A DNA stretch of 57,014 nucleotides, from contig JADEXJ010000018.1 in the NCBI GenBank assembly GCA_015207195.1, positions 1 through 57,014 of the forward strand, given 5' to 3'. Shown here one piece after another: positions 1 to 57,014 of the stretch. The position numbers and the translations under genes are program-made. Source of the DNA: Pleurocapsales cyanobacterium LEGE 10410 (GTDB lineage Bacteria; Cyanobacteriota; Cyanobacteriia; Cyanobacteriales; Xenococcaceae). The first letter of the stretch is position 1. Each line of letters starts with the position of its first letter. Below the pieces are notes generated by a model. That model was not told the DNA's origin and did no database searches. It was given only the letters and a program-made list of their open reading frames with translations.

Positions 1-11
1 ATCCTTTAGGA

Positions 12-136
12 CTCCCTATCTCCCTATCTCCCTATCTCCCCATCTCCCCATCTCCCCATCTCCCCATCTCCTCATCTCTCTATCTCCTCATCTCTCTATC
101 TCCCCATCTCCTCATCTCTCTATCTCCCCATCTCCC
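12..136. repeat. Tandem octamer repeat
   Basis: About fifteen degenerate copies of an 8-bp unit alternate between CTCCCTAT and CTCCCCAT, with some CTCCTCAT. This is a short tandem repeat in the intergenic space before the first gene. No coding potential is seen. Confidence 0.9.
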
Positions 137-259
137 GTCTTCCTCACAACTTTCTCAAGGTTGTTGCCTAAAATAAACTAGATAGACCCAAGATTAGAGC
201 AGTTTTAGATGTACTCAGAGTTGCTCAGTATTGTTAGTAGATTTCAACAGGTAAATAAT

Positions 260-1342
260 ATGGTATCTACAGAACGGGACGATTTTAAACGAGTTGCAAT
301 TTTAATCGAAAATCAGTTTGAAGATTTTTTGTTTCAAGTTCCCTACAAAGCTCTACAAACAGCAGGAGCCAAAGTCAGCATTATTGGTTCTCGGATGAAT
401 GAAGAATATCATGGCAAGCGGGGTAAAGTTACCCATAAACCAGATGATACGGCTACCGAAGTTCGGGCTGATGATTTTGACGGGTTCGTGGTTCCTGTCG
501 GCAATATTCGAGCCAATCCTTTTGTGGTCAGCTTAATCGCAGAAGCAATGGCTCAAGAAAAAGCGATCGCCGTGGTTGGTTATGGTATACAGGTTTTAAT
601 TGAAGCAGATAGTTTAAAAGGCAAGAGAGTTACGGGTTTAGAGTCACTACGCAAAGATATTGAAAATGCAGGGGCTAACTATATCGGTGGACCAGTAATC
701 GCAGATGGCAACTTGATTACTGCAAGACGACCGAGCGACATTGCTATTATGGCCAATAGCCTGATTGGATATCTCGGACTGAAGCTAGAAGAAGAAACCC
801 CTGCCGACCATCAGGTTCATACTTTTGATTGGTGGAGACTAGGTTCAGCCTGGGGTGGTTCGAGCAGAAAAGAAATTGTTGATGCTCTGAATACAGCAAT
901 TATTGGCGAACGCTATACTATAGAGGCTTTTAAACAGTATAGCTATCGAGCTAAAGACGAGAAACTACGCAACATCCTCAAAGAAATTAACACTACCAAA
1001 CAAAATCACGTCAAATTGCTAGAAAATCGTCTTCACGATGCCTTTGATGAACGAGTCACCTGGCAAGCCTTTGGTAGTGAAGTCTATGCTGCCCTACATA
1101 GCTGGCTTCAATCGAGCGATGAACCGTCAATTTTACGTCGTGCTTTAGGCGATATTCAAACAGGAGTAATTGACACCTACCACCTATGTCAACAGCTAAC
1201 CGACCCGATAACCGTCGCCATTTTCGACGAAATCAAACGGGATTTATGCCAGTACGAACAAAGATTAGCCGAGTTTTATCGCACTCTTTCTGGAGACAAA
1301 ATCCAGCCTCCGATTCCAACTACCATTGCTGCGGTTAATTAA
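260..1342 (+). CDS. DJ-1/PfpI-like domain fused to ferritin-like DUF2383 domain
   Basis: The first part (from FKRVAILIENQFED, about residues 26-190 counted from the upstream ATG at 209) has the DJ-1/PfpI fold pattern. It includes the conserved elbow followed by a TARRPSDI motif typical of PfpI proteases. The nucleophile elbow, normally A-I-C-H-G, reads A-V-V-G-Y-G (residues 121-126), so both the catalytic Cys and the adjacent His are missing. The second part (about residues 218-365) matches the ferritin-like DUF2383 four-helix type, with regularly spaced E and H residues (GERYTIEAFKQY, KQNHVKLLENRLHD). An ATG at 209 opens the frame. The ATG at 260 is preferred because an AGG lies about 8 nt upstream and the DJ-1 fold begins soon after. 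It is probably a stress-related non-catalytic binding protein, but the function is inferred. Confidence 0.8.
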   Translation: MVSTERDDFKRVAILIENQFEDFLFQVPYKALQTAGAKVSIIGSRMNEEYHGKRGKVTHKPDDTATEVRADDFDGFVVPVGNIRANPFVVSLIAEAMAQEKAIAVVGYGIQVLIEADSLKGKRVTGLESLRKDIENAGANYIGGPVIADGNLITARRPSDIAIMANSLIGYLGLKLEEETPADHQVHTFDWWRLGSAWGGSSRKEIVDALNTAIIGERYTIEAFKQYSYRAKDEKLRNILKEINTTKQNHVKLLENRLHDAFDERVTWQAFGSEVYAALHSWLQSSDEPSILRRALGDIQTGVIDTYHLCQQLTDPITVAIFDEIKRDLCQYEQRLAEFYRTLSGDKIQPPIPTTIAAVN

Positions 1343-1386
1343 AACTTTAGTCTGACTATACCTGTAATTGTTACTAAGAATAAATC

Positions 1387-1635
1387 ATGACATCACCCAA
1401 ACCACTTCACGGAATCGATCTAATTGATTGCGCTCAAGCCAATGCCAGAGCTGGTTTATCTGTTGCTACACAACAATGTGGCTACGGCAACAATATCAAA
1501 GCTTTTCAAAATGAGCTACAAAAAGCCAGTAGTGAGATTGGAATTCACGCTGGTAGCTTAAGCGAGCTGATTCTGGATACTCACAAGGTCGAGCGAGAAC
1601 AAGAATTTGCACCTGACAGTTCAGGTCGGATTTAA
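1387..1635 (+). CDS. Hypothetical protein, 82 aa
   Basis: This small soluble protein lies 44 bp after the DJ-1/DUF2383 gene on the same strand, so the two may be co-transcribed. It begins with ATG and carries two Cys residues (DLIDCAQANARAG and TQQCGYGNN). The centre is predicted helical and the tail acidic. No family is recognised. The Ala/Cys/Asn-rich N-terminal half resembles small cyanobacterial proteins of unknown function, but no role can be assigned. Confidence 0.6.
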   Translation: MTSPKPLHGIDLIDCAQANARAGLSVATQQCGYGNNIKAFQNELQKASSEIGIHAGSLSELILDTHKVEREQEFAPDSSGRI

Positions 1636-1852
1636 TTAAGACAAAGGGGCAAAGCCAATTGGAAAGTAGCTACCGATAAATTGCTGTACGGGCGAACGGC
1701 TATGTCGTATGCCCCTGCGACCAACTATTAATTAATCCTCACAAATTTCTCAACTTCCTATTTTATAATTTGATTAAAGGTGGGAAATACCATCTGGTTA
1801 GCTAGAGCTTGATAGTTTTAGCTAATAAGTCGCCTCAAAATGAAGGTGAATC
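1636..1852. other. Intergenic stretch with a GC-rich dispersed-repeat-like block
   Basis: The block around 1685-1725 (GTACGGGCGAACGGC then TATGCCCCTGCGACC) resembles the GC-rich dispersed repeats common in cyanobacterial intergenic DNA. The remainder is AT-rich, with no gene visible. Confidence 0.4.
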
Positions 1853-2149
1853 ATGAAACTTAAATATCGTGGAGTTGCTTATAAATATAATCCTACCGAA
1901 GTTACTACGATTGAAGGTAAGGTAGAAGGTAAATATCGGGGTGTTCCCTGGCAACAAAAAATCCCTCAAATCACTCAGGTTGATGAACCTAGTGTCAGTT
2001 TGAAATATCGGAGTGTTCCCTATCGCAAAGGTGCAGTTAAATTAACCGATGCTAGAGTTGAACCAATCAAAATTCCAGTAACTCATCCAGAAATGTTGCC
2101 AAAAGAACAATCTTTAGGGAAACCTAAACGACCTAAAGTCGAACACTAA
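1853..2149 (+). CDS. DUF4278 domain protein
   Basis: The protein has three repeats of the DUF4278 signature, K-Y-R-G/S-V-x-Y/W: LKYRGVAYKY at the start, GKYRGVPWQQ near residue 27 and LKYRSVPYRK near residue 50. The C-terminus is Pro/Lys-rich. DUF4278 proteins are short, mostly cyanobacterial and of unknown function. The ATG start follows a GAAGGTGA ribosome-binding stretch. It stands alone between two intergenic gaps. Confidence 0.8.
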   Translation: MKLKYRGVAYKYNPTEVTTIEGKVEGKYRGVPWQQKIPQITQVDEPSVSLKYRSVPYRKGAVKLTDARVEPIKIPVTHPEMLPKEQSLGKPKRPKVEH

Positions 2150-2285
2150 ACGATAGAATATTTCAGTCCTCTTGTGTTTAACTGTCATGTGTTGAATCTG
2201 CGAGAGGATTGTTTGTTAAACGGTATTAGCGATCGCTCTAAACAACTTTAAAACAATTTGATTAAAGGTTGCATCGCAGACGTAG

Positions 2286-2571
2286 CTATCTCCAGCATCA
2301 GCAAGTTCAAAATTAGATTTAGATCCGATTCGAGCTACAATTACCAAGCAAGATTGGGCATATTTGCTCGAACTGCAAACTTGTTTATCTTTGCTGGACG
2401 ACCATTCTGGTATTGCACATATACAAAAACAGATCGATACTTTAGGCGATCGCTCTTGACGGTCGAACAATTGTCATAAGACAATTAAATTCTGGCGGAT
2501 TATGTAACTTTGGTTTGGATTTAGTTCGGAGTTCAGAATTTGAAGTTATATCAAGTTCGTCGATTTGTTAA
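2286..2571 (+). pseudogene. Possible decayed gene remnant in two frames
   Basis: The frame 2286-2459 has no start codon but reads protein-like (LDPIRATITKQDWAYLLEL, then an acidic/His stretch) up to a TGA. A second protein-like stretch (NSGGLCNFGLDLVRSSEFEV) follows in another frame and ends at TAA 2569-2571. The pattern of start loss plus a frame change suggests a decaying gene of unknown family. Two ORFs on other frames over the same DNA look compositionally random. Without a homology search this remains a guess. Confidence 0.3.
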
Positions 2572-2582
2572 ACTTTTTCAAA

Positions 2583-2828
2583 TTATGTAGCAGCAGCCAT
2601 AGGTCTTACTGTTGGTCTATCTGCACGGGTTGGCAAACGGAAATAACTCATTGGTAAAGTTACGACTCCTACGGTATTGCCAAGCATGTCAAAAAACTCA
2701 ACGCTGTAGCCTGTTTCTAGATTAGGAACCTCATGAACTTCGACTACTGTTCCGATATCTCCAGTGTATAGACCTTCTTCAGGAATATCGCGTAATAAGA
2801 TCACATCTGAGTATAGGGAAAAATTCAT
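2583..2828 (-). CDS. DUF4926 family protein
   Basis: This 81-residue protein shows the DUF4926 pattern: a short beta-rich domain beginning FSLYSDVILLRDIPEEGLYTG, then DIGTVVEVHE and a Y-x-V-E-F-F-D strand. These small proteins are frequently found beside DUF6883 genes. The ATG at 2828 is chosen because GGAGG lies about 5 bases upstream of it, although an in-frame TTG exists four codons earlier. It starts 17 bp after the DUF6883 stop, so the two genes form an operon. A shielding or antitoxin-like role has been suggested by such pairing, but is inference here. Confidence 0.75.
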   Translation of the reverse strand: MNFSLYSDVILLRDIPEEGLYTGDIGTVVEVHEVPNLETGYSVEFFDMLGNTVGVVTLPMSYFRLPTRADRPTVRPMAAAT

Positions 2829-2845
2829 TTTAGCCTCCAATATTG

Positions 2846-3178
2846 CTAATTAGGAATCAAGGTAATTAAACGAGGTAAGTGTGTACCTATATCTATCTGC
2901 CAAACGGTTCTAACAAATAATTGCTTGCTACTGGGGGTTAGTAGGGCTGCTCTAACTTCGTACCTTACCCCATACGCAGTTTTCCTAATTATATCAACAT
3001 CAGCGGTGAGGTGAAACTTGCGAATATCTGATTCTAGCTGCTGCCAATTTTCTAACAAATATCCGAACTGAAGTAAAACCTTTGCTTTTGAGCCGCCCCT
3101 TTTATGTTTAGTATTCAATAAATACTCAGTAATTTTTGCTTGCTCAATAATTGCGCGATCGCTGTTTGGGATTTTCAT
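2846..3178 (-). CDS. DUF6883 domain protein
   Basis: The protein is 110 residues from ATG 3178. A TTG two codons upstream is also possible. It carries the DUF6883 hallmarks: an N-terminal SDRAIIEQAKITEYLLNTKH, then KRGGSKAKVLLQFGY and a C-terminal V-W-Q-I-D-I-G-T-H-x-P-R-L-I-T strand. DUF6883 occurs alone or as a C-terminal domain of polymorphic-toxin-like proteins and is commonly encoded directly before DUF4926, as here. The enzymatic activity is unknown. The Lys/Arg-rich GGSKAK segment and the conserved His near the C-terminus are candidate functional residues. Confidence 0.75.
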   Translation of the reverse strand: MKIPNSDRAIIEQAKITEYLLNTKHKRGGSKAKVLLQFGYLLENWQQLESDIRKFHLTADVDIIRKTAYGVRYEVRAALLTPSSKQLFVRTVWQIDIGTHLPRLITLIPN

Positions 3179-3348
3179 TGACAAGAATCAACAAGATAAC
3201 TTGCGTGGATTATAAAGACAAACTATCGTTAGTGGTAGCTGTGACAAGATCACTAAAATTTTTAGCGGTTTATTTAGTTATCTTGCCAAAAGTTTAAAAT
3301 TAAAGCGATCGCTCTGACATCAAACAGTACATGAGGATAAACCCTTTG

Positions 3349-5370
3349 TCAGCTATGAATCAAATGAGATGTCACTAAAGTCTTCTTTAACTCTTTAACT
3401 AACTTCTGTGCTTGTTGACGATAAAGCAATACAGGAAGAGTGGCGGGTAAATTATTCATCGTTTCCCTAGCTAAAGCCAAGCTACATCCCGTGATTCTGG
3501 CGATCGCATTTGCTCCATCAAAGATAGCATCGCTGGTCAAAGCTCTTTCAATTCTTAGCTGCCACTGTTTAGCTTCTAAGTCCAAGAGTCCTTGCTCGAT
3601 CCGTCGTAATCCCTCGATAGTTGCTAAGATAACCAGGCGATCGCCTACTTTTAAAGGTGGTTCATCGAATGGAAATAATACGGAAGCTCGGTGAGGTTGT
3701 TGATAAATTATCGGCACAACCCCATAGCCATAGCTGATATCAGCTAATAACAATCCGTGCAGAGTATCATCTGCTTCAATTTGATATTCCGTGACCAAAA
3801 TCGTATTGTCCCCCAAACGAAACAAATTGAGAATGTTTTCCCCAAAAGCTGCCCCCGCAAAAGCAGCTGCTGCCACGGCATAAACCCCAACAATTTGTGC
3901 TGTCGGTAATAATGTTTTTAGATGTTGAGAAATACGAATTCCTGAAGTTTTCAAGACCAGATTAAGCTGAGGAGCGATCGCCTTAGCCATCAGTGCTGTT
4001 TCTAAGTTGACTATTTCATCGTCGGTGACGATAACCATACTTTTGGCTTGGGATAGATTAGCGGTAGTGAATGCCGTTTCCAGGTTGCCTGTAATTAGAG
4101 GCATGTCTGAAGCAGATTGTCGCTCAAAACTGGGATTAAAAGTAATACCCACAATTTTTTGCTTAAATTTGGCTAATAAAGCCTTGATTTTTTGTCCTGT
4201 GATTCCCATACCGACGATTACGATATGATCTTGCTGAGGAATAGGCGGTCGTTGTCGGACGAATTCAAAGCGAGAAGAAAGTAAAGCCTCGGTGAGCAGA
4301 GCATAGATTACCCCAACAAAAACGGTGCCTACTATGGTTAGAACTAAGCTGAACAATCTGATCCACCAGGGAATAAAACCAATATCTTCCAATTCGCTAA
4401 ATAAATCTCCATATCCACCCAGCAGCAAGATAGCAGTAGCCAAAAAAGCAGACAAGGTGCTAATTTCTGGGTCGTACCAGCGAAATAGAATAGTCCCCAC
4501 AATTAACAAACTGATAACAACCGAGGCGTTGACTAAAGCCACTCTTCTAATTTGTTGTCGAAAATTTAGTTGAGTAAAAAAGCTGATTATTTGTCTGCCA
4601 GGAGATGTAATAACCCTAAACCAATTTTTGACACCACTAGTTTTGGGGGGAAAAGAGCGCGGACTAGATAAACAGGCATCGAAATCGTTGGCAATTTCAA
4701 GATAGATCGCAGTATCTCCTACTCTAATTGGATCGCTGGCATTCCAATCTCCCAAGTTAAGCTCCGAGGTACTTTGGTTATAGCTATGAGCTAAAATTTT
4801 TCGATAATTATTCTCTAGATCTAGCAAAGAGCAACCGCGCCAACGGTCATCAATGGAGATGTGTCGCTGATATACTTGCCAAATTTGTCCATCGAGAGCG
4901 AAAAAGCCTAAAATTTCCGTACCCAAAGCTGCCAGAGTGAAAGCAGAGGTAGATAACTCCGTCGGCTCGAAAGCAATATAATTCCCAAGTTGTCGGGACA
5001 ACAATTGATTGAGATTGGTTGTTGCCGATCTGACTACCAAACGAGTCTCTGGATTTAATTGACGGATTGCGATCGCTGTTTCTACGTTGACGCGATCGTC
5101 TGTGGTAACGATTAACGCAGCACGACATCTCTGGATCTTGGCTCGATGCAAAACATCATTATGGCGACAGTCGCCAATAATCAAGTCATCTAATAAATCT
5201 CTTAAAGACTCAATCTCCCAATCGATCGCAAGTTGCTGTTCAATGGCAATAATTTTGACCTCAAATTCTGTTAGGGAAACAACACAATGTTGTCCTAAAC
5301 TGCCTAAACCACAAATAATAAAATATTCTAAGTTTGAAGAATTATCTTGAGTCCGTTTGTCATCTAACAC
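3349..5370 (-). CDS. Potassium channel-like protein with two RCK (TrkA-N) modules
   Basis: The 673-residue protein starts with GTG. It carries an N-terminal RCK/TrkA-N Rossmann domain (GLGSLG, residues 21-26, and acidic DCRH), then TrkA-C-like strands to about 235. A two-helix channel core follows: TM1 about 277-296, a pore segment with LLLGGYGDLF (318-324), and TM2 about 339-360. A second RCK domain (GMGITG, 387-392) and a second TrkA-C region complete it. The G-Y-G-D tetrapeptide matches the K+ selectivity filter, although it lacks the preceding T-V. It is likely a nucleotide-gated K+ conductance in the inner or thylakoid membrane. It resembles CASTOR/POLLUX-type double-RCK architecture, but with an extra N-terminal RCK domain. 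Confidence 0.85.
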   Translation of the reverse strand: MLDDKRTQDNSSNLEYFIICGLGSLGQHCVVSLTEFEVKIIAIEQQLAIDWEIESLRDLLDDLIIGDCRHNDVLHRAKIQRCRAALIVTTDDRVNVETAIAIRQLNPETRLVVRSATTNLNQLLSRQLGNYIAFEPTELSTSAFTLAALGTEILGFFALDGQIWQVYQRHISIDDRWRGCSLLDLENNYRKILAHSYNQSTSELNLGDWNASDPIRVGDTAIYLEIANDFDACLSSPRSFPPKTSGVKNWFRVITSPGRQIISFFTQLNFRQQIRRVALVNASVVISLLIVGTILFRWYDPEISTLSAFLATAILLLGGYGDLFSELEDIGFIPWWIRLFSLVLTIVGTVFVGVIYALLTEALLSSRFEFVRQRPPIPQQDHIVIVGMGITGQKIKALLAKFKQKIVGITFNPSFERQSASDMPLITGNLETAFTTANLSQAKSMVIVTDDEIVNLETALMAKAIAPQLNLVLKTSGIRISQHLKTLLPTAQIVGVYAVAAAAFAGAAFGENILNLFRLGDNTILVTEYQIEADDTLHGLLLADISYGYGVVPIIYQQPHRASVLFPFDEPPLKVGDRLVILATIEGLRRIEQGLLDLEAKQWQLRIERALTSDAIFDGANAIARITGCSLALARETMNNLPATLPVLLYRQQAQKLVKELKKTLVTSHLIHS

Positions 5371-5894
5371 TGCAAAGCGTTCTGGTACTCTCTATTTTGA
5401 TCACGGTATTTTGCTTCAATCTATCTTAAAAAAATTGGCGATCGCTTAATTCCCTTAGATCTTCGATGTCGGGCATGAAGTTTTTAAGCTCCATTACTCC
5501 CTTCTCTCCTAATTAATCTAAATTAATCTATCTGCTCAGATCTTAGCGTATCTGTTCTTGACCAAGAGACGAATTAAAAAAAACTTTCCAAAAGCAATTT
5601 TTATTTAGAAAACTTAAACTAGTGCTTCTGGTTGTGGTGAAATTCTAATAATAGAAAAAGCGAAAAAATAGGCGTAATTTGAACTTAGCAATAGTCTAGT
5701 CGAGCCACCCCCCCTTAATTTAGCAAAATACTCAAAAACCAAACTTAACTCTTTTTTACTGCGATTAAATCATTTTTTGTCTAGATAATTTTGTTTAATG
5801 GCTGTCGAAAACCTTAAGAAAGGTTGAGTTGAAAAATCTTAGTTGTCAACTTTAAGATAGGATTAAATTAAAGAACTTAAGTTGAATTAAATAC
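5371..5894. other. Intergenic region with a TTAA-rich block upstream of 5895
   Basis: No ORF is convincing over this stretch of more than 500 bp. The last 85 bp contain TTAA at 5814, 5852, 5863, 5868, 5877 and 5887. The 11-bp spacing at one step recalls the tandem PhoB-type boxes of cyanobacteria, which would fit the pstB gene downstream. The flanking bases do not match the published octamer well. One imperfect C-rich tract lies at 5707-5715. Confidence 0.3.
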
Positions 5895-6116
5895 ATGAGT
5901 AGTATCGTAAGTAGCATAGACAGTCAACCAAAACAGACAAAAGTAGTTTATGCTCCTTCTGCTAGCGATTCATACCTTCTTACTTCGATTTACAGTATTG
6001 AAATCGACGCAGATCGGGGTGTAGAGTGGAAGTGGCTAGAATTACCTGATGGTAATCGAGTAGTAACTGACTACAAAATCATCCACAAACAAGAAATGAA
6101 GAGAAATCATCAATAA
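5895..6116 (+). CDS. Hypothetical protein, 73 aa
   Basis: This small protein begins at ATG 5895. It has a disordered N-terminus followed by a beta-like core (VEWKWLELPDGNRVVTDYKI) and a basic tail. No family is recognised. It precedes pstB by 43 bp on the same strand and may share its transcript. The coherent beta-strand pattern and HIP1-free coding DNA give only moderate support. Confidence 0.5.
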   Translation: MSSIVSSIDSQPKQTKVVYAPSASDSYLLTSIYSIEIDADRGVEWKWLELPDGNRVVTDYKIIHKQEMKRNHQ

Positions 6117-6159
6117 TTAGCCAATTATCAATAGCTAGATCTAAATTGGGGGTTGGGTA

Positions 6160-6981
6160 ATGAATAGACCTATATTTTTACCAAAGGCTGATTGCTCTGC
6201 GAATAGTAATATTGTTGTCAAGGTAGATCGCGTTTCGGTTTTCTATGGAGACTTCCTGGCAGTTCGAGATGTTTCTTTAGAAATTCCTAAAAACAACATT
6301 GTTGCTTTCATTGGTCCTTCTGGATGTGGTAAGACCACGATCTTGCGGTGTTTTAATCGCATGAACGACCTGATACCAAATACTAGGATTAAGGGCAAAA
6401 TAAGTTACTACGATACTGAGCTATATGATATGGAGGTTGATGCAGTTGCAGTACGACGCAAGATCGGCATGGTGTTTCAAAAGCCCAATCCTTATCCTAA
6501 ATCTATTTACAACAATATTGCCTATGGTGCTAGGGTCAATGGGTATCAGGGAAATATGGATGAATTAGTAGAGCGATCGCTGCGTCGAGCTTTTTTGTGG
6601 GATGAAGTCAAAGACATACTTAATCAAAGCGGTCTGGACTTGTCTGGAGGACAGCAACAGCGTTTGTGTATAGCCAGAGCGATCGCGGTAGAACCAGAAA
6701 TTTTGCTAATGGACGAACCTTGTTCAGCTCTCGATCCGATCTCGACGATGAAAATCGAGGAGTTAATGCACGAGCTAAAAGCAAGATACACCATCATTAT
6801 CGTGACTCATAATATGCAGCAGGCTGCCAGAATTTCCAATTGGGCTGCTTTTTTTAATGTCGAAACCAACAACAAAGGAGATCAAACTGGTTATCTGGTC
6901 GAATATGCTCCCACTAAGACAATTTTTGAACATCCCCAGGAGCAGGCTACTTTAGATTACGTTAGCGGACGTTTTAGTTGA
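6160..6981 (+). CDS. pstB: Phosphate ABC transporter ATP-binding protein PstB
   Basis: PstB couples ATP hydrolysis to phosphate import through PstA and PstC. The Walker [10 protein letters not shown] (about residues 53-61), the Q-loop [13 protein letters not shown] typical of PstB, the signature LSGGQQQR and the Walker [14 protein letters not shown] are all present. The switch motif [13 protein letters not shown] is also typical of this family. At 273 residues it is full length. The ATG follows a G-rich stretch. No pstS, pstC, pstA or phoU is nearby, so it is an orphan or secondary copy that presumably works with permeases encoded elsewhere. Confidence 0.93.
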
Positions 6982-7313
6982 GAGAACCAGTCGATGCGGG
7001 ATTTAGGATTTAAATGGTTTGATACTTGAGTAACCTTCAAGGAACGGGAACATCTGGATTTGTTCTGGTACATGTTCATGATTTCATCTTCCACTAGTTC
7101 CAGAGTTTGCAATGGAAATTGGCAAGTTCCAGAGCGAGCGATAAACCTCATTTGTTGACCTATTAATTAAGTAGAAAATCTGTAATTAAAATGACAAAAC
7201 ACTGCTCAAATTATAATTTCATGACATTATTATTAGGTTATGGCTGAGCAAAGAAAATTTTAATTGCTTGATGCCTAAATTTAATTGGAATAATAATATG
7301 GGTTAAACAGTTG
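6982..7313. other. Intergenic region without a supported gene
   Basis: A 64-codon minus-strand frame (6957-7151) overlaps the pstB 3' end but has no ribosome-binding site or recognisable family. The remainder is AT-rich, and nothing else is seen. Confidence 0.4.
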
Positions 7314-7529
7314 ATGGAGAAATCAGTATTAAACGAAGCGAAAAAATTGAAATTTCTTTGTCAACTTTGTCAAGAAAATTATTGGCACATTTTGCCCACA
7401 GAGCAAAGAGAAACTTGGAAACTAACTGAAGTTGACTCGCGGTGGATTCTCAGCGTTAATGATATTCCCCAACTGTATTTAAATCATCAAGAGGCGATCG
7501 CCTTTTTAGCTCTGCGAGCCAGGATTTAA
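7314..7529 (+). CDS. Hypothetical protein, 71 aa
   Basis: A small protein starts at ATG 7314, with a TTG codon directly before it. It contains a Lys-rich helix and two Cys in KKLKFLCQLCQENYWHIL, followed by LTEVDSRWILSVNDIPQLYL and a helical end. The pattern resembles small cyanobacterial proteins of unknown function. The C-x-x-C spacing could bind metal, but there is no second pair. It is monocistronic, and one GCGATCGC site lies inside the coding region. Confidence 0.55.
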   Translation: MEKSVLNEAKKLKFLCQLCQENYWHILPTEQRETWKLTEVDSRWILSVNDIPQLYLNHQEAIAFLALRARI

Positions 7530-7640
7530 ATAGGGTTTTCTAAGTTAACGAGGTTTAATATCGAATAAAAGTCCGTTATAAAATTAGGGGACTAAAGCGA
7601 TCGCAAAATTTGCCACGATATTTAGAATTAAAAATCTACT

Positions 7641-8096
7641 ATGACCAATAATAATCCACCAAAGTTTACCTACTGGCACGTTTGGACAGACGATGAAGGT
7701 ATAAGCCATCAAACCCAGTGCGAATTGACTAATTTTCAGCAAGAAAGCATGAGTGGAGATGCTGCACCCCAATGGAACAACAGGCTACTTAGTGCCGATG
7801 CCAAAATCGTCTTTGCCGAATTACCCGTTGGCTGGGTAGGTGAATGGCACGAAAATCCTCAGCCTCAGTGGATTGTTCCCCTATCGGGTAAGTGGTTTGT
7901 CGAAACCATGGACGGGATGCGCGTCGAGATGGGGGCGGGGGAAATTTCTTTTGGTGGGGATCAAAATACCAAACCTAATGAACAAGGGCTACAAGGACAT
8001 CTTTCGGGGACGGTAGGAGATGAACCCTGTAAAATGGCGATCGTTCAGCTAGAGGGCGATCGATGGCTTGGTTTGCATCCAGGAGAATTTAGCTAG
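7641..8096 (+). CDS. Cupin domain protein
   Basis: A single cupin barrel is predicted. The core includes PVGWVGEWHENPQPQWIVP, where the family's first metal-binding motif (G-x5-H-x-H) is only partly kept because one His is present. Next come the glycine turn LSGKWFVETMDGMRVEMGAGE and a second motif with GHLSGTVGDEPC. The reduced set of His ligands means metal binding is uncertain. Cupins of this size act as isomerases, dioxygenases or binding proteins, and the substrate cannot be told from sequence. The ATG start is at 7641, and the gene stands alone on the plus strand ahead of the deacetylase. Confidence 0.75.
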   Translation: MTNNNPPKFTYWHVWTDDEGISHQTQCELTNFQQESMSGDAAPQWNNRLLSADAKIVFAELPVGWVGEWHENPQPQWIVPLSGKWFVETMDGMRVEMGAGEISFGGDQNTKPNEQGLQGHLSGTVGDEPCKMAIVQLEGDRWLGLHPGEFS

Positions 8097-8182
8097 AATA
8101 GCTGGGTTTAGTCCTTTAATAAAAGACTTGAAATTACCCAGGTAATGTGGCATAACCCTATTTAGCAAATTATTAGTGACAC

Positions 8183-8905
8183 ATGATGAATTTATCTCAG
8201 GAATTGGTTAACGGCGTAGCTAAACTATTTCCTGATGCGATTTTTTATAAAAAAACTACTGAAAAAGTAGTGGCTTTGACTATTGATGATGCACCCTGTT
8301 ATCAAGACTATGGAGACTATGGTACTAAGGCAATTTTAAAGGCGATCGCCAAACACAACCAGAAATACAGCCATCTAGAACCAGCAACAGCGACCTTTTT
8401 CGTAATCAGTAGTCATCTCTGCCCAGACACCGAAATTATCTCCGAAATCATGACCCAGGGTCACGAGATAGGCAATCATGGCGTAATCGATGAAACTCAT
8501 GCCTGGTTGACCCCCCAACAGTTTGAGCAACAGCTAAAAGAAGCCCACGAAAAGCTATTAGAACTTACGGGTAAGAATGAGATTCGTTGGTATCGTCCTG
8601 GGAGGGGTTTTTACAATCAGAAGATGTTGAAGGCGATCGCCCATTTGACCTCTGACGAACACTACGATCTTCAGTTAGTACTAGCGTCGATGGTTCCTTT
8701 CGATACTTTCGATATGACCAATCAGCCTTGGCTGACAGCAATGTACACCAAACAAATGGTTTTTCCTGGGGCAATTTTGGTTTTTCATGCTAATTCCACA
8801 AAGATCGCCCAGAATACGGCGATCGCCCTTGAAATAATCTTAGAAGATTTGAGAAAAAGAGATTATCGGATTGTCACGGTAAGCCAACTCCTAGACCAAG
8901 ACTAA
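8183..8905 (+). CDS. Polysaccharide deacetylase (NodB homology domain) family protein
   Basis: The NodB/CE4 motifs are visible in order. TIDDAP, around residues 33-38, replaces the usual TFDDGP and keeps both aspartates. HEIGNHG (about 94-100) carries the two metal-binding His. RPGRGFYN is the RxPxG motif, and VFHAN near the C-terminus supplies the catalytic His. Such enzymes hydrolyse N-acetyl groups of chitin-like or peptidoglycan polymers. No signal peptide is seen, so a cytoplasmic role is possible. Two ATG codons are adjacent, and either may be used. The 3' end overlaps the convergent glycosyltransferase by 32 bp. Confidence 0.85.
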   Translation: MMNLSQELVNGVAKLFPDAIFYKKTTEKVVALTIDDAPCYQDYGDYGTKAILKAIAKHNQKYSHLEPATATFFVISSHLCPDTEIISEIMTQGHEIGNHGVIDETHAWLTPQQFEQQLKEAHEKLLELTGKNEIRWYRPGRGFYNQKMLKAIAHLTSDEHYDLQLVLASMVPFDTFDMTNQPWLTAMYTKQMVFPGAILVFHANSTKIAQNTAIALEIILEDLRKRDYRIVTVSQLLDQD

Positions 8906-9305
8906 GCTGACAGCAATTCTCAGACCAGTTTGCTTGTTGCCAACGAGAGTGGAGATAGCGAACTGAACCCGAATACAGGGCATCTTCTTGCTGTAGGTGA
9001 TAGTTAAAAATATCAATTAAATGGCGATCGGCGATACAATCTACATCTAAAAAAATCAGTTTTTCTCCTGTGGCTATGGCTGCTGCTTTATTTCTGGCTA
9101 CTGCCAAAGGTAAGTAGCTGTTGTTGGTATTGATGCAGGCTGATTTAATCGCAAAGGGCGTTTGCGGTAGTTCAAGAAGGCGATCGTTCATACAAACTAT
9201 TGCCAATTCATCGGGATGAGATTGGCATTTGATTAAACCTTTGACTAGGTTTTGTAAGTGTAATTTTCTTTTAGCGTAAATTGTACAGACAGAAATATTG
9301 TTCAT
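8874..9305 (-). pseudogene. Glycosyltransferase family 2, C-terminally truncated
   Basis: The N-terminal GT-A fold is clear: ISVCTIYAKRKLHLQNLVKGL, a PDELAIVCMND strand, NKAAAIATGEKLIFLDVDCIA with a DxD-like D-V-D, and a following beta-strand. The frame ends after only about 143 residues, and the last part runs antisense into the deacetylase gene. GT2 enzymes normally exceed 250 residues and need their C-terminal acceptor region, so this looks like a deletion remnant. ATG 9305 is used here. A TTG three codons upstream is also open. Confidence 0.65.
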
Positions 9306-9470
9306 TTCCTTCAAGGCAAGCCTAAATCAATCATAAACCTGCTTTCTTAACTATAAGAATCGCTCTTTCGGCAGAATAAGGATCCAGACAAACTCAGACT
9401 AAAGAACGATCTCCTGCTAGCTTGCAGTTTGCTTTGATTTTAATTAAGAATGAATTTTTAGTTATCAAAT

Positions 9471-9770
9471 ATGACTTATCAGCAATTAGAAGATTTACCC
9501 AACGAAGTAAGCCAAAAGTTGCCCAAACACGGACAACAGTTGTTTATGACTGCATATAATGCAGCTTCCGACAACGGTATGAACGAAGAAAATGCTACTC
9601 AGGTTGCCTGGAATTCAGTAAAAAACAGCTATAAGCAAGACAACGATGGTAACTGGGTGTCAATTGAAAATTCTCAAACCGATAATCAGAACGTTATTGG
9701 TACAAATATTGAAACTAGCGATCCGATTGGCAACCGCGAAAACAATGCAGGGACTATGCGTGGTGGTTAA
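9471..9770 (+). CDS. chaB: ChaB family protein
   Basis: The first 60 residues form the ChaB helical domain: YQQLEDLPNEVSQKLPKHGQQ, then FMTAYNAASDNGMNEENAT, then QVAWNSVKNSY. The pattern L-P-x-H-x-Q-x-x-F-x-x-A-Y-N-x-A is characteristic. ChaB is a putative cation-transport or stress regulator protein, and its biochemical activity is unclear. The C-terminal 40 residues are polar, Asn/Gly-rich and probably disordered. The gene has an ATG start and its own intergenic regions, without an obvious operon partner. Confidence 0.85.
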   Translation: MTYQQLEDLPNEVSQKLPKHGQQLFMTAYNAASDNGMNEENATQVAWNSVKNSYKQDNDGNWVSIENSQTDNQNVIGTNIETSDPIGNRENNAGTMRGG

Positions 9771-10137
9771 GCTATTTCGCTGTCAAATCTCAAAAGTTAG
9801 GCATTAAATAATATTTATAGCGTTTCTCTCAAAGCGTGAGGCACAGCATACTTTTGCTGTGTTTAAACAAAGGGGAAAACTCTGTATTTCATAGCTTTTA
9901 GGATTGCTATAGTTGATTTTGAAGCGGACTGTATCATTAGTATGTATTATTACTAGATACAGATTAATTAAAACAATCCGAACCAGCTTGATAACCCAAA
10001 TTTGCCCCAGCAAAATTCAACCAGGTATCCGCTTCAAAATGCTCAATGCCAGACCAGAGGTGTTTTGTTACTACAGATAGATGTTTCAAGTGACGGAAAT
10101 GTTTAGTCTGTGATGGAAGAATAGAATAATACATATC
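9771..10137. other. Intergenic region with repeat-like hairpin
   Basis: No gene is supported. A hairpin CACAGC/GCTGTG separated by 8 bases lies near 9842-9861, directly after AAGCGTGAGG, and looks like a dispersed cyanobacterial repeat. The phrase TAGGATTGCTATAG at about 9898 recurs at about 16106. Minus-strand frames here are compositionally random. Confidence 0.4.
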
Positions 10138-10434
10138 ATGAAAAACGAAGATAAAAAAGTAGTCGCAAAAAACAATCCAGAAGATGCCGAAGCAGGAAAA
10201 GGCGCACCAGGGAATCAGGTTGGCGTACAATTAGCACAATCGGTTAACGTTAACGATCCAGAAGCAGTAATTCCCTCTGGGGCAGATCCAGAAAAAGATA
10301 TCGAGCAAATTGAAGCGGTAGAAGAACAAGAGGAAGGTACTGGAATGAGTACTACTGATGGTTTTACGATTGATGAGTCTGGTCGTTTAAACAATTTTGC
10401 AGTAGAACCAGAAATGTACGTCGAAGATAAATAG
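10138..10434 (+). CDS. Acidic hypothetical protein, 98 aa
   Basis: The protein is strongly acidic, with a Lys-rich first 12 residues, a disordered middle containing EQIEAVEEQEEG and an ordered C-terminus ending DESGRLNNFAVEPEMYVEDK. The latter motif, G-R-L-N-N-x-A-x-E-P-x-x-Y-V, is one I associate with small cyanobacterial proteins of unknown function. It begins at ATG 10138. A rho-independent terminator follows about 77 bp after the stop, so it forms a single-gene unit. Confidence 0.65.
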   Translation: MKNEDKKVVAKNNPEDAEAGKGAPGNQVGVQLAQSVNVNDPEAVIPSGADPEKDIEQIEAVEEQEEGTGMSTTDGFTIDESGRLNNFAVEPEMYVEDK

Positions 10435-10511
10435 AATCAAAGTTAAACCTTTGATGTTTTGATAGATTATTTTTTTTGTATTAAATAACTAGCAGCTACA
10501 ACAAACTCTTA

Positions 10512-10537
10512 AGATCGCTCCAAGCGGTCTTTTTTTT
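10512..10537 (+). terminator. Rho-independent terminator
   Basis: The stem AGATCGCT pairs with AGCGGTCT through one G-T wobble, around a 3-base loop. An eight-T tract follows. It terminates the acidic-protein gene. Confidence 0.85.
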
Positions 10538-10655
10538 GTGAAACTGCCACTTGGTAGCTCAATACTTTGGGCAATTTAGGTTCGACAACCGAATGTTTTT
10601 GATATTCTTCTAGAGTAAAAGAATCAACTTGAATAGCACCGTGTTTTAAAACTCG

Positions 10656-13568
10656 TCAAAACTCGCCTTTTAAAGCAGTATGACAGCGATCGCAAATCGT
10701 CGGATCTTCGGCAAAACTTCCTACAGATAGAGAATAATTCCAGCAGCGATCGCATTTTTCACCATCGGCTTTGATTACAGCAATATCAGCGATATCCGAT
10801 TCACCTTGATACTCTGCATCAGGTAGAGAATCGACTAATTCAACTTGGGAAGCCAGGAAGAAGTAACGCAGTTCGTCTACGTCTTTCTCACTAAGAGAAT
10901 CGTTGGAATTGTAAGATGCAAGTTTATTTTTTAAATCTGCGTCGGTAACTTGCAATAACACTTTAGCATCCAAAGAAGAACCGATCGCTTTATCCGTTCT
11001 TGCCTGTTCCATTACTTTATTTACTTCATCTCGTAAATCGGTAATAGTTGACCAAAATTGTTTTAATTCAGGTTTGCGCCATTCGTCTTGAATTTCTACC
11101 CAACCAGATTCAAATACGGATTTATAGCCCGTATCGTAGGGTAATGCCTGCCAAATATCTTCTGCCATGTGACACAATACTGGGGCGATCGCTTTAGCAA
11201 TGTTTTCGACAATGATGGATAGTACCGTCTGACAGCTACGGCGACGGAAGGAATCGAGACTGCTGATATAGAGTCTGTCTTTGGCGATATCGAGATAGAA
11301 GTTCGATAAATCGACGACGCAGAAGTTGAGAATTGCCTGGAAGAAGCGGAAGAATTGATAGCTGTCGTAGGCTTCGGTAACTTCGGCGAATACTTCGCTC
11401 ATGCGGTGCAGAATATATTTATCTAGTTCGGGTAAGTCTGCATAAGAGATAGCATCCTTTTTCGGATCGAAATCGTATAAGTTACCCAGTAAGAAACGGG
11501 CGGTGTTACGTACTTTGCGATAGCTATCCGAAGTCTGTTTGATGATGTTCTTTCCTACGCGCACGTCGGAAGAATAGTCTACCGATGCTACCCAGAGTCT
11601 TAGAACATCTGCACCATAGGGAGGTTCTTGTTTTTTATTGTTACCACCTTCTACGATCACTTCGGGGGCGATCCCATTCCCCTTAGACTTACTCATCTTA
11701 AAGCCCTGTTCGTCCACTACGTAACCGTGAGTCAGAACCGTTTTATAAGGGGCAATGCCGTTTACTGCCACGCTGGTAAGCAAGCTTGATTGAAACCAAC
11801 CGCGATGCTGATCCGAACCTTCAAGGTACATATCGACTGGGTATTTTAAGTTTCTACCCTTGGCTACCGCAGCCCAAGAAGATCCAGAATCAAACCAAAC
11901 ATCCATCGTATCCGTACCCTTGCGATAGGTACGTCCGTTGTTGCGATAGGATTCGGGTAATAATTCCTCTACAGGCAGTTCCCACCAGGCATCAGAACCT
12001 TTTTCGGCAATAATCGCCTTAACATGGTTAATAGTTTCTTCGGTTAATAAAGGCTGGTTGGTTTCTTCATCATAAAATACGGGAATCGGTACACCCCAAG
12101 CACGCTGACGAGAGATACACCAGTCAGAGCGATCGCTTACCATCGGCGTAATCCGTTTTTCTCCTTGGGCGGGAATCCAGGTAACATCAGTAATGGCTTT
12201 TAAGGCTTCATCTCTAAATCCTTCAACCGAAGCAAACCACTGTTCGGTAGCGCGGAAGATCGTAGGTTTGCCAGTACGCCAATCATAGGGATATTTGTGG
12301 GCGTAGGTTTCGTGTTTGAGTAATGCACCCGCTTTCGTCAAGGCATCGATAATTGCTTGATTACCCGCGCTGACTTTCTCATTCCCTTTCGCCACTACCT
12401 GCAACCCTGCAAACTCACCTGCTTCTTCGGTAAACCTGCCTGCATCATCTACAGGAGAAAGGATGGGCAAACCATATTTCTGTCCCGTGATATAGTCTTC
12501 CTGTCCGTGTCCTGGGGCTGTATGTACTAATCCCGTACCAGATTCGGTCGTGATATAGTCTCCACCGATGACAACTTTACTCTCGCGATCGTATAGAGGA
12601 TGGCGGTAAATGGTATTTTCTAAAGCTTCGCCTTTAAAAGTAGTCTTAATTTTTAATTCTACTCCCAAGGTTTCCGATAATCTTTCGGCTAGATCTTTGG
12701 CAACAATTAAATAAGTTACTCCCTCTTTTGCCATCATCGACTCTGTAGTCGGTAACGGCGGAGACATTTCTACCACCGCGTATTCTAATTCCTCGTTAAC
12801 CGCCACCGCTAAGTTACCTGGAATAGTCCAGGGGGTAGTAGTCCAGATCGCCACGCTTAAATTAGGTAAGTATTGCTCTAATTCTCCCGCAGCTTCTCCC
12901 AACCTAGTTACGGGAAAGGCTGCATAGATACTGGGGGAAGTATGCCCTTCTGGATACTCTAATTCCGCTTCAGCTAGTGCAGTGCGAGAACTTGGACTCC
13001 AGTGGACGGGTTTTAGACCCCGATAAATATGCCCTTTTAATACCATTTGCCCAAAGACATCAATTTGGGCTGCTTCGTATTCGGGCTTCAGGGTTAAATA
13101 GGGATGAGACCAATCTCCCCACACACCATAGCGTTTGAAACTCTCACACTGTTCTTTTTGTGCGTCGAGGGCAAATTCTTTAGCTTTCTGGCGCAGCTTC
13201 AGGGGAGTTAACTCTTTTCTCTCTTTGGACTTGATTTTTTGTAAAACCTTTAATTCAATGGGAAGTCCATGACAATCCCACCCAGGGATATATTCTGTCT
13301 TGTGTCCCTGCAATAATTTGTATTTGTTGATGATATCCTTCAGCACTTTATTCAGCGCATGACCCATGTGTAGCGAACCATTGGCATAAGGCGGACCATC
13401 ATGGAGAATAAAGAAGTCTTTAATATTATTCTGTGACAGATGCTCGTAAATTTGGTTTTCCGCCCAAAATTGCTGTAATTCTGGTTCGCGCTGTACGGCA
13501 TTCGCCCGCATACTAAAGTCTGTTTGGGGCAGATTTACGGTTTCTTTGTAGCTTTTTGCTTCTGTCAC
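10656..13568 (-). CDS. ileS: Isoleucyl-tRNA synthetase
   Basis: IleS charges tRNA-Ile with isoleucine, with editing of valine. The class I HIGH motif appears as HMGH at residues 67-70 (GSLHMGHALN). GWDCHGLPIE and the catalytic KMSKSKGN at about residue 624 are intact. The editing CP1 insert and the C-terminal zinc finger (C-x2-C ... C-x2-C, CDRCWNYSL and ICDRCH) are all present. The length, 970 residues, is normal for bacterial IleS. The start is GTG at 13568. The gene stands alone on the minus strand and convergent to the terminator of its neighbour. Confidence 0.97.
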   Translation of the reverse strand: MTEAKSYKETVNLPQTDFSMRANAVQREPELQQFWAENQIYEHLSQNNIKDFFILHDGPPYANGSLHMGHALNKVLKDIINKYKLLQGHKTEYIPGWDCHGLPIELKVLQKIKSKERKELTPLKLRQKAKEFALDAQKEQCESFKRYGVWGDWSHPYLTLKPEYEAAQIDVFGQMVLKGHIYRGLKPVHWSPSSRTALAEAELEYPEGHTSPSIYAAFPVTRLGEAAGELEQYLPNLSVAIWTTTPWTIPGNLAVAVNEELEYAVVEMSPPLPTTESMMAKEGVTYLIVAKDLAERLSETLGVELKIKTTFKGEALENTIYRHPLYDRESKVVIGGDYITTESGTGLVHTAPGHGQEDYITGQKYGLPILSPVDDAGRFTEEAGEFAGLQVVAKGNEKVSAGNQAIIDALTKAGALLKHETYAHKYPYDWRTGKPTIFRATEQWFASVEGFRDEALKAITDVTWIPAQGEKRITPMVSDRSDWCISRQRAWGVPIPVFYDEETNQPLLTEETINHVKAIIAEKGSDAWWELPVEELLPESYRNNGRTYRKGTDTMDVWFDSGSSWAAVAKGRNLKYPVDMYLEGSDQHRGWFQSSLLTSVAVNGIAPYKTVLTHGYVVDEQGFKMSKSKGNGIAPEVIVEGGNNKKQEPPYGADVLRLWVASVDYSSDVRVGKNIIKQTSDSYRKVRNTARFLLGNLYDFDPKKDAISYADLPELDKYILHRMSEVFAEVTEAYDSYQFFRFFQAILNFCVVDLSNFYLDIAKDRLYISSLDSFRRRSCQTVLSIIVENIAKAIAPVLCHMAEDIWQALPYDTGYKSVFESGWVEIQDEWRKPELKQFWSTITDLRDEVNKVMEQARTDKAIGSSLDAKVLLQVTDADLKNKLASYNSNDSLSEKDVDELRYFFLASQVELVDSLPDAEYQGESDIADIAVIKADGEKCDRCWNYSLSVGSFAEDPTICDRCHTALKGEF

Positions 13569-13906
13569 TTTTCTCTACGACCTAGCTAAGGGTTTTTTCT
13601 CCATCTGTATATTATTACCCGATCGCGGTGTTATGGTGGGGATTTTTGATGGTGATTTGGAAGAATAAAGTTTGTCCACAGATAAACACAGATAAACGCA
13701 GATGAATTGTTCGGCTGGGTTCTAGTTTTAGCCTAAAGATAATGATTTATGTTTTTGTGCGAGTGTTTTGGTAGTGATGACGATCGCTATTAATATATTC
13801 AATACAAAAAAAGAGTAAGTCAATCAAACAAGGCGATAAAATTGTTGGTCTACATCAAAGTTTAGTAAAAGCAATAGTTTTAAGCTGTTGGAATATCGAG
13901 CGATAA
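13569..13906. other. Intergenic region with a dispersed repeat fragment
   Basis: Bases 13676-13705 carry the phrase CCACAGATAAACACAGATAA followed by ACGCAGATGA. This is a partial copy of the longer repeat at 36652-36780 and 40418-40547. It separates the divergent ileS and GT4 genes. No gene is seen. Confidence 0.6.
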
Positions 13907-14968
13907 ATGTTTAAAATTCTTTTTATGTCTACTTCGGTTGGTTCTTTGGGTTCTGGACAAGGAGGGGGAGTAGAGCTAACTATACAAAATTTAGCCCAGG
14001 AATTGCTGCGCCGTGGTCATCAGCTAGAGGTGGTTGCGCCGTCGGGTTCTTGGTTGACCGATATCCCCGTAACTACCATCGAAGGAAATTTACAAGTTCC
14101 CGTCCAAACTCAAAGTCGTGATGTACCAATTTGCTTACCCGACAATTCAGTATTAGCAAATATGTGGGACTATGCTCGACGGGTACAGCATCAATACGAC
14201 TTAATAGTTAATTTTGCCTTTGATTGGCTACCGTTTTATTTGACTCCTTTTTTCGAGACTAGCATCGCTCATTTTATCAGCATGGGTTCGATGACTGAGG
14301 CGAGCGATCGCATTATGCACTCGGTCATTCGACAATATCCTGGTACTTTTGGCGTATATACTCAGGCTCAAGCGGATACTTTTCCCTTTGCCCAAGACTG
14401 CGAAATCTTAGGTAGTGCGATCGATTTGTCTCTCTATCAGTTTAATCACAACCCCGAAGCAAGTTTAGCCTGGCTGGGTCGGATCGCTCCAGAAAAAGCC
14501 CTTGAGGATGCGGTAGCAGCCGTTAATCTTACGGGTACGCCCTTAAAAATATTTGGCAAAATACAGCACCCCGATTATTGGTCGCAGATTGGTCGCAATT
14601 TCCCCGATGCACCTGTAGAGTATCGGGGATTTTTAAGTACAGAAAAACTACAGCAGGAATTGGGTAAGTGTCGTGCCTTGTTAATGACTCCGCGCTGGAT
14701 TGAAGCCTTTGGCAACGTGGCGATTGAAGCTCTTGCCTGTGGTGTGCCAATTATTGCCTATCGCCGTGGAGGACCTTCAGAGATTGTTCGAGATGGCAAA
14801 ACAGGCTTTTTGGTCGAACCAGACAGCATCCCAGGGTTAGTTAAAGCAATTGAGCAGATCGATCGCCTTGAGCGTTCGGCTTGTCGCCAGCAAGCAGAGG
14901 CAGAATACTCTCTCTTATCCTTGGGCGATCGCTTTGAAACTTGGTTTGATAAATTAATTAATAATTGA
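13907..14968 (+). CDS. Glycosyltransferase family 4 protein
   Basis: The protein has a GT-B fold. The N-terminal Rossmann half begins ILFMSTSVGSLGSGQGGGVE, which contains the Gly-rich acceptor-site loop. The C-terminal half begins with ASLAWLGRIAPEKALEDAV and contains the donor-binding EAFGNVAIEALACGVPIIAY with the E-x7-E motif, followed by RRGGPSEIVRDGKTGFLVEP. GT4 enzymes transfer sugars from nucleotide-sugars to lipids or polysaccharides with retention. No signal or TM segment is seen, so it is cytoplasmic. The ATG start is at 13907. A specific sugar cannot be assigned. Confidence 0.9.
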   Translation: MFKILFMSTSVGSLGSGQGGGVELTIQNLAQELLRRGHQLEVVAPSGSWLTDIPVTTIEGNLQVPVQTQSRDVPICLPDNSVLANMWDYARRVQHQYDLIVNFAFDWLPFYLTPFFETSIAHFISMGSMTEASDRIMHSVIRQYPGTFGVYTQAQADTFPFAQDCEILGSAIDLSLYQFNHNPEASLAWLGRIAPEKALEDAVAAVNLTGTPLKIFGKIQHPDYWSQIGRNFPDAPVEYRGFLSTEKLQQELGKCRALLMTPRWIEAFGNVAIEALACGVPIIAYRRGGPSEIVRDGKTGFLVEPDSIPGLVKAIEQIDRLERSACRQQAEAEYSLLSLGDRFETWFDKLINN

Positions 14969-14990
14969 CAATCATCAACACGGCTTAGAT

Positions 14991-15158
14991 TTAATCTTGT
15001 TCCTGACTATCTTCTAGCTGCGGATTATCCATTTCTTCTTTGAAGCCTTTAATAGTTTTGCCAAGCGCGCTGCCAATTTCGGGAATTTTCTTCGGACCAA
15101 AAATCAAAATAGCGACTAGGGCAATTACAGCAACTTCAGGCACACCTAAACCAAACAT
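14991..15158 (-). CDS. tatA: Twin-arginine translocase subunit TatA/TatE family protein
   Basis: This 55-residue protein lies on the minus strand. MFGLGVPEVAVIALVAILIF is the single membrane helix, followed by the G-P-K-K-I-P-E hinge, an amphipathic helix (GSALGKTIKGFKEEM) and an acidic tail. The FGP hinge and the helix order are diagnostic for the TatA family. TatA multimers form the pore that exports folded proteins across the thylakoid and plasma membranes. An AGGAGG ribosome-binding site lies 8 bp upstream of ATG. It lies 143 bp from, and divergent to, pcyA. Confidence 0.93.
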   Translation of the reverse strand: MFGLGVPEVAVIALVAILIFGPKKIPEIGSALGKTIKGFKEEMDNPQLEDSQEQD

Positions 15159-15166
15159 AATTAAAT

Positions 15167-15172
15167 CCTCCT
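15167..15172 (-). promoter_or_regulatory. Shine-Dalgarno site for tatA
   Basis: A perfect AGGAGG on the minus strand lies 8 bases before the ATG. It decides the start of this very short gene. Confidence 0.85.
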
Positions 15173-15301
15173 GTACTAAAATCTATTACGATTAATAGAG
15201 CTATATATATTTATCAAGTCAGTCTCAGTATATCGTTAAATTTAGAGACATCTGTGGGTACTATTATTTAATTGCCTCAAGCGAGTATTTTAATAACCGT
15301 A

Positions 15302-16090
15302 ATGTTAGAAACTTCTCAACCTTCACTGCGCCAAGAACAGCACCCTTTAATCCATCGACTTGCTGAAAGAATTATTAACTATTGGCATAAATATTTAGAT
15401 CTTTCAGTTTATTCCTTACCTGAAGGATTAGGATATGTTGAGGGTAAGCTGGAAGGGGAAAGACTGCGGATTGAAAATCGCTGTTATCAAACTCCTCAGT
15501 TTCGGAAGATGCACTTAGAGCTGGCTAAGGTAGGCAATAATTTAGATATTCTTCACTGTGTAATGTTTCCTCGTTCTTCATATCCTTTGCCAATATTTGG
15601 CTGCGATATTGTAGCTGGCAGGGGTGGTATTAGTGCTGCGATCGCCGATTTATCTCCTACCAGTCCTGAAAGAACTCTATCCCACAGTTACCACGAACAG
15701 CTTTCCGCTTTACCAGAGATCAACTTTACCGAAGTAAGAGAATTGCCTCCTTGGGCGGATATTTTCTCCGATTTCTGTCTGTTCGTGCGTCCCCACGACA
15801 CCGAAGAACAAGATTTTTTGGAGCTAACTTCTAACTATCTACGGATTCACTGTCAACAAGCGGTCAAATCTACCTCCGTATCTCCTCAACAACAAAAGTT
15901 GTATTTGGCTGGGCAAAAATATTACTGTACCAAGCAACAACAAAATGATAAAACTCGTCGGGTTTTAGAAAAGGCTTTTGGCGAGGAGTGGGCAGAAAGC
16001 TATATGACTACCGTATTATTTGATGTACCCGAAGACACCGAACAGATATCTATGGTTGGCGAAGCTAAGCTCAAAGGAGATTGCTCTTAA
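15302..16090 (+). CDS. pcyA: Phycocyanobilin:ferredoxin oxidoreductase
   Basis: PcyA reduces biliverdin IX-alpha by four electrons to phycocyanobilin, using ferredoxin. The family core runs LPEGLGYVEGKLEGERLRIE, then NRCYQTPQFRKMHLELAKVG and FPRSSYPLPIFGCDIVAGRG. Catalytic residues match the Synechocystis enzyme (Glu76, His88, Asp105): here Glu73 in HLELAK, His85 in ILHCVMF and Asp102 in FGCDIV. At 262 residues it is slightly longer than the usual 248, with an extended C-terminus. The ATG at 15302 is preferred over a TTG ten codons upstream. It supplies the chromophore for phycobilisomes and phytochromes, supporting a phycobiliprotein-based antenna in this organism. Confidence 0.95.
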   Translation: MLETSQPSLRQEQHPLIHRLAERIINYWHKYLDLSVYSLPEGLGYVEGKLEGERLRIENRCYQTPQFRKMHLELAKVGNNLDILHCVMFPRSSYPLPIFGCDIVAGRGGISAAIADLSPTSPERTLSHSYHEQLSALPEINFTEVRELPPWADIFSDFCLFVRPHDTEEQDFLELTSNYLRIHCQQAVKSTSVSPQQQKLYLAGQKYYCTKQQQNDKTRRVLEKAFGEEWAESYMTTVLFDVPEDTEQISMVGEAKLKGDCS

Positions 16091-16188
16091 CTATTTGGGG
16101 CGTAGGATTGCTATAGCTTGATTTACCATCACTAATCGATTTGACCAAACAGACAAACCAAGTTAAGATATTATTAGTAACCTGACTG

Positions 16189-16194
16189 TATAAT
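16189..16194 (+). promoter_or_regulatory. Candidate -10 element for the predicted ncRNA
   Basis: A perfect TATAAT lies about 7 bases before the likely 5' end of the structured region at about 16201. No clear -35 TTGACA is visible at 17 bp. Confidence 0.4.
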
Positions 16195-16200
16195 AAATTA

Positions 16201-16474
16201 CAGTCCCACGTAGAGAAGAGTTCAGATTGATATGGAAATATTGTCTCTTTCTCTCATACTAGTATTAGTCACGGTCTATGATTTGTCTGTGAACACGTAG
16301 TGTCTAAGCACTATTTGTCAGAATGCTTGTATCTTGAAGCTCATCAATCAAAATTAGGAAAAGAAAGAGAGAAATTATAAATTGTGCTTCAATGTAGATC
16401 TTTTCCTTTGTTAACCGCAATCTAAATCAGCGGTAATTTTTAATAGCACTGTCTTCAGAAGGCGGTGCTTTTTT
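16201..16474 (+). ncRNA. Candidate structured non-coding RNA
   Basis: This intergenic stretch has no ORF but several hairpin arms. TCTCTTTC (about 16244) is complementary to GAAAGAGA (about 16366). AGGAAAAGA (about 16357) is complementary to TCTTTTCCT (about 16400). ACCGC/GCGGT (about 16417-16437) pair as well. The stretch ends in a strong terminator at 16445-16474. A TATAAT box precedes it. The size, about 270 nt, and the isolated promoter-terminator layout suggest a small RNA. I recognise no known family (not tmRNA, RNase P or Yfr1), and 6S RNA could not be confirmed. Confidence 0.4.
16445..16474 (+). terminator. Rho-independent terminator
   Basis: A ten-base-pair stem, AGCACTGTCT with AGGCGGTGCT including G-T wobbles, closes a 5-base loop and is followed by six T. 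It is 355 bp after pcyA, so it more likely ends a separate transcript. Confidence 0.85.
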
Positions 16475-16573
16475 CATGCTGCAATTTTTATAGCAATTCT
16501 CAGAATAAGAAGATACAGTATTTTTCCCTTTAACTCCCCATCCCCCCACCTACTTAGCTGTCACATCGATAAA

Positions 16574-16589
16574 CATACGCTGCCGTATT
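16574..16589. promoter_or_regulatory. TetR operator copy 1
   Basis: CATACG-CTGC-CGTATT is an inverted repeat with one mismatch. It shares AAACATACGCT and CGTAT-x-GAAAAAA with copy 2, centred 48 bp downstream. Confidence 0.7.
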
Positions 16590-16621
16590 GAAAAAAAACC
16601 TAAGATTGTTTAAAATATAAA

Positions 16622-16637
16622 CATACGCTAACGTATG
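16622..16637. promoter_or_regulatory. TetR operator copy 2
   Basis: CATACG-CTAA-CGTATG is a perfect 6-bp inverted repeat with a 4-bp spacer. It ends 10 bp before the TTG start of the TetR gene, as expected for autorepression. Confidence 0.75.
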
Positions 16638-16647
16638 GAAAAAACAA

Positions 16648-17229
16648 TTGGCTTTACAAAAGGCAGACTGGATCGATGCGGGATGGTTAATTATGGCAGC
16701 ACAGGGAGTTGCAGCCGTGAAAGTAGAAGTATTAGCTCGTCAGCTAAAGGTGAGCAAAGGCAGTTTTTATTGGCATTTTAAAAACCGTCAGCAACTTCTA
16801 GAAGCAATTTTGCAGCGTTGGGAAAACGAAACAATGTGGCTGATTGAAGAATCGCAGAAAGCAGCTACCCCCAAAGAACGGTTAATTAAACTATTATCTT
16901 TGGCTGAAGAAATGTGTGGTTTGCCAGATCCCGAACCAGCTATTTTTATTTGGGCAAACCAAGAACCAGAAATACAGGAACGTGTACGCACTGTAGAGAG
17001 CAAAAGAGTTGGTTATTTAACTAGATTATTACAAGAATACGGCTTTGAAGAAACAGAAGCCAGACACAAAGCAGAAGTAGGTTATTTTGCCCTCATGGGT
17101 TTCTTTGACCGTTTTGAAAGAGACAAAAAATTCGATCTAAACATCAAAGAATTTAATTATTTCTTACTCAATTTGCTTCTGTCTCCAGTTATTGAAAAAG
17201 TCGAAAACTGCCAACAACAGAGTGTTTAA
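16648..17229 (+). CDS. TetR/AcrR family transcriptional regulator
   Basis: The N-terminal helix-turn-helix is typical of TetR: VEVLARQLKVSKGSFYWHF followed by KNRQQLLEAIL. The C-terminal ligand domain is variable and helical. The frame has no ATG, so the TTG at 16648 is taken. A nearby ATG at 16635 is out of frame. It lies 78 bp upstream of devB in the same direction, and two matching palindromes cover its start. It therefore probably represses itself and the exporter genes devBCA, with release on binding an export substrate or toxic compound. Confidence 0.85.
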   Translation: MALQKADWIDAGWLIMAAQGVAAVKVEVLARQLKVSKGSFYWHFKNRQQLLEAILQRWENETMWLIEESQKAATPKERLIKLLSLAEEMCGLPDPEPAIFIWANQEPEIQERVRTVESKRVGYLTRLLQEYGFEETEARHKAEVGYFALMGFFDRFERDKKFDLNIKEFNYFLLNLLLSPVIEKVENCQQQSV

Positions 17230-17307
17230 ATAGCTTAAAAATTAATATTTAAAAGTTTAGCAATACATTTAATGGTTGAAAAGATTGGGCAATCTTAAAT
17301 TAGATCG

Positions 17308-18612
17308 ATGGGTAAACTGCAATTAAAACTAGAGCCAAATAGTAAATCAATCATTGCTTTGTGTCTAGCTGGATTGGCGTTTGTTGGTGCGACAACTATT
17401 TACAGCGTCAATCAAAATACTACAAGAGAAGAGAACCAAACAGTTTTACCCCAGCCAGTTACTGCGGTTACGGCTTTAGGCAGAATTGAACCTCAAGGAA
17501 AGCTGATTCAACTCGCACCTGCACCAGATTTAGGCGGGACAAAAATAGCTCAGTTACTGGTAGAAGAAGGCGATCGCCTTACTTCAGGACAAATTATTGC
17601 CATCTTAGATAACTATCAACGCGCTAAGGCTGCGGTAGAATTAGCCCGACAGGAGGTTATAGTAGCCCAAGCAGAGTTAGCTGTAGTCGAAGCTGGAGCA
17701 AAACAGGGAGACATTAAGGCGCAAGCAGCCACCCTAAACCGAATCACAGCGCAGCTAGAAGGAGAGGTTGAAGCGAATCAAGCAGATATTGCCCGTCTTC
17801 AAGCTCAATTAGCTACAGAGCAGGCTGAAAAACAAGCGACAATAGCTCGCCGTCGAGCAGAATTGGGCAACGCTGCCAGTGAATTTAAACGCTACCAGCA
17901 GTTAGCTAGAGATCGAGTGATCTCGGAGTCTGAACTAGATGCTCGTCGTTTGACAGTCGATACAGCACAAAATGCTTTGTTGGAAGCCCAATCTAGCTAC
18001 AATTTTACTACTCGCACTCTACAACAGCAGCTCAATCAGGCTCAAGCGATCGCCAGACAAAACAAAGACACTCTGCAACAGCAAATTATTGAAGCCCAAG
18101 CTGTTTTAGACAGCGTAAGCGAGGTAAGAGAAGTAGACGTAATCCAGGCTCAAGCGGAAGTAGATCGGGCGATCGCAGCTTGGCAACTGGCAGAGGAAGA
18201 TTTAGAGCTAACTTACCTTAAAGCCCCTAGCGATGGACAAATTATCAAAATTAATGCTTATCCTGGAGAAATCGTAGACACCGATGGGGTAGTAGAATTT
18301 GCTGACACCTTGGGGATGATGGTAGTTGCTGAGGTGTATGAAAGCGATATCCCACTGGTAGAAATCGGGCAAACCGCCACAATAGAGAGCGAAACAAGAG
18401 CTTTTGCGGGAGAAATTATGGGGAAAGTCAAGCGAATTGGCTTAAAAGTTGGCAAACAAGATGTCTTAGATACGGATCCTGCTGCGGATGTTGACAGCAG
18501 AGTTATAGAAGTCGAAATCCACCTCGATCCCCAAACGAGCGATCGCGTTGCCCATCTGACTAACTCTAAGGCGAGCGTCAAGATTGATTTGGAAGTAGGA
18601 AGTAATAAGTAA
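17308..18612 (+). CDS. devB: DevB-like HlyD family periplasmic adaptor
   Basis: The membrane fusion protein begins with an N-terminal TM helix (IALCLAGLAFVGATTIYSV, about residues 16-34). A lipoyl-like half-motif (TALGRIEPQGKLIQLAP) follows. A long coiled coil runs from about residue 100 to 295 with Q/A/E-rich heptads. The second lipoyl half is LKAPSDGQIIKINAYPGEIV, and a beta-barrel region ends the protein. Together with DevC and DevA it forms a type I-like tripartite exporter linking to TolC. In Anabaena the equivalent exports heterocyst glycolipid, but homologues in non-heterocystous strains export other substrates. The gene is full length with an ATG start. Confidence 0.88.
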   Translation: MGKLQLKLEPNSKSIIALCLAGLAFVGATTIYSVNQNTTREENQTVLPQPVTAVTALGRIEPQGKLIQLAPAPDLGGTKIAQLLVEEGDRLTSGQIIAILDNYQRAKAAVELARQEVIVAQAELAVVEAGAKQGDIKAQAATLNRITAQLEGEVEANQADIARLQAQLATEQAEKQATIARRRAELGNAASEFKRYQQLARDRVISESELDARRLTVDTAQNALLEAQSSYNFTTRTLQQQLNQAQAIARQNKDTLQQQIIEAQAVLDSVSEVREVDVIQAQAEVDRAIAAWQLAEEDLELTYLKAPSDGQIIKINAYPGEIVDTDGVVEFADTLGMMVVAEVYESDIPLVEIGQTATIESETRAFAGEIMGKVKRIGLKVGKQDVLDTDPAADVDSRVIEVEIHLDPQTSDRVAHLTNSKASVKIDLEVGSNK

Positions 18613-18630
18613 TAAGTAATAAGTAATAAG
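18600..18630 (+). repeat. Heptamer tandem repeat (AGTAATA)
   Basis: About four tandem copies of the 7-mer AGTAATA straddle the devB stop codon. They resemble cyanobacterial short tandemly repeated repetitive sequences. Confidence 0.75.
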
Positions 18631-18686
18631 CGAGCTATTAATCCTTAGATGAATTGTCAACAAACTACGAACAAATAGTATCTACC

Positions 18687-18720
18687 AATGACTAACCACT
18701 AACCACTAACCACTAACCAA
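18687..18720 (+). repeat. Heptamer tandem repeat (ACTAACC)
   Basis: About five copies of the 7-mer ACTAACC lie between devB and devC and end 3 bp before the devC ATG. They displace any normal ribosome-binding site. Confidence 0.75.
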
Positions 18721-18722
18721 TC

Positions 18723-19871
18723 ATGAAAACTCCCCTATCCTGGTTGCAGTTGACTCACGAAAAAGCTCGTTTATTAATTGCCTTAGCTGGTATTGGTTTT
18801 GCAGATATGTTGATGTTTCTCCAGTTGGGTTTCCAGGCAGCTTTGTTTGAAAGCAGCGTTACTCTGCACAAAGCTTTTGAGGGCGATATATTTTTGATGA
18901 GTCCCCAGTCTGATTATTTAGGATTTACCAAACAATTCTCTCAAAGACGTTTGTACGAATCGCTAGCAGTCGAACAGGTAGAGTCGGTAATACCTATGTA
19001 CTTTAACTACGGCTCTTGGAAAAATCCCGTAGAGCGTAGTACCCGCACTATTTTTACTATGGGCTTTAATCCTGACAAAAATATGTTAGATCTACCAGGG
19101 ATTGAACAAAACATCGATCGCCTCAAGCTACCCGATTATGTCTTATTTGATGAGCTGTCGCGGGCAGAATTTGGACCAATTGCCGATCTATTGCAACAAA
19201 ACCAAACTGTTAAAACTGAAATATCCTCACGCAAAGTTACCGTAGGCGGATTGTTTTCTTTGGGAGCATCTTTTACTGCCGATGGTAATATTATCACCAG
19301 CGATACTAATTTTTTGCGCTTGTTTCCCGATCGCCAACCAGGATTAATCGATTTGGGAATTATCCGTCTCAAACCTGGGACAAATTTAGAGTTGGCTTTG
19401 GTCAATTTAAACAACAAATTACCCCAAGATGTCGAAATTTTTTCCAAAGCAGAATTTATTCAAGAAGAAATAGCCTATTGGCAAAATGCGACGGCAATCG
19501 GCTTTATTTTTACTTTGGGTACGGGGATTGGATTTATTGTAGGAACGGTGATTGTCTATCAAATCCTCTACACTGATGTTGCCAATCATCTAGCAGAATA
19601 TGCCACCCTTAAAGCGATGGGTTATCAGGACAGATATTTTATTGCTTTGGTATTCCAAGAAGCCGTAATTTTGGCAGTATTGGGCTTTATTCCAGGTTAT
19701 GCGATCGCCACGGGATTGTATGCGTTGGCAGCAGGAGCGACTGCTTTACCTCTGGCTATGACCATGAATCGAGCAGCTACGGTATTAATTCTCACGATTA
19801 TTATGTGTTGTGTTTCTGGCAGTATTGCGGTTAGAAAATTGAGCGCAGCAGATCCAGCAGATATTTTTTAG
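18723..19871 (+). CDS. devC: DevC-like ABC exporter permease
   Basis: The protein has the FtsX/MacB-type permease architecture. TM1 covers about residues 15-45 (LLIALAGIGFADMLMFLQL). A large periplasmic domain extends to about 245. Three C-terminal helices follow (IGFIFTLGTGIGFIVGTVIV; ALVFQEAVILAVLGFIPGYA; ATVLILTIIMCCVSGSIAV). The last residues, RKLSAADPADIF, match the DevC family end. It pairs with the DevA ATPase to move a substrate through the DevB adaptor. At 382 residues it is of normal size. The ATG directly follows heptamer repeats, which is unusual for translation initiation. Confidence 0.9.
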   Translation: MKTPLSWLQLTHEKARLLIALAGIGFADMLMFLQLGFQAALFESSVTLHKAFEGDIFLMSPQSDYLGFTKQFSQRRLYESLAVEQVESVIPMYFNYGSWKNPVERSTRTIFTMGFNPDKNMLDLPGIEQNIDRLKLPDYVLFDELSRAEFGPIADLLQQNQTVKTEISSRKVTVGGLFSLGASFTADGNIITSDTNFLRLFPDRQPGLIDLGIIRLKPGTNLELALVNLNNKLPQDVEIFSKAEFIQEEIAYWQNATAIGFIFTLGTGIGFIVGTVIVYQILYTDVANHLAEYATLKAMGYQDRYFIALVFQEAVILAVLGFIPGYAIATGLYALAAGATALPLAMTMNRAATVLILTIIMCCVSGSIAVRKLSAADPADIF

Positions 19872-19985
19872 TTAGTAGTTAGTAGTTAGTAGAGAAGCCT
19901 AGCGAATTCCGTACAAGTTCGATTGATCGCCATTTGCTTCGGAATGTTATTCACCGATCTATCAGTTAATTATTTAAACCAGAAA

Positions 19986-20708
19986 ATGAATAGTTCTCAA
20001 TCAACAATTAACCAAGTTGTCAATATTAAAAATTTAGATCATTTCTTTGGTGAAGGAAAGTTAAAAAAACAAATTTTGTTTGATATTAATTTAACTCTCA
20101 ATACTGGTGAGGTTATTATTTTAAAAGGACCTTCTGGATCGGGAAAGACTACCCTACTAACTTTAATGGGAGGACTGCGATCGCCCCAATCGGGAAGCTT
20201 ATTAGTATTTGGCGAGGAGTTAGTTGGGGCAAACAAAAATCAGCTAGTTCAAATTAGAAGAAACATTGGTTATATTTTCCAAGACCATAATCTTTTGGCA
20301 TCTCTAACCGCCAGGCAAAATGTACAGATGTCTTTAGAGTTACATCACAACATTAAAACTTCAGAGATCGAACAAAGAGCGATCGCTCTTTTGGAATCTG
20401 TTGGCTTGGGCGAACATATCAACTATCATCCCCAAAACCTGTCGGGGGGACAAAAACAACGGGTAGCGATCGCCCGTGCGCTGGTTTCCCATCCCAAAAT
20501 GGTATTGGCAGATGAACCAACCGCAGCCTTGGATAGTAAATCTGGTCGAGACGTGGTGGAACTGATGCAACAGCTAGCCAGAGAACAAGGATGCACAATT
20601 TTGATCGTAACCCATGATAATCGTATTCTCGATGTAGCAGACCGCATCGTCGAACTAGAAGACGGTAAAATAACTTTAGATCGAGAACAACCAGCAATTG
20701 ATAACTAA
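19986..20708 (+). CDS. devA: DevA-like ABC transporter ATP-binding protein
   Basis: The nucleotide-binding subunit of the DevBCA exporter is recognisable by GPSGSGKTTLLTLMGGL (Walker A) and the Q-loop VQIRRNIGYIFQDHNLL. The signature NLSGGQKQRVAIARAL and the Walker B MVLADEPTAALD are also intact, and it ends with VTHDNRILDVADRI. The 21 extra codons upstream of 19986 read as unlikely protein, so the ATG at 19986 (MNSSQSTINQ) is chosen. It completes the devB-devC-devA order. A short gap and tandem repeats precede it, so it may need its own start signals. Confidence 0.9.
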   Translation: MNSSQSTINQVVNIKNLDHFFGEGKLKKQILFDINLTLNTGEVIILKGPSGSGKTTLLTLMGGLRSPQSGSLLVFGEELVGANKNQLVQIRRNIGYIFQDHNLLASLTARQNVQMSLELHHNIKTSEIEQRAIALLESVGLGEHINYHPQNLSGGQKQRVAIARALVSHPKMVLADEPTAALDSKSGRDVVELMQQLAREQGCTILIVTHDNRILDVADRIVELEDGKITLDREQPAIDN

Positions 20709-20717
20709 GCGATCTAA

Positions 20718-22457
20718 CTATCTTCCAGTAAAACTATCTTCCAGGCAATCGAGAACCGAATTATCCTCATGAGGAATACGCCACAATCGATCCAAACCAC
20801 TAGCGGGCATAGTCAAATACAAAACATCTTGGGGTTGTAGTCGAGTTTTCAATAACTGCCAGCCATGAAAACTGTGATTCTTTCTTTCTACATATAAAGG
20901 AACAAAATCTTCCTCAATGGCTGCTTCTTGTACTGTGCGATCGCAAAAAGGATGTTTGGGAGTAACCATAGTTGCTAAAGCTACCCAGAGTAAATCTTGA
21001 GTCATCCCGTTGCCCAAAATTCTGCCTCCCAAAGCTGCTGCTGCAAAGGAATGGGTTGCTAACTCCACAGGAGATAAGACGCAATCAAATTCAAACACTT
21101 CCTGCATCGAGCGAGCAAATTGAGAATCGCTACTACGAACTATAGTTTTTAGCTGGGGAACCAAAGCTTTAGCAGTCAGGCTAATTTCTAAGTTAGTGGT
21201 GTCTTGGCTGGTAACCGCAATGAGACTTAAGGCTTTTCTGATATTGACTGCCTTTAAGCTAGAGGGCATACTCGCATCTTCGATAATTACGGGAATACCC
21301 AGAGAACGAGCAGAATGCAGGAAACGGCTATTAGGATCTGATTCGATCACTACCACTTCATGCCCCTGAGAGTGGAGTTGATAGGCGATCTTGATTCCCA
21401 AACCCCCCAAACCACAAACAATGTGGTGATTGTGCCGAGGAATTTTAGCTGCGTCTATGGTTTGCCGAAAGCGACTACCCAATACAAAGTCATTAATCAA
21501 GGCATAACAGATTCCAATCACCCCTGCACCGACAATCATCATAATCGCCGTAAATACCTTGATATAATCCGAAGCCCCCTCAGCAACTTCTTCTTTACCT
21601 CCTGCCCCTGTAACCATCCCTACAGAGAAATAGAGCGCGTCGGCGATCGAGGTTTGGAGATTGACGCTGATGTAAATCGCCGTTGCCAAAAAGATTACCG
21701 CTAATAAAGCCAAACTAACCAAGGCTACTGGACGGGCGTAACGTTGATAATAAGGAATGTTTAAAACTGCTTTAAATAGCTTTTTTGTCCAAGAGCGTCG
21801 TTTTTTGTAGACTTTGGGTTTAGTTCCCACAATCAGGCGATCGCCTGGTAATAGCCGACTACCGTATTTAATTGCCGACACTAGATCTATTTCTCCTTTA
21901 ATAGGTAAATAGTAGATTAGCATCCGTTCGGGATCGTCCCATAGTTCTCTAAGTTCTTTACCCAGCCAGGGATGATCGGCATCAATAATTTCTTCTCGTA
22001 TGGGCCAGGTACGATTGTATAGCTCTAGTTGACCAATTGCCTGATTACCCAAAGCTGCAAAAGTAAATAGCGGTGCTGAAAGAGTCGCCACGCTCATCGT
22101 ATAGTGGTCTGGCAATGTCAGATCGAGGCGATTTCCCAAAGTATGGTTGATTAATCGATTAATAATCCGAATCTTGGGATTGAGTACTCTTGCTTGGGTT
22201 AAAATTGCTAAGTTAAGGGCATCGTCATTGTTAACCAGGACTAAAGTCTTTGCTTCTCTGATTCCTGCTCGAATCAATGTAGCGTTGTCTCGCGGATCGC
22301 CAACGATAATTTGTTTGCTTGCTGATGTGTTTACGGGACTATGGCTAATTGCTACTACTTCTGCCCCTTGTTGCTTCAATAGGCTATAAATTTTCGCTCC
22401 CGTGCGCCCTAGTCCACAAATAATGATTTTGGCTTGCATAATTTTACCAAGGTGCAT
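20718..22457 (-). CDS. Potassium channel-like protein, two RCK modules with atypical pore
   Basis: This 579-residue relative of the protein at 3349-5370 has an RCK Rossmann domain with GLGRTG (15-20), then TM1 (about 243-264). A pore segment, YFSVGMVTGAGGKEE (about 276-290), replaces the usual selectivity filter. TM2 lies at about 302-322, and a second RCK domain (GLGGLG, 349-354) with a TrkA-C-like end follows. T-G-A-G-G takes the place of T-V-G-Y-G, so selectivity for K+ is doubtful. The first ATG is at 22457. A second, six codons later at 22439, starts exactly where RCK homologues begin and may be the true start. Confidence 0.8.
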   Translation of the reverse strand: MHLGKIMQAKIIICGLGRTGAKIYSLLKQQGAEVVAISHSPVNTSASKQIIVGDPRDNATLIRAGIREAKTLVLVNNDDALNLAILTQARVLNPKIRIINRLINHTLGNRLDLTLPDHYTMSVATLSAPLFTFAALGNQAIGQLELYNRTWPIREEIIDADHPWLGKELRELWDDPERMLIYYLPIKGEIDLVSAIKYGSRLLPGDRLIVGTKPKVYKKRRSWTKKLFKAVLNIPYYQRYARPVALVSLALLAVIFLATAIYISVNLQTSIADALYFSVGMVTGAGGKEEVAEGASDYIKVFTAIMMIVGAGVIGICYALINDFVLGSRFRQTIDAAKIPRHNHHIVCGLGGLGIKIAYQLHSQGHEVVVIESDPNSRFLHSARSLGIPVIIEDASMPSSLKAVNIRKALSLIAVTSQDTTNLEISLTAKALVPQLKTIVRSSDSQFARSMQEVFEFDCVLSPVELATHSFAAAALGGRILGNGMTQDLLWVALATMVTPKHPFCDRTVQEAAIEEDFVPLYVERKNHSFHGWQLLKTRLQPQDVLYLTMPASGLDRLWRIPHEDNSVLDCLEDSFTGR

Positions 22458-22553
22458 AGAGATAGAGATATTTGTCTCTTCTTACTAATTTTGGGCAATC
22501 GCGATCGCCTTTACTGTATACGGCAACACTTTTAGAGAAATGAAGGAACGGCA

Positions 22554-22829
22554 GTGAAGATCTTAGAACAACTATTCTCAAATTATTCAACTAAGATAAT
22601 GGCAGAAATCGTCAAACCTTATTACGATAGCTTACTTCCATCTTTAAACACGTTCAAATTACGCAGTATAAAACAATACCAAGTATATATATTTAAATTT
22701 AGACGCGATCGCATCAATCGCTTTTTATTATGTATGTTGCGATCTCGTCACTTCAGCTTTAATATACTTGCACTAATTCACTTAAAAGGAAGATACAAAA
22801 CCAGCCCTTCTAAGATCATTTCTACTTAA
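22554..22829 (+). CDS. Doubtful small ORF, 91 aa
   Basis: A frame opens at a GTG preceded by AAGGAA about 6 bases away. Its product contains MAEIVKPYYDSLLPSLNTF and an RRDRINRF stretch but matches no family I know. It ends just before the first copy of the mfd-start repeat. It could be random, since the region is AT-rich and one HIP1-like site is inside it. Confidence 0.2.
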   Translation: MKILEQLFSNYSTKIMAEIVKPYYDSLLPSLNTFKLRSIKQYQVYIFKFRRDRINRFLLCMLRSRHFSFNILALIHLKGRYKTSPSKIIST

Positions 22830-22874
22830 TCCCTTTAAAACATGGCTTTTGCATTACTTTGTAAGGGCGATCGC
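22830..22874 (+). repeat. Duplicate of the mfd start region (copy 1)
   Basis: TTTAAAACATGGCTTTTGCA matches the mfd start at 24138-24157. After a short variable gap both copies continue AGGGCGATCGC. This copy is not followed by the rest of mfd. Confidence 0.7.
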
Positions 22875-22885
22875 CAAAATTACTT

Positions 22886-23191
22886 TTAAGTAGAAGCAAC
22901 TGGCTGGATTTTATTTATTTGTTCTGCTTCTTTGCTCAAAACTCGATAAATATCATTTGCTCTTTGTAAATTTAGCCAAAAGTCAGGAGTTGTATTGAAA
23001 TATTTAGCCAATCTTAAAGCCGTACTTGTAGTAATTCCTCTTTTACCGTTAATTAGTTCGTTAACTCTTTGATAACTAACTCCAATTCCATCAGCCAACT
23101 GCTGTTGAGTCAATCCCATAGGTTCGAGGAATTCTTCTCGTAACATTTCCCCTGGACTAGTTGGGGGTCTATTTGTAGGAATATTAACCAT
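22886..23191 (-). CDS. higA: HigA family antitoxin
   Basis: The protein is an XRE-type helix-turn-helix antitoxin. TSPGEMLREEFLEPMGLTQQ, then LADGIGVSYQRVNELINGKR, GITTSTALRLAKYF and NTTPDFWLNLQ are the HigA family signature. It neutralises HigB by protein-protein contact and represses the operon. The ATG at 23191 is chosen over an upstream TTG-type start because HigA homologues begin with this short N-terminus. It lies 10 bp after higB, in the toxin-first order typical of higBA modules. Confidence 0.9.
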   Translation of the reverse strand: MVNIPTNRPPTSPGEMLREEFLEPMGLTQQQLADGIGVSYQRVNELINGKRGITTSTALRLAKYFNTTPDFWLNLQRANDIYRVLSKEAEQINKIQPVAST

Positions 23192-23201
23192 AATTATTTT
23201 T

Positions 23202-23495
23202 TTAGTGATAATCAACAATTTCTACATCTTCTACGCCACTATCTGACCAGACAAAACAAATTCGATATTGGTCGTTGATACGAATACTATGTTGTCCTTT
23301 TCTATCGCCTTTTAAAGCTTCTAGTTGGTTTTTGGGTGGAGAACGTAAATCATATAAACTAGCTGCAAAATCTAACTGGTCTAGTTTTCGTCGGGCAACT
23401 TTCCATAAGTTTTGTGGACAAGTTTGACGTGCAGATTTTGTATCGTCTCCATTGAAAATGTCTTTTGTGCCTCGGTCTTTAAAATTGACTATCAT
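23202..23495 (-). CDS. higB: HigB/RelE-like plasmid maintenance toxin
   Basis: The 97-residue product fits HigB: IVNFKDRGTKDIFNGDD, a K-x-A-R-R-K-L-D-Q-L core, and the beta-hairpin QHSIRINDQYRICFVWSD near the end. HigB toxins bind the ribosome and cleave mRNA during translation. The RelE-family basic and aromatic residues needed for RNA contact, including the Arg in SIRINDQYRI, are present. The neighbour higA follows on the same strand. There is no plasmid signature, so it is a chromosomal module. Confidence 0.9.
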   Translation of the reverse strand: MIVNFKDRGTKDIFNGDDTKSARQTCPQNLWKVARRKLDQLDFAASLYDLRSPPKNQLEALKGDRKGQHSIRINDQYRICFVWSDSGVEDVEIVDYH

Positions 23496-23561
23496 TTTAA
23501 CACGGTAGTCGTGATACTGAAGTCAGTTTAGCATTCTTGGGTTGAACTCTATAAAAACACA

Positions 23562-23624
23562 GCGCGATCGCACTACCCTACCTCAAATACACCTGCGCTA
23601 ATCCATCTCACTGGTCGCTATCTT
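23562..23624. repeat. Diverged direct repeat (copy 1), HIP1-containing
   Basis: The segment beginning GCGATCGCACTACCCTACCT and ending TCGCTATCTT is repeated at 24042-24103 with roughly 70 percent identity by eye. The pair flanks the small coiled-coil gene. Confidence 0.55.
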
Positions 23625-23671
23625 GGTGTTTGGCGATCGCAAAATCTACAAACAACTGATATAAATAAAAA

Positions 23672-23709
23672 AAGGAAGCTCTAGAAATAATTAGTTGCAA
23701 AGCTTCCTT
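23672..23709. other. Inverted repeat AAGGAAGCT/AGCTTCCTT
   Basis: Nine-base arms are separated by 20 bases. The A-rich left flank would form a T-tract on the minus strand, so it could terminate minus-strand transcription, although no minus gene lies close upstream. Confidence 0.45.
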
Positions 23710-23744
23710 AAACATTTGAAAATCTACTTTGGAGTATAACATCC

Positions 23745-24005
23745 ATGACTAATGGACAAAATGGTAATGGAGATCGCTTGGATCGAATTGAAGCGATTGT
23801 AGAATCATTAGCTAGATCGGCACAAGCTATCAATAATGACCATGAGGAGAGAATTCAAACTCTTAAAGATTTAGTTGCTAGACTTACTTGCTTGGAAGAA
23901 GGGCAGAATAGAATGTTAGCGAGTATTGACGATGACAGACCTACTATCTTGCGTAGGTTGATGACTATAGAGAATAAAGTAGATCGAATTCTAGAAAGAG
24001 AATAA
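23745..24005 (+). CDS. Small coiled-coil hypothetical protein
   Basis: This 86-residue, charged helical protein begins NGQNGNGDRLDRIEAIVESL. Long heptad-like helices follow (SLARSAQAINNDHEERIQTL, RLMTIENKVDRILERE). It resembles the small coiled-coil proteins often found in cyanobacterial accessory regions. No specific family or function is recognised. The ATG start is at 23745. It lies between higBA (opposite strand) and mfd, inside the block bounded by the two mfd-start copies. Confidence 0.6.
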   Translation: MTNGQNGNGDRLDRIEAIVESLARSAQAINNDHEERIQTLKDLVARLTCLEEGQNRMLASIDDDRPTILRRLMTIENKVDRILERE

Positions 24006-24041
24006 TAAATTTATTATTGCAATCGCAATCTCTTAAACTCA

Positions 24042-24103
24042 AAGCGATCGCACTACCCATCCCTAATATATCTGCACTAACTCGCCCCATTATTCGCTAT
24101 CTT
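24042..24103. repeat. Diverged direct repeat (copy 2)
   Basis: This is the partner of 23562-23624. It starts GCGATCGCACTACCCATCC and ends TTCGCTATCTT. Confidence 0.55.
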
Positions 24104-24133
24104 TTTAAAAGGGTAAATCTTTCTCATCTAGCA

Positions 24134-24177
24134 TCCTTTTAAAACATGGCTTTTGCATCAGTAGTTAGGGCGATCGC
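24134..24177 (+). repeat. mfd start region (copy 2, native)
   Basis: This is the authentic mfd translation start, with the same TTTAAAACATGGCTTTTGCA block as 22831-22855. It marks the right edge of the duplication. Confidence 0.7.
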
Positions 24178-27100
24178 AAGTTCCCCGCTTACCAAAGAAC
24201 TAGTTAACAAACAACAACAGGGTCAATCCCTGTTGCTCAATGGTATTCCTCGCTTACCAAAAGGGATAGTTAGTTCTAGTTTGGCAAAAGCTGAAGATAA
24301 AAATTTGTTAGTGGTATGTCCTACCCTAGAAGAAGCAGGACGCTGGGCAGCCCAATTGGAGGTGATGGGGTGGCAGACGGTAAATTTCTATCCTACTTCC
24401 GAAGCAACTCCTTACGACCCTTTTGACCCCGAATCAGAGATAACTTGGGGACAGATGCAGGTTTTATCGGTTTTTGGTAAACAGTCATCAGTCATTGGTG
24501 AGAAGAAGACAGAGTTAAGGGAAAAAGGGAAAAGTGAAAATCATCAATCAGTTGCAATTGTCGCCACAGAGAGATCCCTCCAGCCACATTTACCGCCACC
24601 AGAAGTATTTGAATCTTACTGTCTAACGCTACAGCCAGGAATGGAATTGACCTCTAAGCAGCTAGATGAATCTTTGGCTAGGTTGGGTTATGAGCGAGTA
24701 AGCCTGGTAGAAACTGAGGGACAGTGGAGTAGAAGAGGCGATATTGTCGATATTTTCCCTGTTTCGGCAGAATTACCCGTAAGACTGGATTGGTTTGGCG
24801 ATGAACTGGAACAGATCAAGGAGTTCGATCCCGCCAATCAAAGATCTTTAGATAAGTTACCACAATTATTATTAACGCCAACATCTTTTAGTAACATAAT
24901 TGCTAATAGTATTTTGGAAAATGGCAAGAGTATCGAAAGCTATTTAGATGATGCAGAATTAGATGCTTTACTTGAAGGTAATCCGCCAGAAGGAATGAGA
25001 CGCTTTTTGGGAATTGCTTTTGAACAACCTGCTTCTATTCTTGACTATCTAACCGACAATACTTTGATTGCCTTTGACGAATTAGAACAGTGTCAGGCTC
25101 ATAGCGATCGCTGGTTAGAATTGGCTCAGTTTCAATGGCAGAGTTTACCGAACAGCCTGCCCAAAATACACGCCGACTTGCCAGATTGTCTTGCCAAAAC
25201 TGATAATTTCAACTGTATTTATCTCTCGGAAATTGCCGAAGCAAGCCCACATTTAGACATCGCAAATGCCGACAAAGTATCGGTACATAATTTGCAGGCG
25301 CGTCCCATTCCCACAACCCCTAATCAGTTTGCCAAATTAGCCAGTATCCTGAGAGGTAAGCGAGAAATATATAGTGGAATAACTTTAGATAAATATCGGG
25401 CTTGGTTGGTTTCAGCGCAGCCAAGTCGTTCTGCTTCCCTATTACAAGAACACGACTGCCCCGTTCAGTTTGTACCCAATCCCCAAGACTTTCGAGCAAT
25501 TGAGAAAGCCCAAATTCAAAGTACCGCAGTAGCAGTAAAATATTCTGGTTTAGCGGAATTGGAAGGCTTTATCTTACCTACCTATCGCATCGTAATTTTA
25601 ACAGATAAAGAATTCTTCGGACAGCAAACTTTAGCTACTGCTGGTTATATTCGCAAACGCCGACGGGCTGCTTCTAAAAAAGTAGATTTAAATAAATTAC
25701 GCCCTGGTGATTATGTGGTGCATAAACATCATGGCTTGGGTAAGTTTTTGGAACTAGAAACTTTAGTTCATCGTGAATATTTAGTTGTCAAATATGCTGA
25801 TGGTACATTAAGAGTTCCCGCCGATTCTTTGGATATGCTGACGCGATTTCGCCAGACAGGTAAGCGTCCTCCAGAATTAAATAAAATGGCAAGTACGTCT
25901 TGGTCAAAAACTAAGACGAGAGTAAAGAAAAATATTAAAAAGCTGGCAGTAGATTTATTAAAACTCTATGCCAAACGAGCGAAGCTTGAAGGTTATGCCT
26001 ATCCTCTCGATAATCCCTGGCAACAAGAACTTGAAGATTCTTTTCCCTATCAACCAACACCAGATCAACTCAAAGCTACCCAAGATATTAAAATAGATTT
26101 GGAAAGCGATCGCCCGATGGATCGTTTGGTATGTGGTGACGTTGGCTTTGGTAAAACCGAGGTAGCAATTAGGGCAATTTTTAAAGTAATTACTAGTGGT
26201 AACAAACAGGTGGCGTTTCTCGCGCCGACGACAATTTTGACGCAGCAGCACTATCACACTCTCAAAGAAAGATTTGCCCCCTATCCGATTAACGTCGGCT
26301 TGTTAAACCGCTTCCGCACTGCATCGGAGAGAAAAGAAATCATGCAACGGCTAGCTACAGGAGAGTTAGATGTCGTAGTAGGTACACAGCAGCTATTAAA
26401 CAAGGATGTCAAGTTCAAAGACTTGGGAATGTTGGTAGTAGACGAAGAACAACGGTTTGGGGTGAATCAAAAAGAAAAAATCAAGGCGTTTAAATCTCAG
26501 GTAGATGTCTTAACCCTCTCGGCTACTCCGATTCCCCGTACCTTATATATGTCCCTGTCGGGTATCAGGGAAATGAGTTTAATTACCACTCCTCCGCCAT
26601 CCCGTCGCCCAATTAAAACCCACCTTTCACCCTATAACCTCGAAGTTATCCGCAACGCCATCCGCAACGAACTTGACAGGGGTGGACAGATATTTTATGT
26701 CGTTCCCAGAGTAGAAGGCATTGAAGAAGTTAGCGGGCAGCTGCGGGAAATGATTCCCAATATCAAAATTGCGATCGCCCACGGACAGATGCCAGAGTCG
26801 GAACTAGAATCAACCATGCTTACCTTTAGCAACGGGGAGGCAGATTTACTGGTATGTACGACTATTATCGAATCGGGTTTAGATATCCCCCGCGTCAACA
26901 CAATTATCGTCGAAGATTCCCAAAAATTCGGCTTGTCCCAACTGTATCAGCTAAGAGGTAGAGTCGGGCGATCGGGGATTCAGGCACACGCCTGGCTACT
27001 ATACCCTAGTAAAACTACTTTATCAGATACTGCTCGTAAAAGACTGCGAGCTTTACAAGAATTTAGCCAACTCGGTTCGGGTTATCAACTAGCAACGCGA

Positions 27101-27703
27101 GATATGGAAATACGCGGGGTAGGTAGTCTCTTGGGTGCAGAACAGTCGGGACAAATGACCCAAATCGGCTTCGATCTCTATATGGAGATGCTGCAAGAAT
27201 CGATCCAAGAAATTCAGGGACAAGAAATACCCAAAGTTGAAGATACTCAGGTAGATCTCAAGCTTACTGCTTTTATCCCCGCCAACTACATCGCCGATCC
27301 CGATCAAAAGATGGATGCCTACCGCGCTATAGCCACCGCCACCTCAAAAAAAGAACTGGTACAGATTGCAGCGGAATGGGAAGATCGCTATGGGGCAATT
27401 CCTCCTGCAACCCAACAGCTAATTCAGGTAATGGAATTAAAGCAGATAGCCAAGGCGATCGGTTTTTCCCGCATCAAACCTGAAGGACAACAAAATATAG
27501 TCTTAGAAACTCCGATGGCTGAACCAGCTTGGAATAAGTTAGCAGAAAATCTACCCAAGCACTTGCGATCGCGTTTTGTTTACGCGCCAAAAAAGGTAAT
27601 CGTGCGGGGGTTAGGTGTGCTTAAGCCTCAGAGACAGTTGAATGATTTGATTGATTGGTTGGGTACAATTCACAAAGCTTTACCAGAGTTGGAGTTGGTT
27701 TAA
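24146..27703 (+). CDS. mfd: Transcription-repair coupling factor Mfd
   Basis: Mfd removes RNA polymerase stalled at DNA lesions and recruits UvrA. The UvrB-like N-terminal module, the RNA polymerase interaction domain ([18 protein letters not shown]), Walker [12 protein letters not shown] (about residues 664-674) and the DEEQ box (about 766) are present. Motifs [12 protein letters not shown] and [14 protein letters not shown] are intact, and the C-terminal D7 domain ends the protein. Residues about 112-138 ([20 protein letters not shown] and following) look like a repeat-derived insertion, rich in Ser, Lys and Glu and not typical of the family. Five HIP1 sites lie within the gene, unlike the neighbour pAgo. 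Confidence 0.95.
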
Positions 27704-27770
27704 TCTCGCGCAAAGACGCAGCCCTGAAGGATACCGCTTCGCATAAGGCGCGAAGAGATTTGATTTATCT
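27704..27770. repeat. Dispersed GC-rich repeat
   Basis: The stretch CGCGCAAAGACGCAGCCCTG, then GAAGGATACCGCTTCGCATA and AGGCGCGAAGAG, is typical of dispersed cyanobacterial intergenic repeats. It includes arms GCGCAAAG and CTTCGC. It separates mfd from the Argonaute gene. Confidence 0.55.
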
Positions 27771-27885
27771 GTTTGACTTCCAAAGTTATTCGCAAAAGTT
27801 AAATAAATACCGAGTAATATTAATTATTTAAGAGCTTTGGTTCTAGTATTTGGTGATGTAATAGAGATAATTGCTACTGATATAG

Positions 27886-30030
27886 ATGATAAAAGATAGT
27901 CCAAAAATTTTCCTCAATCGATTTCCTGTTAAAAAATTAACTGATGAAGATAAAAAGGTACAAGTTTATAGTTGTATATTTAATCCATCCCTCGAACCAG
28001 GAAAAGAATATTCTGCAATTAATCGAATAACTTGGAAGATAAAAATACCAGGAGTAAGATTCAAGTCTACAATAATAACAAAAAAATCAATAGCAGAAGA
28101 GTACTTAAAGCAAGACAATTGGACTTTACAACATCAAGGAACACAATTATTAGATTTAGATGTTGATTTGGAAAGAGAAGCATTAGAGAAATTAGAGAGA
28201 AAATGGATAGAAAGAGAATTAAGATCTAAACTATCAAGAAATAGAATTGATCGCGCTTCAGAAGGTGGATTTATTTGGTGGGATGCTGACGAAACTATTT
28301 TGCAAGATTTAGGTTGGGAAGTTCATAAAGGTGTCCGTTTGGATATTGAGCTTGATCGATTAGGATTTGTTTTTATAGAGATCGATCTTCACCACCGTTT
28401 TTATAGTGCTTGGACATTAGAACAATGGCTAGAAGATTATGGGGATATTCCAATCAAATGGGTTCGCAATACTTATGACGATCGCTCTTGGAAATTTATT
28501 CGAGTTAGCGATGAAGATCCAGAAACTACGATGATTTCTAATGTGGGAAGTCTAGCCGATTATCATCGAAATTTAGATAAAAATAAAGCTACAGAGGAAG
28601 AAATTAGAAATGCTCGCGTCGTGTATGTTGATGGTGGTAAAGGGAAAGAACTTCCTCATCTTTCTACAAGGCTACGACCTAGTATCACAATGGAAATTTT
28701 AAGCGAGTTACAAGATCGAGGTTCATCAGAAGCAGCCAAAGTCTTTAAACAAGTAAAGAAATCTATTGAGGAACGTTTTGATAAATCGACTAACACCGCA
28801 CAATGGTTGAGTAAAAATATTTACAATTCGACACGAATAATTAAGCCACAAGCAACGAAAGGATTTATTTTACGAAACAAATATCCTCTACTATTGACCA
28901 AATCAAAAAAAGTTTATCGACCAATAAATAGTTTGGATGAAGGCTGTTTTAGTACGGGAGAACAAAAGTTTGGCTGTTTAGATTTAGCAGGTAATGGTCA
29001 ATGGTCAAAATTCATTCAAAATAAGCTAGAGTACGTTGCCAAAAAAAGTGGCGTAGACATTGAATTAGAATCAGCAAAAAACCAAAACGATTTGCCAGAT
29101 AATATATTTACTCGCAAGCAATTTTGGCAAAATTGGTCAGACAAAGGAACTAATACTGTTTTGGTTATTACTCCTTGGTTACAGAACAATCAAAAAGCAC
29201 AATTACAAAAAGAAGCCTTAGAAGCCAATATTGCCCTTCAATTTATGCAGCCAATGTATAGAGAAGAAAAATATCGAATTGCTAACATTGTTTTAGGTTT
29301 ATTACTAGGGGCAAAATGGCAACCAGTCGGATTGGAACTTTTACAAGATAAATACGCAGCCGAAGTCGTTATTGGTTTTGACGCGGGTACAAATGGAAAT
29401 CTTTACTATGGAACGAGTGCTTTTGCTATTTTAGCCAACGGACAAAATTTAGGTTGGGAACTTCCAGAAGCCCAGCCAGGAGAAAAAATAAGTTCAGAAG
29501 CAATTATACGTACTGTTTCTAATATCGTTACTCGATTTCAAAAAATAGAAAATCGACTTCCTCATCGGATACTAATGCTGCGGGATGGCATCATACAATG
29601 TGAAGAGTTTGAGGATGTAGTAGCTTCTTTGTTAGGTAGTCAAATTGCCGTAGATCTTTTGAGTGTCAGGAAGAGTGGTGCTGGTAGAATGGCAGTACTA
29701 CCTTATCAATCTATATCCTTAATAGATGCTTCACCTGGAACGGCAATACTTTCTACTGATAAAAAGACATTCCGTATTGTAACTTCTGAAGCAAAAGCAG
29801 GAGGAAGCGCACGTCCTTTAAAAGTTGTTCGTGATTTTGGCGATGCACCTTTAGATATATTAGCCAGACAAGTAGATCGTCTATGTATGCTTAATCCAGC
29901 AAGTGCCTTTGCTTATAGTCGTTCGCCTTATGTTATTCATTTTGCGGACAGAATGGTAAAGACTATTCAGCGCATCAGAGAATTAGGTGTTTTACACGGG
30001 GTAGATCGGCAGAAGATTTTCTTTGCATGA
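27886..30030 (+). CDS. Prokaryotic Argonaute, long-A type, predicted active
   Basis: The 714-residue protein has the long-pAgo layout: N domain and L1 (about 1-160), PAZ region (about 160-270), L2 (about 270-380), MID (about 385-485) and PIWI (about 490-714). The PIWI half closely follows Thermus TtAgo, with VIGFDAG, PEAQPGEKI, LMLRDG, DLLSVRKSGAGR, RPLKVV, HFADRM and a C-terminal IFFA. The DEDD tetrad is complete: Asp499, Glu533 (glutamate finger), Asp567 and Asp688. MID basic/polar residues near K437, K442, Q452 and K477 fit a 5'-phosphate pocket. Such enzymes cut DNA with small DNA guides and defend against plasmids or resolve replication. The gene is AT-rich and HIP1-free. No partner helicase or nuclease lies beside it. 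Confidence 0.93.
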   Translation: MIKDSPKIFLNRFPVKKLTDEDKKVQVYSCIFNPSLEPGKEYSAINRITWKIKIPGVRFKSTIITKKSIAEEYLKQDNWTLQHQGTQLLDLDVDLEREALEKLERKWIERELRSKLSRNRIDRASEGGFIWWDADETILQDLGWEVHKGVRLDIELDRLGFVFIEIDLHHRFYSAWTLEQWLEDYGDIPIKWVRNTYDDRSWKFIRVSDEDPETTMISNVGSLADYHRNLDKNKATEEEIRNARVVYVDGGKGKELPHLSTRLRPSITMEILSELQDRGSSEAAKVFKQVKKSIEERFDKSTNTAQWLSKNIYNSTRIIKPQATKGFILRNKYPLLLTKSKKVYRPINSLDEGCFSTGEQKFGCLDLAGNGQWSKFIQNKLEYVAKKSGVDIELESAKNQNDLPDNIFTRKQFWQNWSDKGTNTVLVITPWLQNNQKAQLQKEALEANIALQFMQPMYREEKYRIANIVLGLLLGAKWQPVGLELLQDKYAAEVVIGFDAGTNGNLYYGTSAFAILANGQNLGWELPEAQPGEKISSEAIIRTVSNIVTRFQKIENRLPHRILMLRDGIIQCEEFEDVVASLLGSQIAVDLLSVRKSGAGRMAVLPYQSISLIDASPGTAILSTDKKTFRIVTSEAKAGGSARPLKVVRDFGDAPLDILARQVDRLCMLNPASAFAYSRSPYVIHFADRMVKTIQRIRELGVLHGVDRQKIFFA

Positions 30031-30097
30031 AATACAAATTAAGTTTAAGGTAGCAGTACGACAAGGCTAAAACAGTGACTTAATGTTTTTAACTTTT

Positions 30098-30113
30098 CCC
30101 CCAAGCTTGGGGG
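30098..30113. other. Perfect palindrome after the Argonaute gene
   Basis: CCCCC-AAGCTT-GGGGG is a perfect 16-bp inverted repeat 68 bp after the pAgo stop. It could be a transcription-ending hairpin or a repeat element. No T-tract follows on the plus strand, but TTTT precedes it. Confidence 0.6.
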
Positions 30114-30323
30114 TTAGAGGGCTAAAATCAATTACTTTACCCACATTTTTAAGCGTGTCACACCACTACCGAGATTTTGGTTGATTGATTTAGAGCGATC
30201 GCACTTGTCTCCTGGTTAAATATAAGGCTCAGGCATTTGTATTTAATTTTTTTGGTACTTTGGAGACAGATATGATGGAAATAGAGGCTATCAGTTCGAT
30301 GTTCTAGACGTTCGGTATTTATT

Positions 30324-30740
30324 TTGTTGAAAATTTCAGAGCAAATCAGTATTCCTAGCAGTGAAATAGAGTTAAAAGCCGTTCGTTCGGCTGGAGCAGG
30401 GGGACAGAATGTAAACAAGGTGGCTACGGCGATACATTTACGTTTCGATATTGAAGCTTCCTCACTTCCTGATCGCTACAAATACAAGCTACTAAAATTA
30501 AATGATTCGAGAATCTCAACTGATGGTGTAGTTATCATCAAAGCACAACAGTTTCGTACTCAACAGCAGAATAGAGAAGATGCTTTAAAGCGACTCAAGA
30601 ACTTAATCAAAAGCATATCGATTCCTAAGAAGAAGAGACTTTTAACAAAACCGAGTAAGGGAGCAAGAAGAAGACGGTTAGATAATAAAGCTAAACGTGG
30701 TCAACTAAAGGCATTAAGAAAAAAAGTTGATTATGATTAG
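30324..30740 (+). CDS. arfB: ArfB-like GGQ-domain peptidyl-tRNA hydrolase
   Basis: ArfB (YaeJ) releases peptides from stalled ribosomes lacking a stop codon. The core runs SIPSSEIELKAVRSAGAGGQ then NVNKVATAIHLRFDI. The catalytic G-G-Q is at about residues 26-28. The C-terminal tail is strongly basic (KKKRLLTKPSKGARRRR) and would enter the mRNA channel, as in the family. At 138 residues it is of typical length. The start has two consecutive TTG codons and no ATG, so initiation is uncertain. It is separated from the pAgo gene by about 290 bp and probably independent. Confidence 0.85.
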   Translation: MLKISEQISIPSSEIELKAVRSAGAGGQNVNKVATAIHLRFDIEASSLPDRYKYKLLKLNDSRISTDGVVIIKAQQFRTQQQNREDALKRLKNLIKSISIPKKKRLLTKPSKGARRRRLDNKAKRGQLKALRKKVDYD

Positions 30741-30909
30741 ACGATCTAGAAAAAACTAAGGTATGAAAATTTCCGATTGCGTAGCGAAGCCATATCGTCG
30801 TCGAGAAAATTCCCCCCCCGTAACGTTGCCTACAAATATTAAGCTTAAGGAATTATCTTCGGGATGGCGATCGCTGTCGTGTAAATAGCCAATAGCAATC
30901 TAGCTACAG

Positions 30910-31968
30910 TTAAATAGTCATACAGTAGGTGGCTAAAACTTCAATACAGTTAGCGATCGCCCCCAAATGAGCAATTTCATAACCGTGGGTATTTTGGGTA
31001 GGAAAACTCAAACAAGCACCTCTAGAGACATGACCAAACTTCATCGCGATCGAGGCATCACTGCCAAAACCGTCGATTACCGCCAGCTGTAGGGGAACTG
31101 CTGCTTTTTCTGCTGCGGTACGAATTTCGGCGTTAAGCAGTTCATCGTAGATACCATAGTTATCTTGAGACAGCAAGACGGGGGCGATTCCCGATTCTAC
31201 GGGATATTCATCGGCTAGGGGACAAATTTCTAAGGCAATTAAAGCTTCTAAAGTTTGATTCTGGGTGAAATATAACGCCCCGATCGCGCCTACTTCTTCC
31301 TTTGCCGATGCTACTAAATAAACATCTACAGGCGGATTGGTTATTTTAGCAGCCAAAGCCAACAAAATAGCTACCGAAGCTTTATTATCCAAAGTATAGC
31401 TGGCGATATAATCTTTGAGTCGAAAGGGCTGTTTGCGATGTTTACCCACTACTACCCTCGTACCCGATCGCACGCCTAAAGCTGCTAGTTCTTTTAAACT
31501 ACACTTGGTTTCGACCCAAGCATCTGACCAAAACAGAGGAGTATCTACCTGTTGCGCTTTTTGTGGTGACTCATGGGAAACATGACGAGAACCAAAAGAG
31601 AGAATACCACTTATAACTTGGCGATCGCCTAAAATATCTACTACCCCCTCGCCATATACCCAAGGAAATGAACCCCCCAAACGTCGCACCTGTAAGCAGC
31701 CATCTGGATCGATCGATTTGACTATCATGCCAATTTCATCCTTATGGGCGGTAATAGCGATCGCCCGTTTTGAATCTCGTCCAGGAATTTTGGCAATCAC
31801 GTTCCCTGCACGATCTTGCCAGGTTTCTGCTGTTGAAGCCGTAAACTGTTTTAGTAGGGTGCGATCGATCTCGGTTTCCATTCCGCTGGGGGAATGACAC
31901 AAAACTAACTCTTGAATCTTGTTAAATAGGCGATCGTAATCTGTAACTGGCTTGCTACCGTTATTCAT
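30910..31968 (-). CDS. M42 family metallopeptidase
   Basis: The gene encodes a dizinc aminopeptidase of the M42 (glutamyl aminopeptidase/endoglucanase-like) family. Metal-binding and catalytic blocks visible are AITAHKDEIGMIV (His and Asp), YTLDNKASVAILLAL (bridging Asp), VASAKEEVGAIGALYF (two Glu, one the general base), VIDGFGSDASIA and FPTQNTHGYEIAHL (last His). M42 enzymes form tetrahedral 12-mers that degrade short peptides in the cytoplasm. The ATG start at 31968 and length of 352 are normal. It is a single minus-strand gene. Confidence 0.9.
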   Translation of the reverse strand: MNNGSKPVTDYDRLFNKIQELVLCHSPSGMETEIDRTLLKQFTASTAETWQDRAGNVIAKIPGRDSKRAIAITAHKDEIGMIVKSIDPDGCLQVRRLGGSFPWVYGEGVVDILGDRQVISGILSFGSRHVSHESPQKAQQVDTPLFWSDAWVETKCSLKELAALGVRSGTRVVVGKHRKQPFRLKDYIASYTLDNKASVAILLALAAKITNPPVDVYLVASAKEEVGAIGALYFTQNQTLEALIALEICPLADEYPVESGIAPVLLSQDNYGIYDELLNAEIRTAAEKAAVPLQLAVIDGFGSDASIAMKFGHVSRGACLSFPTQNTHGYEIAHLGAIANCIEVLATYCMTI

Positions 31969-32158
31969 AGGGCGGAGGTTCTAGTTTGCTCGCAAGAAAT
32001 ACGAGACTGTATTCTTAGCTGAAGTTATGCAAAATAACAAAAAATCAATTACTTTTATCAGGTACTAATTTTATCCTAAATCAATACGGCGATCGCCACT
32101 TTTAACCGTGAGGGCATTATTACCAAAATCAATCACAGTTAGCACACTGGAGAATTGT

Positions 32159-34690
32159 TCATTGCTCTTCAGCTAATTCTTCCTCTGGCATTTCTAGTAA
32201 CTCCTGAGTTGCTTCTTCCAAATCATTAAGCCTTAATAATTTGCTGGCTTCGTCGGCAGCTAGAGGACGACCAAACCAAAAACCCTGCATATTATGACAG
32301 TTTAGGCTACGTAACAATTCCACCTGTTCTTTAGTTTCCACTCCTTCAGCAATCACTTTCAAATTAAAGCCTTTTCCTAATTCGATTAGTGCTGCTACAA
32401 TTGCCAAATCTTGTGGACTATCAGTCATTTGTTGAACCAAAAAGCGGTCTATCTTTAAAGTATTCAACGAGAAGTGTTTCAGATATTCTATAGCCGAAAA
32501 TCCTGTAGTAAAACCATCTACAGCAAGACCTACACCTACAGTTTTCAATTGATTAATTAGATGTCGGCTATAGTCTATGTTTTCCATCAGACTGACAGCA
32601 CCAATTTCCAATTCTAAAAACCTAGAATCTATCTCAACTTCAGCTAAGATCTCGGCAACCTTCTGAGGTAAATTAGGCTGTTGGAACTGCACCGAAGAGA
32701 TGCTTACTCTAATTTTTAATGGCGGTAATCCTTGAGACTGCCATTTTTGGTGTTGAATACAGGCTGAGCGAATTGCCCATTCACCGATTGGCACAATCAA
32801 TTTGGTTCTCTCGGCTGATTTAATAAAATTGCCAGGAGCAACTAAACCCAATTCTGGACTTTCCCAACGCAGTAAAGCTTCAATAGCTTCTATTTCGCCC
32901 GTACTAACGTTAATTTGTGGTTGATAGTGTAGCTTAAATTCTTCTCGATTCAAGGCTTGCTGCAATAAATTTTCCAACTCTAGAGTTACTAAGGCTTGAG
33001 AATTCATCGTCTCGTCATAAAATTGGAAACTATCTTGGTTTTTGCCTGCACGTTCTAATGCTGTATTAGCACTTGCTGATAAGATCTCTACATCAGTTCC
33101 ATCCTGAGGATAAATCGCAACACCGATCTTACTTTGGGTAGTAACTTGCGTATCTCCTAGGGTAAAAGATTGTTCGATAGACTCTTGAATCCTTTGATTG
33201 ATTTTGGCTACTTCTTCTATACCACTAATTTGAGGCAGCAGTAGCGCAAATTTATCATCTTGCCAGTGAATAACCGTATCTCCCGCACGCAAACAAGCAT
33301 TTAATCTTTCACCTAGGGTTGATAGCAGCTGCTCGCTCTTTTTTGTTCCAATAGCAGCACGAATATCGGGTAAGAAACTGAGCTTACAAAACATTACGGC
33401 TAACAGTTTTTGGCTTCTTTTGGCATTGGCGATCGCTGTTAGTAGCTGCCGATTGAAAATCTCTTTCTTGGACCAGCCTACCGCTGAATATTGTAAACTC
33501 TCTGAAGAATAATTATTTTTGAGGCGATGAACAACTAAACAAATCTTTTCTGATTCAGAACCAATCAAGTCTATTTTCAGCTTTACACCAATTGGTTTGC
33601 TATTTCGATGACGTAAAAAACACTCTCCCCAAAAGCTATTTTTATCAGCCACAACTCGGCGTAAAATAGTGGCAAACTTATCTGATTCTGCCATAATTTC
33701 ATAGACATTCATCTGTAACATCTCAGCAGCTGAATATCCTAGCAGGTTGCTAATGGCAGAATTAACTTCTATTATTTGCTTGGTAGCTAATTCGACTATA
33801 ATAATTCCTTCAGTAATTTGTTGAACTATTTGATCGTAAAGTAGCTTGTTTTGCTGCAATTCCCTTGCTAAGGTTTTTTCATTACTGATATCTACGATGT
33901 AGCTTCTAATTACTTTTTTCTCAGGTAAGCGGTGAGCAGTTTGCCGAAAAGTTTTATTGTCTACCTGAACTTCTCTAACAGTCAAACTGTCGCGAGCTGC
34001 ATCATTTTGAGTAATCAGATTTTTTAAGATCGGGTGACTTAACTTTTGATGGTGAATATCCTTGAAATTCACTATACCCGCAGAGTTAATGTAGGTAATA
34101 TTGCCATATAGATCTATTTCAATAATTGGCTGTGGACTCAACTCAGTCAAGGCAGTCTGCTGAGATTCTAGACGTTTGCTTTTGTTTCTTGGGTTTTCAT
34201 TCAGACTAACAACCGTTTCCTTGTTGACCGCTGTATCTCGCACTTTTGGTAAATTGTCTACAAGGTCTTTAGATTCTATGACATTATTTGGCAGTTCTGA
34301 AGTAATTTTATATTTAGCTATAGCATCTGCGCTAAATTGCACCACATCACCAGGTTTTAGCTCGTGAACCAAGCTTTTTTTACCGTTGATATAAATACCA
34401 TTTCGGCTTCTATTACCCTGTAAATCTCCGTCTAAGATCCAATAAGAACATAGATTGGTTTTAACATCAGTTCTTCTCAAAAGGGTTGCGTGATTACGAG
34501 AAGTCTTTTGACAGGAAAAAACAATATCGTTGCTGGAATGACGACCAAGGGAATAAGTAGCAGCATTAAGATGAATTTCTCTGACAAAAGCAGGATCTTC
34601 AATTACTAATATGTGATGTACCAGATCTGAACTGTCCATTGTATGATTTTGGCTAAAATTTGTATTCGTATTGTTTTGATTATTAGTCAA
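32159..34690 (-). CDS. FHA-PAS-GGDEF-EAL protein with degenerate catalytic sites
   Basis: The order is FHA (about 25-130, with SLGRHSSNDIVF, S-R-N-H and NGIYINGKKS), two PAS domains (about 175-270 and 280-390), a GGDEF-type domain whose signature reads Q-D-D-K-F, and a C-terminal EAL domain starting EALLRW. In the EAL domain the N of VNLS reads S (RVSISSVQF), the E of EITES reads A (LEIGAVS) and DDFGTG reads VDGFTTG. K of KID, EGVE and QGFWFG remain. It therefore probably binds c-di-GMP or senses through FHA/PAS rather than making or cutting it. The start is TTG 34690, with an ATG at 34639 as the alternative. Confidence 0.85.
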   Translation of the reverse strand: MTNNQNNTNTNFSQNHTMDSSDLVHHILVIEDPAFVREIHLNAATYSLGRHSSNDIVFSCQKTSRNHATLLRRTDVKTNLCSYWILDGDLQGNRSRNGIYINGKKSLVHELKPGDVVQFSADAIAKYKITSELPNNVIESKDLVDNLPKVRDTAVNKETVVSLNENPRNKSKRLESQQTALTELSPQPIIEIDLYGNITYINSAGIVNFKDIHHQKLSHPILKNLITQNDAARDSLTVREVQVDNKTFRQTAHRLPEKKVIRSYIVDISNEKTLARELQQNKLLYDQIVQQITEGIIIVELATKQIIEVNSAISNLLGYSAAEMLQMNVYEIMAESDKFATILRRVVADKNSFWGECFLRHRNSKPIGVKLKIDLIGSESEKICLVVHRLKNNYSSESLQYSAVGWSKKEIFNRQLLTAIANAKRSQKLLAVMFCKLSFLPDIRAAIGTKKSEQLLSTLGERLNACLRAGDTVIHWQDDKFALLLPQISGIEEVAKINQRIQESIEQSFTLGDTQVTTQSKIGVAIYPQDGTDVEILSASANTALERAGKNQDSFQFYDETMNSQALVTLELENLLQQALNREEFKLHYQPQINVSTGEIEAIEALLRWESPELGLVAPGNFIKSAERTKLIVPIGEWAIRSACIQHQKWQSQGLPPLKIRVSISSVQFQQPNLPQKVAEILAEVEIDSRFLELEIGAVSLMENIDYSRHLINQLKTVGVGLAVDGFTTGFSAIEYLKHFSLNTLKIDRFLVQQMTDSPQDLAIVAALIELGKGFNLKVIAEGVETKEQVELLRSLNCHNMQGFWFGRPLAADEASKLLRLNDLEEATQELLEMPEEELAEEQ

Positions 34691-34987
34691 AAGTAGCTCT
34701 CAATTAATAACTTTGAGGAAAAGTGCTGCTAACAACCACCATGAGCCAATATGCTACATATTTGAAATTATTTCGACTAATTAATAATTTATGCAACATG
34801 ATATTTTATTATATTGTTCCCTGAAATCAGCCCAAAATATCAGCTTGAATCAAAATGTCGCTCAAATGCCGATCGCAGCAAATATTATTCCATGAGTTGT
34901 CAGGTTTAGGCAAAAAGTAGTAAATTTGCGGTTAAACAATGTTGTAGATCGCGCATAGGCTAGGAGAGATGAATGGTTAATTGATCC
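34691..34987. other. Intergenic region between divergent genes
   Basis: AT-rich DNA separates the minus-strand FHA-EAL gene and plus-strand comM. No ORF, repeat or terminator of note is seen. Confidence 0.4.
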
Positions 34988-36514
34988 ATGTTGGCAAGAG
35001 TTTGGAGTGCAGCGATCGCAGGCATTAATGCCATTAAAGTAGGTGTAGAAGTTGATGTTTCTGGAGGACTGCCAAAAATCGTTGTTGTCGGATTGCCCGA
35101 TGTAGCTATTCAAGAATCTAGAGAAAGGGTTAAAGCAGCCTTAAAAAATGCCGACTTTGCCTTTCCCGTACGTAAAATTGTGGTCAATCTTACCCCCGCA
35201 GATTTGCGTAAGGAAGGTCCTTGTTTTGACTTACCGATTAGCGTGGGCATACTCGCAGCTTCAGAACAGGTAGACCCTCAATTGCTAGGAGACTATCTCT
35301 TATATGGTGAGGTATCCCTAGACGGTACTTTAAGAGCAGTATCAGGAGTATTACCCATTGCTGCTGCTGCACGTACAATGGGCATTGCAGGGTTAATCGT
35401 TCCTGCGGGTAATGCTCAAGAAGCAGCAGTAGTTAAAGATCTTGCAGTATACGGATTTGATAATTTAGGACAGGTGGCTGACTTTTTGAACCAACCAGCT
35501 AAATATCAGCCTGTAGTTGCTCAAGATCGACTGCCACAAGAATCTCGATCGCCGATCCTCAACCTAAAAGATGTCAAAGGACAGGTTCAAGCCCGACGAG
35601 CCTTGGAGATTGCAGCAGCAGGGGGACACAACCTGATTTTTGTCGGACCCCCAGGCAGTGGCAAAACTATGTTGGCGCAGCGTTTGCCAGGAATTTTACC
35701 CAATCTTTCTTTCCCTGAAGCCTTAGAAGTTTCCCAAATATATTCCGTTGCAGGCTTGCTTAAAGATCGAGGACAATTGATTACTCAAAGACCTTTTCGC
35801 AATCCCCATCATTCTGCTTCTGGACCGTCTTTGGTTGGCGGTGGCACTTATCCTCGCCCAGGAGAAATTTCTCTGGCTCACCGAGGTATCTTGTTTCTCG
35901 ATGAACTTACAGAATTTAAACGCAACGTATTGGAATACTTACGTCAACCTCTAGAAGATGGTCGGGTCACAATTTCTCGTACCCGCCAATCGGTAATTTT
36001 CCCCGCTCAATTTACTTTGATTGCCAGCACTAATCCCTGTCCCTGCGGTTATTTTGGCGATCCAATTCAAAACTGTACCTGTTCCCCTCGGCAAAGAGAA
36101 AATTACTGGGCAAAGTTGTCTGGTCCCCTGATGGATCGCATCGATCTTCAGGTGGCGGTAAATCGTCTCAAGCCAGAAGAAATGACCAGACAAACCATGG
36201 GAGAAGATACGGCAGCAGTTAGAGCCAGGGTAATTGTTGCCCGCCAGCTCGCCGAACAGCGTTTTGCAGGAGAAACGGAAATTAGCTGTAATGCCCAAAT
36301 GCGATCGCCCCATCTTAGAGAATTTTGTGTTTTAGATGAGGCTAGTCGTAGCCTACTCGAAAGAGCAATTCGCCAACTGGGTTTATCTGCCAGAGCAATG
36401 GATCGGGTGTTAAAAGTGTCTCGCACTATTGCCGATCTAGCTGGCGATCGCAACTTACAAAGCAATCATCTGGCAGAGGCAATTCAATATCGCACCATAG
36501 ACAGAATGCAATAG
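34988..36514 (+). CDS. comM: YifB/ComM-type Mg-chelatase-like AAA ATPase
   Basis: ComM is a hexameric helicase-like ATPase that extends heteroduplex during natural transformation. The N-terminal ChlI-like domain begins MLARVWSAAIAGINAIKVGV and has the Lon-like core VVGLPDVAIQESRERVKAAL. Walker A FVGPPGSGKTMLA and Walker B GILFLDELTEF are present, as is the ASTNPCPCGYFGDP sensor with conserved Cys residues (NCTCSPRQ). At 508 residues it is the usual size, and it starts at ATG 34988. Its presence suggests capacity for natural transformation, which fits a genome with foreign genes and a pAgo. Confidence 0.93.
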   Translation: MLARVWSAAIAGINAIKVGVEVDVSGGLPKIVVVGLPDVAIQESRERVKAALKNADFAFPVRKIVVNLTPADLRKEGPCFDLPISVGILAASEQVDPQLLGDYLLYGEVSLDGTLRAVSGVLPIAAAARTMGIAGLIVPAGNAQEAAVVKDLAVYGFDNLGQVADFLNQPAKYQPVVAQDRLPQESRSPILNLKDVKGQVQARRALEIAAAGGHNLIFVGPPGSGKTMLAQRLPGILPNLSFPEALEVSQIYSVAGLLKDRGQLITQRPFRNPHHSASGPSLVGGGTYPRPGEISLAHRGILFLDELTEFKRNVLEYLRQPLEDGRVTISRTRQSVIFPAQFTLIASTNPCPCGYFGDPIQNCTCSPRQRENYWAKLSGPLMDRIDLQVAVNRLKPEEMTRQTMGEDTAAVRARVIVARQLAEQRFAGETEISCNAQMRSPHLREFCVLDEASRSLLERAIRQLGLSARAMDRVLKVSRTIADLAGDRNLQSNHLAEAIQYRTIDRMQ

Positions 36515-36832
36515 TTATTGAATTATTATTAATTGAGAGACTGTTTGTAAATTAAACCTTAAGATGGCGAAAATGTTCGCTCTTTGTGGGTTACGGCAAA
36601 TAGACAATCAAATATTCTAATCGGCTAGATATTTATGCCTAACCCACCCTACTGGACTAACACAGCTAAAATAGTGCAATAAACAAGCGGGAAAAACCAG
36701 GAATATCTGCTACATCTCAAAAACCCAATCATTTGTTGGTAAGCAAGCAAATCATCTGCGTTCATCTGTGTTTATCTGTGCGACGCGGAGCTAGTCCTTT
36801 AGGGGACTTTTCCAATGCCTCAAACTAGCTGT
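36515..36832. other. Intergenic region holding a repeat copy
   Basis: Most of it is the imperfect repeat at 36652-36780. The following 36781-36815 reads GACGCGGAGCTAGTCCTTT then AGGGGA, a second common dispersed repeat phrase. Confidence 0.5.
36652..36780. repeat. Long imperfect inverted repeat, copy A
   Basis: About 129 bp is repeated in inverted orientation at 40418-40547 with about ten mismatches. The phrase CCAATCATTTGTTGGTAAGC lies in its centre. Confidence 0.9.
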
Positions 36833-38332
36833 TTAATAGCTATAGTTGCTTAGTTGTTTCTCTGATGTTTCATCTTGCCAAGTTTTGGTACAAACAACAA
36901 ACAATTCCACTCCATATTCATCGGACTGAATTTCTAGGGGCAAAGCACGGAATTTAGAATGAGAAAATAGCTTTTCGATGTCTTCGGCAGAGCGATAGAT
37001 TGAGTGCCATTCCAAGATATGCTCTAATAGAACACGGTCGGGATTGGCAGCATGAAAATTACCTAAAATCACGGTTCCGTTAGGCAACAGACGGTCGTAA
37101 ATCCAGTCGAGAATCCGAATCATTTCGCGATCGCGTAGATAGTTTGCCATACTAACGCTGTAGATCATCTGCTGGGGTGGGATCTCAATCTGACTATAGC
37201 CCTCAGCCAATAAAAAGAGATTGTCCTGAATAAAGGTTAAATTATCTCGAAAGCCCCATTTGTGAGCTATGTTAGCAGCAGACGTTAAATCTCGATGATT
37301 AAAGTCGATGCAGGTGGCATGAACGTTAGGCGGTGAAGTTTGAAAATAGAGGTCTAAGATTTCTGATGCCGAACCACTAGCGATGCTGGTGATGGGCATG
37401 GCGTTTTCTACGGGCCAATTTTCTGCTAGATCTTTAATAGTAGCGGTAACTATTCTCCCACGATTTTTTAAAGCCAAAAAGGTAGGCAAAGAACGAATCC
37501 AACGATCTAAGTAAATACCTATGTGTCCATCTCCTTCTGGTTCGTTTTGCGAGAGTAGTTCGGTGATATAAGAATCGCTGATACAGCCTCCTGGTCGGCG
37601 AAAAGCGCGATCGCAAAAGCTACTGAGCATAAAGAAAGGAAAGGTTTCGCGGAAGATATAAGTTCCAATTGCCTTTTTGATTTGTGGCTCTTGAATAACT
37701 TGCTCGCGTAGAGAACCGATCAGCATATTACAGATCTTGTTGATCTGCTCTTGTGCCTCCTGTTCGCTGGTTTCTTTACTGCGAATCCCTTGTTCAATCG
37801 CACTCAGGTTTTTCTTAAATAGCTCGGTTTCACTAATCAGTTCGGGAGGTATCGCATCTTGTCCTGCTTGACCCGTACGCTGAGTATCAAATTTCGGCGC
37901 AGTACGCACCCTCCGCGTTAAATGAGTCACCAAAGAAGAAGTCTGACGTAGCCGACTAGAAAGACTATGAGCCAGAGACTGATAAAAGCGGTCGGATAAA
38001 CCAGGTACGGAAGTTAGTAGAGAATATAGATTTTGTCGCTCCAAAATACAAACTTCCACATGATCTTGGGCTACTACTGCTGCACTGGTCGGAACTTCCT
38101 CCAGAAAAGACATCTCGCCAAAGATTTCCCCAGGCTCTAAAAAAGCGATCGCCACATCTCTACCAGAGGCTGCTCTTTCAATTCTGACCATTCCTTTACG
38201 AATCAAATATATTGCCTGAGACAAACGACCTTCCTTAAGAATTACTTCGTGTTGCTTATAAGTTGCAACACGGGCTTTTTCTAGTAGAACTTCGTAGTCT
38301 TTGCTCGTTAAATACTTTAATTTACTATCCAT
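36833..38332 (-). CDS. Cyclic nucleotide-binding domain fused to a methyltransferase-like domain
   Basis: The N-terminal third is a cNMP-binding jelly roll (KQHEVILKEGRLSQAIYLIR, GEIFGEMSFLEEVPTSAAVV). The phosphate-binding cassette GEMSFLEEVPTSA has Ser-Ala where cAMP-specific proteins have Arg, so ligand choice is unclear. A helical linker (about 130-270) precedes a class I SAM methyltransferase-like fold at about 290-480. This is visible as SIASGSASEILDLYF (motif I), ATCIDFNHRDL and IYSVSMANYLRD. Such fusions are annotated in other bacteria as factors for methyl-ester signalling compounds. It has an ATG start and is full length at 499 residues. Confidence 0.8.
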   Translation of the reverse strand: MDSKLKYLTSKDYEVLLEKARVATYKQHEVILKEGRLSQAIYLIRKGMVRIERAASGRDVAIAFLEPGEIFGEMSFLEEVPTSAAVVAQDHVEVCILERQNLYSLLTSVPGLSDRFYQSLAHSLSSRLRQTSSLVTHLTRRVRTAPKFDTQRTGQAGQDAIPPELISETELFKKNLSAIEQGIRSKETSEQEAQEQINKICNMLIGSLREQVIQEPQIKKAIGTYIFRETFPFFMLSSFCDRAFRRPGGCISDSYITELLSQNEPEGDGHIGIYLDRWIRSLPTFLALKNRGRIVTATIKDLAENWPVENAMPITSIASGSASEILDLYFQTSPPNVHATCIDFNHRDLTSAANIAHKWGFRDNLTFIQDNLFLLAEGYSQIEIPPQQMIYSVSMANYLRDREMIRILDWIYDRLLPNGTVILGNFHAANPDRVLLEHILEWHSIYRSAEDIEKLFSHSKFRALPLEIQSDEYGVELFVVCTKTWQDETSEKQLSNYSY

Positions 38333-38398
38333 TCTATATATATTGGGTTTGACCTATTGCACCCCAGATCATAGTTCCCAAATTAGTTGTGACGATCG

Positions 38399-39688
38399 TC
38401 ACTGCTGGGAAAAGAATTTGCAATCTGATAAACTGGGTCGTTTGGCTTGTTGGTGAAATAAATTTTTAATAGCCACCTGTCTTCTTTCGGGTAATTCTCT
38501 TGCTAGGTTCCAAAGACTTTCATAGAAGAAAAAAGATATTCCAGCAAACTGACGTTCGCGTGCAATCTTAACTTGCTTATAAATTTTATGCCATAGTATC
38601 GGGCGACCCTTTAAACCAGACAAAACCCCAATTGCTACGGGAATATGCTGCTTGGCTGCGATGATTTCTGGCTGTTCTAGCTCTTTGATGAAGCTGTCGA
38701 GGCGATCGCGATATACCTGGACGATTAGTTCTTCAATCAAGCCTTTGCGCTCCCACTTGTGCCAATCAAGCAGAAAAGAATTGAGGGAAAAGTACTGGGG
38801 GTTGGGAGACACAGACACAATTGCCTTGGGATTATTGCGCTTAATCTCATGAAACAATGACTCTACATAATCCGTAATTTTATCGGCGCGCCAGCGAACC
38901 CACTCGGCATCTTTTGGGTCGGGAGGCGGTACTTGCCCCTCATGCTCTGACTGATAAAGCTCCACTGTATAAGGATCGTAACCAAACTCTGAGGGATAAC
39001 CAAAATGATCGTCTAGCTGAATGCCATCAATATCATAGTTGCTGACTATCTCGACAATTAGCTCGGTCATAAAATCCTGAACATCAGGACGAAGAGGATT
39101 GAGCCACACCCGCTGATGAACATCTCCTTCCCACCAGATTGTGCTGCCATCTTCTCTAGTGGTCAGCCATTGAGGATGTCGTTTGGCTAGTTCCGAATCA
39201 GCAGGAGCCATAAAGCCAAACTCAAACCAAGGAATAACGCTCATTTGGCGTTGGTGTCCTAACTCAGCAATTTCTGCCAAAACGTCCCGTTCTTGTAGTC
39301 CTTCAGTCGGGTCGAGAGCCAATCCCGTAAACGCTTCAGACACCTTTGAGGGATAGAGAGTATAACCCCAATTCCACACTGTAGGATAGAGAGTATTAAA
39401 GTTAGCTTCTGCCAATAGGGCGATCGCCTCGGCGGTTTTGTTACGCTCAAACAAAACATCACTATCTACATTAGTCAGCCAGACCCCCCTGATTTCCCTA
39501 GGAGTACTGCCCTGACATGGTAGAGTCTCGGTTGGTAGTTGAGAATGGCTGGGAAAAGAAGTAATTGATACTAAGGTAAGAGTCAGAACAAACAGAAACA
39601 CCAGCCAATATTGGCGACCCTTTGACTGGCTAAACTGCACTAATTTGTTAGCATAGAGATCGAATGATTGGGCAATGCGTTCTTTCAT
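38399..39688 (-). CDS. Glycoside hydrolase family 10-like (GHL10/DUF187) protein
   Basis: A signal-anchor helix (YWLVFLFVLTLTLVSITSF, about 27-45) targets it outside the cytoplasmic membrane. The TIM-barrel then begins PREIRGVWLTNVDSDVLF and carries the GHL10 features LGHQRQMSVIPWFEFGF, WLNPLRPDVQDFMTELI, DGIQLDDHFGYPSEFGY and KAIVSVSPNPQYFS. These enzymes are thought to cut glycosidic bonds in exopolysaccharide or peptidoglycan-linked polymers. The substrate is not predictable. The ATG start is at 39688. It lies 66 bp after the upstream gene region and may be separately transcribed. Confidence 0.85.
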   Translation of the reverse strand: MKERIAQSFDLYANKLVQFSQSKGRQYWLVFLFVLTLTLVSITSFPSHSQLPTETLPCQGSTPREIRGVWLTNVDSDVLFERNKTAEAIALLAEANFNTLYPTVWNWGYTLYPSKVSEAFTGLALDPTEGLQERDVLAEIAELGHQRQMSVIPWFEFGFMAPADSELAKRHPQWLTTREDGSTIWWEGDVHQRVWLNPLRPDVQDFMTELIVEIVSNYDIDGIQLDDHFGYPSEFGYDPYTVELYQSEHEGQVPPPDPKDAEWVRWRADKITDYVESLFHEIKRNNPKAIVSVSPNPQYFSLNSFLLDWHKWERKGLIEELIVQVYRDRLDSFIKELEQPEIIAAKQHIPVAIGVLSGLKGRPILWHKIYKQVKIARERQFAGISFFFYESLWNLARELPERRQVAIKNLFHQQAKRPSLSDCKFFSQQ

Positions 39689-39876
39689 GAGTGCCTTAAG
39701 ATTTGCAGAACAAGGCGATTATAACCCTTTATCAATCAACCTTTTTTTTGGTACTGTCTAACCAGATTTGGTTATATTGCTAAATTATAGTCTCATACTA
39801 GTATTTTGCTAAAGGCATCAAAACCTAAAGCTTAGAATAGTATTACTCTCTAGGTCATTGGGCAACCTAATATCTG

Positions 39877-40371
39877 ATGTATATTCGCGATGCTGTAGAA
39901 GCCGATTTAGCTACAATTATTGATATTTACAACCAGAGCATTCCCAACCATAGGGCAACGGCAGATCTCGAACCCGTTACCGTAGCCGATCGCTGGAACT
40001 GGTATCGCGATCGCTCAGTCAACCGTCCTCTTTGGGTCATAGCCAAACAAGAGCAAATCTTAGGCTGGCTCAGTTTTCAAAACTTTTATGGTCGTCCCGC
40101 TTATCAACATACCGCTGAAATTAGTATTTATGTAGCAACAGCATATCAGCATCAGGGTATTGGCAGTAAACTTTTGGCAAGAGCGATCGCTTGTAGTCCT
40201 CAACTACAATTAACAACTTTACTCGGCTTTATCTTTGCCCACAACCAGCCCAGCCTTAATCTATTTTCCCGTCATGGCTTTACTCAGTGGGGTTATCTCC
40301 CCGACGTTGCTAAACTCTGCGGTGTTGATAGAAGTTTAGTAATTTTGGGACGCAAGATTGATTACTATTAA
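39877..40371 (+). CDS. GNAT acetyltransferase, phosphinothricin-acetyltransferase-like
   Basis: The GNAT fold is shown by YIRDAVEADLATIIDIYNQS at the start and the acetyl-CoA pyrophosphate loop YVATAYQHQGIGSKLLARAI (Q-x-x-G-I-G). The acceptor-side strand FIFAHNQPSLNLFSRHGFTQ is also conserved. The N-terminal half with IDIYNQSIPNHRATADLEPV matches the Pat/Bar subfamily that acetylates phosphinothricin or methionine-sulfoximine-type compounds. The length, 164, is standard. The ATG start is at 39877. It is flanked downstream by the repeat copy B. Confidence 0.88.
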   Translation: MYIRDAVEADLATIIDIYNQSIPNHRATADLEPVTVADRWNWYRDRSVNRPLWVIAKQEQILGWLSFQNFYGRPAYQHTAEISIYVATAYQHQGIGSKLLARAIACSPQLQLTTLLGFIFAHNQPSLNLFSRHGFTQWGYLPDVAKLCGVDRSLVILGRKIDYY

Positions 40372-40417
40372 CTACTAGACTGACACGCCTTAAATGTTGC
40401 ATTAGAAGAAACCAGTC

Positions 40418-40547
40418 CACAGATAAACACAGATAAACACAGATGATTTGCTTGCTTACCAACAAATGATTGGGTTTTTGAGATGCAGCAGATAGTCCTG
40501 GTTTTTTCCGCTCGTTTATTTCACTATTTTAGCTATGTCAGTCCACT
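40418..40547. repeat. Long imperfect inverted repeat, copy B
   Basis: This is the inverted partner of 36652-36780, starting CACAGATAAACACAGATAAA and ending near CAGTCCACTA. Most of it lies in the gap between the GNAT and DUF2301 genes. Confidence 0.9.
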
Positions 40548-40708
40548 ACGATGCTAAAAAAAAGTTACAGCTAACCTAGCAAAAGATAGTTCGAGCCATA
40601 TTAATCAATAACATATTAAATAATAGGTATGGAAGACAGAAAAAAATCAATTACCTTTTTAATTAAAGTCCCGTATGTAATGTCAACTAACAACAAACCA
40701 ATAAAATT

Positions 40709-41359
40709 ATGACTGCTCTTTTAGATCGAGAACCACAAACTTACCAAGGACAATTTGGCGAGTATACCATTACCAAACGCGATCGCCTGGAAGTGATTAT
40801 TTATCGGCTGGGGTTAGTCGTAGCTGCTGCCAGCTTTGCTATTGCCAGCAATCTTTTCTTTGCCCAAGGAACAGCAGCTATCCCCGCTATTACTCCCCTA
40901 TTCATTTTATTTTCTCTGGGTTTGGGGGTCAGCCTGTTTTATATTCACATCTACATGAAGGCATTGCATCGTGCATTGCAGGCTTTTTGGCTGATTGGGA
41001 CAATAGCATCGGGGGCGATCGCAATTTCTAGTCATGAACCTCTGGCACTATATATCTATAATCATCCTCTAAGCTTGTTTGGTACGGGCTTTACCTTTGC
41101 TGCTTTGACAGGAATCTATTTCAAAGAAGCCTTCTGTTTTAATCGTCTAGAAACAAAAATTCTTACTCCCGTCGTTCCCTTGCTACTATTAGGACACATG
41201 ACGGGGATTATGCCTGTAGAGATGGAGCAAGCATTCTTAGGAATTTGGACAATTGGCTTTAGTGTCTTTGCGATTAGAAAAATGACTCAGGAAATCGACC
41301 CTGATATTGGTGACAAGTCCGTATTTGCCTATCTCAAGCAGCAAGAGTCAAAAGTCTAG
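40709..41359 (+). CDS. DUF2301 integral membrane protein
   Basis: A short soluble N-terminus (QGQFGEYTITKRDRLEVIIY) is followed by about six hydrophobic helices from residue 30 to 200, for example LGLVVAAASFAIASNLFFA, PLFILFSLGLGVSLFYIHI and LGIWTIGFSVFAI. The N-terminal consensus GEYTITKRDRLEVI and the FCFNRLETK loop fit DUF2301, a mostly cyanobacterial membrane family of unknown function. The ATG start is at 40709. No operon partner other than the gene 89 bp downstream is seen. Confidence 0.85.
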   Translation: MTALLDREPQTYQGQFGEYTITKRDRLEVIIYRLGLVVAAASFAIASNLFFAQGTAAIPAITPLFILFSLGLGVSLFYIHIYMKALHRALQAFWLIGTIASGAIAISSHEPLALYIYNHPLSLFGTGFTFAALTGIYFKEAFCFNRLETKILTPVVPLLLLGHMTGIMPVEMEQAFLGIWTIGFSVFAIRKMTQEIDPDIGDKSVFAYLKQQESKV

Positions 41360-41448
41360 AGTAACTGAGCGATTGCCTGTGGGCGGTTTAATCTCAAAGC
41401 TATCAGAACGGACTACAAATAACAAATCAGTACGCTGTAACATAACCT

Positions 41449-42375
41449 ATGAAAGATTCAGCTAATCTAAAAATTGTTTCTCTTCTGCCTAGTGCTACAG
41501 AGATTGTTGACTGCTTGGGTTTGACCGACTCTCTAGTAGGTCGCTCTCACGAATGCGATTATCCCCCGACCGTAAAAGATTTGCCCGTTTGTACCGAAGC
41601 AAGACTTGATAGTAGTAAAAAGAGTGGCGAAATTGATGCAGACGTACAAAGTCTGATCCAGGAAGCTTTGAGTATATATAAAATTAAACTAGAAGTCTTA
41701 GAACAGCTCAAACCAACTCATATTATTACTCAAGACCAGTGTGATGTCTGTGCGGTTAACTTGCCAGAAGTTGAGCGAGCGATCGCCCAACTGACTAACT
41801 TCCATCCTCAAGTTATTTCTCTACAGCCCAACATACTCAGACAAGTTTGGGGAGATATCGAACGAGTCGCCCAAATCTTAGAAGTCGAGGCGCAGCCTGT
41901 TTTAAATAAACTACAAAATCGCTTAGAGGCGATCGCCCAAAAGATCGCAGATTCAACGCCAGAAAAACCGACCGTGGTGGCTTTGGAATGGACAGAACCG
42001 CTAATGACGGCAGGGAACTGGATTCCCGAACTGATTGAAATTGCTGGAGGAGAACCTCTTTTAAGCTTTAAAGGAGAACAGTCCCCTTATTTGTTCTGGG
42101 AAAGTCTCATTGATGTCGATCCAGATATCATTGTGATCATGCCCTGTGGCTTTGGTTTAGAACGTACTAAACAGGAATCGAAGATTTTAACTCAGCATCC
42201 TGCCTGGAAAAGTCTTAAGGCGATCAAAAACAGTAAAGTATTTATCACTGATGGGAATGCCTATTTTAATCGTCCTGGTCCTCGGCTGGTTGATTCAGCA
42301 GAAATATTAGCCGAAATTTTCCATCCCCATTTATTTGATTTTGGTTACAAAGAGAAAAGCTGGAAGCCATTTTAA
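41449..42375 (+). CDS. Cobalamin-binding (BtuF-like, TroA-fold) protein
   Basis: The two-lobe TroA-like fold starts directly with KIVSLLPSATEIVDCLGLTD, a conserved BtuF element, then DQCDVCAVNLPEVERAI and the TVVALEWTEPLMTAGNWIPE lobe interface. Unlike true BtuF it has no signal peptide, so it would be cytoplasmic unless secreted in another way. Cyanobacterial members of this group are annotated as cobalamin-binding proteins without proof. No ABC permease or ATPase partner lies adjacent. The ATG start is at 41449. Confidence 0.75.
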   Translation: MKDSANLKIVSLLPSATEIVDCLGLTDSLVGRSHECDYPPTVKDLPVCTEARLDSSKKSGEIDADVQSLIQEALSIYKIKLEVLEQLKPTHIITQDQCDVCAVNLPEVERAIAQLTNFHPQVISLQPNILRQVWGDIERVAQILEVEAQPVLNKLQNRLEAIAQKIADSTPEKPTVVALEWTEPLMTAGNWIPELIEIAGGEPLLSFKGEQSPYLFWESLIDVDPDIIVIMPCGFGLERTKQESKILTQHPAWKSLKAIKNSKVFITDGNAYFNRPGPRLVDSAEILAEIFHPHLFDFGYKEKSWKPF

Positions 42376-42424
42376 ACCGCATCCAGGACGAATGACAAAT
42401 GGCTTTTTGAACTCCGAACTCAGA

Positions 42425-43102
42425 TTAATTACTTGCAATCTGCTGATAAGGCGTTAAAAATAGCTGTTTTTCTGCAAGTCTACGTCTGGTCAATCCTGGA
42501 AACACGACTAATTGACCACCTTGGTTGGCTTTATTCCAACGAGGAAACTCTTTGGCTGCGCCAGCATAATCCCCTGCGTTGAGTTTTCTAATCAGAGTAC
42601 TGTTAGTCAGAATTCTCATTCCCGAATTGTAAACTAACGAAGTTAATGCCCCCAGCTGATGAGGATTTAAATCTACTTGAACATGAGATTTGACGAGGTT
42701 TTGAATATGCTGTAGCTCTTGCCTCAAAGCAATATCAGCCTGTGTTTGAGTGATATATTGACCGAGACGAACGGTTTGACCATTGATTCTGGTTTGTCCA
42801 TAGCCAACCACAGGTAATCCACTGGTATCTGTGTAGGCATAAGAGCGGAATCCTTCAAACTCTTTAACTAAGTTGATTGTTGCAGGAAGAACACTAACGT
42901 TGGACGCGACAATGTTCTTTTTTAATTCAAGATTAGGCTGATTATTGTGGTTGGTCGAGCTAGATTGAAGTTTTTGATGTATCTTAAGGTCAGATCTGCT
43001 CGCTGCTGAAGAATCATTGACAATAATGTTGGAAAATACTACGGCTGCCAAGAAAATTGTTGAATGATAGAAAATGTGAGAAATTCTTGAATTTGAAAAC
43101 AT
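42425..43102 (-). CDS. GH24 lysozyme-family protein, paralogue 1
   Basis: The catalytic domain has INLVKEFEGFRSYAYTDTSG followed by LPVVGYGQT. The first Glu (EFEG), the Asp (YTDTSG) and the Thr at the end fit the T4-type E-8-D-5-T triad. The rest, TQTQADIALRQELQH and GALTSLVYNSGMRILTNSTL, is typical of GH24. An N-terminal signal or anchor helix is seen (FYHSTIFLAAVVFSN). The ATG at 43102 is preferred over one 18 codons upstream because the paralogue begins MF at the same place. It lies about 420 bp downstream of its paralogue, transcribed in the same direction. Confidence 0.85.
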   Translation of the reverse strand: MFSNSRISHIFYHSTIFLAAVVFSNIIVNDSSAASRSDLKIHQKLQSSSTNHNNQPNLELKKNIVASNVSVLPATINLVKEFEGFRSYAYTDTSGLPVVGYGQTRINGQTVRLGQYITQTQADIALRQELQHIQNLVKSHVQVDLNPHQLGALTSLVYNSGMRILTNSTLIRKLNAGDYAGAAKEFPRWNKANQGGQLVVFPGLTRRRLAEKQLFLTPYQQIASN

Positions 43103-43521
43103 TCTATAGTTTGATAGATGATTTTTTTCTGGAAATGTGCACGAAAAACTTATCATCCATCTGGGTAAAAAAAGGTTAGTGCTTGCAAAAAATTGCTGTT
43201 CGCTACTTCTGTGCCTTAGCCGAGCCTGGGGTAGGGCGATCGCTTTAACTGTCCCAACCTAACCTGGCATCGCTATGGTAAATTGACCTCGTTTCCCAAT
43301 TTCTAAATCCAAAGCATAGTGCCTCAAAAGCAACCAATGTCTCAAGATAACTAGGTTTTACTGGCTCAAGCCCAACAAAAATAAACGGGTTTCACCGAGA
43401 AAGTTTAACTATCGATGAAACCCAAGTATCGTAATTGTGAATATTTTTTTTATTTGTCTATCTATTTATATAGAAATATTTTATGTTTCGTGGTGATTAA
43501 TAAATTTAATAAGATATGTTT
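43103..43521. other. Intergenic region between GH24 paralogues
   Basis: It contains an HIP1-like site near 43238 and a terminator hairpin at 43387-43423. No ORF is supported. Confidence 0.4.
43387..43423 (-). terminator. Terminator for the upstream GH24 gene
   Basis: The arms GGGTTTCA and TGAAACCC pair across a 21-base loop. On the minus strand a T-rich tail (GTTTATTTTTG) follows. It lies 99 bp after the stop of the 43522-44220 gene. Confidence 0.55.
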
Positions 43522-44220
43522 CTAGTTACTGGCTATTTGGTCATAATCAGACAAAAATAGCTTTTTCTCTGCCATTCTACGTCTGGTCAAACCCGAAAAT
43601 ACTACCAATCTACCGCCTTTATTAGCTTTGTTCCAACGAGGAAATTCTCTAGCTGCGCCAGCATAATCTCCTGCATTGAGCTTTCTAATTAGAGTACTGT
43701 TAGTAACAATTCTCATTCCTGCATTGTAAACTAACGAAGTTAACGCACCCAACTGATAAGGATTAAGCTTAACTTTAACCCGTGCAGCTACCTTGCGTTG
43801 AAGATGAGCTAGCTCTTTTTCCAAAGCAGCGTCAGCCTGAGCGCGAGTAATATATTGACCCAGTCTCACTCTTCTACCATTAATGAAACTTTGTCCATAG
43901 CCGATAACAGGCAATCCGCTGGTATCGATGTAGGCACGGGAACTAAAGCCTTCATACTGTTTGACTAAGTTGATGGTTTCTGGCAAAACTCGATAATTAG
44001 AAGCGACAATTTGTTGCTTAAGCTTTTTGGTAGTACTTTTTGGTGCTATGTTTAGATCGGTTTGATTTGGCTCGAATTCTTGAATACTGTTGCTGTAACT
44101 ATTGTGTTCTAGTTTGTTAGCTGCTATGGCGTGGGGAATGTTGTAAGAAGAAGCTAAAGCTACGACTAAAACTGCTGCGGATGAGTAACGGTTGGTAGAC
44201 AAAATAGATTTTAAAAACAT
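43522..44220 (-). CDS. GH24 lysozyme-family protein, paralogue 2
   Basis: The protein is a close paralogue of 42425-43102. It has a signal peptide (SSAAVLVVALASSYN, about residues 13-27), a disordered linker and the GH24 domain from LPETINLVKQYEGFSSRAYI onwards. Here the catalytic region reads QYEGF with DTSG and GYGQS, so the Thr of the triad is replaced by Ser. The substitution could alter activity. It likely cleaves peptidoglycan between NAM and NAG. Tandem placement suggests gene duplication. Full length is 232 residues with an ATG start. Confidence 0.85.
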   Translation of the reverse strand: MFLKSILSTNRYSSAAVLVVALASSYNIPHAIAANKLEHNSYSNSIQEFEPNQTDLNIAPKSTTKKLKQQIVASNYRVLPETINLVKQYEGFSSRAYIDTSGLPVIGYGQSFINGRRVRLGQYITRAQADAALEKELAHLQRKVAARVKVKLNPYQLGALTSLVYNAGMRIVTNSTLIRKLNAGDYAGAAREFPRWNKANKGGRLVVFSGLTRRRMAEKKLFLSDYDQIASN

Positions 44221-44634
44221 ATTTGTTTGATATCTAAATGTTGCAAAGAAACTACAGACATGAAGACTATCATCGACTTTTTTACTTTGTGGATATGTAA
44301 TCTGAGTTATAGGAAAAAATTGAACCTAAACAACCAAAGTTAGTGATCCAAATCAGTCACAAAATTCAAAAGATGGTTTAATGGTTATCCCTCTCTCCAG
44401 AAACACCATTGGCGATTGGGATTGAGCCTTTTTTTCTAATACGATACAGACGAGTTCTCAAGGCAAAATTGGGTTAATTGCCTGGAGGTTGATTGCGTCG
44501 ATAATTTATTCAACCCGAACTCATACTAAATCCTGTTCATATAAGTTACTTCAAAAAAGCCCCCTAAATCCCCCAATTATGGGGGACTTGAAGAACGGCG
44601 AGCGTGACCTTCATCAATCGGATTTGGTATCAGG
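44221..44634. other. Intergenic region with dispersed GC-rich repeat
   Basis: Around 44545-44610 the phrase AAGCCCCCTAAATCCCCCAA followed by TTATGGGGGACTT is a known-looking cyanobacterial dispersed element. It includes the palindrome CCCCCA-ATTA-TGGGGG. No gene is seen. Confidence 0.55.
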
Positions 44635-46416
44635 TTAAAAAGGAAAATATTCCACAGCAAAATAGACTCCATTCTCTTGCAACGTATCGTTATTGTCGAT
44701 CACCTCAATCAAAGGAATACCATAGTCTACACGAGCATTTAACCTATTGCTTAAACTTAATCTGATTCCTAAGCCCAATGATGCCACCGTGTCTTCTGCC
44801 ACTTCCCTCTCATTGGAATTACTCCAAGTAGTACCAAAATCAACAAAGGGAATCGCGGAAAGACTATTTTGTCCGTTATTCCAGCGATAAAAAGGAATTC
44901 TCACCTCTGCTGAGGCAAATACTCCGTTGTCTCCCAGCAAGGCATCCTGACGATAGCCCCGAACACTTTCAACTCCCCCTAAACTGAATCGTTCCAAAGG
45001 GACAAGATCGTCACTAGAAAGCTGAACATCAGAACGCAGTAGTAAATTGATGTCAGAACTAGATAGTTGCCGTAACCACTGCACCTGACCCCGCCAGGCA
45101 ACAAACTTACTATCGGGGGCATTTTCATTGACCGTAGCATCAAAAATATCAAATCCCGCACTCAACTGTGATCGCGCTGCTAAAACATCGGTGCGAGTTC
45201 TTCTTGTCCAGTCTTGAAAAAATCGTAGGGCAGAAATTTTGGTTTCTCCATTAACATCTGCACCAGAAAAAGGCAGGGGAAAAGGTTGATTTTGTACGGT
45301 AACTTGATTAGTCTGGCGGGAAGCTTCTAAACCTAGAGCAAATTCTTGGGTAGATTCGGAATTGGCACTAACCAAAATAGGCTGTCTTAAAGTGAGCCTA
45401 AATTCGTCGGTTTGAGATTCAATGTCGGCTACCGCTAAATTTCCTTCAATAATATCGCTACTTATATAGCGATAACGTAAACCGATAGTGCCGTTTAATG
45501 AATTAACGGGAACACTATAGCTACTATCATAATCGTCGCTGCCAGCGGTGTTTTTGAAGATCAAGCTCAAGCGTTCGCCATAGCCTAAAACATTATTATG
45601 GTTTAGTTCTATACCTTGCTGAAAACTTCCCACGCTGGGAGTACGACTATTATTAACAAACAATAGGGGAGCAAAAGCGGTATCCTGATTGACATCTACA
45701 TCCAAAATCCAGCGATCGCGACTCAAACCTACCGATAGTTCCGCACTTAGGCTTTCGACCAAAGGATCGAGCTGTAACAGCTGTAATGCTTCCCGTAGCT
45801 CCTCTACATTCAAGGGAGATTTAGCACCTCTGGCTAAACGCGAGCGAATATAGTTTTCTTTTAAACGTCCCTCAACATCTACCGTAATCTCTTCAACCAT
45901 ACCTTCGATAGCTCGAAGCGTTACCACCCCGCGAGCTATATTTTGAGCAGGAACTACCACCCCGGAGTTAATATAACCTTCAGCTGTGTAGAGCTTGGTC
46001 AATCTAGCTTCTAGTTCCAGTAAATCGGCAAAAGTTATTGGGCGATCGCGATACTCTTGCAACACTGCTTCTACTGCTGCTGCTTCTAAGACAGTATTTC
46101 CCTTTAACTCAAACTCTGTAACTTCAAATTCGATCTCGGATTCTGGAACAGCTTCTGGCAGCTGGTTGGGTAAAATCTCTAAAAATTCTTCAAGGGGTGG
46201 CAAAGGCTCAATCAAAGGCTTTTTTGAAGGAGCGGGTAGAGGAATAGGCGGTACATCGTTAGGGCTGATTCCTGGAGGTACAGAAGTTTGAGCCATGTAC
46301 ACAATACTGTTGGTATTCGCTAAAACAGGTACTTTCTCAGCTATGATCAACGGAATTACCATCATAAAAATTAAATAAGTTGATTCTAGGGATTGAGAAA
46401 ATTTACGATTATTCAT
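44635..46416 (-). CDS. TpsB/ShlB-type outer membrane transporter
   Basis: The N-terminal signal peptide is followed by a Pro-rich linker (PPGISPNDVPPIPLPAPSKK). A POTRA domain (ITFADLLELEARLTKLYTAE) and a beta-barrel of about 350 residues follow. The barrel carries the conserved motif S-V-R-G-Y-R-Q-D and ends in aromatic F. Such proteins secrete a partner TpsA exoprotein across the outer membrane. No TpsA gene with the filamentous-haemagglutinin signature is visible in the window, so its cargo lies elsewhere or is unconventional. The ATG start is at 46416. The length of 593 is typical. Confidence 0.85.
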   Translation of the reverse strand: MNNRKFSQSLESTYLIFMMVIPLIIAEKVPVLANTNSIVYMAQTSVPPGISPNDVPPIPLPAPSKKPLIEPLPPLEEFLEILPNQLPEAVPESEIEFEVTEFELKGNTVLEAAAVEAVLQEYRDRPITFADLLELEARLTKLYTAEGYINSGVVVPAQNIARGVVTLRAIEGMVEEITVDVEGRLKENYIRSRLARGAKSPLNVEELREALQLLQLDPLVESLSAELSVGLSRDRWILDVDVNQDTAFAPLLFVNNSRTPSVGSFQQGIELNHNNVLGYGERLSLIFKNTAGSDDYDSSYSVPVNSLNGTIGLRYRYISSDIIEGNLAVADIESQTDEFRLTLRQPILVSANSESTQEFALGLEASRQTNQVTVQNQPFPLPFSGADVNGETKISALRFFQDWTRRTRTDVLAARSQLSAGFDIFDATVNENAPDSKFVAWRGQVQWLRQLSSSDINLLLRSDVQLSSDDLVPLERFSLGGVESVRGYRQDALLGDNGVFASAEVRIPFYRWNNGQNSLSAIPFVDFGTTWSNSNEREVAEDTVASLGLGIRLSLSNRLNARVDYGIPLIEVIDNNDTLQENGVYFAVEYFPF

Positions 46417-46703
46417 AAGTGTTTTAGATTGGGCAACGGAATTACCTTGGACTAGTTAAGGGAATATACCAAACTCAATAATTTTTCACTAGCGATCGCT
46501 CGAAATAAATATAAAATACATATGGCTATAAAAGCTATCCCCAAGATCTATTACTTCACTACAAATTTAATTTGATTCATCGGCTAATAGTTTTTTTGTG
46601 GTCTAAAGTATTGAAAAATTCCTAACTTTTTTCTAAAAGGTTGACCAAAGCACTAAATCTCGTTACTATATTTAAGTCGATAAAAAATCGACGGAAGTAA
46701 AGT

Positions 46704-46774
46704 GCGGATGTCGTATAGTGGTAATACCTTAGCCTTCCAAGCTAAAGCTAGGGGTTCGATTCCCCTCATCCGCT
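46704..46774 (+). tRNA. tRNA-Gly (anticodon TCC)
   Basis: The acceptor stem GCGGATG pairs with CATCCGC, the D-arm has AGTGG, and the anticodon loop CTTCCAA holds TCC. The T-arm GGGGTTCGATTCCCC is perfect. The 3' CCA is not encoded and must be added by enzyme. Confidence 0.97.
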
Positions 46775-47228
46775 TAAATTATATATAGTAAGGTTTAGAG
46801 CCTTTTTAGTATCGGGTCAAAAATGGAGTGTTTCATTATTCTGACCCAATATTTCAGTCATCACAATAACTTCACGCCACAGAAGCCCATATTTTACATC
46901 TGTTTATTTCGCCAATTTATAGATGTAGGAGATTAAAAGTATTGGAAATTCCAAACTGTATTCCCAATACTTCAAAGGTTGACATTTGTCTCAGGTAAAA
47001 CAAACATAATCCAATTTCTTCTTTTCTGCTAAGAATCGGCTTTCTCCCTGCCCCTGGAGCATTAATTCTCACTTTCTGCAATTCTAGCTTTTGTCGCTTT
47101 TATTTCTCAAACAGATTGGGATATGCAAAAAATAGAAGGGGCAAGTTATATAATTAACGGCAATTGCCATAAAAAATCCGAACTAATTACAGAATTAGTC
47201 GGAAGTTTGAGTCAAGTTTGATTTTGTG
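46775..47228. other. Intergenic region after the tRNA
   Basis: AT-rich DNA with no supported ORF separates the tRNA from the RTX gene. It contains the minus-strand terminator at 47171-47202. Confidence 0.4.
47171..47202 (-). terminator. Terminator for the RTX gene
   Basis: On the minus strand CCGACTAATT pairs with AATTAGTTCGG through one bulge, around a 4-base loop. A six-T tract follows. Confidence 0.75.
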
Positions 47229-47852
47229 TTAGAAAATGTCAGCTGAAAAGTTAAAATCTTCGGCAACCAGGGTTCCAGTGTAGTCTGTCAGCATAGCGAT
47301 CGTTTCTCCTTGATAGTCAAGAATCAGATCGCTAACTCCATCGCCAAAAAGATCGCCAGTGCCGAGAGTATAGTCCTCTAGTTTGCCAAAAACTTCTAGC
47401 TTATCTCCTTCTGCTGGATTGAAGTCTTTGACGATTGCAAACCCAGTTCCTCGATAATGAGCGTTAAATGCATCTCCCAGGACAAATGTATCCGCGCCAG
47501 CACCACCGTAATACTCATCAAATTCAATGATGTTGGGGTCCACAGGTTCATTAGCAAAAGCATAGGGGTCTTCCGTTAGTTCAGGATAATTAAAAGAATG
47601 AACGCGATATTCTGCACCGATTAGGCGATCGTTACCATCCTCTCCATAAAGAATATCGTTGCCACTTCCTCCAGCAACCGTGTCATTTCCCGTCCAACCG
47701 AAGAGAATATCATCTCCAGCAGCGCCAGAGAGATAATCATCGCCTCCCAGACCATCGATAACATCTACACCGCTTTCTCCAAATAAATAGTCTCCATATC
47801 CATATACATCGTTGCTGTCTGTACCTACTTGAGTAAATTGGATATTTTCCAT
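47229..47852 (-). CDS. RTX-type calcium-binding protein
   Basis: At least four nonapeptide repeats are visible between residues 20 and 75 (GLGGDDYLSGAAGDDILFGW, TGNDTVAGGSGNDILYGEDG). Their GGxGxDxxx pattern binds calcium in a beta-roll. A second module (EYYGGAGADTFVLGDAF) precedes the C-terminal segment ending VAEDFNFSADIF, which could act as an uncleaved type I secretion signal. No TM or N-terminal signal peptide is seen. The ATG is preceded by a leader shared with the next gene. Confidence 0.85.
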   Translation of the reverse strand: MENIQFTQVGTDSNDVYGYGDYLFGESGVDVIDGLGGDDYLSGAAGDDILFGWTGNDTVAGGSGNDILYGEDGNDRLIGAEYRVHSFNYPELTEDPYAFANEPVDPNIIEFDEYYGGAGADTFVLGDAFNAHYRGTGFAIVKDFNPAEGDKLEVFGKLEDYTLGTGDLFGDGVSDLILDYQGETIAMLTDYTGTLVAEDFNFSADIF

Positions 47853-47889
47853 GATTGGTATTTCTCTCCGTACAAGTTTATTTAGGTTG

Positions 47890-47936
47890 TTTGTTCTGTA
47901 AATATCTATTTCTGAAGCGAATGTGGGTATGCAAAA
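47890..47936 (-). promoter_or_regulatory. Conserved upstream element of the RTX gene
   Basis: On the plus strand TTTGTTCTGTA, TATTTCTGA and GGGTATGCAAAA occur with offsets of 0, 17 and 35. The same three blocks with identical spacing lie upstream of the 48044-48577 gene. Confidence 0.75.
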
Positions 47937-47944
47937 TTAATGAG

Positions 47945-47985
47945 CAAAAAAAAGACTACTCAAATCGGTCAACTCAAGTAGTTTA
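47945..47985 (-). terminator. Terminator of the Tyr-rich protein gene
   Basis: On the minus strand ACTACTT pairs with GAGTAGT, and an eight-T tract follows. It lies about 60 bp after the stop of the 48044-48577 gene. Confidence 0.65.
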
Positions 47986-48043
47986 AGATTATTCAAACTT
48001 TTGTCCTAGATTTAGCAAGGTTTGAATCTGCAAGTGAATTTGT

Positions 48044-48577
48044 TTAAATTACCGCATAGTCGTAACTTCCGTAATCATATGTGTAGGTATATGCATCCAA
48101 TCCATAGCTTCCATAGTATTCGTAAGGATCTATTTGAGTTAAATATGAATTGTCTACAACTGTGTCGGAACCAAATAATGAACCAGTGCCAGAATAAAGA
48201 TCTGTATAGTAATAATCGGCATAAGGAACATCGTACCAAACTTGACCTGTATATGGATCGTATAAATCTTGAACTCCATGGATAGTATCTATATACATTT
48301 CATGCATGGCATCGCTAGTATAGACACCTTCTTGATATGCACCCATTAAATTACCAAAAGCATCCCAGTTTTCTGAAACAGCTTGACTGATGTATTCTGG
48401 TCCAAAACCTGGAGGAAGTTCCCCTGCGGGGTAGATTTCTGCTAGATAATTTGAAACTTGAGCTGCATGTTCGTTATATGCTTGCTGAAAAGCTAATTCA
48501 TCAGCTACTGGATCGCCTGTTAAAGGAATATTATATAGTTGACTGCCTTGTTCGAGTAAGTTGTTAAATGCATCCAT
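48044..48577 (-). CDS. Tyrosine-rich acidic hypothetical protein
   Basis: The N-terminal 100 residues are helical (LLEQGSQLYNIPLTGDPVAD, ELAFQQAYNEHAAQVSNYLA). The C-terminal 70 residues are very Tyr/Asp/Ser-rich, for example YADYYYTDLYSGTGSLF and DPYEYYGSYGLDAYTYTYDY. No signal peptide or known domain is visible. The composition of the tail suggests a secreted or surface protein. It lies upstream of and parallel to the RTX gene and shares its upstream element. An AAGGAG site precedes the ATG at 48577. Confidence 0.7.
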   Translation of the reverse strand: MDAFNNLLEQGSQLYNIPLTGDPVADELAFQQAYNEHAAQVSNYLAEIYPAGELPPGFGPEYISQAVSENWDAFGNLMGAYQEGVYTSDAMHEMYIDTIHGVQDLYDPYTGQVWYDVPYADYYYTDLYSGTGSLFGSDTVVDNSYLTQIDPYEYYGSYGLDAYTYTYDYGSYDYAVI

Positions 48578-48611
48578 TGTTCAATCTCCTTAAAATTATT
48601 TTTGTTTGTTT

Positions 48612-48658
48612 TTTGTTCTGTAGATTCATATTTCTGAGCTGTAAAGGGGTATGCAAAA
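48612..48658 (-). promoter_or_regulatory. Conserved upstream element of the Tyr-rich gene
   Basis: The same three blocks as at 47890-47936 (TTTGTTCTGTA, TATTTCTGA, GGGTATGCAAAA) occur with offsets 0, 17 and 35. The minus-strand reading is GCATACCC, then TCAGAAATA, then TACAGAACAAA. Confidence 0.75.
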
Positions 48659-48707
48659 AAGTAGCTAAAATTGATTGGAACTATAAAAATACTCATATTG
48701 TGTTGGC

Positions 48708-48743
48708 AAAAAAGAGCTACTTAGATTTCATCTCTAAGTAGCT
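48708..48743 (-). terminator. Terminator after the interrupted gene
   Basis: AGCTACTTAG pairs perfectly with CTAAGTAGCT around a 9-base loop. On the minus strand six T follow. It fits the end of the remnant gene at 48818-48962. Confidence 0.8.
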
Positions 48744-48817
48744 GAGAAACTAAGTAGCAAGACTCAATATTTAATTCTCAAACAGATCGATCTAACAATA
48801 AATTTCTGATCGCGCTA

Positions 48818-48962
48818 TCAAACTAGATCAGTTTCTAGAGTAGATACATCGAGGGCATAATCGCTAAAAGTATCGGTAAATAATGCCTCTGTTTCAGCAG
48901 AAATATTATCTGTAGATGCAGAACCAGAAGCATAAAAGTTAATAGCGGGACTTAAACAAAAA
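48818..48962 (-). pseudogene. 3' remnant of an interrupted gene
   Basis: On the minus strand a frame without a start reads LDFCLSPAINFYASGSASTD then NISAETEALFTDTFSDYALD and ends ...ETDLV stop. The Ser/Thr/Asp-rich acidic end resembles C-termini of type I-secreted proteins, and a proper terminator follows at 48708-48743. Its upstream part is cut off by the transposase fragment, so it is the tail of a disrupted gene. Confidence 0.55.
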
Positions 48963-49298
48963 TCAAGCCCAAACAAACCCCAAACTAGCTTTATAAGCAG
49001 TAAAAACGTCTATATTGTGATTGAGCCATGATACAAAACGATAAGATACAGCTGTACGAAATGCTTCCAATGCTTCAGGAAAAGTGTTGATTGGTTTATT
49101 TGCCCAACGTCGTCTTAAACCACCAGTTAACTTATGCCAAAGGACGGACATCTCGCGATTCTGAGGTTTCCTCAGAATGCGTGTCCTCATAAAAGTATAG
49201 GCACAAAATACCAGAATAAAATGCTTTTTTAAACCTTTAATTCCTCTGATTTGATATTCTTTTAGTCCTAACCATCCTAGTCTGTCAACTGATTTACC
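48963..49298 (-). pseudogene. Transposase C-terminal fragment
   Basis: The minus-strand frame without start codon reads VDRLGWLGLKEYQIRGIKGL, KKHFILVFCAYTF and then RTRILRKPQNREMSVLWHKL. It ends in FPEALEAFRTAVSYRFVSWL, NHNIDVFTAYKASLGFVWA and stop. This matches the C-terminal tail of DDE transposases common in cyanobacteria, possibly of the IS701/IS4-like groups. A stop codon (complement of 49299-49301) cuts the upstream frame, and no terminal inverted repeat is obvious. It is a decayed insertion sequence. Confidence 0.6.
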
Positions 49299-49337
49299 TC
49301 ACCAGAAATGTATGGCTAGAAACGCGAGAGCGTTAAT

Positions 49338-50021
49338 TTAAACGTTATCTCGCGGTTCTACCACGATTACATCGGCATCAGTAGTAGCATTGCGATCGCC
49401 CATGACTTTTCCAGTGGTATTGGGTTCGATTACACCAGAACGATCTATGCCAGAGGTTCGATTGTAGGTATCATCATCGATATCGTTGGCATCGTATACG
49501 CCATATTCTTCGATCCCGTTATCCTGCAAAATACGTTCTGCACGGCTGATATCGTCATCTGTACCGTTAACCATAACCAAGTAGCTGCCACTAGATACGC
49601 GATCGCTATAGATTTTGGCTTTGTCTTCGGGAATGCCCAAACCAACTAAACCACCAATAATACCGCCTGCTGCTGCGCCGATACCTGCGCCAGCTAAGGT
49701 TGAAGCAATAGTACTAGCTGCTTCTCCAGCCACGATAATTGGACCCACACCAGGGATAGCTAGTGTTCCCAACCCGACTAATAAACCGCCAATCCCACCT
49801 AATACAGCACCAGAAGTAGCACCAGCACCAGCACCTTCTGCTGCATTGTTACCTTCGTCATAACCAACATCTACACCAGCAGATTCAGCTACCTGATCTG
49901 CGTTCTTAGCAATAACGTTGACGCGATTCATATCAAACCCGTCATCTTTTAAAGCGCGTAAGGCTTTTTCAGCTTCGTCGCGACTGTAAAACAAACCTAT
50001 CGAACGTCTGTATTTACTCAT
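49338..50021 (-). CDS. Glycine-zipper stress-type protein
   Basis: The first 50 residues (IGLFYSRDEAEKALRALKDD, GFDMNRVNVIAKN) fit the YflT-like general stress domain. The centre is a hydrophobic glycine-zipper double helix, with repeated G-x3-G patterns such as GAVLGGIGGLLVGLGTLAIP and GAGIGAAAGGIIGGLVGLGI. A short SYLVMVNGTDDDISRAERIL domain and a polar tail close the protein. Such proteins are membrane-associated and linked to stress responses in cyanobacteria. ATG 50021. Confidence 0.8.
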   Translation of the reverse strand: MSKYRRSIGLFYSRDEAEKALRALKDDGFDMNRVNVIAKNADQVAESAGVDVGYDEGNNAAEGAGAGATSGAVLGGIGGLLVGLGTLAIPGVGPIIVAGEAASTIASTLAGAGIGAAAGGIIGGLVGLGIPEDKAKIYSDRVSSGSYLVMVNGTDDDISRAERILQDNGIEEYGVYDANDIDDDTYNRTSGIDRSGVIEPNTTGKVMGDRNATTDADVIVVEPRDNV

Positions 50022-50127
50022 AGTCTCCTGTTAATAAACGCCACTTTATTCTTTTCCGCATCTATGATTAATTCATCATTCAAAGGTTGTAGGTGCTAGT
50101 AACTATTGCTCAGACTAAAGATAGTGA

Positions 50128-50481
50128 TTACGGGCGTGTTTCGTTGTTAATTGGTTCGTCTCCTGTAACCTGCTCGACAAATTTTTTGGTACTACGGGGC
50201 AAAGCCTCATCTAAATTAAGTTTTTCCCCAATACTTTCGTTTTCGGTATCTGGTTCCGCCATCTGCGATCTCATTGCCTGTCTTTGCTGGCGACTTATTT
50301 TGTCGGCTTCGTATTGGGCATCATCTACTACATCGGTCGAGTTAAGATTTGTTACGTCGCTGGTGATCGCTTCTGCTGCCAGAACATTACTATGACCAAA
50401 CAAAACTACGCCAAAAAATAGAGTAATAGAAGCTAAAACGGTAATAATTCGACGCAGGTTGATTTTGAAAAATGAAAACAT
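50128..50481 (-). CDS. Small exported hypothetical protein
   Basis: The start at ATG 50481 (MFSFFKINLRR) is preferred because AGAGGT lies upstream. It gives a clean signal peptide: a basic stretch, the hydrophobic core IITVLASITLFFGVVLFG and a cleavage region SNVLAAEA. The mature part is acidic and Gln/Arg-rich (ADKISRQQRQAMRSQ). No family is recognised. It is followed and preceded by similar small exported proteins in the same direction. Confidence 0.7.
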   Translation of the reverse strand: MFSFFKINLRRIITVLASITLFFGVVLFGHSNVLAAEAITSDVTNLNSTDVVDDAQYEADKISRQQRQAMRSQMAEPDTENESIGEKLNLDEALPRSTKKFVEQVTGDEPINNETRP

Positions 50482-50579
50482 ATTTACCTCTTGATGTATG
50501 AAAATAAATTGAATGTAAAGTAGGGTCAACTATCGATCGCTAAATACCAGAGCGACCAAAGTTTTTAGTTGTGTATCGA

Positions 50580-50906
50580 TTACGGTTCACTTCTGGTTTT
50601 AGTATTTGATTGACCTTTGAGTGAAGTATCTCGCTGCTGATTTACTCTGTCTACTACCTGTTCGTAAATAGAAGTTCCCTGTTCTTGTTCTTCGGGTAAA
50701 TCTATTTTGCTCTTGGTCAATTCTTCAGTGCTGGTATCAACACGATTGGGATTACGAGTTTCTTGATAGGTATCGGTAGGTGCGCTGTAATTATCTGCTG
50801 CTAAAGCTTGTCCGCCATCAGCAAGGTTAGTCAAAAACATTCCTACGATCAAAACAAAAGCCAGCGCGAGATTACGCAAGCAACGAACGGTATGATTATC
50901 GAACAT
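50580..50906 (-). CDS. Small exported hypothetical protein
   Basis: The signal peptide is NLALAFVLIVGMFLTNLADG followed by GQALA. The mature segment of about 70 residues is polar, Gln/Glu/Thr-rich (YSAPTDTYQETRNPNRVDTS, EQVVDRVNQQRDTSLKG) and without Cys. No known domain is visible. It forms a pair with the 50128-50481 gene. The ATG start is at 50906. Confidence 0.7.
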   Translation of the reverse strand: MFDNHTVRCLRNLALAFVLIVGMFLTNLADGGQALAADNYSAPTDTYQETRNPNRVDTSTEELTKSKIDLPEEQEQGTSIYEQVVDRVNQQRDTSLKGQSNTKTRSEP

Positions 50907-50965
50907 TAATTTTGTTTCTCCTAATTGGTGATTAGAGCTATCGATTGTTAAAAAGCTACAACAAT

Positions 50966-51637
50966 TTAACTAGAACCTTGGGGTTGCCCCTTGGTAGTAG
51001 CAATTTCACCCGTCTCCATCAGCTGTTTGAAACGATTTAGTTCATCCCCAATTTGTTCGGTGGGTGATTCACCAAAAAGTTTGGCGATCGCATTAGTCAA
51101 AGCACCTCCAGGGGGCTGATACTCTAAGACCACCTTGACCTGAGTCCCGCGATCGCCCGTAGCGGTTTTAAAACGAACAAAACCACAGTTATCTATGTCG
51201 GCATTTTCTAGAGCGTTCCAGGCGATCAGGCAGTCTGGCTCATCGGCAATGATTTCCGCATCCCATTCGACATTTAGGTCTAAAGGTGCATTAGCTACCC
51301 AGTGAGATACCGTACCTGCTTCGTTGAGGTTAGTCACCGACTTAAGGTGTCCCATAAAGTTGGGCAGATTGGTCAAGTCGCGCCAATAACTATAGAGTTC
51401 GCTAGCAGGGCGATCGATCGTCACGGTTTTTTCTACCTGAATATTGGACATCAAACCAACTGCTTCGGCAGCTTGCTCGATGGGATTGGTTTCTTTGAGT
51501 TGGGCGCGATCGCTATAATCGGCTAAAACTTCTTTTAAAGAACGCTGATGTAAATTTCTAATCACCAGAGGACTATTTATAATTTCCTCGGTAGTAGTAG
51601 CATCGATAACAGGGCTAGGGGAATCAACTCGTTCCAT
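50966..51637 (-). CDS. SRPBCC/polyketide-cyclase-like protein
   Basis: A Bet v1-like (START/SRPBCC) fold is predicted from about residue 75: VEKTVTIDRPASELYSYWRD, LTNLPNFMGHLKSVTNL, then VEWDAEIIADEPDCLIAWNA. It ends with a C-terminal helix (GDELNRFKQLMETGE). The pattern matches the COQ10/polyketide cyclase family. Members bind hydrophobic ligands or regulate envelope processes. The N-terminal 70 residues are low-complexity. The ATG start is at 51637. Confidence 0.8.
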   Translation of the reverse strand: MERVDSPSPVIDATTTEEIINSPLVIRNLHQRSLKEVLADYSDRAQLKETNPIEQAAEAVGLMSNIQVEKTVTIDRPASELYSYWRDLTNLPNFMGHLKSVTNLNEAGTVSHWVANAPLDLNVEWDAEIIADEPDCLIAWNALENADIDNCGFVRFKTATGDRGTQVKVVLEYQPPGGALTNAIAKLFGESPTEQIGDELNRFKQLMETGEIATTKGQPQGSS

Positions 51638-51885
51638 GATAGTTGCGGATAATGGATGTATTGAGGGTCTTATTGAGCTAAATCAAAAAGTTAATCTAGA
51701 TTGATATGACCCCGACAGCTATAAAACCATATTTGGCTAATTTGGTTAATTTTGCTTCAATCTAAAGATATAGGTTGTGAATTGCAAAGATCGAAGTATG
51801 CTTTGGGTTCTCAGTCTAGAAAAATTTACCTTACTTTTTGATAGCTCTCCAGCCCAAAGATTTCTGATGCCAAGTACTGTGTGAT

Positions 51886-52239
51886 TTAGAAATTGCCCGC
51901 ATCCTCAAACATTTGCTTAGTCTTTTCTAATAGTTTGTTTTCGGGATTGGCACGGTTGATATTTGGTTGTTTTGGACTGGGAATTCGGTTAGGGTCTAAC
52001 AACTCCTGCTGTTGTTTGGGGCTGACAAAATCATCAACGCTATCTAATGACTTTACTTTCTGAGATTTTGAATAAATCAGCCCTGTCTCTTGTTTTCCAG
52101 TAGTCAAATCTGCTTCTTTCGCTTTACTTACCCGTGGATTACTGCAAGCTGTGGTGGCTAAGAGGATGATTCCCAATAACAAGCTGATGATAATTCTATT
52201 GATGCTCAATTCTTTGAGTGCTTGGCTAATTCTTTTCAT
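51886..52239 (-). CDS. Lipoprotein, 117 aa
   Basis: A signal region IIISLLLGIILLATTACSNP ends with a Cys at residue 32, fitting a lipobox (T-A-C). The mature portion is polar (SKAKEADLTTGKQETGLIYS) with a helical end and no recognisable domain. It would be anchored in the membrane facing the periplasm. It sits between the SRPBCC gene and the FAD/Rieske gene in the same orientation. Confidence 0.7.
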   Translation of the reverse strand: MKRISQALKELSINRIIISLLLGIILLATTACSNPRVSKAKEADLTTGKQETGLIYSKSQKVKSLDSVDDFVSPKQQQELLDPNRIPSPKQPNINRANPENKLLEKTKQMFEDAGNF

Positions 52240-52349
52240 GATTTGACTCCATTGTTAAATACAAGTTGAATAACTAAACAATTGGGCGATCGCCCAGAAA
52301 TAGAAGACCCCGATAGTTCTATTTTTTAGGATTGCCTTTTATATGAGCT

Positions 52350-53864
52350 TCAAATTGATTTCAATTCAAGATCTTTGACGGGAGGTCCTTGAATCACCTT
52401 GCCTTCACAGGTAAAACGTCCACCATGACAGGGACAATCCCAGCTTTTTTCGGCACTGTTCCAGTTCACAATGCAGGCTAGATGAGGACAAGTAGCGTTC
52501 ACTGCGGTTACTCTACCCATTTCATCTTTATATACGCCAACTTTTTCACCCTTGAGGGTAATTATTTTTCCTTCTCCTGGTTTGACATCATCGGTAGACC
52601 AGTCTTGAATCCCTTTAAAGCGATCGCCTACCCAGTGAATACCCACGTCTAAATTATTTTTGATTGATTCTTGCGTGACAAACGGAGTTGCCCGCAGGGA
52701 ATCGTAAAGATCTGCCCAAGAGTTTTTCTGATCTAAAATTAAATCGGATAATAGCATTCCCGCCATAGTCCCTTTACTCATTCCCCAGAGGCTAAAGCCC
52801 GTCGCTACATAAATATGTTCGTTACCAGGAGTTAACTTGCCGATATAGGGCAATCTGTCAAAGGATTTATAATCTTGACTCGACCAACGGTAGTCAATCT
52901 TGTCGATGCCGAAATGAGAATGAGCGTAGCGTTCCAGTTCTAAATAAGACTCTTCAGTCTCGCTTTTTGACCCAACCTTATGACCACCACCACCAATCAG
53001 CAGTAGTAAGCCACCATCTTCTGTGGGGGTAGTGCGAATCGAGTGATAATTTTTGCCCACGCCGATATACATTCCTTCTGGGGCTTTTGCTCGATCAATT
53101 TTAGCCCCAATAATATAGGAACGTTGAGGATAAGTCTTAGCAAAGAACAACCCTTGATCCATAATTGGCAGATGGGTTGTCAGCAATACATCAGTAGCCT
53201 GTAAGGTAGTGTTATTTGCAGATATTTTACAGGGGTTACCTTCTGTTACGCTTTGGACGCGACTATCTTCAAAAACGTAACTTCCCTCACCAGGAATAGT
53301 ATTTGCTAAATACAACAAATACTTGCGTACATGAAACTGTGCCTGATTATTAAACTTAACCGCCCCCGCGATCTCAAAAGGTAGGGTAGTTTCGGTGACA
53401 AACTCCGCAGGCAGACCTAATTTTACTGCTGCATCGTATTCTTGTTTTACCTTATCTAAATTGTCTTTATTTTCCGCAAAACTATAGGTGTCGTTGCGTT
53501 GAAAGTCGCAGTCAATGCCTTCTTGTTCTACTATAGAGGCGACAAACTCTACCCCAGCTTGGTTTGATTCACCGTAGAGTCTGGCTTTGTTTTCGCCAAT
53601 TTTGTCAATTAAATCTGCATAGATCAGCTGATGTAGAGAGGTCACTTTAGCGGTAGTATGCCCGCTGGCACTTGCTGCTATCTGCTGTGCTTCGATTAAA
53701 GCAACAGTCTTACCCGCTTTTTTGAGTAAATAGGCTGCGGTAATTCCCGTAATTCCTGCCCCGACGATCGCTACATCCACAGTTACGTTTTCCATTTTGG
53801 GAAAGGAAGTTTCGGCAGTCGAATCCAACCAAAAGGAAATCGGTTTCCCAGGTAAAGTCGTCAT
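52350..53864 (-). CDS. FAD-dependent oxidoreductase with Rieske domain
   Basis: The DAO-type N-terminal part has the dinucleotide motif VAIVGAGITGITAAYLLKKA (about residues 30-49) and TAKVTSLHQLIYADLI. The C-terminal 70 residues are a Rieske [2Fe-2S] domain: C-P-H-L-A-C ... C-P-C-H, in GKVIQGPPVKDLEL context. The two Cys and two His are complete. Such proteins are annotated as FAD-dependent Rieske oxidoreductases. The substrate is unknown. It has a typical length of 504 residues and an ATG start. Confidence 0.85.
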   Translation of the reverse strand: MTTLPGKPISFWLDSTAETSFPKMENVTVDVAIVGAGITGITAAYLLKKAGKTVALIEAQQIAASASGHTTAKVTSLHQLIYADLIDKIGENKARLYGESNQAGVEFVASIVEQEGIDCDFQRNDTYSFAENKDNLDKVKQEYDAAVKLGLPAEFVTETTLPFEIAGAVKFNNQAQFHVRKYLLYLANTIPGEGSYVFEDSRVQSVTEGNPCKISANNTTLQATDVLLTTHLPIMDQGLFFAKTYPQRSYIIGAKIDRAKAPEGMYIGVGKNYHSIRTTPTEDGGLLLLIGGGGHKVGSKSETEESYLELERYAHSHFGIDKIDYRWSSQDYKSFDRLPYIGKLTPGNEHIYVATGFSLWGMSKGTMAGMLLSDLILDQKNSWADLYDSLRATPFVTQESIKNNLDVGIHWVGDRFKGIQDWSTDDVKPGEGKIITLKGEKVGVYKDEMGRVTAVNATCPHLACIVNWNSAEKSWDCPCHGGRFTCEGKVIQGPPVKDLELKSI

Positions 53865-54230
53865 AATATATTAAGAATGAAAAATATTTGATTATTGATG
53901 TATTTAGTTTAGATAATGTGTAAGGCAAAACTCTATCCATCCTGAGTTCTATTTGTCTATCTAAGACTAGAGAAATAGGTACAAATATCTATCTATGGCT
54001 CTTGAACCAATAACTACTAACTGCAAAGTGGCGATCGCTCTCCTGCTAACTAAAAGCAAGGTGGGCAAAATCATCTTCTAGATAAGTAGTTTAGTTGATC
54101 TTAAATTTGCCCACCCTACAAACTACTTGCCATTTATTGCGAGAATTTTAGAGAAGCGATCGCCGATCTCCAGCAACAACTAACAACTAACAACTAACAA
54201 CTAACAACTGACAACTAACAACTAACACAA
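53865..54230. other. Intergenic region with heptamer repeats
   Basis: It contains the phrase GGTGGGCAAAATCATCTTC and its near-inverted TTTGCCCACCCTA (about 54060-54118), a typical dispersed element. The repeat CAACTAA is stacked at 54178-54228. No gene is seen. Confidence 0.5.
54178..54228. repeat. Heptamer tandem repeat (CAACTAA)
   Basis: About seven tandem copies of the 7-mer CAACTAA occur with one variant. They end just before the stop codon of the TrkH-like gene on the minus strand. Confidence 0.85.
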
Positions 54231-55001
54231 TCACAAAGTCGCCCGATCGCGTTTTTCTTGTTCGCGTTCGATCTGCTGTTGAATGGCGATCGCCCGTCGG
54301 TGAGCCTGTTCTCCTTCAATACCTTCAGGACGGACATCTAGTTCTACTAAGGCTGCCCTACGACCATAGGTTATGATAATATCTCCAGGATAAATATAGG
54401 TGTTTCCATGGGGTGCGCCGATATAAAAGCGATCGCGTCTTTCAATCCCCAAAACAGCAATACCTTCATCCGTCAATCGTAGCTGTTTTAATTTTTTGTG
54501 CGCCAGCCAATTATCCTCATTTACCTCTATTTCCGTTACCTGATATTCTCCTTTAAGATGTAGCAGACGAGCATAGTCCCTTAAGTCCAAATCCGTCCAA
54601 CGACGCAAAGCCCTTCTTACCAAACGAGTCAGAATACGATTGAAGGCGCGATTGGTAGCTAGTAGCCAAAGTACTCCCATACCGAGAAACAAATAAAGCA
54701 GGCGAGATAGGCTATCCTCCGTAGAAGAAGTAGAAACAAAGGTTAGAACCAAAGAAGAAATAACCGTAATAAACCCCGCATTGCCTAAAAACATCAGCCA
54801 CATAATAATGCGCCGTCGTAAAGGATGCTTGACTACTGCTTCTGATTCTGCCGTAGCAAATCCCGTTCCAGTAAAAGCAGAACGAGCTTGGAATCTAGCC
54901 GAAGTCCGAGATAAACCCGTTAGAGTCAAAGCCTCTGTCGCAATACGGGTAATTAGTAACGACAGGCTAATGGCGAGGAAAACCGAAATAAGTGCAGCCA
55001 T
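54231..55001 (-). CDS. TrkH-like pore segment with RCK_C (TrkA-C) domain
   Basis: ATG 55001 starts MAALISVFLAISLSLLITRI. This is preferred to the TTG at 55073. The sequence LTLTGLSRTSARFQARSAFT then GTGFATAESE resembles the P-loop of TrkH/KtrB K+ transporters. Two further TM helices follow (IIMWLMFLGNAGFITVISSL, LLYLFLGMGVLWLLAT). The C-terminal domain (YQVTEIEVNEDNWLAHKKLK, IAVLGIERRDRFYIGAPHGN) matches the TrkA-C fold that binds regulatory ligands. It may be a small ion-transport or sensor protein. It is a known cyanobacterial-type architecture. Confidence 0.75.
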   Translation of the reverse strand: MAALISVFLAISLSLLITRIATEALTLTGLSRTSARFQARSAFTGTGFATAESEAVVKHPLRRRIIMWLMFLGNAGFITVISSLVLTFVSTSSTEDSLSRLLYLFLGMGVLWLLATNRAFNRILTRLVRRALRRWTDLDLRDYARLLHLKGEYQVTEIEVNEDNWLAHKKLKQLRLTDEGIAVLGIERRDRFYIGAPHGNTYIYPGDIIITYGRRAALVELDVRPEGIEGEQAHRRAIAIQQQIEREQEKRDRATL

Positions 55002-55298
55002 TCTTGAGATTGAGAGTTGGATTAAAGTAGGAGCGAATTGCTGTTCGCCTGTATAGGGGTCAGAGGAATTCAACCAGATCGAGCAAAGAATATTTTATCT
55101 GAAACACTCTCAGGTTTGCTACAGATGAAGCTGAGGTAATAAGTAATAAATTTAACACTATCGTGAATCGCCATCTTACTACTAACGACTAATTACCCAT
55201 ATCCCTACCTATAATCTCAAACAAAAAAGGGAAAGGAAGATTTATCTCCCAATCCCCGATTCTTTTCTAGGCGTTGAAATTTTATAAACTTTTATAAG

Positions 55299-55931
55299 CT
55301 ATCTGGCAAGGTTTTCAGGAGTTCGAGGTTCGGCAACTGTTCCAGTACGAACGGGTCTGGGTTTTTTTGCCCCCACAGATGCCCCAATCAAAGCTGCTGC
55401 CAATCCTAATAGTGAACCGATAATAAAATACCAGGCTGCTTCTGCAGAATTTGTTGCAAGCTGCTGTAGCTGTTCGGCTGGTACGTTAGGAACTTGATTG
55501 GGTACGCTAACCCCTCCTGGTTGTTGAACTTGATTCAAGACTTCCCCTGCATTGGCAGCCATGATGCCAAAAGCTCCCGATACACCACTGGCTAGTAACC
55601 AAGAACTGATAGCTAAAGTTGTTGCCCAGAGAATCAATCCGTGTAGCATGGCGGTTTTTTTGTTCATCGGACTACAGCCAGCAGCAGCCACCCAGCTACC
55701 AATAAACAAGGCAATTAGTAAACTAATCACCGCCCAAATACCGACTCCAAGAGCAGATGCGCCGACACTTAGACCGATCGCAGTTCCCAAAGCACTAAGA
55801 ATTAGTTGAGTGGCGATCGCCACAAAAATTCCCCCAATAATCGGTCCCCATCTGATTCGATCTCGATTGTCGGGAATAGCTAGGGTTTCAACTACTTTAT
55901 TTCTGTTTTCAAATGATTCTGTATAAGACAT
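55299..55931 (-). CDS. Four-TM membrane hypothetical protein
   Basis: The N-terminal tail is polar. Four hydrophobic helices follow at about residues 30-53 (IIGGIFVAIATQLILSAL), 60-84, 97-122 and 165-185. The periplasmic loop is Gln/Pro-rich (QVQQPGGVSVPNQVPNVPAE). A Gly/Ala-rich composition suggests membrane packing, and the pattern RWGPIIGGIFVA occurs in a widespread membrane family of unknown function. ATG 55931. No partner is apparent. Confidence 0.7.
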   Translation of the reverse strand: MSYTESFENRNKVVETLAIPDNRDRIRWGPIIGGIFVAIATQLILSALGTAIGLSVGASALGVGIWAVISLLIALFIGSWVAAAGCSPMNKKTAMLHGLILWATTLAISSWLLASGVSGAFGIMAANAGEVLNQVQQPGGVSVPNQVPNVPAEQLQQLATNSAEAAWYFIIGSLLGLAAALIGASVGAKKPRPVRTGTVAEPRTPENLAR

Positions 55932-56205
55932 AATAGTTTGTTCCTTGTTTCAGGTTATGTTTGGTTGAGACTAATAGAACGGCATCCTCACATAAACTTC
56001 GATATTTTTAACTATTGGCTTGCTTATTATTCTGGTTCGTTCTGTAAGGGTTGCAGTCTATGGACAAATTAATAGGAATCTAAAGGGAGTGTTGATTAAA
56101 ATTGAAACTGTAAATTTGGTAGATTGGTAGACTAAATTATGAGAGCAACATCGAACGCAAGTTTATAAATTCTGGGTACGGCGCTAAACTTCCAATCGCT
56201 CTCTG

Positions 56206-56227
56206 ACGTTGCGTCATCAACGTTTTT
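56206..56227 (+). terminator. Possible terminator hairpin
   Basis: ACGTTG pairs with CAACGT across a 6-base loop (CGTCAT), and TTTTG follows. No gene lies directly upstream on the plus strand. Confidence 0.35.
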
Positions 56228-56439
56228 GCTTAAATTTTAAGCAGCTTGTTCCAAGTGAATGATGCTTATATTCTCTCGTATTCAAAAAAAATTCCATTCC
56301 TCTAAAGGTAGACATTTTTTTTTAGAAAAAAGTTACTTGACATACTATGTAATGCTTTGAGCGATTTGTATTGAAAAATACATCTTAAGCTTGATGACAA
56401 AATTCGCGCTGTTTTTTTTTCAATTTGTTGTTGAGTAGG

Positions 56440-56545
56440 GAGTAGGAAGTAGCCCTTCGGGTTCGACAGTTTGCTCAAGTCGGGGAACCCGCCCAACGCA
56501 ACTGTCTCAGAAGTAGGAAGTAGAAAGTAGGAAGTAGTAATTGAG
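56440..56545. repeat. Dispersed GC-rich repeat flanked by GTAGGAAGTA repeats
   Basis: The core reads TTGCTCAAGTCGGGGAACC then CGCCCAACGCAACTGTCTC. On each side are short GGAAGTAG repeats. It resembles the STRR and GC-rich intergenic repeats common in cyanobacteria. Confidence 0.6.
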
Positions 56546-56767
56546 TCTATTTAACGGAAAATTGCTGTAGGTGCAGCCAAACTAATCCCCCTGTCATCAA
56601 ACATATTGTCTTGACCCGAACCGATGTCAAGTAACATTTTGTATCATAATTTAATGTTCAGTTCAAATTTTTACACATAAGATTATATGTAACAATCGCT
56701 TAAAATCATAGATATTTATATATTTATATATAAATATCATTGACAAAAATAGATACCTAGTATTTCC

Positions 56768-57014
56768 ATGCAGCAGAATAACTCAGTCTCTCTGGAACAG
56801 GCAATTGAAGCAGAACCCTTGGCAGTGTCTCCAGAGACTCCATTGGAAGAAGTAATCAAGTTGATGAGTCGAAATTGGGCTACTAGCTGCGTATTGGCGG
56901 TGGGAGATTCGAGAGATACACCCAGATTACCTACTCAGTTCCAGCATAGTTGCGTTTTGGCGATCGCTAATTCGGCAGTTGTAGGAATCTTAACCGAAAA
57001 GGATGTGGTTCAGC
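56768..57014 (+). CDS. CBS-domain protein, 5' partial
   Basis: The ATG at 56768 begins MQQNNSVSLEQAIEAEPLAV, which leads into a CBS domain (VSPETPLEEVIKLMSRNWA, then SCVLAIANSAVVGILTEKDV). The gene runs off the window after 82 codons. In cyanobacteria such N-terminal CBS pairs often precede PAS/histidine kinase or response modules. The rest cannot be seen, so its full function is unknown. Confidence 0.8.
   Translation, partial: MQQNNSVSLEQAIEAEPLAVSPETPLEEVIKLMSRNWATSCVLAVGDSRDTPRLPTQFQHSCVLAIANSAVVGILTEKDVVQ

Follow-up and report, generated by a model that had tools for sequence, protein, structure and literature searches.

Among prokaryotic Argonautes (pAgos), the closest described counterparts of the protein analyzed here are the cyanobacterial SeAgo and the TtAgo of Thermus thermophilus. 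SeAgo is reported to lower the uptake or maintenance of foreign DNA (PMC10653904); in Escherichia coli, it carries mostly DNA guides of 15-19 nt that are enriched for plasmid DNA, and its deletion is described as leaving the sensitivity of the host to the tested DNA-damaging agents unchanged (PMC10269773). The survey of Taton 2023 (PMC10653904) describes 20 of 160 cyanobacterial homologues that combine a PAZ domain with a DEDX site, are monophyletic and branch with the T. thermophilus protein, and names Stanieria and Pleurocapsa among the genera holding this active long-A group. ChAgo of Chroococcidiopsis, which has a DEDD site (PMC11817465), and LrAgo likewise are cyanobacterial DNA-guided nucleases; compared here by description only, ChAgo is nearest to LrAgo (PMC11817465), and LrAgo is reported to lie farther from TtAgo than SeAgo does (PMC10269773). 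The (Y/H/R)KQK motif is represented in TtAgo by R418-K422-Q433-K457, according to PMC9360449. The deviating MID* form of the motif is reported for 84 long pAgos (20%), and motif substitutions are reported to have disrupted guide interaction in other pAgos (PMC6299218).

We analyzed an ago gene of Pleurocapsales cyanobacterium LEGE 10410 in its genomic context, the window being the whole stretch of 57,014 nucleotides that was examined. The gene and its domains are as follows.

27886..30030, + strand: ago, long-A prokaryotic Argonaute of 714 aa (ORF; PADLOC pAgo, 877.6 bits; TtAgo, 260 bits)
28423..28680, + strand: PAZ domain, residues 180-265 (Pfam PAZ_3, 2e-25, all 88 profile positions)
28915..29268, + strand: MID domain, residues 344-461 (Pfam Ago_Mid, 16 bits, below the cut-off; alignment to TtAgo)
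29209..29970, + strand: PIWI domain, residues 442-695 (Pfam Piwi, 22 bits, below the cut-off)
29380..29382, + strand: catalytic D499 (alignments to TtAgo)
29482..29484, + strand: catalytic E533 (alignments to TtAgo)
29584..29586, + strand: catalytic D567 (alignments to TtAgo)
29947..29949, + strand: catalytic D688 (alignments to TtAgo)

The ORF begins with ATG and is uninterrupted across its 714 codons. The PADLOC pAgo model (PDLC02387) covers residues 7-714, a second PADLOC model, PprPIWI, matches residues 8-713 with 606 bits, and the best match among solved chains is TtAgo (phmmer, E 3.7e-76, query residues 81-713). The PAZ_3 score of 89.6 bits, against a cut-off of 27, assigns the protein to the PAZ-containing pAgos. 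In both the phmmer and the MAFFT alignments, D499, E533, D567 and D688 are in register with the TtAgo tetrad, which we take to be D478/E512/D546/D660, in agreement with the phmmer numbering, and form a DEDX site. The description of the gene in the sequence-only reading, as a complete, TtAgo-like long-A pAgo with an intact DEDD tetrad, thus holds. The host genome (6.64 Mb, 392 contigs) contains a single match to the PADLOC pAgo model; Pfam Piwi (PF02171) alone gave no match in this genome at E 0.001, ago included. An AlphaFold model built from two sequences, the window protein and its close relative L001 (Hyellaceae cyanobacterium CSU_1_1; NCBI places Hyellaceae in Pleurocapsaceae, Pleurocapsales), has a mean pLDDT of 29.1. 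The window protein is about 30-34% identical to the Thermus homologues among the plasmid records listed, and the Thermus gene is plasmid-borne in those records, whereas the window ago lies on a 57-kb contig amid housekeeping genes.

The phylogenetic position of the protein was assessed with a tree of 45 rows, built by a quick method and rooted at the midpoint, in which TtAgo has a long branch and no row is named as SeAgo. The window ago joins those of G387 and G388, the latter a genome from the genus of the window, at 100% and then the rest of its family at 99%; SH-aLRT support for the clade's 22 cyanobacterial rows is 98%, rising to 99% for these together with TtAgo as the sister group, and 22 other cyanobacterial pAgos fall outside. 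The long-A placement of the sequence-only reading is thereby supported: the protein groups with TtAgo and the cyanobacterial members of its clade, apart from those 22 pAgos. Because the tree contains no long-B proteins, the case against a long-B affiliation is made by the tetrad together with the PAZ match and the ranking of the PADLOC models. The protein shares with the SeAgo clade the PAZ, MID and PIWI domains with DEDD, the solitary gene and the grouping with TtAgo, SeAgo itself being placed by the description in Taton 2023 (PMC10653904). Given this placement within the group described there, the window ago is a further member of the known active cyanobacterial long-A clade, sister to TtAgo.

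The guide-binding pocket of the MID domain sets the window protein apart from the other members of the clade.

29194..29241, + strand: span of the MID pocket residues K437, Q441 and Q452, equivalent to TtAgo R418, K422 and Q433 (alignments; TtAgo motif as given in PMC9360449)
29308..29310, + strand: Gly475, codon GGG, at the position of TtAgo K457 (alignments)

Aligned to TtAgo, the 5'-phosphate motif of the window protein reads K437-Q441-Q452-G475. In the set of 45 rows, which consists of the clade and the 22 cyanobacterial pAgos from outside it, position 475 is lysine in the 44 other rows and glycine in the window only. Within the 28 clade rows (a count that takes in the window, TtAgo, the G398 copy with its frame break and two open pieces from broken copies), this position is Lys in 27 and Gly in one, and position 441 is R in 19, Q in six, E in two and K in one, with all the Q and E rows coming from the family of the window. 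Thus, Gln or Glu at the K422-equivalent is usual in this family, and Gly at the K457-equivalent is found in the window only. The codon is GGG as against AAA or AAG in eight relatives; an assembly error is possible, the species being represented by one genome. Compared with the canonical motif (Y/H/R, K/R/Y, Q, K; as given in PMC6299218), KQQG departs at positions 1, 2 and 4; every cyanobacterial row of the clade has K at position 1, and the departure at position 4 is confined to the window. By the definition in PMC6299218, the window protein is a MID* long pAgo and, such proteins being one kind of long pAgo, still belongs to the long-A group. Its KQQG contrasts with KRQK in all 15 cyanobacterial clade rows examined from outside the family and with R-K-Q-K in TtAgo, and the 22 cyanobacterial pAgos outside the clade, unlike the window protein with its K, have Y at position 1.

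The pocket bears directly on whether the protein functions. The sequence-only reading had called it catalytically competent; the tetrad on which this call was based is present, but since the MID pocket lysine, kept in every other row, is replaced by Gly475, DEDD alone is insufficient to read competence. The window protein may be inactive because G475 removes a motif residue whose substitution is among those reported to have disrupted guide interaction in other pAgos (PMC6299218). It could even be that K475G crippled guide loading and that the gene is turning into a pseudogene, as in several relatives. Such early decay would be in keeping with the universal lysine in the other rows, with the two or three base changes needed to pass from AAG or AAA to GGG, with the copies in pieces in G396 and G403, the single frame break in G398 and the 3' remnant in G390, and with the 23 family-unique residues of the window ago as against 9, 10, 12 and 13 in four relatives (although G070 has 55). 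We nevertheless consider it unlikely. The 714 codons are open, and the window departs at only four of the 131 columns that are invariant in 18 other full rows (P36L, L108I, K475G and L680S), compared with 0-9 departures by the same count in the other full rows, which argues against a general slackening of the gene by this measure. The dN/dS of ago is 0.14 against both G387 and G388 (0.05-0.06 for mfd), so that ago appears to be under purifying selection. Furthermore, K477, which occurs in 18 of the 28 clade rows, or the basic residue 442, found in the nine family rows compared, might compensate in part for the missing lysine. The GC3 of ago is 0.22, as against 0.24-0.45 for the other window ORFs listed.

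Another interpretation is that the pocket has moved to 5'-OH or register-shifted guides with DNA slicing retained. Two of the four motif positions are neutral, the MID* form is reported for 20% of long pAgos (PMC6299218), and PliAgo, with an unusual pocket, has a glycine (G542) at the K457-equivalent, the same residue as Gly475 (PMC9360449). However, PliAgo is described as lacking the whole motif and cutting RNA with DNA guides (PMC9360449), whereas the window protein retains K437 and Q452, and the change is seen in one sequence and in no other row of the 45. Accommodation of noncanonical guides therefore seems distinctly improbable.

The distribution of ago is patchy. In the phylum, 35 of 386 sampled genomes have a match to the pAgo model at E 0.001, and eight of these score at least 847 bits; in the order, 15 of 388 genomes match the window protein at E 1e-60. 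Among 60 relatives, 11 match: 10 of the 27 genomes of the family, the window included, which have intact, broken or partial copies, and one distant genome. Six of the 10 family copies are open over the full length (window, G387, G388, G404, G397 and G070); the G398 copy has one frame break near residue 654, which could be a sequencing error, those of G396 and G403 have broken into several pieces, and all that is left in G390 is residues ~607-713. All 11 genomes of the genus of G089 match the pAgo model. The G070 protein is 66% identical to that of the window in ago and 88% in mfd, and both G070 and G396 lie near the window in the mfd tree but at a distance from it in the ago tree; the histories of ago and host therefore differ there. 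Taken together, these patterns indicate that ago has been gained and lost within the family. The window protein had no matches in the phage records searched, and the six stretches of viral contigs that matched a pattern did not code for a relative of ago. The plasmid search yielded 37 records, all below 60% identity and 28 of them from Thermus, with no cyanobacterial genera in the tally. Two genomes contain two copies each: those of G430 have equal scores and are about 12 kb apart (G430:C10:18383-20533 and 32147-34297), and those of G427 are full length with unequal scores (G427:C1:2020411-2022594 and 2303621-2305762).

Upstream of the window ago lie mfd and a spacer.

24146..27703, + strand: mfd, 1185 aa, upstream neighbor of ago with no shown partnership (Pfam UvrB_inter, CarD_TRCF_RID, DEAD, TRCF)
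27565..27578, + strand: GCGATCGCGTTTTG inside mfd (in relatives, seven of nine duplicated mfd tails start at positions equivalent to 27565-27570)
27704..27885, no strand: mfd-ago spacer, 182 bp (one terminator-like hairpin, no promoter-like match)

No promoter-like sequence was found in the 182-bp spacer, and the scanned region that includes it has one terminator-like hairpin as against 1.8 expected in shuffles. A repeat-like stretch with a hairpin follows the mfd stop directly (27706-27760), and a similar-looking stretch follows mfd in G387. Downstream, ago ends 293 bp before an arfB-type ORF (30324-30740); a higBA pair is located at 22886-23495. As positions, a solitary ago next to mfd and close to higBA, as first described, are correct by the ORF map and Pfam. 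This neighborhood is not evidence for a defense module: higBA goes with mfd, since its counterpart, identified by clustering, flanks mfd in G387, where ago lies elsewhere, 26 kb from mfd on the opposite strand (97 kb in G404). Nor is the adjacency of mfd and ago: the window and G388 are the only members of the family in which ago comes straight after mfd, and the 3' end of mfd appears to have taken up inserts repeatedly in this family.

Elsewhere in the family, according to Pfam on one copy of each neighbor and clustering for the remainder, ago is found beside a cobN/bchH-type gene (G404, G397 and G398), between ilvC and an ndhB-type gene (G070 and G396) or after an acrB-type gene (G403), that is, among housekeeping genes in several places. 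We also considered whether mfd-ago-ilvD might be the ancestral order, as ilvD lies downstream of ago in G388, separated from it by two genes, and comes after the ago remnant in G390; this reading was dropped, the supposed ilvD of G395 being a thiamine-pyrophosphate enzyme. PADLOC detected no neighboring defense genes: 10 of the 13 neighboring window ORFs had no match within the limits applied (mfd itself being outside the scan), and three had partial ones, namely an ABC ATPase at 19923-20708 (Mad3), the ORF at 36833-38332 (Pycsar models) and HigA (HTH models). We rejected the Mad3 assignment because the match (6.5e-30), the one strong score of the scan, covers just 83 residues and Pfam ABC_tran identifies a general ABC-transporter ATPase. 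The ORF at 36833-38332 (- strand) encodes a cyclic-nucleotide-binding protein, and the partial Pycsar effector and cyclase matches lie across that domain. A Mg-chelatase-like AAA protein by Pfam is encoded 5 kb from ago (34988-36514, + strand); it is presumably of the ComM/YifB type, and ComM has been linked to natural transformation, a process that SeAgo lowers.

Could the Argonaute work together with Mfd, in repair or in transcription-replication conflict? The co-directional adjacency in the window and G388 would fit such a link, as would the genus of G089, in which five of 11 genomes have mfd 4.1-4.2 kb from ago and a sixth has it at 16 kb; this closeness may be a coincidence because the neighbor was chosen after the fact. 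Against joint function, ago has the other neighbors listed above in the rest of the family, mfd is present in 30 of 30 genomes searched irrespective of ago, duplicated mfd tails can account for the adjacency, and the deletion of SeAgo is reported to have left host sensitivity to 4-NQO or nitrofurazone unchanged (PMC10269773), an argument against a partnership with Mfd in repair. We regard a functional link as extremely unlikely.

Comparison of the mfd-ago junctions points instead to the mfd 3' end. In G388 and G387, an extra copy of the last ~40 mfd codons stands directly before ago. Altogether, nine duplicated mfd tails were found in six relatives (loci L001, L046, L054, L098, L165 and L166): one in G388, three in G387, one in G390, two in G396, one in G406 and a partial one in G409. 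Seven of these nine scars begin within the same six bases, inside GCGATCGCGTTTTG, with unrelated sequences upstream in the alignment; the remaining two (G396 and G409) have start points further along. We take GCGATCGC to be the abundant cyanobacterial HIP1 octamer. The genes located between intact mfd and a scar, or between scars, differ: Uma2 and a 112-aa ORF in G390, a DUF29 protein in G406, XisH-XisI followed by pilin-like, glyoxalase and potassium-channel genes in G387, RmuC in G396, and no listed ORFs of at least 90 aa in G388 and G409. Uma2 directly precedes a scar in both G390 and G387, and no recombinase was recognized among the inserts looked at.

As a control, 267 ORFs in 21 loci were searched for a duplicate of their 3' end within 6 kb. 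The matches were mfd in three loci and otherwise two apparent sets of tandem paralogues (window 42425/43522 and L096 6147) and one repeat-rich L096 ORF. The window pair (42425-43156 and 43522-44220, - strand) consists of related genes with 3' ends 77% identical, the first of which matches Pfam Phage_lysozyme. Of the 373 genomes of the order that match the mfd tail, nine do so more than once: five of the 25 in the family of the window, where the G390 tail, split over a contig end, is counted twice, and four in genus g16, which could include whole paralogues. No mfd-tail scars were seen in the examined stretches of the genus of G089. A search for ago remnants around mfd or arfB of relatives (L094-L105) found none at E 0.1 except in L101, and that match (E 0.06) was dismissed because it lies inside mfd.

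Most simply, the scars would reflect inserts that arrived repeatedly at a single spot near codon 1140, with each newcomer bringing a fresh mfd tail and the old one staying in place. The window has no scar, its mfd-ago order being the scar-free form; its insertion history is therefore inferred from the relatives. Hence ago probably adjoins mfd in this lineage because the mfd 3' end repeatedly receives inserts, rather than through joint function. Uma2 and XisH are PD-(D/E)XK-like; our guess at a mechanism is one-sided break repair begun by an insert-coded nuclease. In the literature covered by our search, which excluded most subscription journals, we recognized no earlier report of ago with mfd in cyanobacteria, of mfd as an integration site, insertion hotspot or cassette site, or of Uma2/XisH/DUF29 in cyanobacteria. 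A bolder and rather doubtful proposal is that the protein is a slicing-competent long-A Argonaute whose 5'-phosphate pocket is being lost step by step (KRQK to K[Q/E]QK to KQQG) and that uses 5'-OH or loosely anchored DNA guides; separately, it holds that ago would occupy an unrecognized cassette-type insertion site, the mfd 3' end, where newcomers restore the gene and the old last ~45 codons are left as a scar.

Overall, we consider it likely that the window encodes a solitary SeAgo-like long-A Argonaute acting in DNA-guided interference with incoming or multicopy DNA, with an altered guide pocket, the gene being one that is gained and lost and the mfd 3' end a place that receives inserts. 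DNA-guided DNA cutting that limits incoming DNA follows as an expectation from clade membership. The protein would take up short DNA guides derived from degraded DNA and, by analogy with SeAgo and TtAgo, would cut matching DNA with its DEDD site, and this cutting would lower the establishment of plasmids and of DNA that is taken up. Guides with a 5'-phosphate would be held more weakly, or through other contacts, because two of the four pocket positions are neutral, with Gln at the K422-equivalent and Gly at the K457-equivalent. Defense thus remains the best guess, as proposed when the gene was singled out as a prime candidate, but it now draws on SeAgo and gains no support from the neighborhood. 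A role in replication, with the protein aiding chromosome decatenation as reported for TtAgo, is very unlikely in our estimate: TtAgo belongs to the same clade in the 45-row tree, and E. coli under ciprofloxacin is reported to be helped by SeAgo and LrAgo, but the same report describes the own host of SeAgo as not protected from ciprofloxacin (PMC10269773), and ago is patchy and decaying in the family of the window.

As this case shows, whether a pAgo works cannot be judged from an intact DEDD tetrad: the guide pocket differs here at a position occupied by Lys in every other row examined. The window protein and its 78-79% identical relatives that keep the pocket lysine would constitute a natural test of the weight of this residue. 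A landing site used repeatedly at the mfd 3' end in this family would account for a neighborhood open to misreading as a functional link, and may offer a route of small-scale gene exchange.
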